A stretch of DNA of 64,000 nt. It comes from Deltaproteobacteria bacterium. Its GTDB lineage: Bacteria; JAGRBM01; JAHCIT01. Position numbers and translations under genes: made by a program. The stretch is from positions 124,001-188,000 of the forward strand of contig JAHCIT010000007.1 of NCBI GenBank assembly GCA_026129095.1, in the 5' to 3' direction. Of the stretch, positions 1 through 64,000 are shown one piece after another. The notes under the pieces are model-generated. The model saw only the letters and a program-made list of their open reading frames with translations, did not search any database and was not told where the DNA came from. Numbering within the stretch: the first letter of the stretch is position 1; each line of letters opens with the position of its first letter.

Positions 1-372
1 ACAGACGATCCCCCCCGACACGATACTAAAGAGACGGGAACTGTACTGCCGGTAACGGCAGTGATGGATACCGAAAAAATCTCCGATCGGGGCTTCGACA
101 GAAGGCTGTTCCGCTCCATCCCAGTATATTCTGAGGGCGATCTCACGGTAGAGCGCGGGCCGCCACCATGCCGGGAACCCTACAAATATCCGCGTCACGA
201 TCCCCGCGCCTTCCACGGCAGCCGCTTCGTGGATTCTGCCCGGTTTCAGAATCACACACTTGCGCGACCAGTCGGCAAGGATGCCCGGAAGCTGTGGCAG
301 CGGTCCCTTGTCGTAACTTGTGAGCTGAACGAACCGGCCACGAACGTCCATCGACGGATAAAGGTAATCCAT
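1..372 (-). CDS. DUF2961 family protein (GH172-like), N-terminal fragment
   Basis: The gene runs off the left edge, so only its first 124 codons are seen, read leftward from an ATG at 370-372. The translation contains GAGIVTRIFVG, then LRIYWDGAEQPSVEAPIGDF, then YSSRLFSIVSGGIVC. This matches the start of the DUF2961 family: a jelly-roll fold in which a glycine-rich strand precedes the strongly conserved 'lriyWDg...PsVe.PigDFFg' segment. Members in glycoside hydrolase family GH172 act on difructose anhydrides or arabinofuran; most are uncharacterised. No signal peptide is visible on this start. A clear Shine-Dalgarno is also missing, so the start is provisional; an in-frame stop lies 45 bases upstream of it. 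Family assignment is fairly sure, the substrate is unknown. Confidence 0.8.
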   Translation of the reverse strand, partial: MDYLYPSMDVRGRFVQLTSYDKGPLPQLPGILADWSRKCVILKPGRIHEAAAVEGAGIVTRIFVGFPAWWRPALYREIALRIYWDGAEQPSVEAPIGDFFGIHHCRYRQYSSRLFSIVSGGIVC

Positions 373-414
373 TTTCTCATTAGACCGCAGGCAGGATTGC
401 GGGGCAAGCAGGGA

Positions 415-990
415 CTATTTCCGTTTCAGATAAGCCCGGCCCCTCGGGGAAAGGCCATAGCCGGTGCCAAGACTTTTGGTGAGTCCCAACTCCTTGAGCT
501 TCCGCACATCAAGCTTGAACTTGTCCGCTTCCCCTCCGATCCGCGCCGCCAGTTCGACAGCCCGCACTCCCCGGTTTCTCCGGATGAGATCAAGGACACG
601 GCGAGTCCAGGGGCCGTGGCGGCTGGCTGCGTCCAGACGGGCCAGTTTCCCGTCAATGACCTTCCGTTCGGCGGCCGTCATTGACGTACGCTTTCGAAGG
701 GCGATACGCGGATCAGGGCCGGCCAGATGGAACCGGATGCGATAGATTTTTCCTTCGCGTCCTGCAGCCAGTTCCTGCCGCAGTTCATCCAGTGTTTTAT
801 ATCCCGCCTGCTTCGCTTCGCGGTCCGTGATGGCCGCCAGCGCCATCAGATCCACAGCGAGAAACTCCAGCACACCAGCCGGAGTACGCTGCGTCCTGCC
901 CGGGGTCACCGCTGGTTTTTCCCAGCGCCGGAAGGCGAGCGTCACCTGGCCTGTGGCGATGCCATCCAGGAACCTCTGCCGGAACAGCAC
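415..990 (-). CDS. ASCH-domain protein with C-terminal winged-helix-like region
   Basis: This is a 191-residue protein starting at GTG (988-990), with a GGAAG ribosome site about 12 bases upstream, only 3 bases after the stop of the gene at 994. Residues 1-95 look like an ASCH domain (PUA-like RNA- or nucleotide-binding fold). They have the N-terminal F..GI..GQVT..FRRW.KP...PG pattern and a closing strand KIYRIRFHLAG. Residues 105-191 form a helical, basic segment (WTRRVLDLIRRNRGVRAVELA, KFKLDVRKLKELGLTKS) ending in GYGLSPRGRAYLKRK, typical of a winged-helix module with a C-terminal wing. The combination suggests a nucleic-acid-binding protein. ASCH proteins have been proposed to act in RNA or modified-nucleoside metabolism; no role can be assigned here. 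Confidence 0.75.
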   Translation of the reverse strand: MLFRQRFLDGIATGQVTLAFRRWEKPAVTPGRTQRTPAGVLEFLAVDLMALAAITDREAKQAGYKTLDELRQELAAGREGKIYRIRFHLAGPDPRIALRKRTSMTAAERKVIDGKLARLDAASRHGPWTRRVLDLIRRNRGVRAVELAARIGGEADKFKLDVRKLKELGLTKSLGTGYGLSPRGRAYLKRK

Positions 991-993
991 GGA

Positions 994-1527
994 CTACTCT
1001 GGCTTCCACTCCGTCACACTGAGACGTTCGAGGATAAAGAAGTTCGAGGGGATACAGATCGGGCCAACGCGGATATAGGCCTTGCCGATGAAGAGATCGG
1101 GGTTGGCCGGATCGGGCTGAATCATGTAGTCACGCAGCACCCACGGGTCGAACAGGCCGTTCCGCTTGTTGCTGCCATAGTTGAGCAGCGTCGAGTTCGG
1201 GTAATTGCGGTCGCGCTCACTTTCCCGCACGGGATAAACATCATAGAAGCCGAACCGCTTGGGCTCCGTCGTCTTGTATTCCCACGGACCCTCAAGGCCG
1301 TTCTGCCTTACCGGGATGTTGTACCCCTCGACCTGCCCCTCCCGGTTCCGAAACATCCCCTTGATGAACTTCTGGATGCCTAGAAGGCGTGCAAAAAGGG
1401 GCGTGTTGAATCCCCGGAATTCATAGCCGGCAAACTGTTCAGGCTGTGGCTGAACGCCTTTCAGGAAAATTGCCTCCAGTTCACTGTTCGATGATTGCGC
1501 CAGTCCGTTATAGGTAAGTCCCGCCAT
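994..1527 (-). CDS. Conserved hypothetical protein, 177 aa
   Basis: I do not recognise a characterised family. The start is the ATG at 1525-1527, preceded by GGAAGGAAACAGTGC, a good ribosome site; a longer in-frame reading into the gene at 1639 is rejected. The protein is soluble, without signal peptide or membrane segment. It is rich in aromatic residues and glycine with an alternating pattern (FAGYEFRGFN, EGYNIPVRQNG, WEYKTTEPKRFGFYDVYPV, FIGKAYIRVG) that reads like a small antiparallel beta-barrel. Short motifs such as F.G...RG and the closing FIGKAYIRVGP..IPSNFFILER recall small lipid-binding barrels, which is a guess. It lies just upstream of the ASCH gene and is probably co-transcribed with it. 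Confidence 0.7.
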   Translation of the reverse strand: MAGLTYNGLAQSSNSELEAIFLKGVQPQPEQFAGYEFRGFNTPLFARLLGIQKFIKGMFRNREGQVEGYNIPVRQNGLEGPWEYKTTEPKRFGFYDVYPVRESERDRNYPNSTLLNYGSNKRNGLFDPWVLRDYMIQPDPANPDLFIGKAYIRVGPICIPSNFFILERLSVTEWKPE

Positions 1528-1638
1528 TGCACTGTTTCCTTCCAGCCTAAGCCGCTGCTCGTTTCTAACGGATAGTGGTGGAAAGGGACAAGCCGCCCCT
1601 TTCCGCGTTCCCGCCGGAATGGTAATAGGAACCCCGGC

Positions 1639-2544
1639 ATGGAAGGCACCGGCGATATCCGCAAGATTACACTGAAGGCCAGCGGCATGGATTTCCCGGC
1701 GCTGGAGACAGGTTCGGGACCGCTCGTGCTGCTGCTCCACGGATTTCCCGATCATAACCGCACCTGGCGGCTCCAGATGCCTGCACTGGCGGCAGCGGGT
1801 TTCCGCGCCATTGCCCCTGTCATGCGGGGTTACTCCCCTTCCTGCCAGCCCAGAGACAACGATTACCACGTGATCCGCATGGCCGAGGATGTGCTCGGCT
1901 GGATGGACTGCCTTGGCGAGACCAAATGCCATCTCGTCGGACATGACTGGGGTGCCATCGTCACCTATGCGAGCGGCACCATCGCTCCTGACCGGTTCCA
2001 TTCGCTCACGACACTCGCCGTACCGCATCTCCGCCGCATGCCTACCGGATTACGGGAACTGCCCGGCCAGATACGGAACTCCTGGTACATGATCTTCTTC
2101 CAGCTCCGCATTCTTGCAGACGTGATCGTCGAGCGGAACGACTGGGCCTTTATCGAAAGGCTGTGGCGCGACTGGTCCCCGGGATGGCAATGGCCGCCGG
2201 AAGAGATGGCGGAACTCAAGAAGACGTTCGGCCAGCCGGGCGTCAGGAAGGCCGCCCTCAATTATTACCGCGCCTTCTTTGATCCGCTCTCGCAGGCTTC
2301 ACGCGATACCCGAGCCGCCACCACAGCCCGGATCAATGTACCAACGCTTGCCCTCACCGGAGAGGCCGACGGCTGCATGGATACACGCCTTTATGACATC
2401 GTTATGCGTGCGGAAGACTTTCCCGGCGGACTTCAGGTGGAGCGCGTGAAAGGCACCGGGCACTTCCTTCATCAGGAAAATCCCGTCGAAGTGAACCGAC
2501 TTGTCCTCAACTGGATCCGCGCCCACCAGCCGGAGACGAGATAA
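1639..2544 (+). CDS. Alpha/beta hydrolase, epoxide hydrolase / dehalogenase type
   Basis: The 301-residue enzyme carries the epoxide-hydrolase-type signature HGFPD (residues 34-38, oxyanion hole) and GHDWGA with Asp103 as nucleophile instead of serine. The catalytic histidine is His275 in GTGHFLHQE, and an acidic partner probably lies in the EADGCMD segment. A nucleophilic aspartate is characteristic of epoxide hydrolases and haloalkane dehalogenases, which form an ester intermediate; the PD after HGF favours epoxide hydrolases. No signal peptide is seen, so it is cytosolic. An AGGAA ribosome site lies 7 bases before the ATG. The GMC oxidoreductase gene starts 5 bases after its stop, so the two are an operon. 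They may act sequentially on an oxidised lipid or other hydrophobic substrate (inference). Confidence 0.88.
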   Translation: MEGTGDIRKITLKASGMDFPALETGSGPLVLLLHGFPDHNRTWRLQMPALAAAGFRAIAPVMRGYSPSCQPRDNDYHVIRMAEDVLGWMDCLGETKCHLVGHDWGAIVTYASGTIAPDRFHSLTTLAVPHLRRMPTGLRELPGQIRNSWYMIFFQLRILADVIVERNDWAFIERLWRDWSPGWQWPPEEMAELKKTFGQPGVRKAALNYYRAFFDPLSQASRDTRAATTARINVPTLALTGEADGCMDTRLYDIVMRAEDFPGGLQVERVKGTGHFLHQENPVEVNRLVLNWIRAHQPETR

Positions 2545-2549
2545 GCATC

Positions 2550-4448
2550 ATGCCGGCTGGCCTGACTCCTGCCGAACGCCAGATCGCCCTGGCCGTCGGC
2601 CAGGCAGTGCTCCCCGACGGACGGGTCTTCAAGGGCGCAGGTGAACGGACCGTCGAGAGAATCGAGAAGTTCGTCACACACGTCGGCGCCACGGCTGTTT
2701 TCGGGCGCTCCCTGCGCATGCTGGAACTGGCCACTCTACCCGGTCACGGCGCACGATTCTCGCACCTGCCCCGGAACGAACGTGAGGCGTTCCTGGCCGG
2801 ATGGCTGGGCGGGCCCTTACCGTTACGGCTCGCCGCGATGGGCCTCACCACCCCGTTCAAGACCACCCACTTCGACGACCCGGAAGTCTATACCGCGATG
2901 GGCTGTGTCTATGAGTTCCACGGCAAACCCGAGCCACCTGAACGGTGGAGGCAGCAGGTGATCCGGGGGGCCGATGCTGCCGGCAGCGGCGAGATCGAAT
3001 GCGATGTGGTGGTGGTGGGCACGGGTGCTGGCGGCGCGGTTTTCGGCAAGGAACTGGCCGAGCGGGGTCTTGCTGTCGTTTTTATAGAAGAAGGCGAGTG
3101 GCGCGACCGGGACCAGTTCACCGGCCGTTCTATCGAAATGCACCGCCGCCACCACCGGAACGGCGGAGCCACCGGCACCATTGGTAACACCTTCATCGCC
3201 GTCCCAATGGGGCGGCTGGTCGGTGGATCGACCGCCATCAATACCGGAACCTGCTTCCGGACTCCCGACTGGATACTGGAGCGGTGGGTGAACGAGTTCG
3301 GCCTCACCGGTTTCGAGCCAGACACCATGCGGCCCTATTTCGAGCAGGTCGAGCGCGAACTCCAGGTGGAGCCGGGCGATCCGAAATACCTGGGCGGCAT
3401 AGCCCGCGTTGTAGCCCGTGGCTGCGAAAAGCTCGGCTGGTCCCACAAGGTCATCCGCCGCAATGCGCCCGGCTGCGACGGGTCGGGCGTCTGTGACTTC
3501 GGCTGTCCGACCGAGGCGCGGCGATCGACCAACATCTCCTACCTGCCGCCCGCACTGAAGCGCGGTTCCATGCTCTATACCGGGCTTAAGGCCGAAAAGG
3601 TGCGGATTGAAAACGGCCGTGCCGTAGGTATTGAAGCAACGTGCCTCGAAACCGGCAAGATGCTGAAAGTCCGTGCGCGGGCGACGGCACTTGCCTGCGG
3701 AACCATGCTGACGCCTGTGCTGCTCGACCGGCAGGGCATCTGCAACAGCTCCGGCTGGTTGGGCCGGAACCTTTCCGTGCACCCCTCAACCAACTGCTCA
3801 GGGCTGTTCGATGAGGAGATCAGGGGCTACGCCGCGATTCCATCCGGCTACACCTGTGACCACTGGATGCGCGACGGCATCCTGATGAACGGCGCTGGGG
3901 CACCGCTCGATATCGGCCCCATGACATTCCCTTTCATCGGGCGGAAACTGATGGAAGTGATGGAAGCCTACGACCGGGTGGCTGGTTTTGGCTACCTGGT
4001 TACCGACCGGGGCAACGGCCGGATGGTGAAACTCCCCGGCGGACGGCATATCTGGTACTACAACCTCGGTGACTATGAGCTGAAGATGCTGAAGACCGGC
4101 ATGATCCGGACCATTGAGGTGCTTCGCGCTGCCGGGGCGAAAGAGGTGTATCCCTCGCTTCCAAACCATGGCGTTATCCGCTCGGACGCCGACGTGGAAC
4201 GGCTCCGGAAGGCGGATATCAGGCCCCGTGACTATACCCTCGTTGGATTTCACCCGCTCGGGACGACACGGCTGGGCTCCCGCCGGAAGGATTCGGTTCT
4301 CGACCCCGACCACCAAAGCTGGGATGTTCCGGGGCTCTATATCGTTGACGGTGGCGCCGTCCCCACGGCTATCAGCGTCAACTCCCAGATCACCATCATG
4401 ACGCTCGCCACCCGCGCCGCCGAGCGGCTGGCCGGGAAGCTGGGGTGA
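2550..4448 (+). CDS. FAD-dependent GMC-family oxidoreductase (cholesterol / long-chain alcohol oxidase-like)
   Basis: This 632-residue protein has an N-terminal helical region of about 130 residues, resembling the extension of long-chain alcohol oxidases. A Rossmann FAD motif VVVVGTGAGGAVFGKELAE follows at about residues 150-168. Next comes the family motif CDGSGVCDFGCPTEARRS, then YLPPAL. The C-terminal GMC motif is FHPLGTTRLG, then VPGLYIVDGGAVPTAISVNS. The histidine of FHPLG and the asparagine of SVNS are the expected catalytic pair for alcohol oxidation. The length and cysteine-rich motif fit the fatty-alcohol/sterol oxidase branch better than glucose or choline oxidases. It is probably translationally coupled to the preceding hydrolase. 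The substrate is unknown; a membrane-derived alcohol or sterol is plausible. Confidence 0.9.
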   Translation: MPAGLTPAERQIALAVGQAVLPDGRVFKGAGERTVERIEKFVTHVGATAVFGRSLRMLELATLPGHGARFSHLPRNEREAFLAGWLGGPLPLRLAAMGLTTPFKTTHFDDPEVYTAMGCVYEFHGKPEPPERWRQQVIRGADAAGSGEIECDVVVVGTGAGGAVFGKELAERGLAVVFIEEGEWRDRDQFTGRSIEMHRRHHRNGGATGTIGNTFIAVPMGRLVGGSTAINTGTCFRTPDWILERWVNEFGLTGFEPDTMRPYFEQVERELQVEPGDPKYLGGIARVVARGCEKLGWSHKVIRRNAPGCDGSGVCDFGCPTEARRSTNISYLPPALKRGSMLYTGLKAEKVRIENGRAVGIEATCLETGKMLKVRARATALACGTMLTPVLLDRQGICNSSGWLGRNLSVHPSTNCSGLFDEEIRGYAAIPSGYTCDHWMRDGILMNGAGAPLDIGPMTFPFIGRKLMEVMEAYDRVAGFGYLVTDRGNGRMVKLPGGRHIWYYNLGDYELKMLKTGMIRTIEVLRAAGAKEVYPSLPNHGVIRSDADVERLRKADIRPRDYTLVGFHPLGTTRLGSRRKDSVLDPDHQSWDVPGLYIVDGGAVPTAISVNSQITIMTLATRAAERLAGKLG

Positions 4449-4495
4449 GCTCTCCTTTGGCCTTCCCCCTGTTTTGCATATAAAGTCCTTCCGTA

Positions 4496-5503
4496 ATGGT
4501 GGATGTCCTAAATAAGCACCCCGGCCTCACCTTGCGCCCCCGGCGGCTCCGCCGGACGGCACGGCTACGGAACCTCGTGGCTGAGACGGAACTGAACGCA
4601 GGCGATCTCATCCAGGGCGTGTTCGTGGAACCGGGCAAAGGTGTCCGCAAGGAAATCCCTTCCATGCCCGGCGTGTTCCGCATGAGCACGGATGTGCTCA
4701 CAGAACATGCAAAGGAACTGGAAAAGGCCGGCGTCGCCGGGGTGATGATCTTCGGAATCCCTGAAACGAAGGATGAGCACGGATCGGGCGCACATATCCA
4801 CGACGGGATCGTCCAGCAGGCGCTCGAAACGCTCAGGAAAGCAGGGACAAACCTCGTTCTCGTCGCCGACGCCTGCTTCTGCGAATATACCACCAGCGGA
4901 CACTGCGGCGTGCTCTCCAAAGACACCGACACGGTGGTGGATAACGACCGGACCCTGGAAGAACTGGTCAAGGTCGCTGTCTCGCAGGCAAAAGCCGGAG
5001 CTGACGTCATCGCCCCCAGCGGCATGATGGACGGTACGGTGGCCCGCTTACGGACTGGGCTCGACGCGGCGGGGTTCAGCCACATCCCGGTCATGATGTA
5101 TTCCGTTAAATACGCATCGGCCTACTACGGACCGTTCCGCGAGGCGGCCGAAGGAGCGCCCAGGTTCGGCGACCGGCGAAGCTACCAGATGGACCCGCGC
5201 AATGGCCGCGAGGCACTGCTGGAGGCATCGCTCGACCTCGCCGAGGGAGCCGATATCGTCATGGTGAAGCCCGCGCTTGCCTACCTCGATGTAATCCGGC
5301 GCGTGCGGGAGATTTCAGACCGGCCGGTGGCCGCCTACAACGTCTCCGGCGAGTATTCGATGGTGAAGGCGGCGGCCAAGGCTGGCTGGGTCGATGAAAA
5401 GGCGGTGGTGCTTGAGAACCTGACCGCCATGAAACGCGCCGGTGCGGACATCATCGTCACCTACCATGCTCCGGATGTGGCCCGCTGGCTAGCCGCCAAA
5501 TGA
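4496..5503 (+). CDS. hemB: Porphobilinogen synthase (delta-aminolevulinic acid dehydratase)
   Basis: HemB condenses two 5-aminolevulinate molecules into porphobilinogen, the first common tetrapyrrole, in the cytosol. The 335-residue sequence has both active-site lysines, Lys205 in MMYSVKYASAYYGPFREA and the Schiff-base Lys258 in IVMVKPALAYLD. It also has the cysteine-type zinc site DACFCEYTTSGHCG (Cys127, Cys129, Cys137), marking the zinc-dependent rather than the aspartate/magnesium form. The N-terminal RPRRLRRTARLRNLVAE is the usual arm. Its stop overlaps the start of the next hydrolase gene by 4 bases. Haem made through this pathway would serve the cytochrome oxidase and di-haem peroxidase in this window. 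Identification is near certain. Confidence 0.97.
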   Translation: MVDVLNKHPGLTLRPRRLRRTARLRNLVAETELNAGDLIQGVFVEPGKGVRKEIPSMPGVFRMSTDVLTEHAKELEKAGVAGVMIFGIPETKDEHGSGAHIHDGIVQQALETLRKAGTNLVLVADACFCEYTTSGHCGVLSKDTDTVVDNDRTLEELVKVAVSQAKAGADVIAPSGMMDGTVARLRTGLDAAGFSHIPVMMYSVKYASAYYGPFREAAEGAPRFGDRRSYQMDPRNGREALLEASLDLAEGADIVMVKPALAYLDVIRRVREISDRPVAAYNVSGEYSMVKAAAKAGWVDEKAVVLENLTAMKRAGADIIVTYHAPDVARWLAAK

Positions 5504-6066
5504 GCCGTCACCTGACCATCATCATCTATGGATGGCAGGCGTCGCTCCCCGGCCACTGGCAGTGGTGGGTCCATGACGAACTGGCAAGGCGCGGCGCACT
5601 GGTCAAGTTCCCGCAGCTTTCCGATCCCGATCACCCCAAACTGGACGTCTGGATGCGCGAACTGCTGGAGATCATCGAACCGCACCAGGGGCCAGTTCAT
5701 CTGGTCACCCACTCGCTTGGCACCTGGGTGGCCGATCACCTCATAACCCGGACGGACCGGGAGTTTCTTTCCGCCCTTCAGGTGGCACCCCCCTCCCCTG
5801 ACCTGATGTTCGAGGATGTGGAGACATTCTTCCCGCCCCCAATGGATACCGCCCGGTGGCAATCGAAGGTGAAACATCGTCTGCTCGTCTGCGGCGATGA
5901 CGATATCTACATCGATCCTCCCGAGCAGGAGAAGATCGCCCGCATCTTCGATTGCCCCATGAAAGTCTTTCCGAACGGTGGCCACATCAACATCGACAGC
6001 GGTTTCGGACCGTTCCCGTTCGCCCTGGAATGGCTGAAATCCTGTGGACTGCCGGAACTGTCCTGA
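5500..6066 (+). CDS. Small serine hydrolase, RBBP9/YdeN type
   Basis: The 188-residue protein is a compact alpha/beta hydrolase. It begins with the strand LTIIIYGWQAS, continues with W...W...ELARRGALVKFPQL, and has the nucleophile elbow THSLGTW, with a histidine before the nucleophilic serine. Near the C-terminus are the acidic residue in VCGDDDIYID and the histidine in NGGHINIDSGFGPFPFA. This layout matches the RBBP9/YdeN serine hydrolase family, where GGH.n...G is the C-terminal signature. Biological substrates of the family are mostly unknown. The ATG overlaps the hemB stop (ATGA at 5500-5503), implying translational coupling. No link to haem synthesis is established. Confidence 0.87.
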   Translation: MSRHLTIIIYGWQASLPGHWQWWVHDELARRGALVKFPQLSDPDHPKLDVWMRELLEIIEPHQGPVHLVTHSLGTWVADHLITRTDREFLSALQVAPPSPDLMFEDVETFFPPPMDTARWQSKVKHRLLVCGDDDIYIDPPEQEKIARIFDCPMKVFPNGGHINIDSGFGPFPFALEWLKSCGLPELS

Positions 6067-6069
6067 GTC

Positions 6070-7428
6070 CTATTTCCCGATACAGAACTCGCTGAAGATC
6101 GCACCCAGCACGTCGTCCGGCGTCGTCTCGCCCGTTAGCTCACCAATCCGGTCTAGCGCCGCCTGGAACTCGACCGATACGACTTCCGGCAGATCACCCG
6201 CTTCCATGAGACGTGCCGCCTCGCCCAGAGCCTCCGCCACGGCGGCGAGCGCATCCCGCTGGCGGCGCCGGGCGATGACAATACCCTCCGGACCTTCGTT
6301 GCCACTGCCGTACCGGACCTCGACCGCACGGACTAGGTTTTCGAGCCCCTCGCCAGTCGCGCAACTGACGGGAATCCACGGGCCGGTATCCGGCAGTGGC
6401 TGCGTTCCCGGCAGGTCGGTCTTGTTCCAGATACCGATACGGCGGGCGGGGTCCACCGCGGCAATAATCGCCTGGTCCTCTCCTGACAGCCCTTTTACCG
6501 AATCGACCACATGAAGAACGATATCGGCAGACTCCAGCGCCTGCCGGGAACGGCTGATCCCTTCGGCCTCCACCCCGCCAGTACCTTCACGGATACCTGC
6601 CGTATCGGTAAGTCTCGCCGGGATACGGCCGACCAGGCACCACTCCTCGATCCGGTCGCGCGTCGTGCCAGGCTCTTCATGGACAATCGCCCGGTTCTCC
6701 CCCAGAAGCCGGTTGAACAGGCTGGACTTGCCCGCGTTGGGATTGCCCGCGAGCACAACGCGGATTCCCTCCGTGACTGCCCGGCCCCGCTCCCATGTCG
6801 CCACAAGAGCCGCAACCTCTGCGGCCAGTTCCTTCACCTGAACGGCCATGACCGGCTGCGCCTCGCCTTCACGCACGTCGTCAGTAAAGTCGATCGCCAC
6901 CTCGGTCAGCGCCTTCCAGCGCAGTATCCGGCTTTTCCATTCTTCATACCGCCGGGTGAGCCGGCCCGCCAGTGCCTCAACAGCCGAGCGGCGGCCTTCC
7001 TCGGAACGTGCGTGAATCAGGTCTGCCACCGCCTCGGCACGGGCAAGATCGATCTTGCGGTTGAGATAGGCTCGCAGGGTGAACTCTCCCGGCCCCGCCC
7101 TCCTCGCTCCCAGCGCGATGAAAGTATCCAGAATATCCATGAGCAGTGTCCAGTTCCCATGGGCGTGGATTTCGGCCATGTCCTCGCCGCTGAAACTGTC
7201 GGGGGCACGGAAAACAGCCACCATTGCCTCGTCCAGATGCCGACGGGTTGCCGGATCGGCCAGAAGGCGGCGAACCAGCAGGTTTGGACCGGCCAGCGGC
7301 TGTCCGGTCAGTTTTTCCACAAGGGCATGGGACCGGGGACCGCTCAGGCGCACAATGCCAATGGCCCCAACTCCAGGGGCGGTGGAAATGGCGGCAATCG
7401 TATCGTTCAGGGGCGGCAGCACCATCAT
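6070..7428 (-). CDS. mnmE: tRNA modification GTPase MnmE
   Basis: MnmE acts with MnmG to modify the wobble uridine of certain tRNAs (5-carboxymethylaminomethyl-uridine). The 452-residue protein starts MMVLPPLNDTIAAISTAPG, the conserved N-terminal tetrahydrofolate-binding domain. It continues with a helical domain that carries an inserted GTPase: GNPNAGKSSLFN (G1), TDTAGIRE (G3) and NKTD (G4). It ends with FCIGK, the universal MnmE C-terminus whose cysteine is essential. The start is one of two adjacent ATGs at 7423-7428; the longer upstream reading is not supported because the family begins at this point. mnmG, rnpA and yidC are not neighbours, so this is not the classical origin-proximal cluster. 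It is convergent with the preceding hydrolase. Confidence 0.96.
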   Translation of the reverse strand: MMVLPPLNDTIAAISTAPGVGAIGIVRLSGPRSHALVEKLTGQPLAGPNLLVRRLLADPATRRHLDEAMVAVFRAPDSFSGEDMAEIHAHGNWTLLMDILDTFIALGARRAGPGEFTLRAYLNRKIDLARAEAVADLIHARSEEGRRSAVEALAGRLTRRYEEWKSRILRWKALTEVAIDFTDDVREGEAQPVMAVQVKELAAEVAALVATWERGRAVTEGIRVVLAGNPNAGKSSLFNRLLGENRAIVHEEPGTTRDRIEEWCLVGRIPARLTDTAGIREGTGGVEAEGISRSRQALESADIVLHVVDSVKGLSGEDQAIIAAVDPARRIGIWNKTDLPGTQPLPDTGPWIPVSCATGEGLENLVRAVEVRYGSGNEGPEGIVIARRRQRDALAAVAEALGEAARLMEAGDLPEVVSVEFQAALDRIGELTGETTPDDVLGAIFSEFCIGK

Positions 7429-7585
7429 CTGCCGGCGAGCATAGCTGATACCGGGCAAATTCGGGCCTTTTACCGTTGAACCTATGGCGCACGAGCGGTA
7501 AAGTGCCTTTCTGACTGTTGAGGGCTTTTTCCCGGGGATTGCCAGCACGCCCGATCAGGGGCGCCGGTGCTCCGTCAGGTGCTTT

Positions 7586-8785
7586 GTGACCGATCGAATC
7601 ACACGCAAGTTCGTTTCCGACATCCGCGAAGGCGATGCCATATCGGAGATTTACCTGTGCTCGGAACTTTCCACCGGACAGACCAACAAGGGCAAAGGGA
7701 GCACCTACCTGCGCGTGAAACTCCAGGACCGGACCGGGACGATTGAATGCCGTGTCTGGGACCGTGCCGACGATCTCGCCAGGCGCTTTCAGGCGGGTGA
7801 CTATGTGAAAGTCTCGGCACGGGCGAGCGTCTACCAGGGCAATGTCCAGCTCACCATCTCGGATATGGACGCCGTACCGGTCTCCGAGGTTGATCCGGCA
7901 CTGTTTCTTCCCGCCACCAGATGCGACGTGGACTGGATGTGGGGGCGGCTGCGCGGGATTATCAGCGAGATGCAGGACGCGCATCTCAGGGAACTGGTCA
8001 ACCGCCTGCTCGACGACGAAGAGTTCGCCCGCCGGTTCCGGCAGGCACCCGCAGCGATGGGGAATCACCACGCCTGGATCGGCGGGCTTCTGGAGCACAC
8101 ACTCTCGCTCATTTACCTCATCAAGCGGATAACTCCGCATTACCCCCAGGCCAGCCAGGATCTCTGCATCGTGGGGGCCGTATTCCATGACATGGGCAAG
8201 GTGTGGGAATATTCCTGGGACTCCAAAATCGACATGACCGACGCGGGCCGCCTTGTAGGTCATCTCGCCATGGCGATCGTGAAGATAGAGGAGATCACCA
8301 GAGAGATTCCGGGATTTCCCGAACCACTCAAGCTGGAGTGCCAGCATCTGGTCGCTGCCCATCACGGCCAGCTTGAGTTCGGTTCGCCCAAGCTGCCTCA
8401 AACACTGGAGGCCATGATCGTCCACATGGTTGATAATCTGGATTCCAAGGTGAACCAGATGACGACAGCTCTCACGGGCAATCCGGAAGTCCACGGACGC
8501 TGGACCCAGTACCAAAAGAGTTTCCAGACGCCGCTCTATCGGGGCGGCCGGGCCCGTGAACTCCCCGCCGGCTTCGTACCGCTTCCGGAAGAGCAGGAGG
8601 GCCGAGAAGGGCTATCGGGTCAGGTAGCGGTCCCTGCCGCCGGAGATCCACCCACAAGCCGCCCAGTGCCTCTCGCTCCCGCCGGACCCAGGCCAGCCAA
8701 GACAAAGAAACCAGACAAGAACGGGGAAGATGCCCAAAGTAAAGGACCGGAACTGCCGGCTGTAAGGGATCTGTTTTCCCGATAA
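7586..8785 (+). CDS. YhaM-like 3'-5' exoribonuclease (OB-fold + HD domain)
   Basis: The 399-residue protein starts at GTG, preceded by an AGGTG-like site. Residues 1-110 form an OB-fold of the tRNA_anti type (YLRVKLQDRTGTIECRVWD, VKVSARASVYQGNVQLTI). Residues 155-300 form an HD metal-dependent phosphohydrolase domain: HHAWIGGLLEHTLSL, then VFHDMGK, a later H..AAHHG and a closing D in MVDNLDSK. This order is that of YhaM/CBF1, which degrades RNA or single-stranded DNA in the 3'-5' direction. The C-terminal 85 residues are proline-, lysine- and glycine-rich and probably disordered, an extension not usual in the family. A kinase gene follows after 20 bases and is likely co-transcribed. Confidence 0.87.
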   Translation: MTDRITRKFVSDIREGDAISEIYLCSELSTGQTNKGKGSTYLRVKLQDRTGTIECRVWDRADDLARRFQAGDYVKVSARASVYQGNVQLTISDMDAVPVSEVDPALFLPATRCDVDWMWGRLRGIISEMQDAHLRELVNRLLDDEEFARRFRQAPAAMGNHHAWIGGLLEHTLSLIYLIKRITPHYPQASQDLCIVGAVFHDMGKVWEYSWDSKIDMTDAGRLVGHLAMAIVKIEEITREIPGFPEPLKLECQHLVAAHHGQLEFGSPKLPQTLEAMIVHMVDNLDSKVNQMTTALTGNPEVHGRWTQYQKSFQTPLYRGGRARELPAGFVPLPEEQEGREGLSGQVAVPAAGDPPTSRPVPLAPAGPRPAKTKKPDKNGEDAQSKGPELPAVRDLFSR

Positions 8786-8805
8786 TTCCTCACGAACCTG
8801 ACTTC

Positions 8806-10953
8806 ATGACTGACGAACCGCTCGAACCACTGCCGTCCGAATCGGCAGCCCCGTCATACCGGATACTGAAGAAACTCGCTTCCGGCGGAATGGGAGAGAT
8901 CTATCTCGCCCGGCTGAAGCGGGAAGGCGGATTCGAGAAGGAACTGGTCATCAAGAAGCTTCTGCCCATCTATGCGCAGAACCAGAGCTTTGTACGGATG
9001 TTTCTTAACGAGGCCCGCCTCGCGTCGAAACTGAGCCATTCGAACATCATTCATATCTTCGATCTGGGGAAACTGGACGATTCGTATTTCATCGCGATGG
9101 AATATCTCCAGGGCGAGAACCTGAGCGACCTGCTCGATGAGGTCCGTACCCGTGGCGGGTCCATTCCTCCCAGCGCCGTGCTGGAAATACTCTGCCAGCT
9201 TCTCCGCGGGCTCGACTATGCGCATCGCAAGACCGACACCAACGGCCAGCCGCTGAAGATCGTGCACCGGGACATCTCACCAAAGAACCTGCTGGTATCG
9301 TTTGAAGGCGAACTGAAGATCATTGATTTCGGCCTCGCCAAGGCGTCCCTCTATGACAACAAGACCGATGCCGGAACACTAAAGGGCTCCTATTCTTACA
9401 TGTCGCCGGAGCAGATATCCGGCAAGGCACTCGATTTCCGGACAGACCTGTTCAGCGCCGCCTGCGTCGGATTTGAACTGTTCACTCTGGAAAAACTGTT
9501 CCCGTCCCGGCTGGGCCTGAAGCCCATGTTCGAAAAGATCGCCGCCGGCGACATCAGTTGCACGGTAAACGGCGAAGATTGCTGGCAGCGGATTCCGGAA
9601 CCTGTACGCGCGCCGCTACGCAAGGCGCTCAGTTTTGACCCGGCTGGACGGTATCCAGCCACTGCAACAATGCTGGAAGTCTTCGAAGATCTGCGCATTT
9701 CCAAGGCAGCGGGCGAAGGCCCCCCGCTCAAGGCATGGATGAAGGAATTTTTCCAGGAAAAAATCGCCATCCAGGAACACAACCGGATGGCGGAAAAGAC
9801 AGCCGTTGCCGCCGGGGAACTTTCCGGCGCGGAAAATCCCATACCTCTTGGCGCCATTGACCGGCTGTACCAACCGATCGTGATGACGCTGCTATTCCTG
9901 CTCATCACGGGCGCTGCCTGGGCCGGGAAACAGTTGTACAAGCGGCATCAGGGCCCGCCGCTCGCCATCGCGACCATCATCACCGACCCTCCCGGTGCCC
10001 GGATGAGCGTCAGCGGACAGTGGGCCGAGGGCCGCACTCCGCTGGAACTCCACGATCTCCAGCCAGGCCGTGACTACCCGCTCCGGTTCGAGGCATCGAA
10101 CCACAAGCCGCTTGAAACGGTACTCCAGCTTCAGGGCGGGGGCCGTCAGACAACCAAGTTCACTCTGGAGAGGGAAAAGGGACGGATACTGGCCGCCACG
10201 GTTCCTCCGGGGGCGGAAATCTTCCTGAACGGACGGCCGACCGGCCTCACGACCCCATCCGAGTTGACGGATATTGAGCTCTTCACGCCGAACAAGCTGG
10301 AACTGAGGCTCGCCGGCTACCGGACCGAAGATGTGGATTTTGAACTGGAAGCCGCACAACTCCGGCGCATAACCGTCGAGATGGTACCTTCGAGCAGCCG
10401 GATTACCATCCAGAGCACGCCGATTGGGGCCGATGTACAGGCCGACGATGTTGTCATCGGAAAAACGCCACTCACCTGGAATGATGCAGAGCCGGGACGC
10501 CCCTACCGGATTGAAATAGCCAAGGCGGGTTACAAGACGCACGAGCGCCGGGTAACCGCCTCGGCTGATGGCGCGTCGATTGACCTGTCGGTAACGCTGG
10601 AACCGATCCGGGGACGAGTCGCCTGGACCGGCGCCAAGCTCCGGGGACTGACGGTCAACGGGAAGCTCGCACCCGCCAACGGAGCTGACCTCACTGAAGG
10701 AAGCTACGTTTACCGGGGCAAGTTCCCCGGCGGCCAGGAACTGACGGTCAGGCTTGAGGTCAGCCGTCAGGCGACGGGCGGACTTGCCGGAACGGCCAGC
10801 GTGAACGTGGTTCCCTATGCACAGGTGGATATCAATGGCCGGTCGGTCCGGACGACCCCGGTCTCGGACCTGAGACTCGGCAAGGGCACCAACCGTATCA
10901 GTATTGCCCCGCCGGGCGGAGCCAAGGCGACGCTGGAAGTAGGCTTGCCCTGA
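8806..10953 (+). CDS. Membrane Ser/Thr protein kinase with PEGA repeats
   Basis: Residues 18-290 form a Hanks-type kinase with glycine loop LASGGMGEIYLA, Lys50 in VIKKLLP, catalytic HRDISPKN (154-161), DFG (174-176) and an activation segment ending in GSYSYMSPEQ. The HRDISPKN form, with Ile-Ser in place of Leu-Lys, is common in myxobacterial kinases. A single membrane helix follows at about 346-368 (IVMTLLFLLITGAAWAGKQ). The remaining 340 residues contain about four PEGA-type beta repeats, with cores such as ITDPPGARMSVSGQWAEGRT, VPPGAEIFLNGRPTG and STPIGADVQADDVVIGKTPL. The PEGA part should lie in the periplasm and the kinase in the cytosol, a sensor arrangement. The ligand is unknown. Confidence 0.93.
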   Translation: MTDEPLEPLPSESAAPSYRILKKLASGGMGEIYLARLKREGGFEKELVIKKLLPIYAQNQSFVRMFLNEARLASKLSHSNIIHIFDLGKLDDSYFIAMEYLQGENLSDLLDEVRTRGGSIPPSAVLEILCQLLRGLDYAHRKTDTNGQPLKIVHRDISPKNLLVSFEGELKIIDFGLAKASLYDNKTDAGTLKGSYSYMSPEQISGKALDFRTDLFSAACVGFELFTLEKLFPSRLGLKPMFEKIAAGDISCTVNGEDCWQRIPEPVRAPLRKALSFDPAGRYPATATMLEVFEDLRISKAAGEGPPLKAWMKEFFQEKIAIQEHNRMAEKTAVAAGELSGAENPIPLGAIDRLYQPIVMTLLFLLITGAAWAGKQLYKRHQGPPLAIATIITDPPGARMSVSGQWAEGRTPLELHDLQPGRDYPLRFEASNHKPLETVLQLQGGGRQTTKFTLEREKGRILAATVPPGAEIFLNGRPTGLTTPSELTDIELFTPNKLELRLAGYRTEDVDFELEAAQLRRITVEMVPSSSRITIQSTPIGADVQADDVVIGKTPLTWNDAEPGRPYRIEIAKAGYKTHERRVTASADGASIDLSVTLEPIRGRVAWTGAKLRGLTVNGKLAPANGADLTEGSYVYRGKFPGGQELTVRLEVSRQATGGLAGTASVNVVPYAQVDINGRSVRTTPVSDLRLGKGTNRISIAPPGGAKATLEVGLP

Positions 10954-10956
10954 GGG

Positions 10957-11949
10957 CTACCGCTTTCCGCGTTGCTTCATCTGTTCGTTAAATGCCTTCA
11001 GGATTGCGTCCTTGCGTTCGAGTATGATCTCGAAGCACTGGCGTGACGAAAACTTCGGGGTGAAATCCAGTTCACGCCTGGCCTTCTCACCTGACGCGAT
11101 CCACGGGTAGCGGTAGAAGTCGAGAATGCCCGGCGGCATGGAGAACGGCAGCGCCTTGGTCTTCCAGGTTGCCCAGACCATCGCGTAGGCGATGAAATAG
11201 GGCATCTTCACCGCCCGCTTTTTCTGGATACGCGCCAGTTCGTATGAATCGACCGTTCCCTCTCCAACGGCATTGAAGATGCCAGCCGCCTGTTTTTCGA
11301 CACACAGGTGAATCAGCCGCACCAGGTCGTCCTCATGGACAAACTGGGAGGGGATACTCTTCCCGTCCAGCAACGTCATTACCGGATTGTTGAGAAGCTG
11401 TGTGGCGATGTAGTTCGAGACATTCGGCCCGAGCACGATGCAGGGCCGAATGGTGCAAACCTTCACTTCCGGATGATCCTTCTGGAAGGCGCGGAGCATC
11501 TCATCCATGAGCCGCTTGTCGTAAGCGTAGTTGAATGCTCGCACGGCGCGGGTCGGGTCTTCTTCCCGCAGGGGTACAGGATTGTCGGCCAGCGCACCGT
11601 AGGCAGTAGTGGATGAAGTTGCCAGCAGATGCTTGATGCCGGTTTTCAGAACAATATCGAGCACATTTCGTGTGCCGCCCAGATCGATATCGGTCATTTC
11701 CTTTTCGTCATAAAGGGGATCCAGCACAAACGCGAAATGCAGGAGGCTCGCAACGTCCCGGCCCTTGAGCACGTCGCCGATCTTGGGATCCCGGATGTCC
11801 AGATTGTGGAATTCGAGCCGGTCGCTCTGTATCCGCGGCGGGCGAACATCGAAACCGATCACCCGGTGGTTGCCGGGCGCATCGAGCAGCAACCTGGTCA
11901 TCCGTGTGCCGACATATCCTGAACTGCCTGTGATTGCGTAAGTCGCCAT
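10957..11949 (-). CDS. NAD-dependent epimerase/dehydratase (extended SDR)
   Basis: The 330-residue protein begins MATYAITGSSGYVGTRMTRL, with the TGxxGxxG Rossmann motif of extended SDRs, and has the catalytic Tyr-Lys pair in YAYDKRLMDEML. A conserved IRPCIVLGPN strand and a substrate-domain motif FVHEDDLVRLI are also present. The start at 11947-11949 is preceded by GGGGAG about 9 bases upstream; a longer in-frame reading is discarded because it adds a non-homologous leader. It is divergently oriented from an acyltransferase gene. A palindrome with a TGAC/GTCA core (12021-12034) lies between them. The substrate may be a sugar nucleotide, sterol or polyketide-like compound; the neighbourhood favours lipids (inference). 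Confidence 0.88.
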   Translation of the reverse strand: MATYAITGSSGYVGTRMTRLLLDAPGNHRVIGFDVRPPRIQSDRLEFHNLDIRDPKIGDVLKGRDVASLLHFAFVLDPLYDEKEMTDIDLGGTRNVLDIVLKTGIKHLLATSSTTAYGALADNPVPLREEDPTRAVRAFNYAYDKRLMDEMLRAFQKDHPEVKVCTIRPCIVLGPNVSNYIATQLLNNPVMTLLDGKSIPSQFVHEDDLVRLIHLCVEKQAAGIFNAVGEGTVDSYELARIQKKRAVKMPYFIAYAMVWATWKTKALPFSMPPGILDFYRYPWIASGEKARRELDFTPKFSSRQCFEIILERKDAILKAFNEQMKQRGKR

Positions 11950-12020
11950 CGTTCCATGCTCCCCGTAAAACCGTGTTTCAGGCGTTCCCCTGCCTGCGGG
12001 CGGCGACGCTACCGGCAAAA

Positions 12021-12034
12021 TGACACGTGCGTCA
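12021..12034. promoter_or_regulatory. Candidate operator palindrome TGAC-N6-GTCA
   Basis: TGACACGTGCGTCA sits in the 176-base gap between the divergent SDR (start 11949) and acyltransferase (start 12126). The four outer bases on each side are exact inverted repeats. The centre is close to symmetrical, with one mismatched pair. Its place between divergent lipid-type genes suits a dimeric repressor such as a TetR-family protein, but no regulator gene is adjacent. The protein that binds it is unknown. Confidence 0.35.
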
Positions 12035-12125
12035 AGATTAACCAGCCCTCTTGCCGCCGTTCGGAAAAGGCCTAGACTCCTCAAATCGAGGGGGCCGGCC
12101 GCCGTCACCTGCCGGCCGGAAGACC

Positions 12126-13004
12126 ATGAACCCATTTCAGCGAGCAGCGATCGAGCGGCTGGCCCGGCAACTCGTCGGAGATGACCGGGTGGAAAAACTC
12201 CGCCAGATGCCATTCAACGACCTGGGTTTCGGCTATGACCAGTTCGGCTTCGAGCGGGAATCGGCCCTTCTCGCCTATCTGATTTCACGGCTTTTCTACC
12301 TCCACTATTTCCGGGTGGAGAGCCGGGGCCACGGAAATATCCCTGCCGAAGGCCGCACGATCGTTGCGGCGAACCATTCGGGACTTTTGCCCATCGACGG
12401 GGTGATGATCGGCTGCGACCTGATCGAGAAGCTGGACCGCCCCCGCCCCATGCGGGCGATGGTGGACAACTTCGTGCCCAGCCTGCCGTTCATCTGGCAG
12501 GGGATGGCACGCGCCGGCCAAGTGGTGGGAAGCCGCCGCAATTTCGAGGAACTCCTGAAATCCGAAGAGCTGGTCACGGTATTCCCGGAAGGAACAAAAG
12601 GGATAGGCAAACTCTTTCGTGAACGGTACCGCCTGAAATCCTTCAACGTCGGCTTCGTTGAACTCGCCCTGCAGAACCAGACGCCAATTGTACCGGCCGC
12701 CGTCGTTGGCGCCGAGGAGCAGGCGCCAATACTGGGGGCCATCCGTGCGTCATGGGTTCAGCGGCTCGGCATGCCGTTTATTCCGCTTACGCCCACTTTC
12801 CCGTTACTGGGGCCCCTCGGGCTCTTGCCGCTGCCGGTGAAATACCATATCCGGTATGGCGAGCGGCTGGAGTTCCATCGTGAATACGGCCCGGATGCCG
12901 CCAGCCGGCCGGAAATCGTGAAGCGGCTGGCAGAAGAAGTTCAGCAGGCCGTGCAGGATCTGGTGAACGAAGGGCTCAAGGAACGCAAGGGGATATTCCG
13001 CTGA
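12126..13004 (+). CDS. Lysophospholipid-type acyltransferase (MGAT-like LPLAT)
   Basis: The 292-residue protein has the acyltransferase motif I region ANHSGLLPIDG, with the longer histidine-aspartate spacing typical of the MGAT-like branch. It also has a substrate-binding VFPEGTKGIGK and the IVPAAVVGAEEQAPIL strand. These fit enzymes that transfer acyl groups from acyl-CoA or acyl-ACP to a glycerol- or lipid-type acceptor at the inner membrane. The ATG at 12126 is used because family similarity begins there; an upstream in-frame start would add 25 unrelated residues. The following SDR gene begins 33 bases after the stop, so the two probably form an operon. A related acyltransferase lies at 36061-37128. 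Confidence 0.86.
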   Translation: MNPFQRAAIERLARQLVGDDRVEKLRQMPFNDLGFGYDQFGFERESALLAYLISRLFYLHYFRVESRGHGNIPAEGRTIVAANHSGLLPIDGVMIGCDLIEKLDRPRPMRAMVDNFVPSLPFIWQGMARAGQVVGSRRNFEELLKSEELVTVFPEGTKGIGKLFRERYRLKSFNVGFVELALQNQTPIVPAAVVGAEEQAPILGAIRASWVQRLGMPFIPLTPTFPLLGPLGLLPLPVKYHIRYGERLEFHREYGPDAASRPEIVKRLAEEVQQAVQDLVNEGLKERKGIFR

Positions 13005-13037
13005 TGCATACTCAGTGGATCCTGGAGGGACCGCCAC

Positions 13038-14039
13038 ATGGCGACCGCTGAAGAAACCAGTGAACAGGGCAGGAAGCGCCCTGCCTCAGACAGGCGCCGG
13101 GTGCTGATTACGGGCGTCACGTCAACAATCGGCCGCCAGCTCGCCGAACGGCTCATGCACGACAAGAAAATCGACACCATCATCGGCGTCTCGCGTGACC
13201 CAAGACCCTACTACTTCGACGATTTCAACCCGCAGAAGTTCCACTACAAGCAGGTGAATATCCTGAAGCCCCGTGAGCTCACCAACCTCTTCCTGGATGA
13301 AACCTTCAAGGCGGCCAAGATAGATACCGTGGCCCACCTTGCCTTCATGCACCGTCCAGAAGACACCACCCGTGAGGCCCACGAGCTGAACGTCGAGGGG
13401 ACCAAGAACCTGCTGGACAAGTCGCTGGAAACTCCGTCGATCCGGAAGTTCATCTTCAAGAGTTCAGCCAACGTATACAAGATCCGGCCCTTCAACTCGG
13501 TCCGGCTCAAGGAGACCGACGACCTCAACTTTGACCCGGACGTCGATCCGCTTCTCAAGGATCAGGTAGATGCCGACATGCTCTGCCGGACCAAGATGGA
13601 CAACAAGCGGATGAAAATCGTCATCCTCCGCCCGTCGGCCACCATCGGCCGCAACGTGCATACCTTCATGAATACCTATCTTGAATCGTCGGTCTGCATG
13701 CGGGTTACGGGTTTCAATCCGATGATCAACCTGATTCACGTAAAGGATGTCATCCGGGCCATCCAGCTCGCCATCCACAAGAACGTGCAGGGCATTTTCA
13801 ACATCGCCGGCAAGGAAACGGCGCCGCTATCGGACTTCGCACATCTCGTCGGCGCGATCACGGTACCAATCCCGCAGACGCTGGTTGTGCCGCTCGGCCT
13901 GCTGGCCAAGCAACTCGGCCTCTCGAAATTCGATCCAAGGACCAACATTGACCGGATCAAGTATTCCTGCCTGCTGGACACCACCAAGGCGAAGGAAATC
14001 CTCGGCTTCGAGCCACAGCACCACATCAAGTTTGCGTGA
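13038..14039 (+). CDS. Extended SDR-fold protein lacking the usual YxxxK
   Basis: The 333-residue protein has a clear Rossmann motif, VLITGVTSTIGRQLAERLMH, and the extended-SDR strands FIFKSSANVY and VILRPSATIGRNVH. Where the catalytic Tyr-x3-Lys should be, the sequence reads LLKDQVDADMLC, so both residues appear to be missing. It ends with GFEPQHHIKF, matching GYEPEHHVKF in the paralogue at 50293-51339. The two also share TSTIGRQL and RPYYF near the N-terminus. NAD(P) binding is therefore likely, but classic SDR redox chemistry is doubtful. The ATG follows a GGAGGGACC ribosome site, and the stop overlaps the ispE start by 4 bases. The substrate is unknown. Confidence 0.85.
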   Translation: MATAEETSEQGRKRPASDRRRVLITGVTSTIGRQLAERLMHDKKIDTIIGVSRDPRPYYFDDFNPQKFHYKQVNILKPRELTNLFLDETFKAAKIDTVAHLAFMHRPEDTTREAHELNVEGTKNLLDKSLETPSIRKFIFKSSANVYKIRPFNSVRLKETDDLNFDPDVDPLLKDQVDADMLCRTKMDNKRMKIVILRPSATIGRNVHTFMNTYLESSVCMRVTGFNPMINLIHVKDVIRAIQLAIHKNVQGIFNIAGKETAPLSDFAHLVGAITVPIPQTLVVPLGLLAKQLGLSKFDPRTNIDRIKYSCLLDTTKAKEILGFEPQHHIKFA

Positions 14040-14956
14040 AAGATCGCCTCGACCCACCAATGCCCGGCGGCTCAACCACCCTGTTCGCCCCCTGCAAGGT
14101 CAATTTTTACCTGGAGGTGGCCGGCAAGCGCGCCGAGGACGGCTACCATGAACTGGTGATGGTGATGGTCCCGGTCGAAACCGGCGACGACATCAGTGTT
14201 TCCCTTGAAGGTCCACCCGGAGTCCGTATCACCTGCGATCACCCCGATGTCCCCACCGACGAGCGAAATCTCGTCCACAAGGCGGTCCGCGAGTTCGAGA
14301 AGGCACGCGGAAATCCCACGGTCACCCTTGGCGTCAGCATCAGCATACGCAAGCGGGCACCTGTCGCCGGCGGCGTCGGCGGCGGCAGCAGCGACGCGGC
14401 AAGCGTGCTGGCTGCCATCAATGAACTGGCCGGCCGGCCCTTGCAGGATATCCAGCTTCACGAAGCCGCACTCAGCGTCGGAGCGGATGTTCCTTTTTTT
14501 CTGGACCCCGGCCCCGCCCTTGTGGAAGGGATCGGGGACGAACTCACGCCGATCGAGGGGATGCCGGCGATCCCGCTGCTGCTGGTAAATCCGGCAAAAC
14601 CCCTCGGCACTGCTGATGTCTACCGGTCGCTGGGGCTTCAGCCGGAACCCCGCCCGGCGATCCTCGCCCGCAAGGACCGTAAACGCATTGGCAATATGGT
14701 ACGCGGCATGTCCACCGATCCGGCGGCCTGGCTCCGCAATGATCTCGAACGGGCAAGCATCCCCCTGCTCCCCGAGATCGGCGAAATAAAAACGGCCCTG
14801 ACTGCTGCTGGTGCCCGTGCCGCCCTCATGAGCGGCAGCGGACCCACCGTGTTCGGCCTGTTCGATACGGACGCCGCCGTTCGCGCTGCCAGCGGGAAAC
14901 TCCGCAAGGAGCATCCCGGCTGGCTGCTCTATCCGACCCGGACGCAGCCGAGCTGA
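14036..14956 (+). CDS. ispE: 4-diphosphocytidyl-2-C-methyl-D-erythritol kinase
   Basis: IspE phosphorylates CDP-methylerythritol in the MEP isoprenoid pathway. The 306-residue sequence has the GHMP-kinase ATP motif PVAGGVGGGSSDAAS, the start FAPCKVNFYLEVAGKR..DGYHEL with the catalytic region, and the C-terminal MSGSGPTVFGLF. It starts at GTG, overlapping the stop of the preceding SDR by 4 bases, an unusual coupling for ispE, which is more often next to prs or ksgA. The first step of the same pathway, dxs, lies at 56302-58236. The first ten or so residues may be extra, because an ATG nearby (MPGGSTTLFAP) is also possible. Confidence 0.96.
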   Translation: MKDRLDPPMPGGSTTLFAPCKVNFYLEVAGKRAEDGYHELVMVMVPVETGDDISVSLEGPPGVRITCDHPDVPTDERNLVHKAVREFEKARGNPTVTLGVSISIRKRAPVAGGVGGGSSDAASVLAAINELAGRPLQDIQLHEAALSVGADVPFFLDPGPALVEGIGDELTPIEGMPAIPLLLVNPAKPLGTADVYRSLGLQPEPRPAILARKDRKRIGNMVRGMSTDPAAWLRNDLERASIPLLPEIGEIKTALTAAGARAALMSGSGPTVFGLFDTDAAVRAASGKLRKEHPGWLLYPTRTQPS

Positions 14957-14975
14957 CCCTTGTTTCCCGGCTCGC

Positions 14976-14996
14976 CAGAATAAGTCCCGTATTCTG
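14976..14996. repeat. Inverted repeat CAGAATA-N7-TATTCTG
   Basis: A perfect 7-base inverted repeat with a 7-base loop lies 19 bases after the ispE stop. It is followed by TAACCTTTTG. Read rightward it could be a weak intrinsic terminator for ispE. It could equally be an operator for the FAD oxidoreductase that starts at 15074. The sequence alone cannot decide. Confidence 0.35.
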
Positions 14997-15073
14997 TAAC
15001 CTTTTGTCCGCCTCACCCGTGTCATGGAGGAGAAGCAGGCGGCTGCATCCCAGCCGCACGGGAGGCAGCACCA

Positions 15074-16393
15074 GTGAAACCTGAAGAAAATCGGATAGTT
15101 GTAATCGGAGCGGGACTTGCCGGACTCGCAGCCGCGGCCACACTTGCCCGGGCCGGGCAGCCCGTGGAGCTTGTTGAGAAAGGCACCCATCCGGGGGGCC
15201 GGGCGGCCACCCATGAAAAAGGCGGCTTCTACTTCAATGTGGGTCCGCACGCACTTTATGGAGCGGGAGAAGCTGCGCGGGTCTTGAAGGAACTTGGCGT
15301 CAGCTATAAGGGGGCCGCACCCAGCGCAACCGGCCTTACCATCCGGGAAGGGAAAACATGGAAGCTCCCTGCAACTCCATGGTCTTTGCTTACGACCGGC
15401 ATCATTCCCTTTGCCGAGCGGCTCCGGTTCGGCAATCTGCTCCGTGCCCTTCTCTCCGAAAACCCCGAAAAAGTCGCCGGGGAAACCACAGCCGAATGGG
15501 TCAAGAGGCACACGGTGAATCCGGTTACAGCAGAACTGGTACACATGCTGTTCCGGCTCGTGACCTACGCCAATGCACCCGGCCATCTCAGTGCCGGTGC
15601 GGCTGTTTCACAATTCCAGCTCGGCGAGAAGGGGAACGTACAGTATCTGGACGGTGGATGGCAGCCCCTTGCCGACAGCCTGAGGGAAACTGTCGAAAAG
15701 GCCGGAGGCCGTTTCCGGGTATCGGCTGAAGCAGCCTCCGTCGAACTGGACAACATGGACCGCCGCCGTACCACCGGTGTCCGGCTCCGCGACGACACAC
15801 TGATTCCGGCCGAGGCGGTTATTCTGGCTGTGCCGCCGTCCGCGGCATCCGCGCTGGTGGATGGAGGCAAACACCCGGAACTTTCACGCTGGGCCAGCAA
15901 TCTCATTCCCGTGCGGGCAGCCTGTCTTGATCTCGCGCTCCGGAAACTGCCCAATCCCGATATCCGGTTTGCTCTCGGCGTGGACAGGCCCCTCTACTAT
16001 TCAGTTCACTCCGCCACAGCGAAGCTTGCCCCGGAAGGCATGGCTACTGTCAGCGTCGCCAAATATCTCGACCCGCACGGCGAATCCCGCGCCTCAGAAG
16101 ACGAAGTGGAACTGTACGGCCTCATGGACCTGATCCAGCCCGGCTGGCGGGAAGAACTGATTCACCGCCAGTTCTTGCCTCGCCCCGTTGTCACTTGGGC
16201 CCTTCCTGAGGCGGCAACGGCTGGAATCTCCGGACGCCCGGGACTAGCGGTGCCGGGCGTTCAGGGCCTCTACGTGGTGGGGGACTGGGCCGGGAAAAAG
16301 GGCCAGCTGGCCGATGCGGCCCTCGCCAGCGGCCAGCAGGCAGCCCGGGAGCTGATCCAAGCCAGACGCCAAATGGAACAGCAAGCCGCCTGA
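15074..16393 (+). CDS. FAD-dependent amine oxidase / phytoene desaturase-like oxidoreductase
   Basis: This 439-residue protein begins at GTG after a strong GGAGG. Residues 7-45 carry the dinucleotide motif IVVIGAGLAGLAAAATLARA followed by VELVEKGTHPGGRAATHE, the 'GGR' motif of the protoporphyrinogen oxidase/phytoene desaturase/amine oxidase superfamily. It ends with VQGLYVVGDWAGKKGQLADA, the matching C-terminal FAD-contact motif (GD.). The NVGPHALYG segment resembles the 'd.G.H.l' pattern of carotenoid-type desaturases. No other carotenoid gene is adjacent. The next gene is an ECF41-type sigma factor, a family often found beside oxidoreductase genes, so this could be its target. Substrate unknown. 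Confidence 0.85.
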   Translation: MKPEENRIVVIGAGLAGLAAAATLARAGQPVELVEKGTHPGGRAATHEKGGFYFNVGPHALYGAGEAARVLKELGVSYKGAAPSATGLTIREGKTWKLPATPWSLLTTGIIPFAERLRFGNLLRALLSENPEKVAGETTAEWVKRHTVNPVTAELVHMLFRLVTYANAPGHLSAGAAVSQFQLGEKGNVQYLDGGWQPLADSLRETVEKAGGRFRVSAEAASVELDNMDRRRTTGVRLRDDTLIPAEAVILAVPPSAASALVDGGKHPELSRWASNLIPVRAACLDLALRKLPNPDIRFALGVDRPLYYSVHSATAKLAPEGMATVSVAKYLDPHGESRASEDEVELYGLMDLIQPGWREELIHRQFLPRPVVTWALPEAATAGISGRPGLAVPGVQGLYVVGDWAGKKGQLADAALASGQQAARELIQARRQMEQQAA

Positions 16394-16427
16394 CGGGCCG
16401 TTTTGGCGGATATGATAAAGTGCCAAT

Positions 16428-17360
16428 GTGACCACACCGGATGCCGGAACTGGAGCCACCCTTGAGGAGCACCGGAAACTCCTCTGGGGGCTCTCTTACC
16501 GGCTCACCGGTTCGGCGGCCGATGCCGACGACATCGTGCAGGAGACTTTTCTAAGGGCGCTCGAAAAACCACCGCACGACACCACCCGGCCGTGGAAACC
16601 ATGGCTGGTAAAGGTTGCCACCCACATCGGCATTGACCGGCTCCGCCGCCGGAAAGAAGTGCCCTATACCGGCCCCTGGCTCCCCTCGCTCATCGAGACA
16701 CCGCCCGGCGAACTGGAGCCGGTGGCCGATGGCCCCCTGCCGGAGGACCGGTTCCTCATGTCCGAAAGCATCACCATCGCATTCCTGCTGGCGCTGGAAG
16801 TTCTCTCGCCCAAGCAGCGGGCAGTCCTCCTGCTACGTGATGTATTCGACTATTCCGTCGCTGAAACCGCCCTCGCGCTTGAAATCTCCGAAGCCGATGT
16901 AAAAACAACCCACCACCGCGCCCGTGCCCTGATGGAGCCCTACTCCCAGAGGCGCGTCGTGCCGGACCGGCAGCTCGCCCAACAGGTCCAGTCGGCGCTG
17001 GGCAACTTCATGAGCTGCCTGATGAACCGTGACACGGCGGGGATGGAAAAGCTCCTCGCCGCCGATATCCGGGTGCTGAGCGACGGTGGCGGGGAGTTCA
17101 ACGCGGCGCGGGTTCCGGTCACGGGCGTGAGCCGCGTGGTGAAGTTTTACCTGAACCTGATGAAAACCTACACCGGCCAGATGGGGGTGTCGCTGAAATG
17201 GCTGAACGGGCTACCAGCTGTCATAACCAACTTCAGCAATGGCCGGCCGGGTGACCCGCCCCGGTCAGTCCTCCAGTGCGACATGGACGCCAACGGGCGA
17301 ATCCGGGAGATCCATGCCATCCTTGCCAGCCGGAAACTGGCAGCCCTCGGTCTCCCGTGA
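16428..17360 (+). CDS. ECF41-type RNA polymerase sigma factor with SnoaL-like C-terminal domain
   Basis: The 310-residue protein has sigma region 2 (YRLTGSAADADDIVQETFLRA, about 24-44), the linker GPWLPSLIE at 82-90 and sigma region 4 (ALEVLSPKQRAVLLLRDVFDYSVAETA). It then has a 120-residue extension with LSDGGGEF and AILASRKLAAL. The WLP.L linker, DGGG and a terminal N/S-x-x-KL motif define the ECF41 group, in which a fused SnoaL-like domain both activates and inhibits the factor, so no separate anti-sigma gene is expected; none is present. It starts at GTG with a weak ribosome site. Genes on both sides run the same way and are plausible regulon members. Confidence 0.9.
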   Translation: MTTPDAGTGATLEEHRKLLWGLSYRLTGSAADADDIVQETFLRALEKPPHDTTRPWKPWLVKVATHIGIDRLRRRKEVPYTGPWLPSLIETPPGELEPVADGPLPEDRFLMSESITIAFLLALEVLSPKQRAVLLLRDVFDYSVAETALALEISEADVKTTHHRARALMEPYSQRRVVPDRQLAQQVQSALGNFMSCLMNRDTAGMEKLLAADIRVLSDGGGEFNAARVPVTGVSRVVKFYLNLMKTYTGQMGVSLKWLNGLPAVITNFSNGRPGDPPRSVLQCDMDANGRIREIHAILASRKLAALGLP

Positions 17361-17361
17361 T

Positions 17362-18084
17362 ATGCCTTCCCGCATGAAGGCCGCCGTCAAAGCCGAAGAC
17401 CACCGGATCGCCGTGTACGGGCGGTTTATCGACGCCACGCTGTTCAGGCCGGATATCGCCAGCGGCAAGCACCCGGTTCCCGGTATCCTGTTACTGCATG
17501 AGGCGTTCGGCGTCACCAGCCAGATAAAGGAAGATGCAAAGGAACTGGCGGGCCTCGGTTATGGCGTTCTCGTGCCGGACCTGTATTCCGAAACGGGAGC
17601 CGCCCGCTACTGCATCCGCCAGTTCATCACCGAGGCCGGCATGAAGAATCGCTCTGGCAACCCCGCGCTCCAGGAGCTGTTTCATGTGCTGGACTACCTG
17701 GAAACGCTCCCCTGCATTGACCGGGAGCGGATCGGTGCCGTGGGCATGTGCCTCACCGGCGGTTTCATCCTGCATCTGGCCCGCCGTCCGGAACTGAAGG
17801 CCCCGGTAATCTTTCACCACAGCCTCGGGCTCGCGGGAGCCGGCGTCAGCCCAAGGGCCGCCGCCCAGGTCCAGCACACGATCCAGGGCCACTATGTCAC
17901 AAACGACCTGTTCTGCCCCAAGGCCCGGCAAGAGGCATTGCGCGACCTCCTTGGCGACAAGCTCGACTATCACCTCTACCCCGGCGCGAAGCACGGCCTC
18001 CGCAGTGTGGACCGCAATACCCGCGCCGGACAGGAAGCCTGGGAAAAGACCAAGGCATTTTTCGCCGAACATCTGGCCGGGTAG
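17362..18084 (+). CDS. Dienelactone hydrolase family protein
   Basis: The 240-residue protein is an alpha/beta hydrolase with LLHEAFGVTSQIKEDAKELA, the VLVPDLYSE strand, cysteine nucleophile Cys130 in VGMCLTGGF and histidine in YPGAKHGL. A cysteine nucleophile and HE.FG near the N-terminus define dienelactone hydrolases, which open lactone rings in aromatic degradation, though many family members have other substrates. The ATG at 17362 sits 1 base after the sigma-factor stop, so translation is probably coupled; an ATG at 17374 is an alternative. The association with an ECF41 sigma factor suggests a stress or detoxification role (inference). Confidence 0.87.
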   Translation: MPSRMKAAVKAEDHRIAVYGRFIDATLFRPDIASGKHPVPGILLLHEAFGVTSQIKEDAKELAGLGYGVLVPDLYSETGAARYCIRQFITEAGMKNRSGNPALQELFHVLDYLETLPCIDRERIGAVGMCLTGGFILHLARRPELKAPVIFHHSLGLAGAGVSPRAAAQVQHTIQGHYVTNDLFCPKARQEALRDLLGDKLDYHLYPGAKHGLRSVDRNTRAGQEAWEKTKAFFAEHLAG

Positions 18085-18149
18085 ACTGCCGTCCAAGCTC
18101 CTGACCTTCATCATTCCCGGCGGAGCGCCGCCATGAAAGGCTTCCTGTC

Positions 18150-19031
18150 ATGAAACGAGTGCTGATCCCCTACGACTTCTCCCATTTCTCGCGCCGGGCG
18201 CTCTCGCTTGCCATGCAGGGGTATCCTTTCGGCGGCGACGCCGAGGTGGAAATGCTCCACGTGATCGACGAAGCCCTGTACGAAAATGTGCTTTCGCGCT
18301 CGCATGTGCCGACTGAAGCCGCCATTCACAGCTATCTCCAGGCGGATATCGACCGGGTCCGGGCGGACATGTTCGACCCCGATTCGTGCAAGATCCATCC
18401 GATCATCAAGGTACTCCGCGGCAGACCGGCCGATCTGATTCTGGAAGCATCGACTACATTCAGTGCCGCCGCCGTCATGATCGGCGGCCAGGGGCACGGC
18501 GGGATCAAGGAGGCGTTTATCGGCCGCACAGCGCAACGTGTCGCCCGCGAAAGCACCTGCCACGTCTATGTCGTCAAGACCACGGGCACGGGCAGACCGC
18601 CCCGCCGGGTGCTCTGCGCGGTTGACCGAAGCCCGCCGTCGCGAAAAGCGCTTGAGGAAGCCCACCGGCTGGCGGTACTGAACGGCGCCAAGCTCTCCAT
18701 CATCAGCGCGATCGAGAACCCCTATCTGCCATACATCCAGAAGCTCGCCATGGAGATTCACGATGACGAGGCGGTAAAAGAGCTGGTCCAGGCCGAACGC
18801 GAGCGGCTCCTCAAGTTCGAAATCGAGGTGCTCGGCGCGAACAAGGCCGACACCCACCATGCCGTGTTCGGGCCGGTGATCGAAACCCTGAACAGCCACG
18901 CCGAAATCCTGCACGCAGGGACCATCATCATGGGGCCACGGGGGCTGGGCCCCGTAGGGCGCGCATTCCTGGGGTCAGTGACCGAGCAGATGCTGCTGCG
19001 GTCCCGCGTGGACGTGCTGGTCGTGAAGTAG
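18150..19031 (+). CDS. Tandem universal stress protein (UspA family)
   Basis: The 293-residue protein contains two UspA domains, residues 1-145 and 150-293. The first starts MKRVLIPYDFSHFSRRAL and contains MIGGQGHGGIKEAFIGRTAQ; the second starts RVLCAVDRSPPSRKALEEA and contains MGPRGLGPVGRAFLGSVTEQ. The second has the full G-x2-G-x9-G-S ATP-binding pattern and the first a degenerate one. Such tandem proteins are cytosolic stress factors. The ATG is the only sensible start, with a weak AGGCTT-type site upstream. It may be read with the preceding dienelactone hydrolase, or independently; a short hairpin (TGTCC/GGACA at 19034-19050) after the stop could end the transcript. Confidence 0.93.
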   Translation: MKRVLIPYDFSHFSRRALSLAMQGYPFGGDAEVEMLHVIDEALYENVLSRSHVPTEAAIHSYLQADIDRVRADMFDPDSCKIHPIIKVLRGRPADLILEASTTFSAAAVMIGGQGHGGIKEAFIGRTAQRVARESTCHVYVVKTTGTGRPPRRVLCAVDRSPPSRKALEEAHRLAVLNGAKLSIISAIENPYLPYIQKLAMEIHDDEAVKELVQAERERLLKFEIEVLGANKADTHHAVFGPVIETLNSHAEILHAGTIIMGPRGLGPVGRAFLGSVTEQMLLRSRVDVLVVK

Positions 19032-19125
19032 GCTGTCCAGTAACCGGACAACTTGTAACATTTTCGCCTGTTTTTGCTTTTCTGTTGCAACCCCGTCACT
19101 CCGCCGTCATTAATGGGTAACGGCG

Positions 19126-20055
19126 ATGGGAAACGTCATACCCCGGCATTTTGGGCCCTACCGCGAAGGTGGCGCGCTGGAAGAAGCCTGGCGGGCGCTC
19201 GCCTGCCGTGTTGGCGCAACCGAATCAGTCGCGGGCCATTCCGTCGAGGGACGGCCCCTCTGGCGGTTTGATCTCGGCACGGATGACCAGCCCTCAGTCC
19301 TCCTCACGGCCCTTATCCACGGCAACGAACTGATCGGCTCGGAAGCCCTCTTTCACCTGGTGGAAACACTGGCGCTTCCGGATAGTGCCCGGCCCGTCTT
19401 GGATCAGGTCCGGCTTGTCATCCTGCCGGTGATGAACCCCGACGCACTGGCCGCCAATACCGGGAAGCTGATGGCCGGCGAGCGTGCCTGGCAGCGGTGG
19501 AACCGCCGCGGTGTGGACCTGAATCGTAATTTTCCGGTAATCGGGCAGTGCCACCTCCTGCATCCCTTTTCTGGGTCGGCTGTTCGCTGGTCGCCATATT
19601 ACGCAGGCCCTCATCCGGGGTCAGAGCCGGAAACGCATACCCTGGTGAAGGTAGCAAAGGAGGTCCACCCGGCCCTTTCTCTTGGCTTTCACAGTTTCGG
19701 CAATATGCTGCTTTATCCGTGGGGCCATACGCGGCGGCCCAGCCCCCGGCGCGGGTACTACCGCCGTATCACACAGTCATTCGTGGAGAGTGTCCGTCAC
19801 ACACCCTACAAGATTCTCCAGGCCAGCCATCTGTATCCCGTAACGGGCGATCTCGACGACTGGCTGGAAGCACGGTTTGGGACAACCGCCTTCACTGTCG
19901 AGGTGAGCCAGCTCGACTGCCGGCTCCTCGATCCCCGGCGCCTGCTCAATCCCTTCTCCTGGATGAATCCGGTCAACCTGCGCGGAACCGTACGGAACCT
20001 CACCCCCGGCCTCATTGCCCTCATGGATGGCTGGGTCCGTACGGCAGACGTCTGA
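19126..20055 (+). CDS. M14-family zinc carboxypeptidase
   Basis: The 309-residue protein has the M14 zinc triad His65 and Glu68 (HGNE) and His189 in GFHSFGN. It also has the substrate-binding Asn-Arg in DLNRNF (133-134) and catalytic Glu259 in FTVEVS. These are the complete signatures of a functional zinc carboxypeptidase. No signal peptide or membrane segment is visible, so it is probably cytosolic, as for the peptidoglycan-peptide or murein-recycling members (MpaA-like); the substrate is not determined. The ATG at 19126 is chosen by length; a ribosome site is not clear. The gene is convergent with the 627-residue protein that follows. Confidence 0.88.
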   Translation: MGNVIPRHFGPYREGGALEEAWRALACRVGATESVAGHSVEGRPLWRFDLGTDDQPSVLLTALIHGNELIGSEALFHLVETLALPDSARPVLDQVRLVILPVMNPDALAANTGKLMAGERAWQRWNRRGVDLNRNFPVIGQCHLLHPFSGSAVRWSPYYAGPHPGSEPETHTLVKVAKEVHPALSLGFHSFGNMLLYPWGHTRRPSPRRGYYRRITQSFVESVRHTPYKILQASHLYPVTGDLDDWLEARFGTTAFTVEVSQLDCRLLDPRRLLNPFSWMNPVNLRGTVRNLTPGLIALMDGWVRTADV

Positions 20056-20074
20056 CCGCATGGCCGGTTCCTTT

Positions 20075-21958
20075 TTATCGAAGAATCGTGATCAGCCCGG
20101 AACCTGAATGAATGAGCTGGATGATGTCGATTGCATTGGGCGGATCATTGTCGAGCGCATGCTGCACGGCGGCCCGATAGAGCAGGATGGACGGCAAGAC
20201 CACAAAGCCCCTCGCCTTGGCCAGATCAGCCAGGCCGGTGTCGATCGGCGACCGTTCCAGTGCGCTCTTGTCCCGTTCCTGATTGACGACGATGACTCCC
20301 TTGGTCTGCACATCGGCGTCAGCCAGGGCATGCAACAGCAGCCGACCGGCGTCTGACTTGACGGTACCGGTCTTGGTGACGGCCAGAACCAGAAACTTTC
20401 CAATACCGGCATCAGCAAGAATGAGCCCCTGTCCGGTAATCTCGGTCGAACTGCTCAGGATGGTGGTAAAGAAGTTCCGGACAGCCCGGTGAAAACTCTC
20501 GGGAGAACCCGCCACAAGCGGTGTCCATGAGTCGGCCTTGGAGCGCCGGCCCTGAAGAGTGGAGTATTCCTCCTCCAGTCTGGAGATTTCGTCACGGATA
20601 CCGGCTTGCCGTTCCAGTATCTCCCCTAGCCCAGGCAACGTCCCGTGAAGCGCGTCCAGCCAAGGGGGATGTCCGCCCTCGTCAGATGCGGCTTCCATCA
20701 ACGGCTCCGGATCCGCATCGGCGGGCGGCTGCGAAACCGGTTTCGGTGTGTCCCGTGATGCAAAGACCGTGGCATCGGCAGCCGGGTCCGGAACGACCGC
20801 TGTATCCGCTTCAATACCGGAACTGTCGGCATCAGGAGCGGCACCGTCCAATACGTCACTGCCAAATGGATCGCTCTCGGACAGGTTGAAGGTCTTGTCG
20901 AACTCGCCAGACTCATCGAGACCGTCCAGCGGCGAGGCTGGTGCGGGGGGACCGGGTGTTTTTTCCGCCTGCGAAGCGGTAGCAGGCGGCATGGCAGCAG
21001 CCGGGCTCTCGGCAGCAAGGCGCCGGGCGAACGGATCATCATCCGGGATATTACCTGGCCTGTCGCCGTCTGCCTCTTCGCTTGCCAGCGCAGATGCCGC
21101 GTCGAGCACCGGATCTTCCGGAGATACGTCGAACTCGGCCGATGGAGAGCCCAGAGACGGTCCAGCTTCAGCAGTTCCCAGATCCATCACGTCGAGATCA
21201 CCGGCATCTGCACCATCGGCCACAGCTTCTGTGGCTGTTTCTCCGGACGGTGCTTCCACATTTCCGGTTTCCAGCGCGCCCAGATCCAGCGCATCACTGG
21301 CATCAGCCACTGTTTCGGTTTCCAGTTCTGTGCCGGAAGGCGGTTCGGCCGCACCTGCAGAAGTAATACCGGCAGATGGATGTGCGAGAGCCCAGTCCAC
21401 GACCGCAACCAGAAGGTTCTTTTTGTCTTCCGACTGGGGAAGCAGAGTGACGAAGCCGTTTCCAACCGGGCAGTGAATCCCTACCGGTGTCTGGTCCTCG
21501 GACACAAGGAATGGCGTACAGCCATCAAGCGTCTTTGCATCAAATGCACAGGTAGAAAAAAGGGTTGTCAGCACGGGGTCAGCTAAAACTGGCCCACCGC
21601 CATCAGAACCGGCAACAACCTTCGTCACCAGGTCGTCCTGGACGCCGAGCCGCTCCCCAAGAGCCGGAATCCACTGATAGACATTCTTGTTGCCACCTGA
21701 CGTACGGATACTGGGCCGCGTAGTCAGACAAACGAGTCCAGCGCCCTTGCGGACAGCCGCGTCGATATCATTCCGCAGGTCGATCAGTGTCTTGTAGGAA
21801 TCCTCCCGGAGGAGATTCATGTCGCAGAGAAAAAGACCGCCGTCAGCGAATTCGCGGAGCAGGGAGTCCTTGTCAGCCGCAGCAAGGCTGCACCGGACCA
21901 GATCAACACCCGGCCGGTCAATCGCCAGATCCGTCTGAAGCAGCACTATTCGGGTCAC
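20075..21958 (-). CDS. Orphan multi-domain protein with degenerate restriction-nuclease-like C-terminus
   Basis: The 627-residue protein is not a family I can name. It starts at GTG, preceded by a good sigma-70-type promoter at 22016-22044. Residues 1-195 are globular and look like a class-I amidotransferase-type Rossmann fold (DMNLLREDSYKTLIDLRND, AGLVCLTTRPS, GNGFVTLLPQS). Residues 195-430 are an acidic Ala/Asp/Glu/Pro linker, probably disordered. Residues 435-480 form a predicted coiled coil (RDEISRLEEEYSTLQG). Residues 490-627 resemble the restriction-endonuclease-like module seen after coiled coils (SFHRAVRNFFTTIL, VQTKGVIVVNQERDKSALER, GFVVLPSILLYRAA). In that module the catalytic E-x-K strand normally reads EVEG/EVKG, but here it reads AVTK, so nuclease activity is doubtful. 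The role is unknown. Confidence 0.7.
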   Translation of the reverse strand: MTRIVLLQTDLAIDRPGVDLVRCSLAAADKDSLLREFADGGLFLCDMNLLREDSYKTLIDLRNDIDAAVRKGAGLVCLTTRPSIRTSGGNKNVYQWIPALGERLGVQDDLVTKVVAGSDGGGPVLADPVLTTLFSTCAFDAKTLDGCTPFLVSEDQTPVGIHCPVGNGFVTLLPQSEDKKNLLVAVVDWALAHPSAGITSAGAAEPPSGTELETETVADASDALDLGALETGNVEAPSGETATEAVADGADAGDLDVMDLGTAEAGPSLGSPSAEFDVSPEDPVLDAASALASEEADGDRPGNIPDDDPFARRLAAESPAAAMPPATASQAEKTPGPPAPASPLDGLDESGEFDKTFNLSESDPFGSDVLDGAAPDADSSGIEADTAVVPDPAADATVFASRDTPKPVSQPPADADPEPLMEAASDEGGHPPWLDALHGTLPGLGEILERQAGIRDEISRLEEEYSTLQGRRSKADSWTPLVAGSPESFHRAVRNFFTTILSSSTEITGQGLILADAGIGKFLVLAVTKTGTVKSDAGRLLLHALADADVQTKGVIVVNQERDKSALERSPIDTGLADLAKARGFVVLPSILLYRAAVQHALDNDPPNAIDIIQLIHSGSGLITILR

Positions 21959-22015
21959 AGCGCGGAAATTCCCTTACCCACAATCCCCGGTACTTTTAAC
22001 GTGTTACCAACCCAT

Positions 22016-22044
22016 GTTAGACCGCCAGGCACGGGAGAGGTCAA
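22016..22044 (-). promoter_or_regulatory. Sigma-70-type promoter for the 627-residue protein gene
   Basis: On the minus strand TTGACC (22039-22044) is followed by a 17-base spacer and TCTAAC (22016-22021). These match the -35 consensus at 5 of 6 and the -10 at 4 of 6 positions. Transcription would begin near 22009, giving a leader of about 50 bases before the GTG at 21958. The surrounding 160 bases hold no gene. Confidence 0.6.
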
Positions 22045-22121
22045 GTAAAAACAGATAGTTATGTTGCAATTGGAACCTGCCGCGAATGCTGGCGGTACCG
22101 AAGTGAAACAGAAACGTGCCG

Positions 22122-22796
22122 TTACAGCCCGAAATGGTCAATCAGATCGGCAACCGAATCTACGATGGCATCAGGCCCCACGCGTTCGAGTTCGTGAGCT
22201 GGAGAGCCTCCACTCCGCACGGCAACGGCCCAGCCGCATCCGGCCGTACGGGCACTGGTGATATCGACCGAGAGATCCCCCACCATTGCCATCCGGTTCG
22301 GACCGACCGCGAATGATTCTGCTGCGTGCAGGATCATCGAAGATTTGCACCAGGATCCGCCCACCTGCCGGAAATTGAAACTCCCCTGCGAGAGCACCAG
22401 GTCGAAGTGGCCCCGGATACCGAGGCGGTCCAGTTCTTCCGCCACATGATCACTCGGAGCTGAGCGGTTGGTGATGATCGCCGTGCGGATTCCGGCTGCA
22501 CGTATCCTGTCCAGTGCGTCGAAAACACCAGGATACGGCTCGCCGAGGGTTTCACCGGGGTCGAAGCAGAACCGGTCCAGGAACGTCCGCCAGAACGGCT
22601 CGATCCGTTCCGGGCGAACATCACTGGAAAGTCCGCCTGAACGGTAACGGACATGAAAATCGGCTACTTCCATCGGTGAAAGACCTTCGATGGCACGGGC
22701 GGCGTTGAGCGCCCGGCGAAACCGGCTCTCGACGTTGAGGATCGTTCCGTCGAGATCGAAGTTGATGACATCAGGCATCGGTGATTCGGGTGGCAT
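22122..22796 (-). CDS. HAD-superfamily phosphatase (phosphoglycolate phosphatase-like)
   Basis: The 224-residue protein has motif I INFDLDGTI (DxDxT), motif II in AIITNRSAP, the conserved lysine near SSMILHAAE and motif IV VGDLSVDITSARTAG. The helical cap lies between motifs I and II. These match Gph-type HAD phosphatases. The usual motif III lysine region reads WCKSSMIL. The ATG overlaps the stop of hslO in the sequence TGATG, so the two genes are translationally coupled. A second ATG six codons later is an alternative start. Phosphoglycolate is the family's common substrate, but other sugar phosphates are possible. Confidence 0.87.
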   Translation of the reverse strand: MPPESPMPDVINFDLDGTILNVESRFRRALNAARAIEGLSPMEVADFHVRYRSGGLSSDVRPERIEPFWRTFLDRFCFDPGETLGEPYPGVFDALDRIRAAGIRTAIITNRSAPSDHVAEELDRLGIRGHFDLVLSQGSFNFRQVGGSWCKSSMILHAAESFAVGPNRMAMVGDLSVDITSARTAGCGWAVAVRSGGSPAHELERVGPDAIVDSVADLIDHFGL

Positions 22797-23722
22797 CAGT
22801 CCGGACGGCCCCCTTCCGCCCCGCCGCCGATAATCAGCGCCATCTCGTCCGGCGGGAAGGCATATTCGGCATTGCACCAGTGACAGGTTGCTACTGCCGA
22901 ACCATCCGGCTCGGTGAGGCCCGAGATGTCCGCAGGACTCATCTGCCGGAAAATGTTGAGCACGCGCTCCCGGGAGCAGTTGCAGCGGTAATGTACCGCC
23001 TGGTTGCCCAGCAGGTGCGGACCAAATGGTCCCAGCACCGACTCGATGAACTCCTCCGGCCGGTCCATGCAGGCCCTGCCTTCCCGTTCGGCGGCATCGA
23101 GAGCGGCGCGAATGGGCACAAAGAGATCGAGGTCGGTCCCCGGCAGCGCCTGGATGGAAAGTCCGGCCGCCGCATACCGGCCCGGCGCTCCGGTAACGGC
23201 AGTGCGGATTTCGGTTTCCACCTGATCGGAAGTCGAAAGATGCAGCGCGACGTCAGCCCCGATGGCCCCGAGCCGAAACTCTGTTATTCCCTGATAAACC
23301 ACACGGTCCGGCAGCGATCGGGTCACCTGAATGATTCCCGGCGGAGCCATCAGGTTCGCCGCCGTGACGGCAGTGGGCCATTCGTTTTCGGGTGCCGTCC
23401 GGAGATAGCCGCGCAGGTGGCCGCGGTGGTCGCAGTCGGCATTGAGCGAACGGATGAGGCCACGGCCATAGATGGAAAGCGTGTACTTTTCTTCCGCTTT
23501 TGAAGGAGTGGCGAGCAGTGCCGTGCTCACGAGTGCCTCGCCCAAGACTTCGGCCCGTACGCCATCCAGCTGATGCAGGAGGCAGGCACGGGTAACCGAA
23601 TCGTTCAGACGGGCCACGGCAAAACGGAACGCCCCGTCCTGAAGCACCCCGGACCGGATCCGGTCGGGTCCAGGCCGAGCCATACCCTCATTTTCTCTAG
23701 TTATTTCAGCGTGTTGGGTCAT
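22796..23722 (-). CDS. hslO: Hsp33 redox-regulated chaperone
   Basis: Hsp33 prevents aggregation of unfolded proteins under oxidative stress. The 308-residue sequence has the folded domain with YTLSIYGRGLIRSLNADCD and DRVVYQGITEF, the internal helix PEEFIESVLGPF, and the C-terminal zinc switch CNCSRERV followed by CHWCNAEY. This CxC...CxxC set is the thiol sensor that, when oxidised, releases zinc and activates the chaperone. The first ATG at 23722 has no ribosome site; an ATG at 23681-23683 would begin MARPGPDRIRSG and may be the real start. The following phosphatase overlaps its stop. Confidence 0.93.
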   Translation of the reverse strand: MTQHAEITRENEGMARPGPDRIRSGVLQDGAFRFAVARLNDSVTRACLLHQLDGVRAEVLGEALVSTALLATPSKAEEKYTLSIYGRGLIRSLNADCDHRGHLRGYLRTAPENEWPTAVTAANLMAPPGIIQVTRSLPDRVVYQGITEFRLGAIGADVALHLSTSDQVETEIRTAVTGAPGRYAAAGLSIQALPGTDLDLFVPIRAALDAAEREGRACMDRPEEFIESVLGPFGPHLLGNQAVHYRCNCSRERVLNIFRQMSPADISGLTEPDGSAVATCHWCNAEYAFPPDEMALIIGGGAEGGRPD

Positions 23723-23775
23723 TCAGGCGATGCCGTCAGCTCTAGTATAACCACTCCCACAGAAAAGTTGAGGAG

Positions 23776-23805
23776 GCGTGGTGAGCCGTGGCGAAGCGTG
23801 GCGGG
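23776..23805. repeat. Three imperfect 10-base tandem repeats
   Basis: The units GCGTGGTGAG, CCGTGGCGAA and GCGTGGCGGG follow each other directly in the 97-base gap between hslO and moaA. Each shares CGTGG. The array is too short to be a known repeat class, and no role is apparent. Confidence 0.35.
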
Positions 23806-23819
23806 CCGCGAGAATCCTT

Positions 23820-24827
23820 TTACCCCCCAATCGCCGACATGAAACGGCTGGAGGGGGCTGTGGCGTACTGGCCAATGAGGTGTGCTTCCGGCTTTTCACG
23901 GATAATGCGGCGGAAAACGTTGACTATATCTTCATCCGCTTTTCCCGGATCCCGGACAATGGCCCGGAGGTCGCACTCGGCGTTGTCAAAAAGGCACCAG
24001 CGGAGCTGTCCCTCGGCGGTCAGGCGCAAGCGGTCGCAATGTTCGCAGAAACTGTGGCTCACCGCGGAGATGAACTCCACCCGACCCGGCGCACCCTTCA
24101 CAGCATAAAGCCCGTTGTTTCCCTTGGAACCCGCCTCGTCAGTAACGAGATCGAACGGATACTCAAGACGGATCCGGCGGACGAGTTCGGATGACGGGAT
24201 CGTATCTCCAAGGGTTTCCACGCCGTCATACTGTCCTGAGAGAGGCATGTTCTCGATAAAACGCACGATCACGGGTTCGCGGGTCGTCCACTCCACGAAG
24301 TCCAGCACCTCGTCATCATTCACGCCGGGCAGCACGACACAGTTTATTTTGAGCGGATTGAATCCTGCCTCCCGGGCAGCACGAATGCCTTCCATTACGC
24401 GGTGGTGGTCGTCCCGCTTGCTGATCCTGATGAAAGTTTCCGGGCGGAAGGTATCCAGGCTCACGTTGATGCGCCGGACACCGGCCTCGCGGATTCCATC
24501 GGCAAGGCCGGCCAGCAGGATGCCATTGGTAGTGAGCGTCACATCCTTCAGGCCATCAATGGCCGTAAGCATCCCCAGAAACCCAACAATACCGCTACGA
24601 ACCAGCGGCTCACCGCCTGTCACCCGTATTTTTTCGATACCAAGCGGCACCATGGCACGGACAATCCGTATCCATTCCTCATAGGAAAGCAGTTCATGCC
24701 GCGGTTTCCAGTCGAGGCCTTCCTCCGGCATGCAGTAGGTGCAGCGCAAGTTACAGCGGTCCGTTACCGATATCCTCAGATACCGGATCCGGCGCTGGAA
24801 CGAATCGGTAAGCGCTAGGGCCGCCAC
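23820..24827 (-). CDS. moaA: GTP 3',8-cyclase MoaA (molybdenum cofactor biosynthesis)
   Basis: MoaA is the radical SAM enzyme that converts GTP to 3',8-cyclo-GTP, the first step of molybdopterin synthesis. The 335-residue protein has the radical SAM cluster CNLRCTYC (Cys25, Cys29, Cys32) and the SAM-contact region RVTGGEPLVR. The second 4Fe-4S site is CEHCDR plus a further cysteine in QLRWCLF. The C-terminus ends SAIGG, where the glycine pair is essential. It starts at GTG (24825-24827). Other molybdopterin genes are not in the window. The gene follows the penicillin-binding protein gene with a 66-base gap. Confidence 0.95.
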   Translation of the reverse strand: MAALALTDSFQRRIRYLRISVTDRCNLRCTYCMPEEGLDWKPRHELLSYEEWIRIVRAMVPLGIEKIRVTGGEPLVRSGIVGFLGMLTAIDGLKDVTLTTNGILLAGLADGIREAGVRRINVSLDTFRPETFIRISKRDDHHRVMEGIRAAREAGFNPLKINCVVLPGVNDDEVLDFVEWTTREPVIVRFIENMPLSGQYDGVETLGDTIPSSELVRRIRLEYPFDLVTDEAGSKGNNGLYAVKGAPGRVEFISAVSHSFCEHCDRLRLTAEGQLRWCLFDNAECDLRAIVRDPGKADEDIVNVFRRIIREKPEAHLIGQYATAPSSRFMSAIGG

Positions 24828-24893
24828 GCCTGCTGTTATACCCCGGTCCCGGGATACGGGAAAGCGCCAACAAGGGATGTCCCCCGGTCTTCT

Positions 24894-27764
24894 TCAGTCC
24901 CTGGGCAAATCAGGGTCTCCGGTAACATGGGTCGGGGGTGCCTCCGGCATGTGCGGCGACTGACCGTCATCTTCGGGCTCCAGGTCGCCATAAAGCGAGG
25001 GGCCCACACCTCCCTGGAACCGGTCTCCACTTTCGGCCGGGGGTGACGGCTCTGTGCCCCGGACAAACGGCATCACCACGCCCGGAAGAACCGGGAGAGG
25101 CGGAGCGCCTCTGGGAGGTTTCGGAACCGGTGGAGGCAATCCAGTGCCGCCAGAAGTGTAATACTCATCGAGATAGGGATCCGCGATCCGGTCTCCCGTG
25201 GAGGGGTCAATACGAACGAGCACGATATCGGACGGAATGGGAAACTGCTCGTCAGCCGGATCCTCTGGAGCGAGCGGAAGCATAAACTCCAGCCAGGTTG
25301 GAGCAGACAGCAGGCCGCCCGATGCATAGCGTCCCAGCGAACGGTTGTCGTCGTAACCCATCCAGACACCGGCCACGAGTTTCGAGTCAAACCCGACAAA
25401 CCAGGCGTCACGGTTGTCACTGGAAGTACCCGTCTTGCCTCCGGCCGGGCGGCCAATACGGGCAGCCCGGCCACCCGTGCCCTCGGTAATGACCGCCGAA
25501 AGCATGGAAGTCATGATGTAGGCCGTCGTGGGGCTGATAATCCGGTTGGGAGCGGTTTCACCGGCCTTTTCGTTCACTGCCTTTTCCACTTCCACCCGGA
25601 ACAGGGGCAAGCCATCGGGGCCGTTGGCACCCGTCAGGAGACGGCTACCGATACGCTGCCCGCCATTCGGGAAAATGGCCAGTCCACGCACCATCTCCAG
25701 CAGTGTCACTGGTGCTGATCCCAGCGCCAGTGTGTAGTCAGCCGGCATTTCCGACTGCATGCCGGCACGTTTCACGAACTCGGCCGACCGGGCGACACTC
25801 ACTCGCTCGTCCAGCACCAGTTTCACGGCAATCGTATTAACCGACAGGGCAAGTGCCTTGCGAAGCGTGATCTCACCCATGAAAGCGTCGTCGTGGTTCT
25901 TGGGCATCCACAACTCGTCGTGCCGTGCGCCGGGAAGCACCACGGCCGTATCAAACATCTTCGTGACCTGGGTATATCCGCTCTCGATTGCCTGCGCGTA
26001 TATGAATGGCTTGAAGGCGCTGCCCGGCTGACGGAGCGCCTGTGTGGTGCGGTTGAACGGGCTTTTTTCGAAGCTGTAGCCTCCCACCATCGCCAGGATG
26101 TCCCCATTGAAAGGGTCAAGCGCGATCAGCGCACCCTGAATTTCCGGCTCCTGTTCAAGCGAAAGCGGAAATACCGGCTCCGGCATCTCCTCCGGTCTGC
26201 CCGGCATCACGAACTCCGCCGCTTCGGCATCGATGATTTTTACGTTAATGACGTCCCCGGCCGAGACCGCTTGCGCCGGATCCTTGATCGTGGACTTGGC
26301 GGGCGAGACGTTAGGATTGGGCTGACGTGCCCATTCCATATCAGCGAGCGCGATTATGCCTGCATGGTGTGGCGACAGTGCCACGAGAGCACCCTTGCCG
26401 GCATCCGTGGAGGTGCGGCCGGTTTTACGCCTGAAATCTCCGGTCTTCAGCACGAGCCCCTGATAACGTTCCCCGATGCGCGGACGCGTTTCGGCAGCAT
26501 CGAGACGGTTTTGCCTTGCCAGTTCCGCGACTGCAGGCATGAACTCCTCTTTCGGCGCCTTGCGTAGCGGCCCGCGCCAGCCAGAAAGCTTGTCGGCGTT
26601 CTCGATGCCCCGCCGGAGCACTTCCCACGCGTGCTTCTGCATCTGTCCGTCAATCGTCGACCGGACCTTGATACCCGACTGGAACAGTTCCTCCTCGCCC
26701 ATCCGGCGTATCAGTTCGAGGCGAAGTTCTTCCATTGGATAGGAAAGATGCGGCGATTCGGAATGGAATTTCGGCTGCGGATAGACAACCACCTGTTCAT
26801 CCAGTGCCTGCTGGTACTCGTCCTGTGTGATCATACGGTTAACGAGCATCTGCTGGAGTACATACCGCTGCCGTTCGGTGGCTCCCGCGAAGTTTATCAC
26901 CGGATTGAGCGTCGAAGGCGCCTTGGGAAGTCCCGCCAGCATTGCTGCCTCGGCTACCGTTACTTCCGGCAGGGTTTTCCGGAAGTAGGTTTCAGCCGCC
27001 ACCTTCACGCCATAGGAACCATTCCCGAGAAATATCTGGTTCAGATAAAGGTAGAGGATTTCCTCCTTGGTGAAATTCTTCTCGATCCGGTAGGCGAGGA
27101 TCGCCTCCTTGATCTTGCGTTCATACCGGCGCTCGCTCGTGAGGAGGAATGTCTTGGCCACCTGCTGTGTGATGGTGGATGCACCTTGCTTCACTTCGCC
27201 AGCCATGAAGTTCTTGATGGCGGCACGGGCGATGGCCACCATGTCGATACCGCCATGTTCGAAAAACGACGAATCCTCGGCCGCACGGAACGCATCCACC
27301 ACAACGCGGGGAATCTCCTCGTAGGGGACGAGCTTGCGCCGCTCCTTCCAGAACTCCCAGACCACCTGCCCGTTCCGGTCCTCGACTTCGACCGACAGGT
27401 CAGGCCGGTAAGATGACAGCTTGTCCAGTTTCGGCAGATCGCGGGCCATCTCGGCATAGACAAACCCCGCAATCCCGCCCCCCGTGAGCACAAGCAGGAT
27501 CAGCGCAGCCAGCAGGTAATAAAGGAGTTCCCGGCGCCGGAGTTTATTCGGGTCAGGTAGATCCCCGACCAGGTCCGGCTCCTGGGCAGGGGGGAGGTCT
27601 TCGTCCTCCGGCGGATGCTCCTCTTCCGGACGGTCGGACGTAGGCGCCGGGTCAGCCAGCCAGCCGGAACTGTCGTCGGAAAGAGTCAGGTCAAGACGCT
27701 TTTGAGGTGCCTCGTCCGGCAACTCACTATCTGGGGGCTTGTTGTTCTCGTCAACGTCAGACAT
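24894..27764 (-). CDS. Class A penicillin-binding protein (PBP1A-like)
   Basis: This 956-residue bifunctional enzyme polymerises and cross-links peptidoglycan in the periplasm. It has a proline/glutamate-rich cytosolic tail, one membrane helix (LLYYLLAALILLVLTGGGIA, about 80-100) and a GT51 domain with EDSSFFEHGG, GASTITQQVAKT and KIKEAILAYRIEKN. An OB-like insert comes next. The transpeptidase domain has the SxxK serine in GSAFKPFIYA, SVN in LSVNTIAVKL and KTG in GGKTGTSSDNRDAW. The C-terminal 100 residues are proline- and glycine-rich. The start at 27764 has AGGAC upstream; an earlier ATG ten codons back is not supported. It is divergent from a CAAX-type protease gene. Confidence 0.94.
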   Translation of the reverse strand: MSDVDENNKPPDSELPDEAPQKRLDLTLSDDSSGWLADPAPTSDRPEEEHPPEDEDLPPAQEPDLVGDLPDPNKLRRRELLYYLLAALILLVLTGGGIAGFVYAEMARDLPKLDKLSSYRPDLSVEVEDRNGQVVWEFWKERRKLVPYEEIPRVVVDAFRAAEDSSFFEHGGIDMVAIARAAIKNFMAGEVKQGASTITQQVAKTFLLTSERRYERKIKEAILAYRIEKNFTKEEILYLYLNQIFLGNGSYGVKVAAETYFRKTLPEVTVAEAAMLAGLPKAPSTLNPVINFAGATERQRYVLQQMLVNRMITQDEYQQALDEQVVVYPQPKFHSESPHLSYPMEELRLELIRRMGEEELFQSGIKVRSTIDGQMQKHAWEVLRRGIENADKLSGWRGPLRKAPKEEFMPAVAELARQNRLDAAETRPRIGERYQGLVLKTGDFRRKTGRTSTDAGKGALVALSPHHAGIIALADMEWARQPNPNVSPAKSTIKDPAQAVSAGDVINVKIIDAEAAEFVMPGRPEEMPEPVFPLSLEQEPEIQGALIALDPFNGDILAMVGGYSFEKSPFNRTTQALRQPGSAFKPFIYAQAIESGYTQVTKMFDTAVVLPGARHDELWMPKNHDDAFMGEITLRKALALSVNTIAVKLVLDERVSVARSAEFVKRAGMQSEMPADYTLALGSAPVTLLEMVRGLAIFPNGGQRIGSRLLTGANGPDGLPLFRVEVEKAVNEKAGETAPNRIISPTTAYIMTSMLSAVITEGTGGRAARIGRPAGGKTGTSSDNRDAWFVGFDSKLVAGVWMGYDDNRSLGRYASGGLLSAPTWLEFMLPLAPEDPADEQFPIPSDIVLVRIDPSTGDRIADPYLDEYYTSGGTGLPPPVPKPPRGAPPLPVLPGVVMPFVRGTEPSPPAESGDRFQGGVGPSLYGDLEPEDDGQSPHMPEAPPTHVTGDPDLPRD

Positions 27765-27852
27765 CGGCCGTCCTGTTACCCCCAAAGCCCCCAAAACGTC
27801 CAGTCTACACCTTTGCTGCCCGGCGGGTTAAATACCGGGCGGATCCATCCGA

Positions 27853-28464
27853 ATGAACCGCTTTCCCCGCGATGCCGCCCTGACCGTCCTTCTTCTCTGC
27901 GGGACGTACGCAATGGGAAATGTCCTGCCGCTTGGTCCTGTCGCCTCGATAGCGGGCTATGCACTGCTGCTCTATGCGCCCCTCTGGCATGAGCGGCAGG
28001 GCAGGATCACTTTTGCAAGAATGGCCGGAGACAGGGCCCTCGCCTGGAAAGGCGCCGGCACGGGGCTCATCGCCGCGATGCTGATCTGCACTGGCTTTTA
28101 CCTCTTGTGGAGCGTGGTCCCAGGTGGAATTCCCTGGGTTGGCCAGCCCGGAACGCCGGACTTTACGCGGATCGTCACCACCCATGCTCTCGCCCTAATC
28201 GTTCTTTACCCGCTCGCCGAAGAGCTGTTTTTCAGGGGCTACCTTCAGGCCCGTCTCGAAGACAGTTCCTGGAGCCCGTGGGGTGCCATTACCGTCCAGG
28301 CAGCCCTGTTCGGCCTCGTGCATGCCCTGTCCTTCGCCAATCCCGCCGGTCTAATGACCTTTTTCCCTGCTCTTGTGATGGGAGTTCTGCGTCGAAGGAC
28401 CGGAACTCTGGCCGCTCCACTGGTCTTCCATATGGTAGCAAATGGGCTGATCGTAATAGTGTGA
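27853..28464 (+). CDS. CPBP-family intramembrane metalloprotease (CAAX-type)
   Basis: The 203-residue protein has about five to six membrane helices (for example LTVLLLCGTYAMGNVLPLG) and the CPBP motifs LAEELFFRGYLQARLE (the EExxxR metal site) and FGLVHALSFANP. A third motif near the C-terminus includes FHMVANGLI. CPBP proteases, including eukaryotic Rce1 and bacterial relatives, cut in or near the membrane; bacterial roles vary from bacteriocin immunity to unknown. The gene is divergent from the class A PBP gene, starting 88 bases away. The substrate is unknown. Confidence 0.87.
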   Translation: MNRFPRDAALTVLLLCGTYAMGNVLPLGPVASIAGYALLLYAPLWHERQGRITFARMAGDRALAWKGAGTGLIAAMLICTGFYLLWSVVPGGIPWVGQPGTPDFTRIVTTHALALIVLYPLAEELFFRGYLQARLEDSSWSPWGAITVQAALFGLVHALSFANPAGLMTFFPALVMGVLRRRTGTLAAPLVFHMVANGLIVIV

Positions 28465-28535
28465 AAGGGGGTCTTTCCCCTCCCCTAAGGATGGCCAGCC
28501 CGCAACCGGGCCCGGCTCTCTCCGGATTTCCTGGC

Positions 28536-28564
28536 TTGACAGGAAACATCGCGTCATTTATTGT
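28536..28564 (+). promoter_or_regulatory. Strong sigma-70-type promoter before the UbiB-family gene
   Basis: A perfect -35 TTGACA (28536-28541) is followed by a 17-base spacer and TATTGT (28559-28564), which keeps 4 of 6 bases of the -10 consensus. Transcription would begin near 28571, about 38 bases before the ATG at 28609. Together with the GGAAGG ribosome site this favours the 28609 start over an upstream TTG. Confidence 0.6.
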
Positions 28565-28608
28565 ATTACAAAATCATACGCCGCATGCCGCGGCGGAAGG
28601 ATGTTCCC

Positions 28609-30210
28609 ATGCACGCAGAAACCGCCAGGACAGAAACCAGCGATCAAGGCAACATGGATCGCCAGGCAGCCTCCCCCAAAAACCATGGCCGAAGCCGTCG
28701 CGGCGGTACTAACGGCACCCGGGCCCGGCAGGTGTTCACGCGCCAGCGTGGCATGGCCCGATGGGTGGCCGCGGCCGAAATGCTACTCACCGCGATCGAG
28801 GAGACAGCTTGGGAACTGCGCGCCATCTACGAAGAAATGATGAGCGAGTTTTCCCTCAGCTACACAGAAGCCCGGTCGAACCTGCGCGAACTGAACAGCC
28901 GGCGCGAGAACCTCGAAGCGGAGCTTGGCCGGCTGCTTGAAATCTCCCGTGTCGTGTCAGGGGTGATTCTTTCCTACCGGCTCGCGTCCATTACCGGTGC
29001 CTTCATGCGTAGGGAAGCCTACGAGGCGAAGCTCGAAAAACTGCACATCCAGACCGCCCGGAAGCTGGTGAAGATGGCCGAAAAGCTTCAGGGTGGAATG
29101 ATCAAGGTGGGCCAGATGCTCTCGGCCCGCATGGATATCCTCCCCAAGGCGATCACCGATGAACTGTCGAAGCTCCAGGACCGTGTGGTACCGCTGGACG
29201 AAGCCACTGTCCGCGAGGTGCTGGAGCGGAACTGGGGTGCCGAGCGGCTCGCTACCGTCGTTCTGGATCCGGTTCCCTGCGGGGCGGCATCGATCGCGCA
29301 GGTCCACCGGGCGGTGCTGGCCGACGGGCGCGAAGTAGCTGTCAAGGTCCGCCGTCCCGGGATCGAGCAGGTGCTCCGGCACGATATGGCCAATCTGCGC
29401 CGCGTGATTGGTTCGCTGGCCGCCTATCTTCCCGACGTGGAACTGGACCCGGTCATCGACGAGATAGAAACCCAGGTGATGAAGGAAGTGGATTTCCCCG
29501 CAGAGATGGAATCGATCGGCCGCGCCGTGGAGCTCACACGCGGGATGACAGGCGTCGTCGTACCTCCAGTCGTCGCCGAATGGTGCGGTGAGGACGTGCT
29601 CGTGACGGAGTTCCACCGTGGCGACCGGATTGATCTCGCCGTGGATGCAATGGCAGCCCGCAGCGACCGGACAGCGATCAACAGCCTGCTGTCAAAGATG
29701 GTCGATGTCTACGCCCGGCAGATACTCCTGTGGGGGTTCTTCCAACCCGACACGCATCCGGGGAATTTCCTCGTCAAGGAAGATGGCACCCTTGTCCTTC
29801 TCGATTTTGGCTGTGCCCGCGAAATCCCCGGCGAGTTCCGTCAGAATCTCGCCCGTGTGATGCAGGCATTCGCCGGCGGCAAGGATGACGAGGCGGCCCG
29901 CATCATCGGCGAACTGGGATTCCGCACCCGGTCGGGCGATCTCGGGCATCTGGTGAAACCCGTGCGCGATCTCCTGTCGGGACTCATGGCGGGAAAATCA
30001 TCCATGTGGGACACGGAAAAGATGATAGGGCAGGCCGAGGAGATGGCCGGAGTGCTTCTGGACGACCCCGTGACGCGCATCCCCGCCGAGGCGGTGATGG
30101 TGGGCCGGGCACTGATGACCTTGGGCGGCCTGTTCTACAAACACCGGCCTGACATTGACCCTTTCAAGACGCTCTTTCCTGTCATCGCCGAGGCGCTGCG
30201 GGGCGCGTAA
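28609..30210 (+). CDS. ABC1/UbiB-family atypical kinase
   Basis: The 533-residue protein has the defining UbiB features: the KxGQ motif in GMIKVGQMLSARMDILP, the alanine-rich loop CGAASIAQVHRAVL, the ATP-lysine in VAVKVRRPG, the catalytic loop QPDTHPGNFLV and the metal-binding LLDFGCAR. UbiB proteins support ubiquinone and other isoprenoid-lipid pathways, probably as ATPases. Unlike Escherichia coli UbiB there is no C-terminal pair of membrane helices; instead there are about 60 extra basic, Arg/Ser-rich residues at the N-terminus followed by a predicted coiled coil. The ATG at 28609 has a GGAAGG site 9 bases upstream. The next genes encode cytochrome oxidase, consistent with a respiratory-lipid role. 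Confidence 0.9.
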   Translation: MHAETARTETSDQGNMDRQAASPKNHGRSRRGGTNGTRARQVFTRQRGMARWVAAAEMLLTAIEETAWELRAIYEEMMSEFSLSYTEARSNLRELNSRRENLEAELGRLLEISRVVSGVILSYRLASITGAFMRREAYEAKLEKLHIQTARKLVKMAEKLQGGMIKVGQMLSARMDILPKAITDELSKLQDRVVPLDEATVREVLERNWGAERLATVVLDPVPCGAASIAQVHRAVLADGREVAVKVRRPGIEQVLRHDMANLRRVIGSLAAYLPDVELDPVIDEIETQVMKEVDFPAEMESIGRAVELTRGMTGVVVPPVVAEWCGEDVLVTEFHRGDRIDLAVDAMAARSDRTAINSLLSKMVDVYARQILLWGFFQPDTHPGNFLVKEDGTLVLLDFGCAREIPGEFRQNLARVMQAFAGGKDDEAARIIGELGFRTRSGDLGHLVKPVRDLLSGLMAGKSSMWDTEKMIGQAEEMAGVLLDDPVTRIPAEAVMVGRALMTLGGLFYKHRPDIDPFKTLFPVIAEALRGA

Positions 30211-30489
30211 GGGCATCTCTCTCCCAGATGTATACAGTCGGCAGGTTTTCAACCCAGACATCCTCTCCTCTTTAAGTCCGAATCCCATGTAAATCAGCAG
30301 GGTTGTTCCTCCACCCGCCCCGGTGGGGCATGACCGGCGGGGGACTTGCCGGATCGGCTTGACAGGGCAACCTGCCGGGGATTACGAGTGCGGGCGCTGC
30401 ACGGGTGGCTGGGCGGATTCCGGGCTGACGCAGGTCATGTCCCCGGGGCTGCCGGGTGTCCCTGCGACACGAGGGAAAGAGGAAAGTTG
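30211..30489 (+). other. GC-rich leader upstream of the cytochrome oxidase genes
   Basis: I see no gene here. A possible -35 element TTGACA lies at 30359-30364, but no convincing -10 follows. Several GC-rich inverted segments occur and could fold in the RNA. A GAGGAAAG ribosome site precedes the ATG at 30490. Confidence 0.3.
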
Positions 30490-31317
30490 ATGAAACCGCG
30501 CGTTCTCACCGGACTGGCGCTGGCGGCCCTTGCCGCGACCCTGACCGGCTGCTCCTGGGAATACCTAATCCCTATTTCGATCACCGAGACCTCCGACAAG
30601 ATCGATCTGCTGATGTGGGTGATTATCTGGATCACCATGATCGTCTTTATCGGTGTCGAAGTGGTGCTGGTCTGGTTCATCCTCAAGTACCGCGATATGG
30701 GCGATGGCCGCAAGCCGGTCTATACCCACGGATCCAACAAGCTGGAAGCTATATGGACCGGTATTCCGGTGCTGATCCTGATCGTGCTGGCGGTGTGGAG
30801 CGAGAACCTCCTGAATGCCGAAATCCGCGCCATTCCCGAAAAGCCGGATGTCCGGATCAAGGTGACGGCCCGCCAGTTCAACTGGAACTTCGAGATTACC
30901 GAGAGCAGCGGGGAACAAATTGATGAGGCGAGCCGCCCAATCGTTGATACCGGCATGCATTCTACCGAGACGGCAGAACCGGACCGCCATTTCCCCAAGG
31001 AGTTTATCTCGGGATACGACAACCTTACCCCGCTCAAGATCCCGGTAGATCGCACGACCGTCTTTGAGATCACCTCGCTCGACGTGATCCATTCCTTCTG
31101 GGTACCGGAGTTCCGGATCAAGCAGGATGCCATGCCAGGGCATGTGAACCGCATCTGGATCAGGCCGAACAAGACAGGCCTCTACCCGATCGTGTGCGCC
31201 GAACTGTGCGGCAACGGGCACTACCGGATGGCCGGACGGCTTGAGGTGGTAACCGGCGAGGAATACGACGCCTGGGTGGCCGAACAGGCATCGGGCGGCA
31301 GCGACGAACTGTTCTAG
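30490..31317 (+). CDS. coxB: Cytochrome c oxidase subunit II
   Basis: Subunit II takes electrons from cytochrome c at its CuA centre. The 275-residue protein begins MKPRVLTGLALAALAATLTG and then a cysteine, a lipoprotein-type signal, followed by two membrane helices (about 38-62 and 82-104). The CuA motif is complete: the histidine in SLDVIHSFWVPEF and CAELCGNGHYRM (Cys-x3-Cys-x3-His-x2-Met). No haem-c motif is present. The ATG at 30490 follows GAGGAAAG; a longer reading would add an unrelated 48-residue leader. coxA starts 27 bases after its stop, and the pair forms an operon ending at a hairpin after coxA. Confidence 0.96.
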   Translation: MKPRVLTGLALAALAATLTGCSWEYLIPISITETSDKIDLLMWVIIWITMIVFIGVEVVLVWFILKYRDMGDGRKPVYTHGSNKLEAIWTGIPVLILIVLAVWSENLLNAEIRAIPEKPDVRIKVTARQFNWNFEITESSGEQIDEASRPIVDTGMHSTETAEPDRHFPKEFISGYDNLTPLKIPVDRTTVFEITSLDVIHSFWVPEFRIKQDAMPGHVNRIWIRPNKTGLYPIVCAELCGNGHYRMAGRLEVVTGEEYDAWVAEQASGGSDELF

Positions 31318-31344
31318 AACCTTACCCTTTCAGGAATACATCAC

Positions 31345-33054
31345 ATGAGCGATCACAAGCACGACAGCGGACACCACGGCGAAGGCCACCACGAGCAGAC
31401 CTTCATCGAGAAATACATCTTCTCCTGCGACCACAAGGTCATTGGAATCCAGTACCTCTTTACCACCATGGTCATGGTGGTGCTGGGAGGCACATTCGCT
31501 CTGCTCATCCGGCTCCAGCTCGCCTGGCCCGACAGCAGCCTGGTTGCCAAGCTCGTCTCGACACCGGACAAGTACAACCAGTATCTCACCATGCACGCCT
31601 CGATCATGATTTTCGGCGTCATCATACCCTCGCTCGTGGGTGCTTTCGGAAACTTCGTCGTTCCGCTCATGATCGGTGCCAAGGACATGGCCTTCCCGCG
31701 GCTCAACATGCTCTCCTACTGGCTGGTTCCCCCGGCCGTGTTCGTCATGCTGCTGGGCCTTGTACTGCCGGGCGGTACTGCCGCCGCCGGCTGGACCAGC
31801 TATCCCCCGCTCGCAGGAGCCCAGTATTCAGGCGTCGGCCAGACGGGCTGGGTGCTCGCCGTGATCATCCTCGGTGGCTCCTCGACCATGGGCGCGATCA
31901 ACTACCTCGCCACGATCCTGGGGATGCGCGCCCCCGGCATGACACTGCTCCGGATGCCGCTCTTTGTATGGGCCATCTTCATCACGTCGGTCCTGACGCT
32001 GTTCGCAACCCCGGTGCTTGCCTCGGCTCTTACCATGCAGCTTCTGGACCGGGCCTTCGGTGCGAGCTTCTTCGTCCATACCGCCGGCGGCCAGCCGCTG
32101 ATGTTCCAGCACATCTTCTGGTTTTATTCGCACCCGGCCGTTTACATCATGATTCTTCCGGCGATGGGCATCGTGAGCGACGTGCTTGCCGTCTTTTCGC
32201 GCAAGCCGATCTTCGGCTACCGGGCGATGATCTATTCGATCTGCTCGATCGCCGGTTTCGGCTTCATCGTCTGGGGTCACCACATGTTCACCTCCGGCAT
32301 GAGCCCAACACTCTCGACGACCTTCCTCATCACGACATTCTTTATTGCGGTTCCATCGGCAGTGAAAAGCTTCAACTGGCTCGGCACGATCTGGGGAGGT
32401 TCCCTCCGTCTCACGACGGCGATGCTCTGGGCCCTCGGCTTTGTCGGGATGTTCGCCATCGGCGGCCTTTCGGGCATCTACTCGGCCGCCGTGCCGGTAG
32501 ACCTCTACATCCATGACACCTACTGGATCGTCGCGCACATCCACTACGTGCTGTTCGGCGGCTCGCTGATGGGCGTATTCGCCGGGGTTTATTTCTGGTT
32601 TCCGAAGATGTTCGGGCGCAAGATGGACGAGAAGCTTGGCAAGCTGCATTTCTGGCTGACGCTGATTCTCTACAACTTCGTGTTCATGCCGATGCACATC
32701 CTGGGACTGGGCGGCATGCAGCGCCGCATCTACAGCTGGAAGATCTACCCGCACCTCTACCAGCTCCAGGAGATCAACGTGTTCATGACGGTCAGTTTGA
32801 TTGCGCTCGGTACGGTCCAGGCGATCTTCTTCTGGAATATCTACAAGTCGCTGAAGGGTGGCGAGAAGGTGGGTAATAACCCCTGGGAATCCACCACTCT
32901 CGAGTGGCAGACCTCATCGCCGCCCATCGCTCATGGAAACTTCGAAAAGATCCCTACTGTCTACCGGGGAGCCTATGAGTACAACTCGGAGCTGGGCCCC
33001 TATGCCCCGCAGACACTTCCGGATGACAAGGTACGCTCCATGGCGAAGGCCTGA
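31345..33054 (+). CDS. coxA: Cytochrome c oxidase subunit I, type A2 haem-copper oxidase
   Basis: CoxA holds haem a and the haem a3-CuB centre. The 569-residue protein has the low-spin haem ligand region YLTMHASIMIFG (His84) and the CuB segment FYSHPAVYIMIL (Tyr261, Ser262, His263). It also has the histidine pair WGHHMF and the two further ligands in HDTYWIVAHIHYVLFGGS. In the mitochondrial-type A1 enzymes the CuB segment reads GHPEV, with a glutamate used in the D proton channel; here Tyr-Ser replaces it, which defines type A2. The conserved Tyr of the His-Tyr cross-link is present (VY). Subunits III and IV are not adjacent; a terminator hairpin follows. Confidence 0.96.
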   Translation: MSDHKHDSGHHGEGHHEQTFIEKYIFSCDHKVIGIQYLFTTMVMVVLGGTFALLIRLQLAWPDSSLVAKLVSTPDKYNQYLTMHASIMIFGVIIPSLVGAFGNFVVPLMIGAKDMAFPRLNMLSYWLVPPAVFVMLLGLVLPGGTAAAGWTSYPPLAGAQYSGVGQTGWVLAVIILGGSSTMGAINYLATILGMRAPGMTLLRMPLFVWAIFITSVLTLFATPVLASALTMQLLDRAFGASFFVHTAGGQPLMFQHIFWFYSHPAVYIMILPAMGIVSDVLAVFSRKPIFGYRAMIYSICSIAGFGFIVWGHHMFTSGMSPTLSTTFLITTFFIAVPSAVKSFNWLGTIWGGSLRLTTAMLWALGFVGMFAIGGLSGIYSAAVPVDLYIHDTYWIVAHIHYVLFGGSLMGVFAGVYFWFPKMFGRKMDEKLGKLHFWLTLILYNFVFMPMHILGLGGMQRRIYSWKIYPHLYQLQEINVFMTVSLIALGTVQAIFFWNIYKSLKGGEKVGNNPWESTTLEWQTSSPPIAHGNFEKIPTVYRGAYEYNSELGPYAPQTLPDDKVRSMAKA

Positions 33055-33079
33055 AGTACGCGACATGAAGCAAGCGAAA

Positions 33080-33103
33080 CGGCCAGCCTCACAAGGCTGG
33101 CCG
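33080..33103 (+). terminator. Terminator hairpin after coxA
   Basis: A perfect 10-base stem CGGCCAGCCT/AGGCTGGCCG with a CACA loop lies 26 bases after the coxA stop. It is followed by CTTCGTTTC, which can extend the pairing with GAAAC upstream. The T-tract is short, so termination may be partial. chrA begins 33 bases further on. Confidence 0.7.
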
Positions 33104-33135
33104 CTTCGTTTCAGCCACATTTATAGTCGCCTGAC

Positions 33136-34362
33136 ATGAGTGCCCCGGAAAGCATACCCCCGGATAGCCCGCTGGATGCCGACAGCCGCTCCATACGGCT
33201 GAAAGAGCTTGCTGCACTGTTCTTCCGGCTCGGGGCGACCGCCTTTGGCGGTCCGGCCGTCCATATTGCCATGATGGAGGACGAGGTAGTCCGCCAGCGG
33301 GGCTGGATGACCCACAGACGGTTTCTGGACCTCATCGCCGCAACGAATCTCATCCCCGGTCCGAACTCCACGGAAATGGCAATCCACATTGGTTACGACC
33401 GGGCCGGATGGCCCGGTCTGGCCGTGGCAGGTCTTGCCTTCATTATCCCGGCTGTCCTGATCGTGCTGGGGCTATCGGCTGCCTACGTGACCTGGGGTGA
33501 TCTGCCTGAAACCGGATGGATTCTATATGGTGTAAAACCGGTGCTGGCAGCTGTCATCTTGCAGGCAATCTGGGCAATGGGGCGGGCGGCCATCCGCTCC
33601 ATGACACTGGCACTTGCCGGTGCCGTTTCGTTCCTGATGTGCCTCGCAGGCATCAACGAAATACTGCTGCTGGTCACGATCGGGACCGCTCTGCTCGCGC
33701 TGGAAGGGTTCCGATCCAAACAGCCGCCGGCAAGTTCACAAGACTCCCGGCTGAACAGTCCAGTTCCCTGCACCCTGCTGGCAATTCTCATGGCTGGCTC
33801 CGCCACGATCGCCGCCATTACACCTGAAAAGCTGTTCTGGTTCTTCGCCAAGACCGGAAGCGTACTCTATGGAAGCGGCTACGTACTGTTCGCCTTCATC
33901 CAGAATGAACTGGTGAACCGCCTTGGCTGGATGACCAGCGACGAACTGCTGGATGCCATGGCTATTGGGCAACTGACACCTGGTCCCCTGTTCACGACGG
34001 CCACCTTCATCGGTTATGTGCTCGGCGCGAAGGCCGGGACAGGGACACTCCTGACGGCGCTGTCAGCCACTGCGGGGATCTTTCTCCCTGCCTTCTTTTT
34101 CGTTGCTGTCACTGGCCCCTGGGTTCACAGGCTCCGGGGGTCACGCCTCATGGGCAGTTTCCTGGACGGCGTGGTAGTCGCCTCACTCGCCCTGATGCTG
34201 GCCGTCGCGGTATCCCTCGCCGGTACAGCGCTGGGCGATCCCTACACAGCGGCCATCGCAACCGTGTCGATCGTCCTACTGGTCCGGTTCCACATCAATT
34301 CCACCTGGCTCATCGCCGGCGGCGCCGCCTTGGGATGGGTGATGAAAGCCTGGGTCGGATGA
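33136..34362 (+). CDS. chrA: Chromate transporter ChrA (two-domain form)
   Basis: The 408-residue membrane protein carries two homologous CHR halves. The first has FFRLGATAFGGPAVHIAMM, RGWMTHRRFLDL and NLIPGPNSTE; the second has FFAKTGSVLYGSGYVLF, LGWMTSDELLDAMA and LTPGPLFTTATFIGY. This tandem form is the long-chain ChrA group, an inner-membrane permease that exports chromate. The ribosome site is weak. It is downstream of cytochrome oxidase without a clear regulator. A chromate role is plausible but not shown by the context. Confidence 0.92.
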   Translation: MSAPESIPPDSPLDADSRSIRLKELAALFFRLGATAFGGPAVHIAMMEDEVVRQRGWMTHRRFLDLIAATNLIPGPNSTEMAIHIGYDRAGWPGLAVAGLAFIIPAVLIVLGLSAAYVTWGDLPETGWILYGVKPVLAAVILQAIWAMGRAAIRSMTLALAGAVSFLMCLAGINEILLLVTIGTALLALEGFRSKQPPASSQDSRLNSPVPCTLLAILMAGSATIAAITPEKLFWFFAKTGSVLYGSGYVLFAFIQNELVNRLGWMTSDELLDAMAIGQLTPGPLFTTATFIGYVLGAKAGTGTLLTALSATAGIFLPAFFFVAVTGPWVHRLRGSRLMGSFLDGVVVASLALMLAVAVSLAGTALGDPYTAAIATVSIVLLVRFHINSTWLIAGGAALGWVMKAWVG

Positions 34363-34365
34363 GGC

Positions 34366-35544
34366 CTATTCCGGAAGTCTCGCGGGCTCCTCAACCGGCG
34401 TGATCTCACCCGTAAGTGCCTCCATGAATGCGACGATGTCGTCAATTTCCTGTCCGGTAAGGTTCAGCGGAATGATGAGCGGCGAAAGCCACTTGTTGGG
34501 GTTTCCGCCACGGTTATAGAGATCTACTACAGTTCGCAGGTTCACTTCAGATCCATCGTGCATGTAGGGCGGATTCTGCGCGATATTACGGAGCGTGGGC
34601 GTCTTGAACGCGCCTCTGTCGCTCTCCTCCTTGCTGATCTCATAACGGCCCCAGTCAGTGCAGGTGTCGTCTTTGCATCCGACGCCAAGATTGTGGAAGG
34701 CGTTGTCGCTGAAGGCCGCTCCAACATGGCAGGTGGTGCACCGGCCCTTTTCGCGGAACAGCTTCTCGCCCCGGATTGCCGACTCGTTCATCGCCGAGGC
34801 GTCTCCCGCCTTCCAGCGATCGAAGGGGGAGTTGCCGGTCACGATCGTGCGTTCGAAGGCGGCGATGGCATCGGCGATTCGCTCGATAGTCACCTTGGCA
34901 TTCTTCCCATAGGCGGCATCGAAATACTGCTTGTAACCCTTGATGGCAGCGATCTTCTTCACGGCCGTGGCATGGTCAGGCATTCCCATCTCAATGGGGT
35001 TGGTGATCGGGCCCTTGGCCTGACCTTCCAGATCAGGTTCGCGGCCATCCCAGAACTGCGGTTGCACGAACAGCGTGTTCATCACGGTGGGAGCATTCCG
35101 GCCTCCCTTCTGGCCGCCGATGCCCACCGATGTCGGCCCCTCGTCACTCCATCCGAGCCTGGGATCATGGCAGGTGGCACAGGAGATCGTGTTATCCAGC
35201 GAAAGACGTTTGTCGAAATAGAGCAGGCGACCCAGCTCAACCTTTTCCTTCGTAATCGGCCGGGCCGGGTCAACGAAAGCTGCTCCCGCCTGGTCATGCA
35301 GGCCGAGCGGGAGCTCGAATGGCACCAGCGCCGCAAACTCATCCCGCGCAGCAATGGCGGCCAGTTCCTTCTTCGTGAACCAGCGAAGCGGCTTTCCCTG
35401 GGTCACCGGGGGCCTCACCTGTGGCGCTGGCGGTACCGCCGGTTTTGCCGCTTCCTGTGGGGCGTCTTTCCCCGCACAGTGCGCCAGCACCAGAACGGCA
35501 GTTCCCAGTGAAAGGGCAGTGAGGGTCCACGATTTTCCCGGCAT
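34366..35544 (-). CDS. Di-haem cytochrome c peroxidase (MauG/CcpA family)
   Basis: The 392-residue protein has two CxxCH haem-c motifs, CATCH at 122-126 (peroxidatic) and CTTCH at 269-273 (electron-donating). It also has family motifs LGRLLYFDKRLS, NAPTVMNTLF, FKTPTLRNIAQNPPYMHDGS and DDIVAFMEALT. Its N-terminus is a signal sequence (MPGKSWTLTALSLGTAVLVL) followed by AHC; the histidine before the cysteine is unusual for a lipobox, so it may instead be a cleaved periplasmic protein. These enzymes reduce hydrogen peroxide with electrons from cytochrome c. It is convergent with chrA. A palindrome lies 34 bases upstream of the start. Confidence 0.93.
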   Translation of the reverse strand: MPGKSWTLTALSLGTAVLVLAHCAGKDAPQEAAKPAVPPAPQVRPPVTQGKPLRWFTKKELAAIAARDEFAALVPFELPLGLHDQAGAAFVDPARPITKEKVELGRLLYFDKRLSLDNTISCATCHDPRLGWSDEGPTSVGIGGQKGGRNAPTVMNTLFVQPQFWDGREPDLEGQAKGPITNPIEMGMPDHATAVKKIAAIKGYKQYFDAAYGKNAKVTIERIADAIAAFERTIVTGNSPFDRWKAGDASAMNESAIRGEKLFREKGRCTTCHVGAAFSDNAFHNLGVGCKDDTCTDWGRYEISKEESDRGAFKTPTLRNIAQNPPYMHDGSEVNLRTVVDLYNRGGNPNKWLSPLIIPLNLTGQEIDDIVAFMEALTGEITPVEEPARLPE

Positions 35545-35577
35545 GCTTCAAACTCCTTGGTGTGTAAAAAGACTGGA

Positions 35578-35594
35578 TTTAGACTGTGTCTAAA
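35578..35594. promoter_or_regulatory. Perfect palindrome TTTAGAC-N3-GTCTAAA upstream of the peroxidase
   Basis: The arms TTTAGAC (35578-35584) and GTCTAAA (35588-35594) are exact inverted repeats. They lie 34 bases upstream of the peroxidase start, where an operator would overlap the promoter. The arms resemble the TTTAGAA-N3-TTCTAAA iron-control element known from alphaproteobacterial Irr, with C and G in place of A and T. This is only a similarity; the regulator is unknown. Confidence 0.45.
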
Positions 35595-35706
35595 CTGGCT
35601 GAGTCCAAAAGACAAGCCAAACCCGCCGAGAAACCGGTTGAAACCGTCCCTCGCCCCGGTTTATAGACACATGAGTGACGGGGCCGTTCCCCCGGAGGAG
35701 ATATTC

Positions 35707-36021
35707 ATGGCGCTGAAGGACATGTTTGACGAAATCCGCGAGAAAAATGAAAAACAGCTCACCCAGCTTTTCGTCGATCTGATGCAGAGCAAGCGGTTTA
35801 CCTCGTCAGTCGTCAAGGCATTCGAACTGTCCACCGAGGCACGAAACTCCATCGACGAAAATGCACAGGATCTTGTGCGGGCGCTCAATCTCCCCACCCG
35901 CGAAGACCACGAGCAGCTCACCGAGAAGGTAAAAAACCTGACCAAGAAGATCTCGGACCTCGATACCAAGCTCATCCAGCTCGGCAAGAAGATCGACCAG
36001 GCTGCAGGTCCCGCGGCTTAA
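35707..36021 (+). CDS. Small coiled-coil phasin-like protein, 104 aa
   Basis: The 104-residue protein starts MALKDMFDEIREKNEKQLTQ, preceded by an excellent GGAGGAG ribosome site 8 bases upstream. It is almost entirely helical. Residues 70-104 form a heptad-repeat coiled coil (EDHEQLTEKVKNLTKKISD, DTKLIQLGKKIDQAA). The composition and arrangement resemble short phasin-like proteins and PhaE-type subunits of polyhydroxyalkanoate synthesis, but no PHA synthase is nearby. The next gene, an acyltransferase, starts 39 bases after the stop. A lipid or granule role is therefore possible but not proven. Confidence 0.75.
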   Translation: MALKDMFDEIREKNEKQLTQLFVDLMQSKRFTSSVVKAFELSTEARNSIDENAQDLVRALNLPTREDHEQLTEKVKNLTKKISDLDTKLIQLGKKIDQAAGPAA

Positions 36022-36060
36022 GCCGCCCTGTTCCCGGCCGGCATTAAGGTAACGGAGCCG

Positions 36061-37128
36061 ATGCCCGCACGCACGCAGGAAAAGCTCCGCGACCTGAAGG
36101 CCGAACTGCTGGACCTTCTGGATCTTACCGCCTCGGATCCCGCCCAGCGGGAAATCCGTTCGGAACTCGCTGCACGGATGGATGAAATCACTGAGGCGTC
36201 AGCGGGTCTTGCCGATCCTGCCCGGCCGCAAGTCCGCTATCGCGTCATCACCGGCGTGCTGGAGGCTGCAGAACCCCTGCTCGCCGCCCTGAGGCCCGAC
36301 CGCCTGCGCGAGCGGGTGGAGGAATTCCAGCTCCGGAACCGTTCGCTCGACGTGGATGATTTCGGCATGGATCCTGCGTTCATCACGCAGATACAACCCA
36401 TCATCGACTTCCTTTACGACCGGTGGTTCCGGGTCAATCCCATCGGCATCGACAACGTGCCCCATCAGGGAAAGGCCATTCTCGTCTCGAACCACTCGGG
36501 CGCATTGCCCTACGACGCGGTGATGATCTCGCATGCGATACTGCGTGCCAGCGAGGGACGGCGGCTCCCCCGATTCCTCATCGATAACGTCTTTTCCAAT
36601 TCGCTCTTCATGGGCCCGCTCTTCGCCCGCGGCGGGATGGTGCGCGCCTCGCAGGAAAATGCCCGCCGGCTGCTGGACCAGAACGAGATCGTCGGCGTCT
36701 TCCCCGAAGGCATGAGGGGACTCGCCAAGCTCTACCGCCAGCGCTACCAGCTCCAGCGGTTTGGACGAGGCGGGTTCATCAAGCTGGCCGTGAGGTCAAA
36801 GGCACCCATTGTCCCCGTGGCCGTCACCGGTGCCGAGGAGATCATGCCGCTCATCAGCCGGGGCGGATGGCTCTCGAAGGCTCTCGGGTTTTCCTATTTC
36901 CCGGTCACGCCCATGTGGCCGCTTCTGGGGCCTCTGGGGCTTGTACCTCTTCCCACCGCCTGGAGCGTCCGGTTCGGAAAGCCCATCGACCTCTCGGGCT
37001 ACAGCGAAAAAGACCTGGAAGACGAAATCCTCGTCACTGGCCTCAAGGAACAGGTCCGCGCCACCGTACAGGAGATGCTCTACGATCTTCTGAAAGAGCG
37101 GAAAAACGTGTTCGTACGCGGAGAGTAG
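36061..37128 (+). CDS. Lysophospholipid-type acyltransferase (MGAT-like LPLAT)
   Basis: The 355-residue protein has a helical N-terminal extension of about 115 residues and then the acyltransferase domain: SNHSGALPYDAVMIS, the VGVFPEGMRGLAKLYR motif and PIVPVAVTGAEEIMPL. It is a paralogue of the enzyme at 12126-13004, with the same NHSG.LP.D, FPEG and VGAEE/TGAEE blocks. The N-terminal extension (ELLDLLDLTASDPAQREIRS) is absent from the shorter paralogue. It is likely membrane-associated and transfers acyl chains to a lipid acceptor. It lies immediately after the phasin-like gene, so the pair is probably co-transcribed. Confidence 0.87.
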   Translation: MPARTQEKLRDLKAELLDLLDLTASDPAQREIRSELAARMDEITEASAGLADPARPQVRYRVITGVLEAAEPLLAALRPDRLRERVEEFQLRNRSLDVDDFGMDPAFITQIQPIIDFLYDRWFRVNPIGIDNVPHQGKAILVSNHSGALPYDAVMISHAILRASEGRRLPRFLIDNVFSNSLFMGPLFARGGMVRASQENARRLLDQNEIVGVFPEGMRGLAKLYRQRYQLQRFGRGGFIKLAVRSKAPIVPVAVTGAEEIMPLISRGGWLSKALGFSYFPVTPMWPLLGPLGLVPLPTAWSVRFGKPIDLSGYSEKDLEDEILVTGLKEQVRATVQEMLYDLLKERKNVFVRGE

Positions 37129-37131
37129 GCC

Positions 37132-37572
37132 TTACTTCATCGCCACCCGGCGGGGCCCTGTCACCTCGCCGGTGGTATCGCCCGGAGCGGTAGGCTCGGG
37201 CGGAATTGTGCCACCAAACTTCTGCATCAGGTCGCCCACGGTCCGGTTATTGAACGGCTTGGGCAGCCAGGCGTCGGCACCCGCAGCCATCGCCCCGGCG
37301 ATACGTTCCGGATCGCTGGTGGCTGAAAGGGCGACGATGCGCGTCCGGATGCCCAGTTTGGCCCGGACACGACGGATCGCTTCGAGCCCATCTACCCTAG
37401 GCAGCGACAAATCCATGAAAATGAGATCCGGTTTCCACGCGCAGGCGATACTAACGCCTTCCTCGCCGTCCGAGGCGACACGAATTTCGTGCGCCGGACC
37501 CAGGATTTCCGTCAAGAGTGCCTGATGGAAGCGGATGTCTTCAACGATGAGAACCTTGTGTATGTGGGCCAC
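37132..37572 (-). CDS. Stand-alone response-regulator receiver protein
   Basis: The 146-residue protein is a single CheY-like receiver domain with acidic residues Glu11 and Asp12 in VEDIRF, phospho-acceptor Asp54 in IFMDLSLPRVDG, the ALSAT switch residue region and Lys105 in DAWLPKPF. The last 30 residues are a Pro/Gly/Thr-rich tail. There is no output domain and no kinase gene next to it, so the partner is unknown. The start ATG lies at 37570-37572. The gene is convergent with the acyltransferase. Confidence 0.93.
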   Translation of the reverse strand: MAHIHKVLIVEDIRFHQALLTEILGPAHEIRVASDGEEGVSIACAWKPDLIFMDLSLPRVDGLEAIRRVRAKLGIRTRIVALSATSDPERIAGAMAAGADAWLPKPFNNRTVGDLMQKFGGTIPPEPTAPGDTTGEVTGPRRVAMK

Positions 37573-37720
37573 TATGGCCTCCCTGGCCTGGAAAATGGCC
37601 AGCCCCCGCCGGGCCGCATGATTGGAGATACCCCGACCGGAAACAAGGACTTTTGACCCAGTGAGTCAGATTTTACGAAACCGTGAAACGGCGTTTTGGC
37701 TAGTAATGCAGCAACAGGAA

Positions 37721-37743
37721 AGGCCGCCCCGATGGGGCGGCCT
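37721..37743 (-). terminator. Terminator of the acidic lipoprotein gene
   Basis: A perfect 10-base stem AGGCCGCCCC/GGGGCGGCCT with a 3-base loop sits 20 bases beyond the stop codon at 37764. In the leftward reading it is followed by TTTCCTGTT. It fits a Rho-independent terminator for the leftward lipoprotein gene. Confidence 0.75.
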
Positions 37744-37763
37744 ACGCCGAATAAAACCGGCCC

Positions 37764-38687
37764 CTAGCGGGCAAAACCAAAGCAGTTTTCCGTATCACCT
37801 CCGAAGGAGATCGCGAGGTTTTTCGTTGCGTGATCGGCGTACCCTTCAAGGCCCATCCAGTCCTCATCCGGTTCGATCACCACATAGACGCCCTCTTCAC
37901 CATTATCGGGATCGCCCGTTAGCACCAAGCTCTGGATTTCATAGCACTCCGGGTCGTCACACTCGTCAATCTGGTTGACACCCTCACCCCTGAAGGTGAT
38001 TGGGCCAATGCTTTCCTGCGGAAGCGCAGTGGAGGAGATACCCTCATCTACAAACTCCTCCAGATCGACTGTTGCCTCCGCCACGCTGCTGAAGATGCCG
38101 CCAGTCACACCAAACAGTTGATCTCCATCCAGCAGGAATGCCGCAAGCCCGACATCACTGAATTCATCACGGCCGTATTCGTAGCCGCCGCAGGCGATAT
38201 AAACCTCGCCCGGATCCTCGACAAGCTTGGCACCGGCAAAGCCGATGCCTTCGCCTCCGTCCAGTTCAATACTGAGGGAAAGCGTCAGTAACCCGTCATC
38301 GGTGACAGTCCCCACTCCCACGACCGTGCCCTCGTCCACCTCGATCGTGAGCGTGACATCCGATCCGGAAATCTGGTCGGACACTTCGGCATCGTCCTCA
38401 TCGAGATCGTCAATAATTCCGGAGGGACCATCAGCAAATGTATAGAGCGCACCGGTAATAGCGCCGTTGCCGGCGATCTCCAGCCGGATAACCCCAGCGA
38501 TCCTGGCTTCAAAGCCAGCCGATGCCGGACCAGCACTGTCAGGGAAATAGGATTCCCCTGCCACGAAACCACCCAGGTAAGTCCCCGTCAGGAAGTTGCC
38601 GCTCCCGCTGCTCCCACATGCCCCGATAGACAGGGCAAGCGAGCCTGCAAAGACGAGTGAAACGATTACTTGTGCCATGTTTTTCAT
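37764..38687 (-). CDS. Acidic lipoprotein of unknown function
   Basis: The 307-residue protein begins MKNMAQVIVSLVFAGSLALS then IGAC, a lipobox with cysteine after Gly-Ala, so it should be lipidated and periplasmic. The mature part is very acidic and glycine-rich with repeated beta-type segments (TGTYLGGFVAGES, GVIRLEIAGNGAITGALYTF, VTLTIEVDEGTVVGVGTV). It has four cysteines beyond the lipobox: one in IACGGYEYG, two in DECDDPECYE and one in ENCFGFAR. No family is recognised. A strong promoter precedes it (38742-38769) and a clear terminator follows, so it is a single-gene transcript. The ATG at 38687 has a GAAGGGAATCCCC site just upstream; two earlier in-frame ATGs are less supported. Confidence 0.78.
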   Translation of the reverse strand: MKNMAQVIVSLVFAGSLALSIGACGSSGSGNFLTGTYLGGFVAGESYFPDSAGPASAGFEARIAGVIRLEIAGNGAITGALYTFADGPSGIIDDLDEDDAEVSDQISGSDVTLTIEVDEGTVVGVGTVTDDGLLTLSLSIELDGGEGIGFAGAKLVEDPGEVYIACGGYEYGRDEFSDVGLAAFLLDGDQLFGVTGGIFSSVAEATVDLEEFVDEGISSTALPQESIGPITFRGEGVNQIDECDDPECYEIQSLVLTGDPDNGEEGVYVVIEPDEDWMGLEGYADHATKNLAISFGGDTENCFGFAR

Positions 38688-38741
38688 GGGGATTCCCTTC
38701 ATGGGCTGGCCAACAGTGAAAACCAACCAAAGCAGCAGAAT

Positions 38742-38769
38742 CCTATAGCCCTACTTCACATTGTGTCAA
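38742..38769 (-). promoter_or_regulatory. Strong promoter for the acidic lipoprotein gene
   Basis: On the minus strand a perfect TTGACA (38764-38769) is separated by 16 bases from TATAGG (38742-38747), which keeps four of six -10 bases. Transcription should start near 38735, about 48 bases before the ATG at 38687. Confidence 0.65.
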
Positions 38770-38814
38770 TTAAAGAACCGGGCCTTGCGCTCCACCTCAT
38801 GCTAGACATCCCAT

Positions 38815-39654
38815 ATGGCCACGCTTTTTGTCGTTGCAACGCCCATCGGGAACCTGGGAGATCTCACTCCGCGGGCGGCTGAAACACTGAAGAGCGTGGG
38901 GCTCATCGTCTGCGAGGATACCCGCATCTCGGGGCCGCTGATGCACCGGATCGGCACCAGGGCACCGCTGAAGGCCCATTTCAAGGGACGCGAGGCCGAG
39001 GGCGTGGAGGAGATACTGGCAGCGCTCGATGCCGGGACCGACGTCGCGCTGATTTCCGATGCCGGCACCCCGCTGGTGAGCGACCCCGGTCAGCGGCTGG
39101 TGGCCCGGGCCGCCGATGGCGGCCACCGGATTGTCCCCATTCCCGGCGGTTCGGCTCCGGTGGCGCTCATTTCGGTGGCGGCGTTCAAAACCGAAGCCTT
39201 CACCTGGATCGGCTTCCTGCCGTCTCCGCAGCAGGAGCGGCGGGGAACCCTCTCCCGGTACCGGGACCGGCCGGAAGCGCTCGTCTTCTTTGAAAGCCCA
39301 AGGCGGCTGGTCGAGACACTGACCGACTGCATGGCTGTGTTCGGTCCCAATCGCCCGGCCGTTATCGGCCGTGAACTCACCAAGCTGCACGAGGAAATCG
39401 TGCGTGGCACGTTGAAGGAACTTCACGGCAATTTTGCCGCTCGCGCCGACATACCCGGAGAAGTGACCGTTGCCGTCGAGGGGTTCACGGGGGAGACGGA
39501 AACCGTCACGCTGGAGAGCCTTACCCCGGAGATACTGGAGGGTATCGGCAAGGGTGAAGGTACCCGCCAGATCGCCCAGCGGCTCGCTGCCGTATACGGG
39601 CTTCCACGCAGGGACGTCTATGAACGTGTGCTGGAACTGGCGGGAAGGAAGTGA
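38815..39654 (+). CDS. rsmI: 16S rRNA (cytidine1402-2'-O)-methyltransferase
   Basis: RsmI methylates the 2'-oxygen of C1402 in the decoding centre of 16S rRNA. The 279-residue protein has the SAM-dependent tetrapyrrole-methylase fold. It starts LFVVATPIGNLGDLTPRA and continues with VCEDTRISG, LISDAGTPLVSDPG, VPIPGGSAPVAL and WIGFLPS. All are canonical RsmI blocks. The C-terminal helical part (ARSIAQRLA-like TRQIAQRLAAVYGLPRRDVY) is also present. It is followed by a site-2 protease gene after 28 bases and probably shares its transcript. Confidence 0.95.
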   Translation: MATLFVVATPIGNLGDLTPRAAETLKSVGLIVCEDTRISGPLMHRIGTRAPLKAHFKGREAEGVEEILAALDAGTDVALISDAGTPLVSDPGQRLVARAADGGHRIVPIPGGSAPVALISVAAFKTEAFTWIGFLPSPQQERRGTLSRYRDRPEALVFFESPRRLVETLTDCMAVFGPNRPAVIGRELTKLHEEIVRGTLKELHGNFAARADIPGEVTVAVEGFTGETETVTLESLTPEILEGIGKGEGTRQIAQRLAAVYGLPRRDVYERVLELAGRK

Positions 39655-39682
39655 TAGTTAAACCCGCCGGAAGGAGTCCTTT

Positions 39683-40378
39683 TTGCTGCTCCGTGACAAC
39701 TTCAGCATGACAGCCGTTGTCCTGTGGATGACCGTCCTGATCTTTTCCCTGTCGGTGCACGAGTTCGCCCATGCCTGGACGGCATGGAAGAGCGGCGACG
39801 ACACGGCAGCCCGGATGGGACGCCTCACCCTGAATCCGCTGGCCCATCTCGATTTCCTTGGGACCATCATGATTCTCTTCGCACCGATCGGCTGGGCCAA
39901 ACCCGTACCGGTGAACCCGAGCCGGTTCAAGAAGCCCCGCCGGGACGAAATCCTTGTTTCGATGGCCGGGCCGGCATCGAACATCGTCATCGCCATGCTG
40001 GCGGGTCTTGGACTCCGGGGCCTCACAATGGCCCACGGGAACCTGCTTCAGGCGGCGTCCGGAGGCGTGGACCTGTTCGCCGCGCTGGCCGGGGCGCTTT
40101 CGCTGCTGGTCTTCCTCAACTTTGCGCTGGCTTTCTTCAACCTGATCCCGATCTTCCCGCTGGACGGCAGCCACGTCCTCGAAAACCTGCTACCGCTGGA
40201 AGCGCAGATGCGTTACCGGGAGATACGGCCCTACTTGCCGTTCGTGCTGCTGGCGCTCATTTTTTTCACACCCGTCCTGTCGTATCTCATCATCGTGCCG
40301 CTTTCCTACCTTGCGCCGCTATTGACGGGCTATTCGCTGAACGCGCTGTTCCACATGGTCGGCGCCGTGACGAGCTGA
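39683..40378 (+). CDS. Site-2 type intramembrane metalloprotease (peptidase M50)
   Basis: The 231-residue protein has five to six membrane helices, the zinc motif HEFAH (26-30) in SLSVHEFAHAW and the third ligand region NLIPIFPLDGSHVLENLLP. It also has the conserved block MGRLTLNPLAHLDFLGTIM, which marks the compact YwhC/SpoIVFB-like group without PDZ domain. It starts at TTG (39683), supported by AAGGAG about 8 bases upstream. Such proteases release membrane-bound regulators, but the substrate here is unknown. It lies between rsmI and trpS, a common bacterial arrangement where the M50 gene precedes trpS. Confidence 0.92.
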   Translation: MLLRDNFSMTAVVLWMTVLIFSLSVHEFAHAWTAWKSGDDTAARMGRLTLNPLAHLDFLGTIMILFAPIGWAKPVPVNPSRFKKPRRDEILVSMAGPASNIVIAMLAGLGLRGLTMAHGNLLQAASGGVDLFAALAGALSLLVFLNFALAFFNLIPIFPLDGSHVLENLLPLEAQMRYREIRPYLPFVLLALIFFTPVLSYLIIVPLSYLAPLLTGYSLNALFHMVGAVTS

Positions 40379-40394
40379 AAAGGAGAACCCCCGC

Positions 40395-41606
40395 TTGAGA
40401 GTCCTTTCCGGCATGCGCCCCACCGGACTGCTGCATATCGGCCACTGGGAAGGCGTGCTCAAGAACTGGGTCGAACTCCAGAAGTCCGGTGCGGAATGCT
40501 TCTTTTTCTCGGCCGACTGGCACATGCTCACGACCGAGTATGAAAATATCCATGAAGTCACTCCCATCGTACGCGAGAACGTTGCCGACTGGATCGCCTG
40601 TGGCGTCGATCCGTCAAAGTCGGTCATTTTCGTTCAATCGCGGATCAAGGAAACTGCCGAGCTGTTTCTCCTCCTTTCCATGATTACCGGCGTCTCCATG
40701 CTGGAGAACAATCCGACCTACAAGGAGCAGCTTGCCGAACTGAACAGGTCGCGGGTATCGCCACCGCTTCTCCAGAAGGCACTGAAAGAACTGAAAGGGC
40801 GTAAGGTGGATGGCACACAGTGCGAAGCACTGGAGACAGATCTCAAAAAGCTGTCCGAGGGCGAGTTTGTCCGCGAACTGGATGTGACCCACCGGATTCT
40901 GGACCGGGCGAAGCCGCTGCTTTCAGAAGAAACCTGGCAGCGAATTTACGAGGCGTCGGTGCCCAAGGACATCAAGACCGCCGGCTTCCTCCTCTACCCC
41001 GTGCTCCAGACAGCCGACATCATTCTCTACAAGGCCAACGAGGTCCCCGTCGGGCAGGACCAGCTTCCTCATGTAGAGATCAGCCGCGAGATCACCCGCA
41101 AGTTCAACGCGCTCTACCCTGGCAAGGGCGGCAAGCCGGTTTTCCCGGAGCCGGTGGCAAAACTGACTCCTGTTCCAAAGCTGCTCGGTCTCGACGGCCG
41201 GAAGATGTCCAAGAGCTATGGAAACGCCGTGATGCTGTCGGATTCAGCCGACGAGGTGACGGCCAAGCTCAAGCCCATGAAAACAGACGAAAAGCGCCAG
41301 CGGCTCACCGATCCCGGCGAACCTAACGACTGCAACGTCTACTCCTGGCACGAGCTCTATTCGTCAAGGGACGAGTGCGCCACCGTCGCCGCCAACTGCC
41401 GTGGAGCCAGGTGGGGCTGCATGGACTGCAAGATGCTGCTCGCGGGAAACCTGAACCGCACACTCGAACCTGTCCGCCAGAAGCGGAAGGCCCTTCTGGA
41501 CAACCCCGCCGTCATCGAGAAGATCATCGCAGACGGCTCGGAGAAAGCCGCCGACGTCGCCCGCTCCACACTGAAGGAAGTCCGCGAGGTGATGAAGATC
41601 GGGTGA
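40395..41606 (+). CDS. trpS: Tryptophanyl-tRNA synthetase with a probable 4Fe-4S site
   Basis: TrpRS charges tRNA-Trp. The 403-residue protein begins at TTG, supported by AAGGAG upstream, and has the class I motifs HIGH (14-17) and KMSKS in GRKMSKSYGN. A cysteine-rich insertion near residues 313-345 has Cys313, Cys335, Cys342 and Cys345 (spacing x21, x6, x2), with an extra Cys328. This closely matches the C-x22-C-x6-C-x2-C cluster of Thermotoga maritima TrpRS, which binds a 4Fe-4S cluster near the anticodon site. The first spacing is one residue shorter here. Family identity is certain, the cluster is inferred. Confidence 0.96.
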   Translation: MRVLSGMRPTGLLHIGHWEGVLKNWVELQKSGAECFFFSADWHMLTTEYENIHEVTPIVRENVADWIACGVDPSKSVIFVQSRIKETAELFLLLSMITGVSMLENNPTYKEQLAELNRSRVSPPLLQKALKELKGRKVDGTQCEALETDLKKLSEGEFVRELDVTHRILDRAKPLLSEETWQRIYEASVPKDIKTAGFLLYPVLQTADIILYKANEVPVGQDQLPHVEISREITRKFNALYPGKGGKPVFPEPVAKLTPVPKLLGLDGRKMSKSYGNAVMLSDSADEVTAKLKPMKTDEKRQRLTDPGEPNDCNVYSWHELYSSRDECATVAANCRGARWGCMDCKMLLAGNLNRTLEPVRQKRKALLDNPAVIEKIIADGSEKAADVARSTLKEVREVMKIG

Positions 41607-41611
41607 GAGGG

Positions 41612-42925
41612 TTACAATGCCTCCACGGTTTTCACCTTGGGGAGCAGTGCGCCGATGGCTCCTCGGCAGTCGAGGATCAGCTTCAGGTTGCGGACGAGCA
41701 GCGGGTAGTTGAACTTCCGGTGAGCCGTCACCAGTACGGCGGCATCGAACCCCTTGAGGCGGGCCGGGGTGAGCGGCACGGACTTCAGGGTACGATCGCC
41801 CTCCGAAAACTCCGGAATATGCGGGTCGCTGTAACTGACATGCGCCCCTTCCAGTTCCAGCAGTTTCAGGATTTCGAGGCCGGGCGATTCACGGAGGTCA
41901 TCCACGTCCGGCTTGTAGGCGAGGCCAAGTACAAGGATTTTCGCGCCATTTAGAGCCTTCCGTGACCGCCGTGACAGCATCCGTGCCGTCCGGTTCACCA
42001 CGAAGCGCGGCATGTTGCCATTGATGTCGGTCGCTAGCTCGATGAAGCGGTTGTAGTGGCTGAACATCTTCGCCTTCCAGGCAAGATACACGGGATCGAG
42101 CGGAATGCAGTGGCCGCCGATGCCGGGCCCCGGATAAAACGGCATGAAGCCGAAGGGCTTGGTTTTGGCCGCGTTCACCACGTTCCAGATATTGATATCC
42201 ATCCGGTCGCACATGAGCATCAGCTCGTTCACAAGGCCGATGTTCACCGCCCGGAAGGTATTTTCGAGCATCTTGACCATCTCGGCCTCGTCTGAGGACC
42301 CCACTGTCACCACCTGGTCCACGGCGCGCCGGTAAAGTGCCGCGGCGGCCAGCGTGCAGGCCGGCGTTGCGCCGCCCACAACCTTGGGCGTGTTGCGGAT
42401 CTTCCAGACCTTGTTCCCCGGATCGACCCGCTCTGGAGAAAAGGCGACAAAAATGTCGCGCCCCACCTTGAAGCCAGCTGCCTCTACCGCCGGGACGATG
42501 ATCTCCCGCGTGGTACCGGGATAGGTGGTGCTTTCCAGCACGATCACCTGGCCCTTTGTCAGCAGCGGCACCAGCTTTTCAACAGCCCCCTGGATGTATG
42601 AAATATCGGGATCGCGGGATTTCCGGAGCGGCGTCGGCACCGCGATGGAAATGCCATCACACCGGGCGAGATCCCGGTAGTCCGCCGACACCTCGAACCG
42701 CCCTGACTGGCGTGCCTCCCGGACTTCGCGGTCGGCGACATCCACTACCGTCGAACGTCCGGCGTTGATCCGCCTGACCTTGGCTGTATCCGTGTCAATA
42801 CCGGTAACACGGCAGCCCCCGCGGACAAACTCCAGCGCAAGCGGCAAACCGACGTAGCCCAGGCCGATGACGCCCACCCGCGGGACGCCTTTCTCAAGCC
42901 GCCGGACCAGTTTCTTCCCCTGCAT
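41612..42925 (-). CDS. UDP-N-acetyl-sugar 6-dehydrogenase (WbpA/WbpO/TviB type)
   Basis: The 437-residue protein is a UDP-glucose/GDP-mannose dehydrogenase family member, oxidising a nucleotide sugar at C6 with two NAD. It has the Rossmann motif VGVIGLGYVGLPLALEF, VPTPL and VLESTTYPGTT, the catalytic cysteine in GIGGHCIPLDP and a C-terminal domain with VLGLAYKPDVDDLRESP. The VPTPL.. and GGHCIP.DP variants point to UDP-N-acetylglucosamine/galactosamine dehydrogenases rather than UDP-glucose enzymes. Such enzymes supply uronic acids for surface polysaccharide. No glycan gene is adjacent, which is unusual. The gene is convergent with trpS. Confidence 0.91.
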   Translation of the reverse strand: MQGKKLVRRLEKGVPRVGVIGLGYVGLPLALEFVRGGCRVTGIDTDTAKVRRINAGRSTVVDVADREVREARQSGRFEVSADYRDLARCDGISIAVPTPLRKSRDPDISYIQGAVEKLVPLLTKGQVIVLESTTYPGTTREIIVPAVEAAGFKVGRDIFVAFSPERVDPGNKVWKIRNTPKVVGGATPACTLAAAALYRRAVDQVVTVGSSDEAEMVKMLENTFRAVNIGLVNELMLMCDRMDINIWNVVNAAKTKPFGFMPFYPGPGIGGHCIPLDPVYLAWKAKMFSHYNRFIELATDINGNMPRFVVNRTARMLSRRSRKALNGAKILVLGLAYKPDVDDLRESPGLEILKLLELEGAHVSYSDPHIPEFSEGDRTLKSVPLTPARLKGFDAAVLVTAHRKFNYPLLVRNLKLILDCRGAIGALLPKVKTVEAL

Positions 42926-42971
42926 GGCTCCAGTGTAGCTGGACCGCGAAAGAAAGCGGAACGGCGGGAAA

Positions 42972-42996
42972 GGCAGGGCTTACCCGGCGGCCTGCC
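42972..42996 (-). terminator. Probable terminator of the cyclophilin gene
   Basis: GGCAGG (42972-42977) pairs with CCTGCC (42991-42996). In the leftward direction it is followed by TTTCCC. The loop is GC-rich and may form additional pairs. It lies 48 bases beyond the cyclophilin stop. Confidence 0.5.
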
Positions 42997-43043
42997 CTTC
43001 CCCTTCCAGTCACGTCAGGGACTTATCCGCTACGGGAGATCCC

Positions 43044-43670
43044 CTACTTTTTCTCTTTTTTTGGCTCGATCACGCGGATCTTGTTGATAATGACGGGCTC
43101 AAGGGGCCGGTCGCCGGGGGCCGTTGGCTCGACCGAAATCTTGTCGGTTGTAGCCTGGCTTGCCGGATCGGTACAATCACCGAAGATCGTATGGCGGTTG
43201 TTCAGCCACGGCGTCGCCTTCACCGTGATAAAGAACTGCGAGCCGTTGGTGCCGGGGCCGGAGTTCGCCATGGCAAGCAAACCCGGGCGGTCGAACGTAA
43301 GGTCCGGGCTGAACTCGTCCTCAAACCTGTAACCAGGCCCGCCAGTCCCGGTGCCGAGCGGATCGCCGCCCTGGATCATGAAGTCGCGGATCACGCGGTG
43401 GAAAAGCGTGCCCTCGTATAGGGATTTGCCTTTCACCGGCTTCTGGGTGCGTGGATCGGTCCATTCCTTCTTGCCGGTAGCGAGACCGATGAAGTTCTCG
43501 ACCGTCTTGGGCGCCTGCTTGGGGAACAGATGACAGGTGATCTTGCCCAGCCGGGTTTCAATCTCGACAGTGGGGCCGCCCGTGGGAAGCTTTTTCGATG
43601 TCTGGGCGAATGCCAGTTGGGGAACGATCACGGCAGCCGACAAAGCAGCAGCAAGCAGTGTGTTTTTCAC
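43044..43670 (-). CDS. Periplasmic cyclophilin-type peptidyl-prolyl isomerase
   Basis: The 208-residue protein has a signal peptide ([20 protein letters not shown], cut after AFA) and a cyclophilin domain with [63 protein letters not shown] and HTIFG. The catalytic Arg in FHRVI and the Q/F residues are conserved. It catalyses proline isomerisation during folding of exported proteins. The C-terminal Lys/Glu tail is short. The gene is transcribed on its own or with the UDP-sugar dehydrogenase downstream, with a probable hairpin between. Confidence 0.94.
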
Positions 43671-43763
43671 CTTGAGTTACCTCTTTTCCTGAAAACGGGT
43701 TGTGCAGATTTTATAGGGCGAACCCTCGGGAGGAGGCAACGGCCCGTCACCTTAAAAAGTATT

Positions 43764-43790
43764 CAGGCCCGGCAATAACCGCCGGGCCTG
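43764..43790 (-). terminator. Terminator of the FecR-domain gene
   Basis: The perfect 10-base stem CAGGCCCGGC/GCCGGGCCTG with a 7-base loop lies 27 bases beyond the stop at 43818. In the leftward reading it is followed by AATACTTTTTAAGG, giving a run of five T. It is a good intrinsic terminator for the FecR and TPR genes. Confidence 0.8.
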
Positions 43791-43817
43791 AAGCCTTGAT
43801 CCACTGTCCAGCGGCAA

Positions 43818-44624
43818 TCAGGGACGGAACGGCACGTCGATACGCACACGGGCCCGCCCGCGGCCACCGCCGGCAGGTTCCAGATCAATGCGCGGCTGGT
43901 CGCGGCTAAATACAACCATCAGGTTGAGGGCCCCGAACTCGCCGCCTTCGGCATCGCCACCGCCATCCGTGTCATCGGCACCCGGCAGATCGTCGCCGTC
44001 ATCGCCACCGTTATTGGCCATCGTGGTGCTGTTGATGAGCGCCGCCAGTTCTTCGAGCGACGGCTCACGCGGCTCTGTCGGGGCGCCACCCTGCATGAAC
44101 GAAATCTGTCCGCTCTGGAGTGTCACCTCACTGCCCGGAGGGCCGTAGGTACAAGGGCCTTCAACACAGGCCATGAACTCCGGGGTTCCAGTACCGACCA
44201 CCTGGATCGAGCCACGCACACCTGCGACGGCCGTAGGGGTCTTGATCTTGAACGTGCTCTGGTAGTTGGCGGTGTACCGGGCCACGGCAGCGCGCACACG
44301 GCCCTGCATCAGCTCCATAAAGCTCTCGCGGCGGGCCGGAGCACGGGTAAATGTCTGCGTCCGGACGACCAGCTTGGAGTTGGGGGAGAGCGTAATCACG
44401 CTGTCATCGCTCAGCATGACCTTCACCCGGCCATCTGCGCCGGTCTGCAGGGTGTCTCCCTCCATCACCGGCTCATAGACACGCAGAGAGACCGGTTCGC
44501 CGCTTGCACGGGTAATCGTCACCTGGCCCGTGATTTGCGTCACCTTGCCAGCCTGATTTGCACTAGCGGAGGAAACCCACCCGGCCAGAATTACCATCGC
44601 AAGTCCACTGATCCATTTCTTCAT
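43818..44624 (-). CDS. Exported FecR-domain protein
   Basis: The 268-residue protein has a signal peptide (MKKWISGLAMVILAGWVSSA, cut near ASA) and a FecR domain at about 30-150. Motifs include VTQITGQVTITR, EGDTLQTGADGRVKVMLSDD, VITLSPNSKLVV and KTPTAVAGVRGS, the strands of the FecR beta-helix-like repeat. A Gly/Asp-rich linker follows (NNGGDDGDDLPGADDTDGG), then a short C-terminal segment. FecR domains sense or scaffold in the periplasm, classically with FecI/FecA, but here no sigma factor or TonB receptor is near. It lies 97 bases downstream of a TPR/outer-membrane protein gene, probably in the same transcript. The ATG at 44624 has GGGAG upstream. Confidence 0.85.
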   Translation of the reverse strand: MKKWISGLAMVILAGWVSSASANQAGKVTQITGQVTITRASGEPVSLRVYEPVMEGDTLQTGADGRVKVMLSDDSVITLSPNSKLVVRTQTFTRAPARRESFMELMQGRVRAAVARYTANYQSTFKIKTPTAVAGVRGSIQVVGTGTPEFMACVEGPCTYGPPGSEVTLQSGQISFMQGGAPTEPREPSLEELAALINSTTMANNGGDDGDDLPGADDTDGGGDAEGGEFGALNLMVVFSRDQPRIDLEPAGGGRGRARVRIDVPFRP

Positions 44625-44721
44625 CGCTGTTACTCCCTGAAACATCCGGCCTCTAAAACCTCACCCAAAACAAACCGGAATACCCCTGATTTCAACTAGT
44701 TACCGCAAATCCACCTTGGGG

Positions 44722-46548
44722 TTACTCCCAGCGGACCCGGGCTCCGGCCCCAATCATCTGACGGTCATACTCAAACGACGCCAGCGACGAGGTACGCAAT
44801 TCTAGCGCATAGTTCATATAGAATTCCGTAATTTCGCTCACTTTAAATGCGATTTCCGGAGTCCAGGTAAACGAGAAATCCTTACGCTCGGAATCGACCG
44901 GACAAGGGCTGGTATTCGGCGGTCCACCTGCCAGTCCGCAGTAGGCCGCGTCCGAAGCACCGTGGACCGAATAGCTGAGGCGGGTGCCGTTGCGAAGCGC
45001 AATTTTCTTGGTGGGCAGGTACTGCGCGTTCGTGTTCCAGCGAAGTCCCAGATACGAATACTGCGACGACTTGGCATTCCGGTTGGCAAGCCCAAGGTCG
45101 GTCCCGGCCATCCAGGTCTTGGTTGCATAGGTGCCACCTGCACTCAGTCCCAGATTCATCGATTCGCGGTTATTGGGCGCAGCGCCATTATTGAGGAACG
45201 GAGCGATCTGCTCCGACGGGTAACGCTCCCATCCCATGGTGCCGCGCAGGTCGAATGTCCACTCCTGCATCCGCTTGTAGCCTGCCAGAACGAAATTGTG
45301 GCTGTGGCTGAAGGTACCGTACCGGATACCCCATTTGCGGGGTGTCGGGTCGTCGCCTGCGCTACCGATGACACCATCGCCATCGGTATCAGCCAGAGCG
45401 GTCTTGATGCCCATGTAACGGCCAAGACGGAACCACGTGTAGTCGTAGGCCAGTGTAACGCCCACTTCCTCATCCTTCGCGCCGGTCTCGAACGTTCCGT
45501 AAATAAGCGCGTTCGTAACACCCTGGTTATAGTCGGTGTTGTTCAAGTACGAGTTTTCGGCGTTGCTGAGCGACCCTGACAGCCGGAACTGGTCGCTGAT
45601 CTTCGTTGTGATGTCCAGCCCCAGCGACAGTTCCAGCCGGTTATCGCCCTTCTTCTTCAGGAAGGTCGGGAGGAGTTCTCCATCCGGCGTAAGGCCGACG
45701 TTGGAATCGAACGACCATCCGACCGCCAGCGACGGGACCAGTTTGAAATCCTCATCGCCTTCGGCCTCGCCGCCGTCTATCCGGGCGATATATTTCTTCG
45801 CTTCCTTTCCGTGCGTGGAATCAGGAGCGCGGTCAACAAGGGCCTGGAAGCCGGTCCGCGCCTGGTCTTTTTCTTCCATCCGGTAGAACGAAAGGGCGCG
45901 GAAGTATTCAGAAGCGTTGCGATTGGTCCCGAGAGCTGCCGACTGCTCGAACCACTGGGTCGCATCCTTGTATTCGCCCTTCTGGAACTGGCAGATACCG
46001 ATACCATACCGGGCCACGCCATCCGTCGGATCAGCATCAGCCCCCTTGCGGAATGCCGGCACCGCAAGGTCGCACTGTTCCTGCTTCAGGTAGGCGCTGC
46101 CCAGCGGCGTATAGTGGGCCTTGTAGTCCGGGTGTGATTCGGTAATTCCCGAGAGAACCTTTGCCGCATCGCGCGGCTTGTTCAGCGCATTCAGCGCCAC
46201 GCCCTTCAGGCGGAGAAGTCCGGGCTCATCGGGTTTCAGCGCCAGTGCTTCCTCGACCAGCCGGAGAGCTTCCTTTGGATTGCCCTGGTCCAGTTCGATG
46301 ATTGCCTTCTCGATAACAATCTCAGACTTGGTACCTTCAGCACCGCTGTAACTTGGGGCTTCTTCCGCTGGAGTGGCGTCAGCGGCATGTGCCTCCGCCT
46401 GTGCAGCTTCAGTGCTTTCAGCAGGTGCCTCTTCGGCGGCGGCCGGGGCATCCTGGGCCCCAGCCTGCCGAACCAAACCGGAAACGGGCAGAAGCCCTAA
46501 CGCAATCGCAATCGCTCCCCGGCGAAAGTACAAGGAAAACTGGTTCAT
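44722..46548 (-). CDS. TPR protein with C-terminal outer-membrane beta-barrel-like domain
   Basis: The 608-residue protein has a signal peptide, an Ala/Glu/Pro-rich stretch (APAAAEEAPAESTEAAQAEA) and TPR repeats at about 75-250 (EALRLVEEALALKPDEPGLL, AHYTPLGSAYLKQEQCDLA, ARYGIGICQFQKGEYKDA). A 330-residue region follows with alternating hydrophobic strands and aromatic girdles ending in RQMIGAGARVRWE, a C-terminal aromatic-containing strand typical of outer-membrane barrels (for example LVPSLAVGWSFDSNVGL, VTLAYDYTWFRLGRY, MAGTDLGLANRN). It is a plausible surface-exposed assembly or secretion factor. The ATG at 46548 follows GGGGAG. The FecR gene follows it. Confidence 0.78.
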   Translation of the reverse strand: MNQFSLYFRRGAIAIALGLLPVSGLVRQAGAQDAPAAAEEAPAESTEAAQAEAHAADATPAEEAPSYSGAEGTKSEIVIEKAIIELDQGNPKEALRLVEEALALKPDEPGLLRLKGVALNALNKPRDAAKVLSGITESHPDYKAHYTPLGSAYLKQEQCDLAVPAFRKGADADPTDGVARYGIGICQFQKGEYKDATQWFEQSAALGTNRNASEYFRALSFYRMEEKDQARTGFQALVDRAPDSTHGKEAKKYIARIDGGEAEGDEDFKLVPSLAVGWSFDSNVGLTPDGELLPTFLKKKGDNRLELSLGLDITTKISDQFRLSGSLSNAENSYLNNTDYNQGVTNALIYGTFETGAKDEEVGVTLAYDYTWFRLGRYMGIKTALADTDGDGVIGSAGDDPTPRKWGIRYGTFSHSHNFVLAGYKRMQEWTFDLRGTMGWERYPSEQIAPFLNNGAAPNNRESMNLGLSAGGTYATKTWMAGTDLGLANRNAKSSQYSYLGLRWNTNAQYLPTKKIALRNGTRLSYSVHGASDAAYCGLAGGPPNTSPCPVDSERKDFSFTWTPEIAFKVSEITEFYMNYALELRTSSLASFEYDRQMIGAGARVRWE

Positions 46549-46654
46549 GCTATCCGCTCCCCGCGGCCCCTCCATGGACAGGCTGCCGGCCACCCGGCGG
46601 TTCGCCCATCCTCAAGAATCTAGATGTCCCTTGACACCCGTTCGTGGGGTCTAG

Positions 46655-46682
46655 GTTATTCATTCCTTCTTTCCTAGGTCAA
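46655..46682 (-). promoter_or_regulatory. Promoter for the TPR-barrel / FecR transcript
   Basis: On the minus strand TTGACC (46677-46682) is followed after 16 bases by AATAAC (46655-46660). The matches are 5 of 6 and 4 of 6 to consensus. Transcription would start near 46648, about 100 bases before the ATG at 46548. Two CCTAG-containing sequences flank the spacer. The wider gap 46549-46739 holds no gene. Confidence 0.55.
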
Positions 46683-46739
46683 TGCCGCACTACAAGGAAG
46701 TGATCCATAGCACCGAACGTCGAAAACTGCGAAAACGGC

Positions 46740-47441
46740 TCATATTTCGACCTTTATTTGCGTGCCGGGCCTGATCCCCGCGAGCGACACCTCCGCCCGG
46801 ATGGCATAGACCTCCACCCCACGGCTGACAGCCTTCTTGAGACCTCTCGCATAAGCGGTGTCGATTTCATGTGCAGCCCTGACAAAGTCCGCATCCCCGC
46901 GATTCACCCAGTAGAGCATCGCCGCCCTTGTCCCCCTTGAGATAACTGCTGCCAGTTCCTCCAGATGCTTGAGCCCCCGCTCGGTAACAGCATCCGGAAA
47001 CGCCGCCGATCCGTCACCGCCCGGCATGGTGACGTTTTTCACCTCAACATAAACGGTCCCCTTTTTGGGGTCTTCCAGCAGCAGATCCACTCGCGAGTTC
47101 TTTCCATACTTGACCTCCCGGCGAATCGTTGTGAAACCAGCGAGTTCCCTGATAACCCCGCCCGTGATCGCCTCCTCGGCAAGCCGGTTGGGACGCATCG
47201 TATTGGCACCGATCCAGAATTTTCCCGACTTCACCAGTTCGAGGGTGTATTTGAGCTTTCGTTCCGGATCCGCGTTGAACGTCAGGGCCACCGGCCAGCC
47301 CGGTTCGGCACACCCCTTCATCGAGCCGGAGTTCGGCACATGAGCCACTACTTTCTCGCCTGTTTCCAGCTCCACATCAGCCAGAAACCGTTTGTACCGC
47401 TTGATCAGTGTCCCCTTGATGAGGGGAGGATCGAACTTCAC
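46740..47441 (-). CDS. sfsA: SfsA family DNA/RNA nuclease-like protein
   Basis: The 233-residue protein has the SfsA hallmarks VAHVPNSGSMKGCAEPGWPV near the N-terminus, then VRFGKNSRVDLLLE-like YGKNSRVDLLLED, YVEVKNVTM and FPDAVTERGLKHLEELA. It ends with the YAIRAEVSLAGI strand. The DLLLED...YVEVKNV segment is a PD-(D/E)XK-type site. SfsA was first described as a stimulator of sugar-fermentation genes and is now thought to be a nuclease or DNA-binding factor. It starts 40 bases downstream of the queG stop, so the two are probably co-transcribed. Confidence 0.92.
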   Translation of the reverse strand: MKFDPPLIKGTLIKRYKRFLADVELETGEKVVAHVPNSGSMKGCAEPGWPVALTFNADPERKLKYTLELVKSGKFWIGANTMRPNRLAEEAITGGVIRELAGFTTIRREVKYGKNSRVDLLLEDPKKGTVYVEVKNVTMPGGDGSAAFPDAVTERGLKHLEELAAVISRGTRAAMLYWVNRGDADFVRAAHEIDTAYARGLKKAVSRGVEVYAIRAEVSLAGIRPGTQIKVEI

Positions 47442-47480
47442 AGATCTTACCTTTCTATGCGGCAGGATTTGGGAATGACT

Positions 47481-48584
47481 TTAGCGCCTGCTCAGCAACG
47501 CCTCCGCCTCATCCCGTACGCCGGCATCGGGGTCGCTGCGGAGCTTCTCGACTGTACTCATATCGCCCATCTGGCCGAGTGCCCAGACGGCCTGCCCCCG
47601 AATGAGCGGATCGGCATCGCCTGCCAGCATGCGGATCAGCGGCGCGAGGCCCTCCACTTTCTGGTTGCCCGCGACGACAAGTGCGTTCCGGCGCAATCCA
47701 GCCGGACCGGGGCGCGCAAGCGGTGTCGCATGGAAACGGGCCCGGAGTTCATCGTCACTGGCTGATAGAACCGATTCCAGGCTGATCACCGCATTCCGGT
47801 CATCCGGCGAAAAGGCGGGATCGGCCGAGCACGCTGTATTGCGGTTATGCGGACAGACTTCCTGGCAAACGTCACAACCGAATATCCACGACCCGATGCC
47901 GGCCCTGAGGTCACGGGGCAAAGCTACACGGCTTTCGATCGTCAGATAGGAAATACACCGGCGGGCATCGACCTCGCGCCGCTTGAAACTGATCGCCTGG
48001 GTGGGGCAGGCATCTATGCACAAGCGGCAGGAGCCGCAGGCATCTGTGCCCGGGATATCCGGTTCCAGCTCGCGGTCAACGATCATCCCTCCGAGCAGCA
48101 GCCAGCTTCCCATGTCCGGGTTGATGAGCAGCGTATGCCGGCCAGCCCATCCAAGCCCCGCCTCGGCAGCGTATTGCCGCTCCAGAAGCGGCCCGGAGTC
48201 GACGCACCGGTAGGTTTCCATACCCAGTTCATTGAGGGCGAACCGCTGGAGTTTCTTCAGCCGCTTGCCGACGATATTGTGGTAGTCGCGTCCCCAGGCG
48301 TAGCGTGCCACCTGGCCCATGCCCAACTGTGGAGATAGTGGCTCGCCGCGGGCATAGTTCACGGCAGCCATGAACACACTTCTGGCACCAGAAAGAAGAC
48401 GTGCCGGGTCCAGACGGTCGGCTGCCCGTTGGGCCAGATAGTCCATCGAACCGTGCAGGCCACGCTCAATCCAGGATGTGAAGGCTTCGGCACCCGGCAC
48501 CGGTAAGACCGATGCACTACCCGTAATGGCGAAACCCAGGTCTGCCGCCCGCTCTTTCAGCAGCCTGCCCGGGTCTGGCTTCAC
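47481..48584 (-). CDS. queG: Epoxyqueuosine reductase
   Basis: QueG performs the final step of queuosine synthesis, reducing epoxyqueuosine in tRNA with a cobalamin. The 367-residue protein has the catalytic Asp129 in RCVDSGPLLERQYA. The first cluster is CGSCRLCIDACP (Cys183, 186, 189, 193) and the second has CDVCQEVCPHN (Cys237, 240, 244) plus Cys210. The last 80 residues are HEAT-like helices (ADPLIRGQAVWALGQMG) as in typical QueG. Queuosine acts at the wobble position of tRNA, complementing mnmE in this window. Other queuosine genes are not nearby. sfsA follows; a ferredoxin gene lies upstream behind a hairpin. Confidence 0.95.
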   Translation of the reverse strand: MKPDPGRLLKERAADLGFAITGSASVLPVPGAEAFTSWIERGLHGSMDYLAQRAADRLDPARLLSGARSVFMAAVNYARGEPLSPQLGMGQVARYAWGRDYHNIVGKRLKKLQRFALNELGMETYRCVDSGPLLERQYAAEAGLGWAGRHTLLINPDMGSWLLLGGMIVDRELEPDIPGTDACGSCRLCIDACPTQAISFKRREVDARRCISYLTIESRVALPRDLRAGIGSWIFGCDVCQEVCPHNRNTACSADPAFSPDDRNAVISLESVLSASDDELRARFHATPLARPGPAGLRRNALVVAGNQKVEGLAPLIRMLAGDADPLIRGQAVWALGQMGDMSTVEKLRSDPDAGVRDEAEALLSRR

Positions 48585-48619
48585 GGAATGTTCCGTCCGC
48601 CACGTCCAGACAGACGAAA

Positions 48620-48645
48620 AGCCCGCCCCCGGCGGGGAGCGGGCT
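48620..48645 (-). terminator. Terminator of the ferredoxin gene
   Basis: AGCCCGC (48620-48626) pairs with GCGGGCT (48639-48645), with an inner CCCC/GGGG pairing. In the leftward reading it is followed by TTTTCG. It lies 52 bases beyond the stop at 48698 and separates the ferredoxin from queG. Confidence 0.7.
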
Positions 48646-48697
48646 CAACTGGCCAAGTGGCAGTAGCGAAATGCACAAAGCCCTGCCGGGCTGACAA

Positions 48698-48934
48698 CTA
48701 CTTGTCGCCGTCGCAGCCGATTGCCTCGACCGGACAGCCTTCGAGGGCTTCCATACAGATGGCAATCTCGTCCTCGTTCGTCGGCTGCTTCATCACAAAG
48801 CTGTAACCGCCGCCTTCAGGCGACGAGAAAAAATCAGGGGCCGTCTGGTTGCAGGCGTTGCAGTCAATGCATTCCTTATCCACATAAAACTGGCCGGAGA
48901 CGTTATCTTCGTACTTGTTACCTTTGTCTGCCAT
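48698..48934 (-). CDS. Small single-cluster [4Fe-4S] ferredoxin
   Basis: The 78-residue protein has the ferredoxin pattern ECIDCNACNQTAPDFF (Cys-x2-Cys-x2-Cys) and a distant fourth cysteine in EGCPVEAIG, making one [4Fe-4S] cluster of the kind seen in single-cluster ferredoxins. The Asp/Glu-rich remainder is typical of a soluble electron carrier. It starts at the ATG 48932-48934, with AGGAG about 10 bases upstream; a longer reading adds unrelated sequence. It could serve queG, the radical SAM enzyme MoaA or other partners, none of which is proven. It is transcribed alone, ending at the hairpin at 48620-48645. Confidence 0.93.
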   Translation of the reverse strand: MADKGNKYEDNVSGQFYVDKECIDCNACNQTAPDFFSSPEGGGYSFVMKQPTNEDEIAICMEALEGCPVEAIGCDGDK

Positions 48935-49108
48935 CTGGTGATTGCTCCTGTGCTCCCGGCCCACTTGCGGTTGGCCGTCCTGATTTCGGGACGGGCCGCC
49001 GGATGCGGGCGCAATATGCACTCCCGAACCAAACCAAATCAAGGGGGAATTGAGATACCCCTTTACAAGGCAAGCAGGCCGGAGAAAGGCCGTTCACCAG
49101 CAAACCGG

Positions 49109-50264
49109 CTACTCCTCGTCGCCCACATCCTGACCCGCACCTTCCCGCCTGATGCCAAGCAGAAAGGCGGTGATAAACTCGTCCAGATCCCCATCAAGGA
49201 CTGCCTGCGGGTTTCCGGCCGTGACGCCAGTACGCAGGTCCTTCACCATCCGGTAGGGCTGAAGAACATAACTCCGGATCTGCGACCCCCAGGCATTTTC
49301 CTTCTTCTGCGCTGCCGCCTTGTCCCTTTCGGCATTACGTTTCTGCATCTCAAGGTCATACAGCTTCGCCTTCAGGATCTTCAGGCCGACAGCCCGGTTC
49401 TGGATCTGGGACCGCTCACTGCGGCAGACGACGCTGGTCCCCGTCGGAATATGTGTGTACCGGACAGCAGAATCGGTCTTGTTCTGGTGCTGGCCGCCTG
49501 CCCCGCCCGCCCGGAATGTATCCACACGCAAATCCTTGTCCTGAATCTCGATCTCGATGGAGTCGTCGAGTTCGGGGATCACGTTTACGGCGGCAAACGA
49601 CGTGTGCCGCCGCTTGTTGGCATCAAACGGCGATATCCGGACGAGCCGATGGACTCCAGCCTCGGCCTTCAAATAGCCGTATGCGTATTCACCGATCACA
49701 TTGACCGTGGCGCTCTTGATGCCTGCCTCTTCACCAGGGGTTTCCTCGACCAGTTCCACTTTCCAGCCCCGTCGCTCGCAATACCGGAGGTACATCCGGT
49801 ACAGCATCTCCGCCCAGTCCTGCGCCTCGGTCCCGCCCGATCCGGCATTGATCGACAGGATCGCATTGTTCGGGTCGGCCTCACCTGACAGCATGCGCCG
49901 GAACTCCAGCGCGCCGAGCGTTTTCTCCATTGCATCGAGCTTGCTGCGAAGTTCAGCGGCCAGATCCGGATCGGACTCGGACTTCAGAAGCTCCAGGAAG
50001 TCGCCGATCTCGGCCATGTCTCTCTCGGCTGCCTGGAACGGTTCAATAACCTCGAGCGCCCGCGTCCGGACTTTCATTACCGACTGGGCGGCCTTGGCGT
50101 CATCCCAGAATCCGGCTTCGAGGGATTTCCGGTCAACGTCCGCGACTTCCTTCAACCGGAGAGCGATGTCAAAGCCCCCTCCGGAGCTTCTCGAGGCGAT
50201 CACGGGCCTCCTCCGCCCGGGTACGGCTCTGGCTAATGATTTCCCTGGTTTCGGCAGCGTCCAT
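49109..50264 (-). CDS. prfB: Peptide chain release factor 2 with programmed +1 frameshift
   Basis: RF2 recognises UGA and UAA stop codons. The ATG at 50262-50264 opens a 31-codon frame that ends at an in-frame TGA (50169-50171). Before it lie AGGGGG (50175-50180) and CTT, then TGA C: the classical autoregulatory slip site in which ribosomes slip +1 from CTT when RF2 is scarce. The rest of the protein (about 364 residues) lies in the +1 frame. It contains the SPF recognition motif in RISPFDANKRRHTSF and the catalytic GGQ in FRAGGAGGQHQNKTDSAVR. No other release factor is nearby. Annotation that ignores the shift would give a false later start. Confidence 0.97.
50169..50180 (-). promoter_or_regulatory. 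prfB programmed frameshift site
   Basis: On the coding strand the sequence AGGGGG CTT TGA C combines an internal Shine-Dalgarno-like stimulator, the slippery CTT codon and a poorly terminating TGA followed by C. This is the canonical arrangement that lets RF2 control its own synthesis. Confidence 0.95.
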
Positions 50265-50292
50265 ATCGTGTTTCTTTCCGGGTGCCTTTCGA

Positions 50293-51339
50293 TCAGGGCC
50301 GCGCATCAAACTTGACGTGATGCTCCGGCTCGTAGCCGATCTCTTCCTTGGCGCGGACGCCCGAGAGCAGCATGTGGTGGGTGAGCGGGCGGGCGGCCCG
50401 GAACGGGAATGGATGACGGTTAAACCGGAGACGGCGCACCGCCTGCCATGCCGGCTCGATCACACGCTCAGGGACCGAAAGCGTCGGCAGCTTGGTCAAC
50501 GCGATGAAATCCTTGAGGTGCAGGGTCTCCCGCCCCACGATGTTGAGCACCCCGCTGGTCTCCGACGCAACCGACATGCGGATCGCGCGTATCACATCGC
50601 CCGAGTGGACGAGATTGACCATGGGATTGTGGTTCATCACCCGCAACAGGAGCGGTGAATCGAAATAGTAGCTGAAGAAGCTATGCACATTCCGTCCGAT
50701 GACATACGACGGCCTGAGGATCAGCATCTGGAGCTTGCGACGCGAGATTTCATGCTGACAGAGGATATCCGCCTCGATCAGATCCTTTACATACGGCTCG
50801 TCGCGGATGCTGAGATCCAGTTCACTCGATTCGGTCAGTACGACCGGCTCGTTCTCATGCAGGCGGAACACCTTGGCCGATGACAGGAAAATGAACTTCC
50901 GGATGCTCGGCTGCTCAAGTGCCAGATTGAGAAGGTTCTGCGTTCCCTTGATATTGTAGTCACGCACGGTGTCGAGATCGCCCGAATAGCCGACCTGGAA
51001 GCCCAGATGGACGATCGTGTCAATGTTGGCTGCCTGGAACTCCGGTGATGTGCATATTTCCTGCAAACGCCTGACGTTGAGCGGAGCAACCCGGTGAAAC
51101 GTAAACCGGTCAGACGGCAGATCGCTGAAATAGTACGGCCGCTCTCGGCGCGAAAAGGCCCAAACCTTATCCACGTTAGGGTCATGGATGAGTTTGACGA
51201 CAAGCTGGCGGCCGATCGTCGAGGTTGCGCCGGTTACCAGGACATTGTGCTTGAGGGTCTTGCGGCTGCCTTTGGACACCAATCTGGTTTTCCCCTTGGT
51301 GGTGGAACCTGAAGGAGCCGATGCTTTTGGGTCGGGCAT
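50293..51339 (-). CDS. Extended SDR-fold protein lacking the usual YxxxK (paralogue of 13038-14039)
   Basis: The 348-residue protein has the Rossmann motif VLVTGATSTIGRQLVVKLIHD and a second NAD-binding strand, and ends GYEPEHHVKF. Compared with the gene at 13038 it shares TSTIGRQL, RPYYF, the SSAKVF/SSANVY strand, VIGRNVHSF/TIGRNVHTF, and the C-terminal HH.KF block. At the catalytic position it reads EPYVKDLIEADILC: a tyrosine is present but the lysine four residues later is a leucine. The YxxxK pair is thus incomplete, so classic catalysis is doubtful. An N-terminal basic tail of about 30 residues precedes the Rossmann fold. It starts 112 bases downstream of an exported orphan gene. The substrate is unknown. 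Confidence 0.85.
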   Translation of the reverse strand: MPDPKASAPSGSTTKGKTRLVSKGSRKTLKHNVLVTGATSTIGRQLVVKLIHDPNVDKVWAFSRRERPYYFSDLPSDRFTFHRVAPLNVRRLQEICTSPEFQAANIDTIVHLGFQVGYSGDLDTVRDYNIKGTQNLLNLALEQPSIRKFIFLSSAKVFRLHENEPVVLTESSELDLSIRDEPYVKDLIEADILCQHEISRRKLQMLILRPSYVIGRNVHSFFSYYFDSPLLLRVMNHNPMVNLVHSGDVIRAIRMSVASETSGVLNIVGRETLHLKDFIALTKLPTLSVPERVIEPAWQAVRRLRFNRHPFPFRAARPLTHHMLLSGVRAKEEIGYEPEHHVKFDARP

Positions 51340-51430
51340 GGACGGATTTCCCCTGCGGGCACCGGCTCCAATCGCACAATTCAGGGTGTCGGGCCGGCCC
51401 CGGCATCCGCTGTTCTAGTGACGGGAAGAG

Positions 51431-51448
51431 TGCCGGGCAAGCCCGGCA
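51431..51448 (-). terminator. Hairpin after the exported orphan gene
   Basis: The perfect 8-base stem TGCCGGGC/GCCCGGCA with an AA loop lies directly after the stop at 51451. The flanking sequence in the leftward reading, CTCTTCCC, has only a weak T-tract, so it may terminate partially or protect the mRNA end. Confidence 0.5.
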
Positions 51449-51450
51449 GT

Positions 51451-52497
51451 TCAGTTGGGGGATGAGGCGACCTGCGACAGGCCGGAAGGCATGTGATCGT
51501 AGCGATAGGTATATTCGACCCGTTCAATGCGGCGAACCCGTATGACTTCACCCTCATCAACCGACAGCGGAAAAAGAATCGTCTTTTTGTGCAGTTCGCC
51601 ATAGATCATCAGCGTACGGGGGTCGATAGTCCGCTCCATGTATCCTTCGATCTGGCCGCCAACCACATCGCCATGCTTCAGGAACTCCATCGCGTGCCGG
51701 ATGGATGCCTTGCGGGCCTTTTCGACCAGTTCCGGCTCCGTTCCGAGGTCATAGCGGATACGAATGCAACTCTGTTCCGAGTCTCCGCCATGACAGCTCA
51801 CGCCGGGCACGACCTTGGCCGCAATTCCGTACCGGATAAACAGGCCCGGCTCCAGTGTGTAGGTTCCGATCTGGTAATAGACCTTGCCCGGCACGAAATA
51901 CTGGTTGTGCCAGGAACCATAACGGGCATTCCAGTCAGTCATCTCCCGTTTTTCCATTATCTCGCTCTGAAGCGCTTCCTCTTCCACCGGAGGCGGCTTC
52001 CCCTTGGGGAGCCCCGCCCGAAGGTTTTCCGCCACCTTATCGATACCACTGATACCGTGCGCCATGACATGCCCGCCCGGTGCATCACCAATCCGGTAAA
52101 CGAGCTTCACGCCCTTCATTGCTTCCAGAAAGGGATTCTGGAGCGGCTTGCCATTGAGGCTTGCCCCGAGCCGCTGGATTGTCATCAGCACCTCATAGGC
52201 CCCATCCATCTTACGGACTTTCTGGTGATTAACGGCTGAAAAGGTGTCGATCCGCATGCCCCGCTCACCGTAATCGCTGCCAACGACACGGTTCACGCGT
52301 TCTTCAAACTGGAGTCCGTCGGGAGGATTGTAGCGGATCTCGATCAGCCCACCGGCGTCTCGGGCACTGCTTTCATTCTCGCCACGAACGATTGGAAGGC
52401 TTTCGCTCTCGTCGAATGAGAATTCGTCCGCCCAGGCAGCCGGGGTGAAGAGGAGCAGGCAAACCGCCTGCAATGTCCAGGTGAGTCTTGGTTTCAT
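51451..52497 (-). CDS. Exported protein of unknown function, 348 aa
   Basis: The protein begins MKPRLTWTLQAVCLLLFTPA with a signal peptidase-type site at AWA-DE, so it should be secreted to the periplasm. The mature protein is a soluble, mixed alpha/beta sequence with motifs such as IEIRYNPPDGLQFEERVNRV, MAHGISGIDKVAEN, WNARYGSWHNQYFVPGKVYY, SCHGGDSEQSCIRIRYDLGT and LMIYGELHKKTILFPLSVDE. Two cysteines in that SCHGGDSEQSC block could form a disulphide. I recognise no domain. The ATG at 52497 is chosen because the signal peptide begins there, with a GGAA five bases upstream. It is followed by an SDR-fold gene and preceded by an alpha/beta hydrolase, all leftward. Confidence 0.75.
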   Translation of the reverse strand: MKPRLTWTLQAVCLLLFTPAAWADEFSFDESESLPIVRGENESSARDAGGLIEIRYNPPDGLQFEERVNRVVGSDYGERGMRIDTFSAVNHQKVRKMDGAYEVLMTIQRLGASLNGKPLQNPFLEAMKGVKLVYRIGDAPGGHVMAHGISGIDKVAENLRAGLPKGKPPPVEEEALQSEIMEKREMTDWNARYGSWHNQYFVPGKVYYQIGTYTLEPGLFIRYGIAAKVVPGVSCHGGDSEQSCIRIRYDLGTEPELVEKARKASIRHAMEFLKHGDVVGGQIEGYMERTIDPRTLMIYGELHKKTILFPLSVDEGEVIRVRRIERVEYTYRYDHMPSGLSQVASSPN

Positions 52498-52607
52498 GCG
52501 TTCCGGAGCAAGGCGCATTTTAGGGGACAATCCCTTCAGGCCGCAACCATACCGCTGTTCTCGTTAAAATAGGTTTACAGCCCGGGTGAAAATTTATTAA
52601 CCGTGGG

Positions 52608-53726
52608 TCATCTGGGATCATGTCTCTGCAGCCACTCAGTAACGATGGGAAGGACTTCCTCAAGGGCCCTTTTCCCCATCACCAGGTCCACATGCCCATA
52701 GTCGGCACTGTAACCTTCACGGCGGCCCAGGTTCACATATCGCTTGTCTGCGGAAGCCGAACGGTCATAGGCGGCGTAAACGTCCCGGGGCGGTGCGAGC
52801 ACATCATGAGCGGCAGCGACGACAAGCAGTGGACGGCGCACACGGTCGAAACTCGCGGCGTAGTTCAGTTTCAGGCTGGGTGACCTGAAACCCTTGCGAC
52901 GGATAAAGGTCGCCCCAACACGAAACTCCTCGTTCGACACGTCATCGAGGACGTTCTGAAACAGGCGGGCTGCATCACGAGCACGCATGTTTCCGCTCGT
53001 ATAGAACGGATTTGGAATAAACGGGTGCAGGGCCAGAATAAACGGCGCTGCCGCCCAGGCAATGAACCGTACCGGGTAATTCGGAATAAACCGTGTAAAC
53101 GGCTGAATGGCGGCGGCAACCTGCCAGAACCAGAACCGGTTGTCGATGAAAGTCGGCGAACCCAGCGCCACAACCGTGCCTACATCCTCGCCAGGATGGG
53201 TCATGAGATAAGCGTACATCACCATCCCGCCCATCGAGTGGCCGATCCAGTCCACACGGTCTGCGCCAGTCCGCTCCTGCACGGTACGGATCGCCGCCGG
53301 CAGATCGCCCATTACGTAATCATCAAATTGCCATTGATGGCGAAGAATGGTTTCCACGCGGCTTGCGCGTCGGGAGTGGCCATGACCGCGCATTTCAAGA
53401 ATCCAGACGTCCCGCCCTTCCCTCGCCAATGACCGGGCAAAAGAGCGCTCCGGGTGGTGATCGAAGAAATAGCGGTTGCAGGCGATCCCGTGGCAGAGAA
53501 TGACCGGCCGGCCTTTTGTTTCACCTTCGGGCCGGATCCTGTGCAATGCAACCGGATGACCATCATCGGCCAGGGCGATAACGCGCTCATCGGCCCGGTG
53601 CCTTGCCCCTACAAGCCGCTCGCTCAGGGCGTGGCCCACGACGGGGATACTGGCCGCGGCATGGGTGAGGCGCCTCTGAAGGGTCATAGATGGAGGGCAT
53701 ATAGCACAGAACGCAGGATGTGACAT
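52608..53726 (-). CDS. Alpha/beta hydrolase (lipase-like)
   Basis: The 372-residue protein has the oxyanion region VILCHGIACNRYFFD, the motif WILEMRGHGHSRRAS and the nucleophile elbow IGHSMGGMVMYAYL, with a serine nucleophile. The acid probably lies in VVAAAHDVLAPP and the histidine in YSADYGHVDLVMG. The length and the PTFIDNRFWFWQ..FTRFIPN cap segment fit poorly characterised hydrolases related to polyhydroxyalkanoate-type and lipase-like enzymes. It begins at 53726 or, in frame, 53687; neither has a good ribosome site. It lies 12 bases downstream of the epimerase stop, so it is in its operon. Confidence 0.87.
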   Translation of the reverse strand: MSHPAFCAICPPSMTLQRRLTHAAASIPVVGHALSERLVGARHRADERVIALADDGHPVALHRIRPEGETKGRPVILCHGIACNRYFFDHHPERSFARSLAREGRDVWILEMRGHGHSRRASRVETILRHQWQFDDYVMGDLPAAIRTVQERTGADRVDWIGHSMGGMVMYAYLMTHPGEDVGTVVALGSPTFIDNRFWFWQVAAAIQPFTRFIPNYPVRFIAWAAAPFILALHPFIPNPFYTSGNMRARDAARLFQNVLDDVSNEEFRVGATFIRRKGFRSPSLKLNYAASFDRVRRPLLVVAAAHDVLAPPRDVYAAYDRSASADKRYVNLGRREGYSADYGHVDLVMGKRALEEVLPIVTEWLQRHDPR

Positions 53727-53738
53727 GAGAGTCAGTGC

Positions 53739-54653
53739 TTAACTGACCGCTTCCCTCAATGCCGAGGAGACGTCGGGAAACCGGAAGGTATAGCCGGCAG
53801 AAAGCGCAGCCTTCGGTTCCGCCCGGGTGCTGGAGAGCACGATGGTGGACTGCTCGCCCAGCGCTGTCTTGAGGACAAAACCAGGAACCGGAAACCAGGA
53901 AGGCCGGTTCATGACGCGGCCCAGTTCCCGGCAGAAGGTCTTGAGCTGTACTGGCTCTGGCGCACAGACATTCATCACAGAAGGTGCACCTGCGTTGTTC
54001 AAGGCAAACATGACGAGACCGGCCACGTCCTCCACATGAACCCACGGAACCCACTGGTTCCCGGACCCGATGTGTCCACCTGCAAACATCCTGAACGGGA
54101 GCGCCATCTTCTCCAGCGCTCCGCCGCCACGACCCACCGCCATGCCAATCCTCAAGCTAACGACTCGGACGCCCAGTTTTTCTGCTTGCCGGGCGGCCGC
54201 CTCCCAGGCGATACAGAGGTCCGTCAGGAACCCCGCACCCGGCGCGCTGGACTCATCCAGGAGTTCATCACCACGGTCGCCATAAAAACCGACCGCTGAG
54301 GCCGCTACAAAAGTCCTGGGTTTTTCGTTCATCCTCGATATCGCCTGGACCAGTGTCTGCGTGCCAATAGTGCGGCTTTCAACCAGCGCCCGTTTGCGGC
54401 TTTCGGTCCAGCGGCCCGCACCTACGTTTTCACCGGCAAGATGAACGATGGCGGCGCAGCCTTCTATAGCCTCGGCCAGTTCTTCCGGGCTCATGGACGC
54501 TGACCACGGCGCACACCGGACGCGGCGGTCCATCTGGAATGCGGCTTTCACTGGATCACGGGAAAGGACCACCGTTTCAAGTCCCGCATCGAGGAGCCGT
54601 TTGACCACCACTTTCCCGATAAACCCGGTCCCGCCGGTTACAGCTATACGCAT
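53739..54653 (-). CDS. TIGR01777-type NAD-dependent epimerase (YfcH-like)
   Basis: The 304-residue protein starts MRIAVTGGTGFIGKVVVKRL and contains IVHLAGENVGAGRWTESRKR and a strand with SAVGFYGDRGDELLDESS. It also has LRIGMAVGRGGGALEKM and NVCAPEPVQLKTFCREL, the blocks that define the TIGR01777/YfcH family of extended SDRs. The C-terminus carries a DUF1731-like region (LGEQSTIVLSSTRAEPKAAL). The biochemical role of this conserved family is still unclear. It is upstream of, and co-transcribed with, the alpha/beta hydrolase, and divergent from the CBS gene. Confidence 0.92.
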   Translation of the reverse strand: MRIAVTGGTGFIGKVVVKRLLDAGLETVVLSRDPVKAAFQMDRRVRCAPWSASMSPEELAEAIEGCAAIVHLAGENVGAGRWTESRKRALVESRTIGTQTLVQAISRMNEKPRTFVAASAVGFYGDRGDELLDESSAPGAGFLTDLCIAWEAAARQAEKLGVRVVSLRIGMAVGRGGGALEKMALPFRMFAGGHIGSGNQWVPWVHVEDVAGLVMFALNNAGAPSVMNVCAPEPVQLKTFCRELGRVMNRPSWFPVPGFVLKTALGEQSTIVLSSTRAEPKAALSAGYTFRFPDVSSALREAVS

Positions 54654-54765
54654 GGTGGATATTCCTACCTTTCCTCCCTGGCACGGGCAACGCCGGACGT
54701 CCTGAGCAACGTCATACCCATTGGCCGTGTGCCCGGCTAATAAAGCCGGTCAGAAGGAGTCCCGC

Positions 54766-55176
54766 ATGAGCAAGGGCATACCACCCGTACACAAATACAT
54801 GACCACCAGTCCCATCACGATCGGCCATGACCAGAAGATCGTCAAAGCCGAGGAGATCATGCACGCCAACCGCATCCGGCACCTGCCAGTGCTGAAGGGC
54901 GGGAAATTTACCGGGATCCTCACCGACCGTGATATCAAGTTTGTTCAGGGTCTGCGGGATCTGGATGCAAGTACACTCGTTGTGGATGACGTAGTACGCG
55001 AGCAGGCGTTCACCGTCGATGCAGAGTCGCCGCTGGATCAGGTGGCATCGGAGATGGCCGAACTGAAGGTGGGATCCGCCATCGTTACGCAGAATGGCAA
55101 GCTGGTCGGCATATTCACAACGGTAGATGCCATGCAGGCGCTCGCCGAATTGCTCCGTACGCGGCTTGGACACTGA
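54766..55176 (+). CDS. CBS-domain protein
   Basis: The 136-residue protein is made of two CBS motifs: VHKYMTTSPITIGHDQKIVK, then AEEIMHANRIRHLPVLKGGK and GILTDRDIKF in the first half; VREQAFTVDAESPLDQVASE, then LKVGSAIVTQNGKLVGIFTT in the second. Such pairs (Bateman modules) bind adenine nucleotides. It has no fused partner domain. The ATG at 54766 has an AAGGAG ribosome site 7 bases upstream; an in-frame start 45 bases earlier is less supported. The gene is divergent from the TIGR01777 epimerase. Confidence 0.93.
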   Translation: MSKGIPPVHKYMTTSPITIGHDQKIVKAEEIMHANRIRHLPVLKGGKFTGILTDRDIKFVQGLRDLDASTLVVDDVVREQAFTVDAESPLDQVASEMAELKVGSAIVTQNGKLVGIFTTVDAMQALAELLRTRLGH

Positions 55177-55257
55177 TACCGGCCTTTGCGGTAGACACCA
55201 TCCGCGCAGTCCGGCACAATACACACACGGCCCCGGAATGAAGGCCGTACGTGTATT

Positions 55258-56043
55258 ATGGGCAAAAGCGGCGCAGCTTCCTTTCAGGACCAGAATATCA
55301 TTGTCACAGGCGGTGCAAGCGGCATCGGACTGGCCGCCGCTGTGGCACTGGAAGCCCGCGGTGCACGGATGGCACTGCTGGATGTGAATGCTGCCGCACT
55401 GGAACAGTCCCGGGAACGGTTCCGGCAACCTGAACGCGTTGTGACGCGCACTTTGGATGTGGCCCAGGCAGAATCAGTCGAGGCTGCGGTAAAAAGCGTA
55501 GACGGCGAAATGGGGCCCGTGGATATCCTGCTTGCGTCAGCCGGTGTTATGGAGGCCGGTCCGTTTTTGGAGTTGACGCCGGACGAGATCGACCGCCTCG
55601 TATCGATCAATGTAACCGGTACGGCAAACGCGATCCGGGCCGTGCTCCCCTCCATGCGCGAACGGCGGCAGGGACGCATTATTACGGTGGCAAGCGTGCT
55701 CGGCCTGCATGCTTTCCGCGAGTTCGCCGTCTATGCAGCGACGAAGTTCGCCGTAATCAATCTTACCGAGTCGCTCGCCAGCGAAAACCTTGATTACGGC
55801 ATCAAGTTCCAGGTTCTCTGTCCGCCTGGCACCGACACCACACTCGTCGCCGGCTTGAAGCACAGGCCAAAATCAATGGAAAAATTTGGTCTCGCTCCCG
55901 TAGACGCCGTGGTCACTGGGCTTTTGGAGGGCATCGGCAAGGAAGAGTTCCTTATCTTGGTCACCCCGGAAACCCGTGCCCTTCATCAGCTTCAGCGTTT
56001 TGCTCCGCCCCTTTTCGACCAGTTCGTGAAGTGGGTTTCCTGA
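55258..56043 (+). CDS. Classical short-chain dehydrogenase/reductase
   Basis: The 261-residue protein has the classical SDR signature: IIVTGGASGIGLAAAVAL, NVTGTANAI, the catalytic serine region TVASVLG and the YAATKFAVINL catalytic Tyr-x3-Lys. Classical family features are complete, so it is an active oxidoreductase with NAD(P). The substrate, possibly a ketone, sterol or fatty-acid derivative, is unknown. It lies 81 bases after the CBS gene. The start was chosen at the ATG 55258, with a weak ribosome site. Confidence 0.91.
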   Translation: MGKSGAASFQDQNIIVTGGASGIGLAAAVALEARGARMALLDVNAAALEQSRERFRQPERVVTRTLDVAQAESVEAAVKSVDGEMGPVDILLASAGVMEAGPFLELTPDEIDRLVSINVTGTANAIRAVLPSMRERRQGRIITVASVLGLHAFREFAVYAATKFAVINLTESLASENLDYGIKFQVLCPPGTDTTLVAGLKHRPKSMEKFGLAPVDAVVTGLLEGIGKEEFLILVTPETRALHQLQRFAPPLFDQFVKWVS

Positions 56044-56049
56044 AGCCGC

Positions 56050-56103
56050 TTCTCCACACGATTGCCACCTTATCCCCAATAATTCCCCTACAGATGTGGA
56101 TAA
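56050..56103. promoter_or_regulatory. Cluster of three DnaA-box-like sites
   Basis: TTCTCCACA (56050-56058) and TTATCCCCA (56070-56078) each differ by one base from the DnaA box TTATCCACA. TGTGGATAA (56095-56103) is an exact box on the other strand. Three in 54 bases is more than expected by chance. No dnaA gene is visible, so the function is open. Confidence 0.5.
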
Positions 56104-56204
56104 ACTGTGTTTGGGATGCCCTGATTTAGGCATTTTAACATACTGAAATCCCTAGTGGTTTCAAGTGTGCGTGAAACTTTACAATCCCCAATCCAAAAAA
56201 ACCG

Positions 56205-56233
56205 TTGACTTACTGATTGGTCAAACAGTTAAC
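56205..56233 (+). promoter_or_regulatory. Weak promoter candidate for dxs
   Basis: TTGACT (56205-56210) matches the -35 consensus at 5 of 6 bases. After 17 bases comes GTTAAC (56228-56233), only 3 of 6 for the -10. A transcript would start near 56240 and carry the hairpin leader before the ATG at 56302. Confidence 0.4.
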
Positions 56234-56245
56234 TGCGGGCCTTGT

Positions 56246-56278
56246 GCTGATTATCAGCCAATCAGGGCTGGTTTTTTT
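56246..56278 (+). promoter_or_regulatory. Attenuator-like pair of alternative hairpins in the dxs leader
   Basis: GCTGATTATCAGC (56246-56258) forms one 5-base hairpin. CAGCC-AATCAG-GGCTG (56255-56270) forms a second, followed by G and seven T, the form of an intrinsic terminator. The two share 56255-56258, so only one can form at a time. The dxs ribosome site (GAGGAG, about 56279-56284) follows at once. No known riboswitch family is recognised. Confidence 0.5.
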
Positions 56279-56301
56279 GAGGAGACAACGACAGTAACAC
56301 C

Positions 56302-58236
56302 ATGAGTGCTGCCACAAGTACCGACGAACGCTACGAACTGCTCGACGCCATCAACTCGCCGACCGATCTGCGCCGGTTGCCGGAATCCGAGCTTCCCAAA
56401 CTGGCCGAAGAGTGCCGCCGGTTCCTCATTCATGCGGTCGCCAAGACGGGCGGACACCTCGCCTCGTCGCTAGGCGCCTGCGAACTCACCATCGCCCTCC
56501 ACTACGTCTATGAGACTCCCGAAGACCGGCTCGTCTGGGACGTGGGTCACCAGGCCTATGTCCACAAGCTGCTTACCGGACGCCGGGAGATGTTCCCCAC
56601 ACTCCGTCAGAAGGGCGGCATGTCCGGTTTCCCCTCCCGGTTCGAAAGCTCCTACGACACGTTCGGTGTCGGTCATGGCGGAACCTCGATTTCGGCCGCT
56701 GCCGGCATGAACGAAGGGCTGCATCACCAGAAGAAGCGGCGCCACACGGTCGCAGTGATCGGCGATGGTTCGATCACCTCCGGCATGGCATTCGAGGCGC
56801 TCAATCATGCCGGTGAAGTGGGGCGCCCATTCACCGTTGTCCTGAACGACAACGAGTGGGCGATCTCGCGCAACGTGGGGGCGCTCTCCCGTACCCTGAG
56901 CCGACGAATCGTGACCGAGGATTTTATCCAGACAAAGGATCTGGTTCGCCGCTGGGTTCACGAGAAGCTCGGCGCGAAGATGGAAGACCGAATCCGCCAT
57001 ATCGAGGATGCCGTCAAAAGCGTCGTGCTCCCGGTCTCGCCGCTGTTCGAGGCGTTCGGCTTCGAATATCTGGGCCCCGTGGATGGGCATAACGTTCATG
57101 CCCTGGTGAAGGCGCTGCGGGCCGCCAAGGAAAACCACAAGCCTGTGCTGCTCCATATCCTCACCCGCAAGGGCAAGGGGTGGGAGGTTTCCGAAGCCGA
57201 TCCGCTCGTTTACCACGGCCTAGGCAAGTACGACCCCAAGTCGGGAGAGCGTGCCCCGGCTGCTCCGGCCCCCGACCCGTGGCAAAAGCACTTCGCCCGT
57301 GCGGCGATTGATCTGGCGAAGCAGGATTCCCGTATCGTCGCCATCACCGGTGCGATGGCGACGGGAACCAGTTGTGACGTATTCCAGAAGGAGTTTCCCG
57401 ACCGCTGCTACGACGTCGGCATGTGCGAGCAGCATGCCGTGACGCTGGCGGCGGGGCTCGCCTGCGAAGGCATGCGCCCCATTGCAGCGATCTACTCGAC
57501 GTTCCTCCAGCGCGCCTATGACCAGGTGGTTCACGACGTCTGTATCCAGAACCTGCCCGTACTGTTCTGCATGGACCGCGCTGGCCTGGCTGGTGATGAC
57601 GGCGTGACGCACCAGGGGATGTTCGACATCGCCTACCTGCGCTGCCTGCCGAACATGGTCTGCATGGCCCCCAAGGACGAGAACGAACTCAGGAACATGA
57701 TGTACACGGCGACCAAGCTCGACTGCCCCTCGTCCGTCCGGTATCCGCGTGGACCCGCCATGGGGATCCCCTACGACAAGGAGTTCTCCCAGATCCCGGT
57801 TGGCAAGGCCGAAATCCTTCGCGAGGGTAAGGATGTGACGCTTCTGGCACTGGGCCACCAGGTGCCGGAAGCAGTGAAGGCCGCTGAACTTCTCGCTGCC
57901 GAAGGGGTCCAGACAACCGTGGTGAATGCCCGGTTTATCAAGCCGCTGGACCGCGAGACGATAATCGAAACCGCTACCGCTACCGGGCGGCTTGTGACTA
58001 TCGAGGAGGCGGCCCTGATGGGTGGCTTCGGATCGGCAGTTTGTGAACTTTTGATGGACGAAGGCGTCCACAGGGATATCGACATCAGACGGCTCGGGGT
58101 CTCTGACCGGTTTGTCGAGCATGGCACCCAGGCCGCCTGGCGTGAGGAGTTCAAGCTCACGGCCCCAAGGATTGCCGAAACAGTCCGGCAGATGATCCGC
58201 AAGACACGGCTCCGGAGCGTCAAGGACGCGGGCTAA
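56302..58236 (+). CDS. dxs: 1-deoxy-D-xylulose-5-phosphate synthase
   Basis: DXS joins pyruvate and glyceraldehyde 3-phosphate, the first step of the MEP isoprenoid pathway, using thiamine diphosphate. The 644-residue protein has the N-terminal blocks KTGGHLASSLGACELTIALHY, DVGHQAYVHKLLTGRR and FGVGHGGTSISAAAGM. The cofactor motif is GDGSITSGMAFEALNHAG with NDNEWAIS. The central and C-terminal blocks are DVGMCEQHAVTLAAGLACEG, AGLAGDDGVTHQGMFDIAYL and SVRYPRG. The usual MSIS after DNE is WAIS here. The C-terminus overlaps the amidotransferase gene on the other strand by 17 bases. ispE lies 41 kb away. The region upstream is unusually structured. Confidence 0.95.
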   Translation: MSAATSTDERYELLDAINSPTDLRRLPESELPKLAEECRRFLIHAVAKTGGHLASSLGACELTIALHYVYETPEDRLVWDVGHQAYVHKLLTGRREMFPTLRQKGGMSGFPSRFESSYDTFGVGHGGTSISAAAGMNEGLHHQKKRRHTVAVIGDGSITSGMAFEALNHAGEVGRPFTVVLNDNEWAISRNVGALSRTLSRRIVTEDFIQTKDLVRRWVHEKLGAKMEDRIRHIEDAVKSVVLPVSPLFEAFGFEYLGPVDGHNVHALVKALRAAKENHKPVLLHILTRKGKGWEVSEADPLVYHGLGKYDPKSGERAPAAPAPDPWQKHFARAAIDLAKQDSRIVAITGAMATGTSCDVFQKEFPDRCYDVGMCEQHAVTLAAGLACEGMRPIAAIYSTFLQRAYDQVVHDVCIQNLPVLFCMDRAGLAGDDGVTHQGMFDIAYLRCLPNMVCMAPKDENELRNMMYTATKLDCPSSVRYPRGPAMGIPYDKEFSQIPVGKAEILREGKDVTLLALGHQVPEAVKAAELLAAEGVQTTVVNARFIKPLDRETIIETATATGRLVTIEEAALMGGFGSAVCELLMDEGVHRDIDIRRLGVSDRFVEHGTQAAWREEFKLTAPRIAETVRQMIRKTRLRSVKDAG

Positions 58237-58966
58237 GCCCCCCGGACTTTACCAGTCCAGCCCAGCCGCCAAAGAGGATGCGGCTGATGGATTCAAGCCC
58301 GGGCAGGTAACTGGCGCGGCCATCGAGCAGCCGTTCCCGCGGTATCCGCTCGGCCTGAAGTTCATCGTCGAAGGCGCGGGTCATCCCTGCTATCAGGTCA
58401 CTATCCACCTCCAGATGAAACTGGATTCCCCATACATTCCTTCCGTACCGGAACGCCTGGTTGGGCGTCATCTCTGACGAAGCGAGATGGACCGCTCCAT
58501 CTGGCAGTTCCAGCCGGTCACCGTGCCAGTGGAAGGCTACGAAATTCCGTTCGGGTACACGGCTCCAGAGAGGATCATCTGAAGCGTCACCAGTAAGCTT
58601 CACCGGGTACCACCCGATCTCCTTGGCCGGCCCGGGAGCGACATTGCCGCCAAAGGCTGCGGCTATGAGCTGAGCCCCCAAGCATACACCCAGAACAGGC
58701 AGGTTTTCCTTTTCCATCTGGCGGATCAGGTTCATCTCGTCCGCAAGAAACGGATACTTGTCCGTTTCATAGACTCCCATCGGACCGCCCATAACGATCA
58801 GCCCCGCAGCGCCGCCGCCCAGGTCCGGCACGGGCTCTCCCGCCCAGGTCCGCACATAGCGGATTCCGACGCCCTTCCGTTCCAGTTCCAGTGCGATCAG
58901 TCCCGGGTTTTCACACCTCGCGTGAAGCAGGCACCAGACAAAAGGGCGGCTGGAAGAAGGACTCAT
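58220..58966 (-). CDS. Class I glutamine amidotransferase (GMP synthase-like)
   Basis: The 248-residue protein is a stand-alone GATase1 domain with the oxyanion strand AGLIVMGGPMGVYE, nucleophile Cys95 in VLGVCLGAQLIAAAFGG and the catalytic His-Glu in GIQFHLEVD. The EIGWYPVKLT segment is typical of the GMP synthase-like amidotransferase family found in many bacteria, which lack the synthase part. These may hydrolyse gamma-glutamyl compounds, but the substrate is unknown. The ATG at 58966 is favoured; upstream in-frame codons add an unrelated leader. The gene is convergent with dxs and overlaps its last 17 bases. Confidence 0.9.
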   Translation of the reverse strand: MSPSSSRPFVWCLLHARCENPGLIALELERKGVGIRYVRTWAGEPVPDLGGGAAGLIVMGGPMGVYETDKYPFLADEMNLIRQMEKENLPVLGVCLGAQLIAAAFGGNVAPGPAKEIGWYPVKLTGDASDDPLWSRVPERNFVAFHWHGDRLELPDGAVHLASSEMTPNQAFRYGRNVWGIQFHLEVDSDLIAGMTRAFDDELQAERIPRERLLDGRASYLPGLESISRILFGGWAGLVKSGGLSPRP

Positions 58967-59183
58967 GGGACAAAGTCTAGCCGTAGCCGCCAAGCGCCAC
59001 AAAAGGCCATATTCGCCATAATAGATACGATAGGTATACTCATCATATTTATAATAAATGTAATAAATACAGCTAGTTACAATTTTTATATTGACTGATA
59101 TCTATAATGTAATACAACATAAACAGACCGATGCCGCAACCCGTCAAGGTCGCGGAGAAGCAAGTCCAGAAGGAAAACAAATC
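58967..59183 (+). other. AT-rich leader before the desaturase gene
   Basis: From about 59010 the sequence is strongly A+T rich, with no gene. It contains TATAAT at 59050-59055 and 59103-59108, and TATACT at 59035-59040, but no well-spaced -35 partner. A perfect palindrome ATTTAT-A-ATAAAT lies at 59047-59059. AGAAGGAAAAC before the ATG at 59184 is the ribosome site. Such a leader would suit temperature- or membrane-state-dependent regulation of a desaturase (inference). Confidence 0.5.
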
Positions 59184-60425
59184 ATGACTACCGCCACCAC
59201 CGAAATCATCGAAACTCCTGCTACCCACCCGCCGGTGCCCATTCCCCGCTCGGCCAAACGAAATGCCGCCACGCAGGCTGCCAAGCCTCCAGTCCGTTCG
59301 GAAGAACCGGCCGCCCGGCTCACGGACGAGGAACGGTTTCGCCGGTTCGGCGAGGCGGTGGACAAAATCCGGCGCCGCGTCGAGGAACAGATCGGCAAGG
59401 ATGACGTCGACTATATCACCAAGGTGGACAACTTCTCCCGTGCCATGACAATCACCGGACGCGCCCTGCTCCACTTCAGCGTTGGGCCCGTTTCATGGAC
59501 GGCGGGAGTCATTGCACTGTGGATCGGTCGACAGCTTCAGGCGACCGAAATCGGCCACACCGCCTTGCACGGAGCATTCGACGGCCTGCCCGGCGCAGAC
59601 AAGTTCCAGTCGGAAACCTTCGACTGGGACGTTCCGATCGACGAAGAGTCCTGGCGCTATGGGCACAACATCCGACACCACCAGTTCACCAATATCGCTG
59701 GCAAGGATCCGGACATCCATTTCGGACCGGTTCGTCTCAATGCCCAGACGCCTCACCGCACGGTGAATTACTTTCAGGTGCCGATCGCGCTGGCCGTGGC
59801 GAGCAACTTCGGTTTTGCCATGAACCCGCATTTCACCGGACTGCTGGATGTATACAGCAGCAACGGGCGGGGTGGCATGGACACGCTGAAGGACAGGTCA
59901 TGGAAGACCATCGCGCTCGCCCACTGGAAGACTTTCCGCAAGTGGGGCCCCTACTACTTCAGAAACTATGTGTTTTTCCCGGCACTGGCTGGCCCAGGAT
60001 TCCTGAAAGTGCTCGCCGGCAACGTGGCTGCTGAAATCCTCCGCGATCTCTACACGGCGGCGACCATCTGGTGCGGACATGTGGGCGAGGACGTCAAGGA
60101 CTACCCAGAAGGTACCAAGGCGCGAAACCGCGGCGAGTGGTATGCCATGCAGGTGGAAGGTGCCAACAATTTTGAGGTTCCGCTTCCCCTCTCCATGCTG
60201 TGCGGCGCCCTGGACCGGCAGATCGAACACCATCTGTTCCCGAAATTCCCCACGAACCGGCTTCGGGAAGTCGCCCCGGAAATCCGCCAGATCTGCGAAG
60301 AATACGGCATCAGCTACAGGACCGGCACATGGCCAAACACGCTTGGCAAGGTCTTCCAGCGCGTCTGGCAGCTCAGCTTCCCTGACAAGCCGGAAACGGT
60401 AGAAGCCGAAGCGGTGCGGGTCTGA
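59184..60425 (+). CDS. Membrane fatty-acid desaturase
   Basis: The 413-residue protein is an integral-membrane di-iron desaturase with the three histidine boxes HTALHG, HNIRHHQFTN and QIEHHLFPK (the last of the QxxHH type found in front-end and acyl-lipid desaturases). It has two or more membrane spans (SWTAGVIALWIGRQL and others) and an Ala/Pro/Glu-rich N-terminal tail. It inserts a double bond into a membrane lipid acyl chain, raising fluidity. The ATG at 59184 is supported by AGAAGGAAAAC; a longer in-frame reading lacks support. The AT-rich leader and the oppositely oriented RHH-zinc gene beyond it may be relevant to regulation. Confidence 0.92.
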   Translation: MTTATTEIIETPATHPPVPIPRSAKRNAATQAAKPPVRSEEPAARLTDEERFRRFGEAVDKIRRRVEEQIGKDDVDYITKVDNFSRAMTITGRALLHFSVGPVSWTAGVIALWIGRQLQATEIGHTALHGAFDGLPGADKFQSETFDWDVPIDEESWRYGHNIRHHQFTNIAGKDPDIHFGPVRLNAQTPHRTVNYFQVPIALAVASNFGFAMNPHFTGLLDVYSSNGRGGMDTLKDRSWKTIALAHWKTFRKWGPYYFRNYVFFPALAGPGFLKVLAGNVAAEILRDLYTAATIWCGHVGEDVKDYPEGTKARNRGEWYAMQVEGANNFEVPLPLSMLCGALDRQIEHHLFPKFPTNRLREVAPEIRQICEEYGISYRTGTWPNTLGKVFQRVWQLSFPDKPETVEAEAVRV

Positions 60426-60438
60426 GGAAAATCTTGCC

Positions 60439-60954
60439 CTATTCCGGAACCTTTTTCAGGCAATCCGGATGAATCCAGACTGCCAGGGCTGAAGCGTTGT
60501 CGCTTTGGCCCCGGAGTCCTTCGGTCCCGCGCTCCATCTCCCCCCCGCAGACAGCACAAGTTTCGGTGCGATTCATGATCAGCTTCTGCCAGCCATAAAC
60601 GCCGGCAAGCAGCGAAGCTGCTGCCGGAGCAGGCGCCGGAGGCGGCCGGAGGACATCCTGGCCGGAGGCGCTGGCGGCCACCCGCTGGGCGTCCCGGGCC
60701 ACATTCCGCGCAAGCAACTGCGACTGGTTGACGATATGATCGACATTCGCCACGACGTTATCGACCAGCTCAAAACTGTCATGCAGGACATTCCGGATGA
60801 GCTGCGAGACCGTCACCCGGCGGCGACGGGCCTCTTCCTTGAGCACGTTGTCGAGCCCTTCGGGCACACGGGTCTGGATTAGGAAATCCTTGCGCTCGTC
60901 CACAGGTTTCCGCCCGCGTTTTCGTGAGGCTGTTCTGGGCCGTCTCGGTGTCAC
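60439..60954 (-). CDS. Ribbon-helix-helix protein with C-terminal zinc-binding motif
   Basis: The 171-residue protein starts at GTG. Residues 1-23 are basic (MTPRRPRTASRKRGRKPVDE). Residues 24-62 look like a ribbon-helix-helix DNA-binding domain (LIQTRVPEGLDNVLKEEARR, then RVTVSQLIRNVLHDSFELV). Residues 62-95 form a helix (DHIVNQSQLLARNVARDAQR). A Pro/Ala linker follows, then CAVCGG...HPDC, a four-ligand zinc site of the treble-clef type. This pairing of RHH with a zinc module is unusual. It is convergent with the desaturase gene (14 bases apart). It is likely a transcriptional regulator, but no target is shown. Confidence 0.75.
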   Translation of the reverse strand: MTPRRPRTASRKRGRKPVDERKDFLIQTRVPEGLDNVLKEEARRRRVTVSQLIRNVLHDSFELVDNVVANVDHIVNQSQLLARNVARDAQRVAASASGQDVLRPPPAPAPAAASLLAGVYGWQKLIMNRTETCAVCGGEMERGTEGLRGQSDNASALAVWIHPDCLKKVPE

Positions 60955-61054
60955 GTAAATACCCGCCTTTTCGAGGACGGACTTAACCCGTCATACATAT
61001 GATGACAATCAAAATGGCGTTTGAAAAGCACCTCGTGCTATTCCCTGCTGCAGG

Positions 61055-62920
61055 ATGCGGAAGCGGGCACTGACATTCGTACTGGCCGCCATCACCCTCG
61101 CTGGCTGCGGGGAGTGGTTTGATACTTGGATAATGGGACGGCCTGCTCCCCTTACCGGTGTATGGACCGGTTTTGTGCAGGTAAGCGGCGATACCGGCGA
61201 TGCCATTGCCGACCTGGTGATGTCACCGGACGGTGAACTGAGCGGTACACTCGAAACCGTACCCACCGATGGTTACCGGCACCGGATTACAGGCAAGGTG
61301 AGCCGCCACAGCATCGGGGCGGAAATCCACGTCCGCAACGACCTTTGTGAGGGAGTGTTCCGTGTTAATGGCGGCATCCGTGACGGCGTGATGGAACTTT
61401 CCGGTGATGGTGCTCCCTGCTGGCCGGAAGAAGGCGTTTCGTTCCGGGCGAAATTCGGGAGAATGACGGCAAACGCTGCCACGGGGAGCGGCCCCACTCG
61501 CCTGCACCGGTGGTCCGGCCCGCTCATCGAGCACCCCCGGCTGGAGCAACCAGTCGAACAGTTCCCAAACAGATGGGACGGGAGCCCTATCGTCGAAGCG
61601 CAGATAGATAATGCTACCGGGAATCCCGCCAGTTTCAGTTTCCGTATTCCGCCCATAAATACAGCAGCAGATACAAACGATAGTTCCCGCTGGCCAACCG
61701 GCACCCCCGCCTACTTAGACTGGATCGTGCTCGACCTGGATCACCTGGCTGCTACCGGACCGTACGGCGAGCGTCTTTTTACCCGTCGGGACGGCTGGCT
61801 GTTCCGGGGCGACGGCCACTGGAGCCTGCATCGCCTGATCAGCCATCCGAACGAACCCATCATGGAACTGGATGCGGAGGTATTCGATCCCGGTGAGAAC
61901 GAACTGCTAGCCGGGCTCACCCTCTCGGGCCGGTGGTATCCCGGCCATGTGCAGGCCGACTTCAGGCCCCGCCCCTTCAGCTACCGGATTCATCTTTCCA
62001 GGACACCGGTGGCGGCCAGCGGCAGCGTGGAGCTCAAGGGTTTTGATCCAGGCAAGAGACAGTCCGGCTCGGTGGACCTGAAAGCCCACAGTCGCGCACT
62101 CGACACCAGCATCCGTCCGCACCAGCTTCTCGCCCTCCGGCTCCGGACGGATGGGGCATTTTCATCGGTGGGACTTCTTCCACTGACGCGTGGCGATCTC
62201 CGGGTGGACTATCCCCGGGTCACGGTCCGCGAACTGGCTGATGGTACCGGCCTCAAGATGACCGTACGGACCGACCTCGCCCTGATCGTCAACGAGCGGC
62301 AGATCATCGCCCCGCTCTTCCCGGCCGAAGGCATCGGCACCGTCCAGATCATTGGTGGAACGTGCGCTGGGGCCGACCCTGAAGCTCCCGATACAGTCCG
62401 GAATCAGTGTCCTGGTACTCTTATCCATCTGCTCCCGTTCACGCTAACGGTTCCTCCGCCGGTCATTGCTGCCCAGTTTCCACACCCTCCCCGCGAGGGG
62501 TCCGTCATACTGCCGCCGCCGGACGGGAGGTATAGTGATGAAGACTGGCTGAGTATTCACCTTTCATTCGAGGGCCTTACCGATGAACGGGCAGAGCAGT
62601 GGCTTCTGCTCCCGCTGAAAGATACCAGACCCGGTCCGCTGAATATGGAACGGTTTGTGGTCACACCTACGCAAATGAACCTGAAGGCCGGTGAACTGGC
62701 CAGTTTCACCTTCGACGGCATTCTCAACACCGGCGACCGGATGCCGCTACTTCACGATCCCGACACCCGGATCAGCGTATCAGAAATCTCGCATCCAATG
62801 CCGGGCATCAGTGTCTCGCCCGGTACGGTCCGGGCTGCCCGGCCCGGAGAAGGGTCTGTACATATCCGGAACCGCAAATTTCCCCTGTGGCCGGTGAGCA
62901 TTACGATTCTCGTTGAGTGA
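61055..62920 (+). CDS. Large lipoprotein of unknown function, 621 aa
   Basis: The protein begins MRKRALTFVLAAITLAGC, a clear lipobox (LAGC), so it is an exported lipoprotein. The mature part is almost all beta-type sequence in blocks such as PLTGVWTGFVQVSGDTGDA, EIHVRNDLCEGVFRVNGGIR and LTLSGRWYPGHVQADFRPRP. A Pro-rich and hydrophobic region (LIHLLPFTLTVPPPVIAAQF) comes later. I recognise no domain. The start is the ATG at 61055, with a weak GGA upstream. It lies between the RHH-zinc gene and the homogentisate dioxygenase, without clear operon structure. Confidence 0.8.
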   Translation: MRKRALTFVLAAITLAGCGEWFDTWIMGRPAPLTGVWTGFVQVSGDTGDAIADLVMSPDGELSGTLETVPTDGYRHRITGKVSRHSIGAEIHVRNDLCEGVFRVNGGIRDGVMELSGDGAPCWPEEGVSFRAKFGRMTANAATGSGPTRLHRWSGPLIEHPRLEQPVEQFPNRWDGSPIVEAQIDNATGNPASFSFRIPPINTAADTNDSSRWPTGTPAYLDWIVLDLDHLAATGPYGERLFTRRDGWLFRGDGHWSLHRLISHPNEPIMELDAEVFDPGENELLAGLTLSGRWYPGHVQADFRPRPFSYRIHLSRTPVAASGSVELKGFDPGKRQSGSVDLKAHSRALDTSIRPHQLLALRLRTDGAFSSVGLLPLTRGDLRVDYPRVTVRELADGTGLKMTVRTDLALIVNERQIIAPLFPAEGIGTVQIIGGTCAGADPEAPDTVRNQCPGTLIHLLPFTLTVPPPVIAAQFPHPPREGSVILPPPDGRYSDEDWLSIHLSFEGLTDERAEQWLLLPLKDTRPGPLNMERFVVTPTQMNLKAGELASFTFDGILNTGDRMPLLHDPDTRISVSEISHPMPGISVSPGTVRAARPGEGSVHIRNRKFPLWPVSITILVE

Positions 62921-63016
62921 AGGCTTGCCGAAAGAAACTATTTAGTCTCTTAAAAATTGGCGCTATACAGGAAAGTCGCCGCTCCGAATGTGGAGAGCGA
63001 TGGAGGACACCCAATC

Positions 63017-64000
63017 ATGCGTTCCTGGCTGCAACTTCAGAAGGGACAGACGCCCCGGCAGGCCCATGTGGGCCTGGATGGTCTTAAGGATGACGAACTC
63101 GGCCGCCAGGGGTTTTCCGGGAAGGTGGCAGAACTCTACCGCCGTAACGATCCGACAGCCTGGAGCCGGATAGAGGGTCCGCATCGTCCCCGCGATTTCA
63201 GCCTGAACCGGCTGGTTCCACCTGACCAGAATGACCCGAACGGCCGTCCGCTCAAGCTGATGTTCAATGCCGACCTGTCAATACATCTGAGCCGCCGGGC
63301 AGCACCGATGCCCTATTTTTTCCGGAATGCCGATGGCGATGAGCTTCATTTCGTCCACCGCGGCGAAGGAACAGTTGAAACCGAATTCGGCCCCCTCACC
63401 TACGGACCGGGGGACTATGTGCTGATTCCAAAAGGCGTCACCTACCGGGTAGTTCCGGCAAATGCGGACAACTACTTCGTCATTCTGGAAACCGTGGGCG
63501 AGATCGACTTCCCCGACTTTGGGGCCCTTGGCCGCCACGCTCCGTTCGATCCCACAGTAATCCGCATTCCGGAACCACAGGCATTCGACCAGCCGGGCGA
63601 GCACGAGGTACGCATCAAGCTTGATGGCCGGTATACATCTTGCACCTACCCGTTCCATCCGTTCGACGTCGTGGGATGGAAGGGCGATCTTTTCCCTTTC
63701 GCCATGAACATCCGTGACTTCTGCCCGATCCTGAGCGACCGGGTGCATCTGCCGCCATCGGTCCACTGCAATTTCCAGGCGGCAGGTGTCTACGTCATCA
63801 ACTTCCTGCCCCGGCCTGCCGAAGGCATTCGTGACGCCGAGAGGGTTCCCTGGTATCACCGGAACGTCGACTTCGACGAGGTGATTTTCAACCACGGCGG
63901 AGAATTCATGGGAGTTCCGATTCCCAAGGGACGCATGTCCCTCTCGCCCCAGGGAGTCCACCACGGCATTCCCGAAATGGTACGGGAGTTCACCCGCAAG
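63017..64000 (+). CDS. hmgA: Homogentisate 1,2-dioxygenase, N-terminal part
   Basis: The gene runs off the right edge after 328 codons. It starts at the ATG 63017 after GGAGG at 63002-63006. The translation has RAAPMPYFFRNADGDELHFV, YGPGDYVLIPKGVTYRV, HCNFQAAGVYVINFLPRPAE, the iron-site region VPWYHRNVDFDEVIFNHGGE and the beginning of the C-terminal iron-ligand segment SLSPQGVHHGIPE. These are the cupin blocks of homogentisate dioxygenase, which opens the aromatic ring in tyrosine and phenylalanine breakdown. No other gene of the pathway is seen in the window. The gene is preceded by a 96-base gap after the lipoprotein stop, holding nothing clear. Confidence 0.92.
   Translation, partial: MRSWLQLQKGQTPRQAHVGLDGLKDDELGRQGFSGKVAELYRRNDPTAWSRIEGPHRPRDFSLNRLVPPDQNDPNGRPLKLMFNADLSIHLSRRAAPMPYFFRNADGDELHFVHRGEGTVETEFGPLTYGPGDYVLIPKGVTYRVVPANADNYFVILETVGEIDFPDFGALGRHAPFDPTVIRIPEPQAFDQPGEHEVRIKLDGRYTSCTYPFHPFDVVGWKGDLFPFAMNIRDFCPILSDRVHLPPSVHCNFQAAGVYVINFLPRPAEGIRDAERVPWYHRNVDFDEVIFNHGGEFMGVPIPKGRMSLSPQGVHHGIPEMVREFTRK

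Follow-up and report, generated by a model that had tools for sequence, protein, structure and literature searches.

The leader of dxs is predicted to form a single composite hairpin of the intrinsic terminator type, whose stem abuts a seven-U tract placed directly before the ribosome-binding site. This element is tentatively proposed to act as a constitutive attenuator. It is most likely either a weak 5'-UTR intrinsic terminator, unregulated or externally modulated, or a hairpin without function, the latter being nearly as likely as a partial brake. Unless RNA mapping reveals regulated termination, it is an ordinary leader element, and a dedicated sensor is not supported.

Layout and predicted fold of the leader

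The genome surveyed comprises 3.67 Mb in 23 contigs; positions refer to the window, i.e. the whole 64-kb stretch of DNA that was analysed. The dxs gene starts with the ATG at 56302 and is preceded, across a spacer of 258 nt, by a short-chain dehydrogenase gene on the same strand that ends at 56043. On its 3' side lies a convergent amidotransferase gene (58220-59002, minus strand). Because of these two neighbours, dxs looks monocistronic. The features of the locus are the following.

56180-56185, plus strand: TACAAT, possible -10 element (5/6) with a poor -35, GTTTCA at 56158 (3/6); consensus only
56205-56234, plus strand: TTGACT (5/6) with a poor -10, GTTAAC or TTAACT (3/6); consensus only
56238-56269, plus strand: composite terminator-like hairpin; minimum-energy fold, -15.9 kcal/mol for 56236-56278
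56246-56258, plus strand: hairpin 1 of the initial annotation, GCTGA-TTA-TCAGC, tip of the composite hairpin; sequence reading and fold
56253-56272, plus strand: hairpin 2 of the initial annotation, ATCAGCC-aatcag-GGCTGGT, compact alternative stem of 7 pairs, -9.4 kcal/mol; consensus scan
56272-56278, plus strand: T7 run (U tract); sequence reading
56279-56284, plus strand: GAGGAG, likely ribosome-binding site of dxs; sequence and position relative to the ATG
56302-58236, plus strand: dxs, 1-deoxy-D-xylulose-5-phosphate synthase, 644 aa; ORF with Pfam DXP_synthase_N, Transket_pyr and Transketolase_C

The two short overlapping inverted repeats described in the initial annotation were recovered, although they share five paired bases (56254-56258) and not four. 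The seven T after the second hairpin and the ribosome site immediately behind them were read as it had reported.

For 56236-56278, the minimum-energy and centroid folds are one and the same hairpin (-15.9 kcal/mol). An outer stem (56238-56244/56263-56269) encloses an inner hairpin (56246-56250/56254-56258), and an extra predicted pair, 56236-56271, closes the structure beside the T run. The folding z-score of this segment is -2.7, with an equally good fold in 1 of 200 shuffles; that of 56253-56278 is -3.3, with none in 200. Hairpin 2 folds at -9.4 kcal/mol by itself and, when forced within 56236-56279, at -11.2 versus -15.9 kcal/mol for the best fold. Both forms place the stem directly against T7 in the folds, so that a stable stem followed by a U-rich tract, as in 5'-UTR intrinsic terminators, is found in the composite and in the compact arrangement alike. 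Folds of a longer transcript, 56236-56340, are uninformative since the preferred and forced forms are only 1-3 kcal/mol apart (-24.6, -23.7 and -22.0 kcal/mol).

The initial annotation had presented the two hairpins as alternative pairings. That one of them is non-terminating was not confirmed, and folding of the leader yields one composite hairpin rather than two alternatives. Hairpin 1 is predicted to belong to the terminator-like form of lower energy and not to be an antiterminator, because in either arrangement the U tract immediately follows a stem. Its nesting as the tip of a longer stem removes the main argument for a switch, and the two-hairpin switch was therefore rejected. A pair of overlapping inverted repeats ahead of a T run does not necessarily form a switch; the two may nest into one terminator stem.

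Transcription would start near 56192 if TACAAT is used and near 56240 if TTGACT is used, both being consensus-based candidates; a promoter scan at its set threshold found neither of these weak candidates. Any dxs promoter located upstream of the hairpin must read through it, which makes a leader terminator plausible. We infer the following course for the proposed brake. RNA polymerase initiating upstream would meet the composite hairpin about 40-90 nt into the transcript, transcribe it and pause on the U tract. A fraction of the complexes would release an RNA ending near 56275-56279, and the remaining transcripts would read through and express dxs. The brake would be fixed, or tuned solely in trans by Nus factors, transcription speed or an RNA-binding protein. 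Should termination indeed occur at this site, dxs would be one more gene braked by a leader terminator, and entry into the isoprenoid pathway would be set at the RNA level.

As side observations made by eye, overlapping TGAAA/TTTCA dyads are present at 56139-56185, before TACAAT, and the dxs spacer of a second genome of the phylum, G001, also contains TTTCAAG-N6-TGAAA (at about 1180-1197 of locus L113).

Chance expectation and distribution among dxs leaders

When the 258-nt spacer was dinucleotide-shuffled, 12 of 2000 shuffles contained a terminator-like site that matched or beat the real one (cut-off -13.4 by the closed-hairpin energy measure), and none of the 2000 did when a 7-T run was required. 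A consensus scan of 54500-58600 returned two terminator-like sites versus 3.3 expected. The rate in the genome was estimated on a 464-kb sample made of the window and 20 stretches of 20 kb, with 379 ORFs from a simple caller. In this sample 179 terminator-like candidates reach -7 kcal/mol. Five of them lie at most 60 nt upstream of a start, versus 4.4 expected from the overall density. Nine candidates have at least 7 T, of which one, that of dxs, is at most 60 nt upstream of a start, versus 0.22 expected. Across the 379 genes, one such leader was seen versus 0.2-0.9 expected, about as the overall density predicts; these expected counts assume a uniform density and would be raised by the AT-rich composition of spacers, which they ignore. 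The excess at the dxs leader is local and modest, at a site picked after the fact.

With a d'Aubenton-Carafa-type score, the dxs site obtains 8.8 (positive) and ranks 19th among the 179 candidates. Of the 37 candidates with a positive score, no other lies 60 nt or less upstream of a start. Fourteen of the 37 fall inside ORFs on the sense strand, and the score therefore gives many false positives here. Intrinsic termination is probably in use by this genome, since classic hairpin-plus-T sites are found after stop codons (e.g. -30.7 and -33.6 kcal/mol). Overall, the dxs leader is a respectable, not an outstanding, terminator candidate.

Two genomes of the phylum were compared, the source genome (G000) and G001, which belong to the same order. 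The DXS protein of G001 is 58% identical over residues 8-528. Its 305-nt dxs spacer has no T run of at least five within 150 nt of the start, the only such run being a T6 that closely follows the preceding gene, 275 nt ahead of the start. The terminator-like element is accordingly absent from the dxs leader of this one relative, which is too distant to align. Among 107 other dxs leaders, that of G001 included, a terminator-like site occurs within 150 nt in three and within 60 nt in one. This survey covered 107 of the 109 loci L004-L112, leaving out L006 (a minus-strand match near a contig end) and L067 (upstream sequence shorter than 150 nt). For 67 loci the first matched query residue was set to 12 regardless of the value given, and a rule chose the start codons, which may have shifted some leaders by a few codons. 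In general, dxs genes do not carry a leader terminator.

No hairpin-plus-T-run was seen by eye in the ispG, ispH and dxr leaders of this genome, and that of dxs occurs only once in it, the best other similarity being a 17-nt chance match. A leader shared by MEP-pathway genes was rejected on these two grounds. In the literature searched, titles and abstract openings revealed no dxs attenuator, which is no proof that none has been published.

Weighing of the alternative readings

The dxs hairpin may have no terminator function at all. Stem and T run could be a chance combination in an AT-rich spacer, or the stem could act in the 5' UTR solely on mRNA stability or on how accessible the ribosome site is. 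This is quite possible, and is favored by the near-expected number of terminator-like sites ahead of the 379 starts, by the single similar leader within 60 nt among 107, by the lack of the element in G001 and by the predicted folds of longer transcripts, in which the T run may pair with the ribosome site. Several of these observations, together with the weakness of the stem beside the strong terminator-like sites of the genome itself, count equally against the constitutive brake. In its favor are T7 and the stem directly before the ribosome site and the composite fold, with both forms abutting T7; a fold unusually stable for its composition and the failure of all 2000 shuffles to reach an equal stem with T7 argue against a functionless hairpin. 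Control by a ligand, a protein or an sRNA appears unlikely. Such a conditional attenuator would use a start near 56192, with two upstream segments as competing partners for the terminator arms or for the U tract.

56194-56203, plus strand: CAAAAAAACC, the A7 tract, perfect 10-nt inverted complement of GGTTTTTTTG (56270-56279); repeat search
56213-56221, plus strand: CTGATTGGT, upstream segment tried as antiterminator, pairing with 56257-56265 (GCCAATCAG); fold

The upstream sequence includes segments perfectly complementary to the loop, arm and U tract of the terminator, as well as TACAAT at 56180, and the 10-nt repeat is uncommon (of 1000 spacer shuffles, 19 have an inverted repeat of at least 10 nt). 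However, a mutually exclusive, non-terminating fold was not found. No upstream segment other than CTGATTGGT was found that can pair across the hairpin, and the helix of CTGATTGGT with GCCAATCAG leaves the leader 56190-56279 at -22.6 versus -29.5 kcal/mol for the best fold, i.e. 6.9 kcal/mol less stable. A transcript starting upstream could allow CAAAAAAACC to pair with the U tract, but the predicted helix of CAAAAAAACC with GGTTTTTTTG belongs to the best fold alongside the composite hairpin and is compatible with it, not exclusive. An aptamer is also lacking, in agreement with the initial annotation: Rfam gave no match at gathering score in the 64-kb window and none up to an E-value of 10 in 56000-56420, and a known riboswitch or RNA family was rejected. 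In the attenuation or riboswitch-platform geometry that had been put forward, the hairpin, T7 and ribosome site are real and a leader terminator is plausible, but the switch logic is not supported. Very improbable is a conditional attenuator of undescribed type controlling dxs as the MEP entry enzyme, in which the A tract and CTGATTGGT would remodel the composite terminator upon an isoprenoid- or cell-cycle-linked signal, beside a DnaA-box-like cluster and in a sparsely sampled phylum. The least probable reading is a short leader frame whose translation would block hairpin formation and couple termination to ribosomes. Frames from TTG 56217 or GTG 56244 do cross the hairpin and stop at 56297, before the ATG at 56302, but they have no ATG start, no ribosome site and no run of regulatory amino acids. 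No translatable frame with regulatory codons was found among these GTG/TTG frames, and the leader-peptide reading was rejected as poor.

It is distinctly improbable that the locus functions mainly at the DNA level, with the dyads in 56050-56235 acting as protein-binding sites (the DnaA-box-like cluster and the TetR-type-looking ACTGATTGGTCA and CAGTTAACTG) and the hairpin being incidental. Three DnaA-box-like sites in 54 nt and the occurrence of ACTGANNGGTCA upstream of dxs in G001 as well speak for it. Against it, ACTGANNGGTCA does not outnumber its reversed control in genome-wide counts (7 vs 10 in G000 and 4 vs 8 in G001), the shared 15-mer was reached in 4 of 60 shuffles, and the G001 dxs leader has no DnaA-box-like site.

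The region upstream of the hairpin gave further observations. The three DnaA-box-like 9-mers at 56050-56103 are TTCTCCACA, TTATCCCCA and, on the minus strand, an exact TTATCCACA. The 464-kb sample contains 65 sites of this kind, and nowhere else in it do three or more fall within 100 nt. No GC-skew flip was detected in the window or in the stretches 100001-120000 and 188001-208000 of contig C7. A replication origin at the cluster was rejected in view of this and of the spacer beside dnaA, which is rich in such sites. This spacer, between dnaA and its divergent neighbour (2392-3051 of locus L115, G000 contig C2), holds four of the five DnaA-box-like sites of that locus and is likely the replication origin. 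ACTGANNGGTCA, which looks like a TetR-family operator, is found ahead of dxs in both G000 (56212-56223) and G001 (about 1151-1162 of locus L113); a TetR-type operator common to G000 and G001 was rejected, the motif not exceeding controls. The 10-nt inverted repeat CAAAAAAACC/GGTTTTTTTG bounds an 86-nt segment, and both of its copies in the window are here, with 0.11 expected. A mobile or repeated element bounded by it was rejected, the segment being single-copy in the genome.

Thiamine state had been suggested as a signal. The single TPP riboswitch match of the genome (67.5 bits, cut-off 54.3; 1501-1609 of locus L150, minus strand, G000 contig C1) is directly followed by an ORF that reads by eye as ThiC. 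Thiamine control exists in this genome but not at dxs, and TPP control of dxs was rejected.

Comparison with known systems

The dxs site shares a stem and a T run with the 3' intrinsic terminators of its own genome (e.g. loci L131 and L139). Their stems, of about -23 to -34 kcal/mol, follow stop codons, whereas the dxs site is weaker and precedes a start codon. Like trp-type attenuators and riboswitches such as TPP (RF00059), the dxs leader places a terminator-like hairpin with a U tract before the ribosome site; unlike them, it has no aptamer, convincing antiterminator or leader peptide. Closer in arrangement is the 5' UTR of ispU (uppS) in Escherichia coli, where a 6-bp stem followed by eight U yields a terminated RNA, IspZ, that was detected by both Term-seq and northern (PMC7815308). 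That gene encodes undecaprenyl diphosphate synthase in another bacterium, and termination is proven there while it is predicted here. Both leaders nevertheless belong to isoprenoid-pathway genes and combine a short stem and a U run in the 5' UTR, with a short RNA as the expected product (PMC7815308). In its arrangement, the ispU leader is a well-supported relative of the dxs leader.
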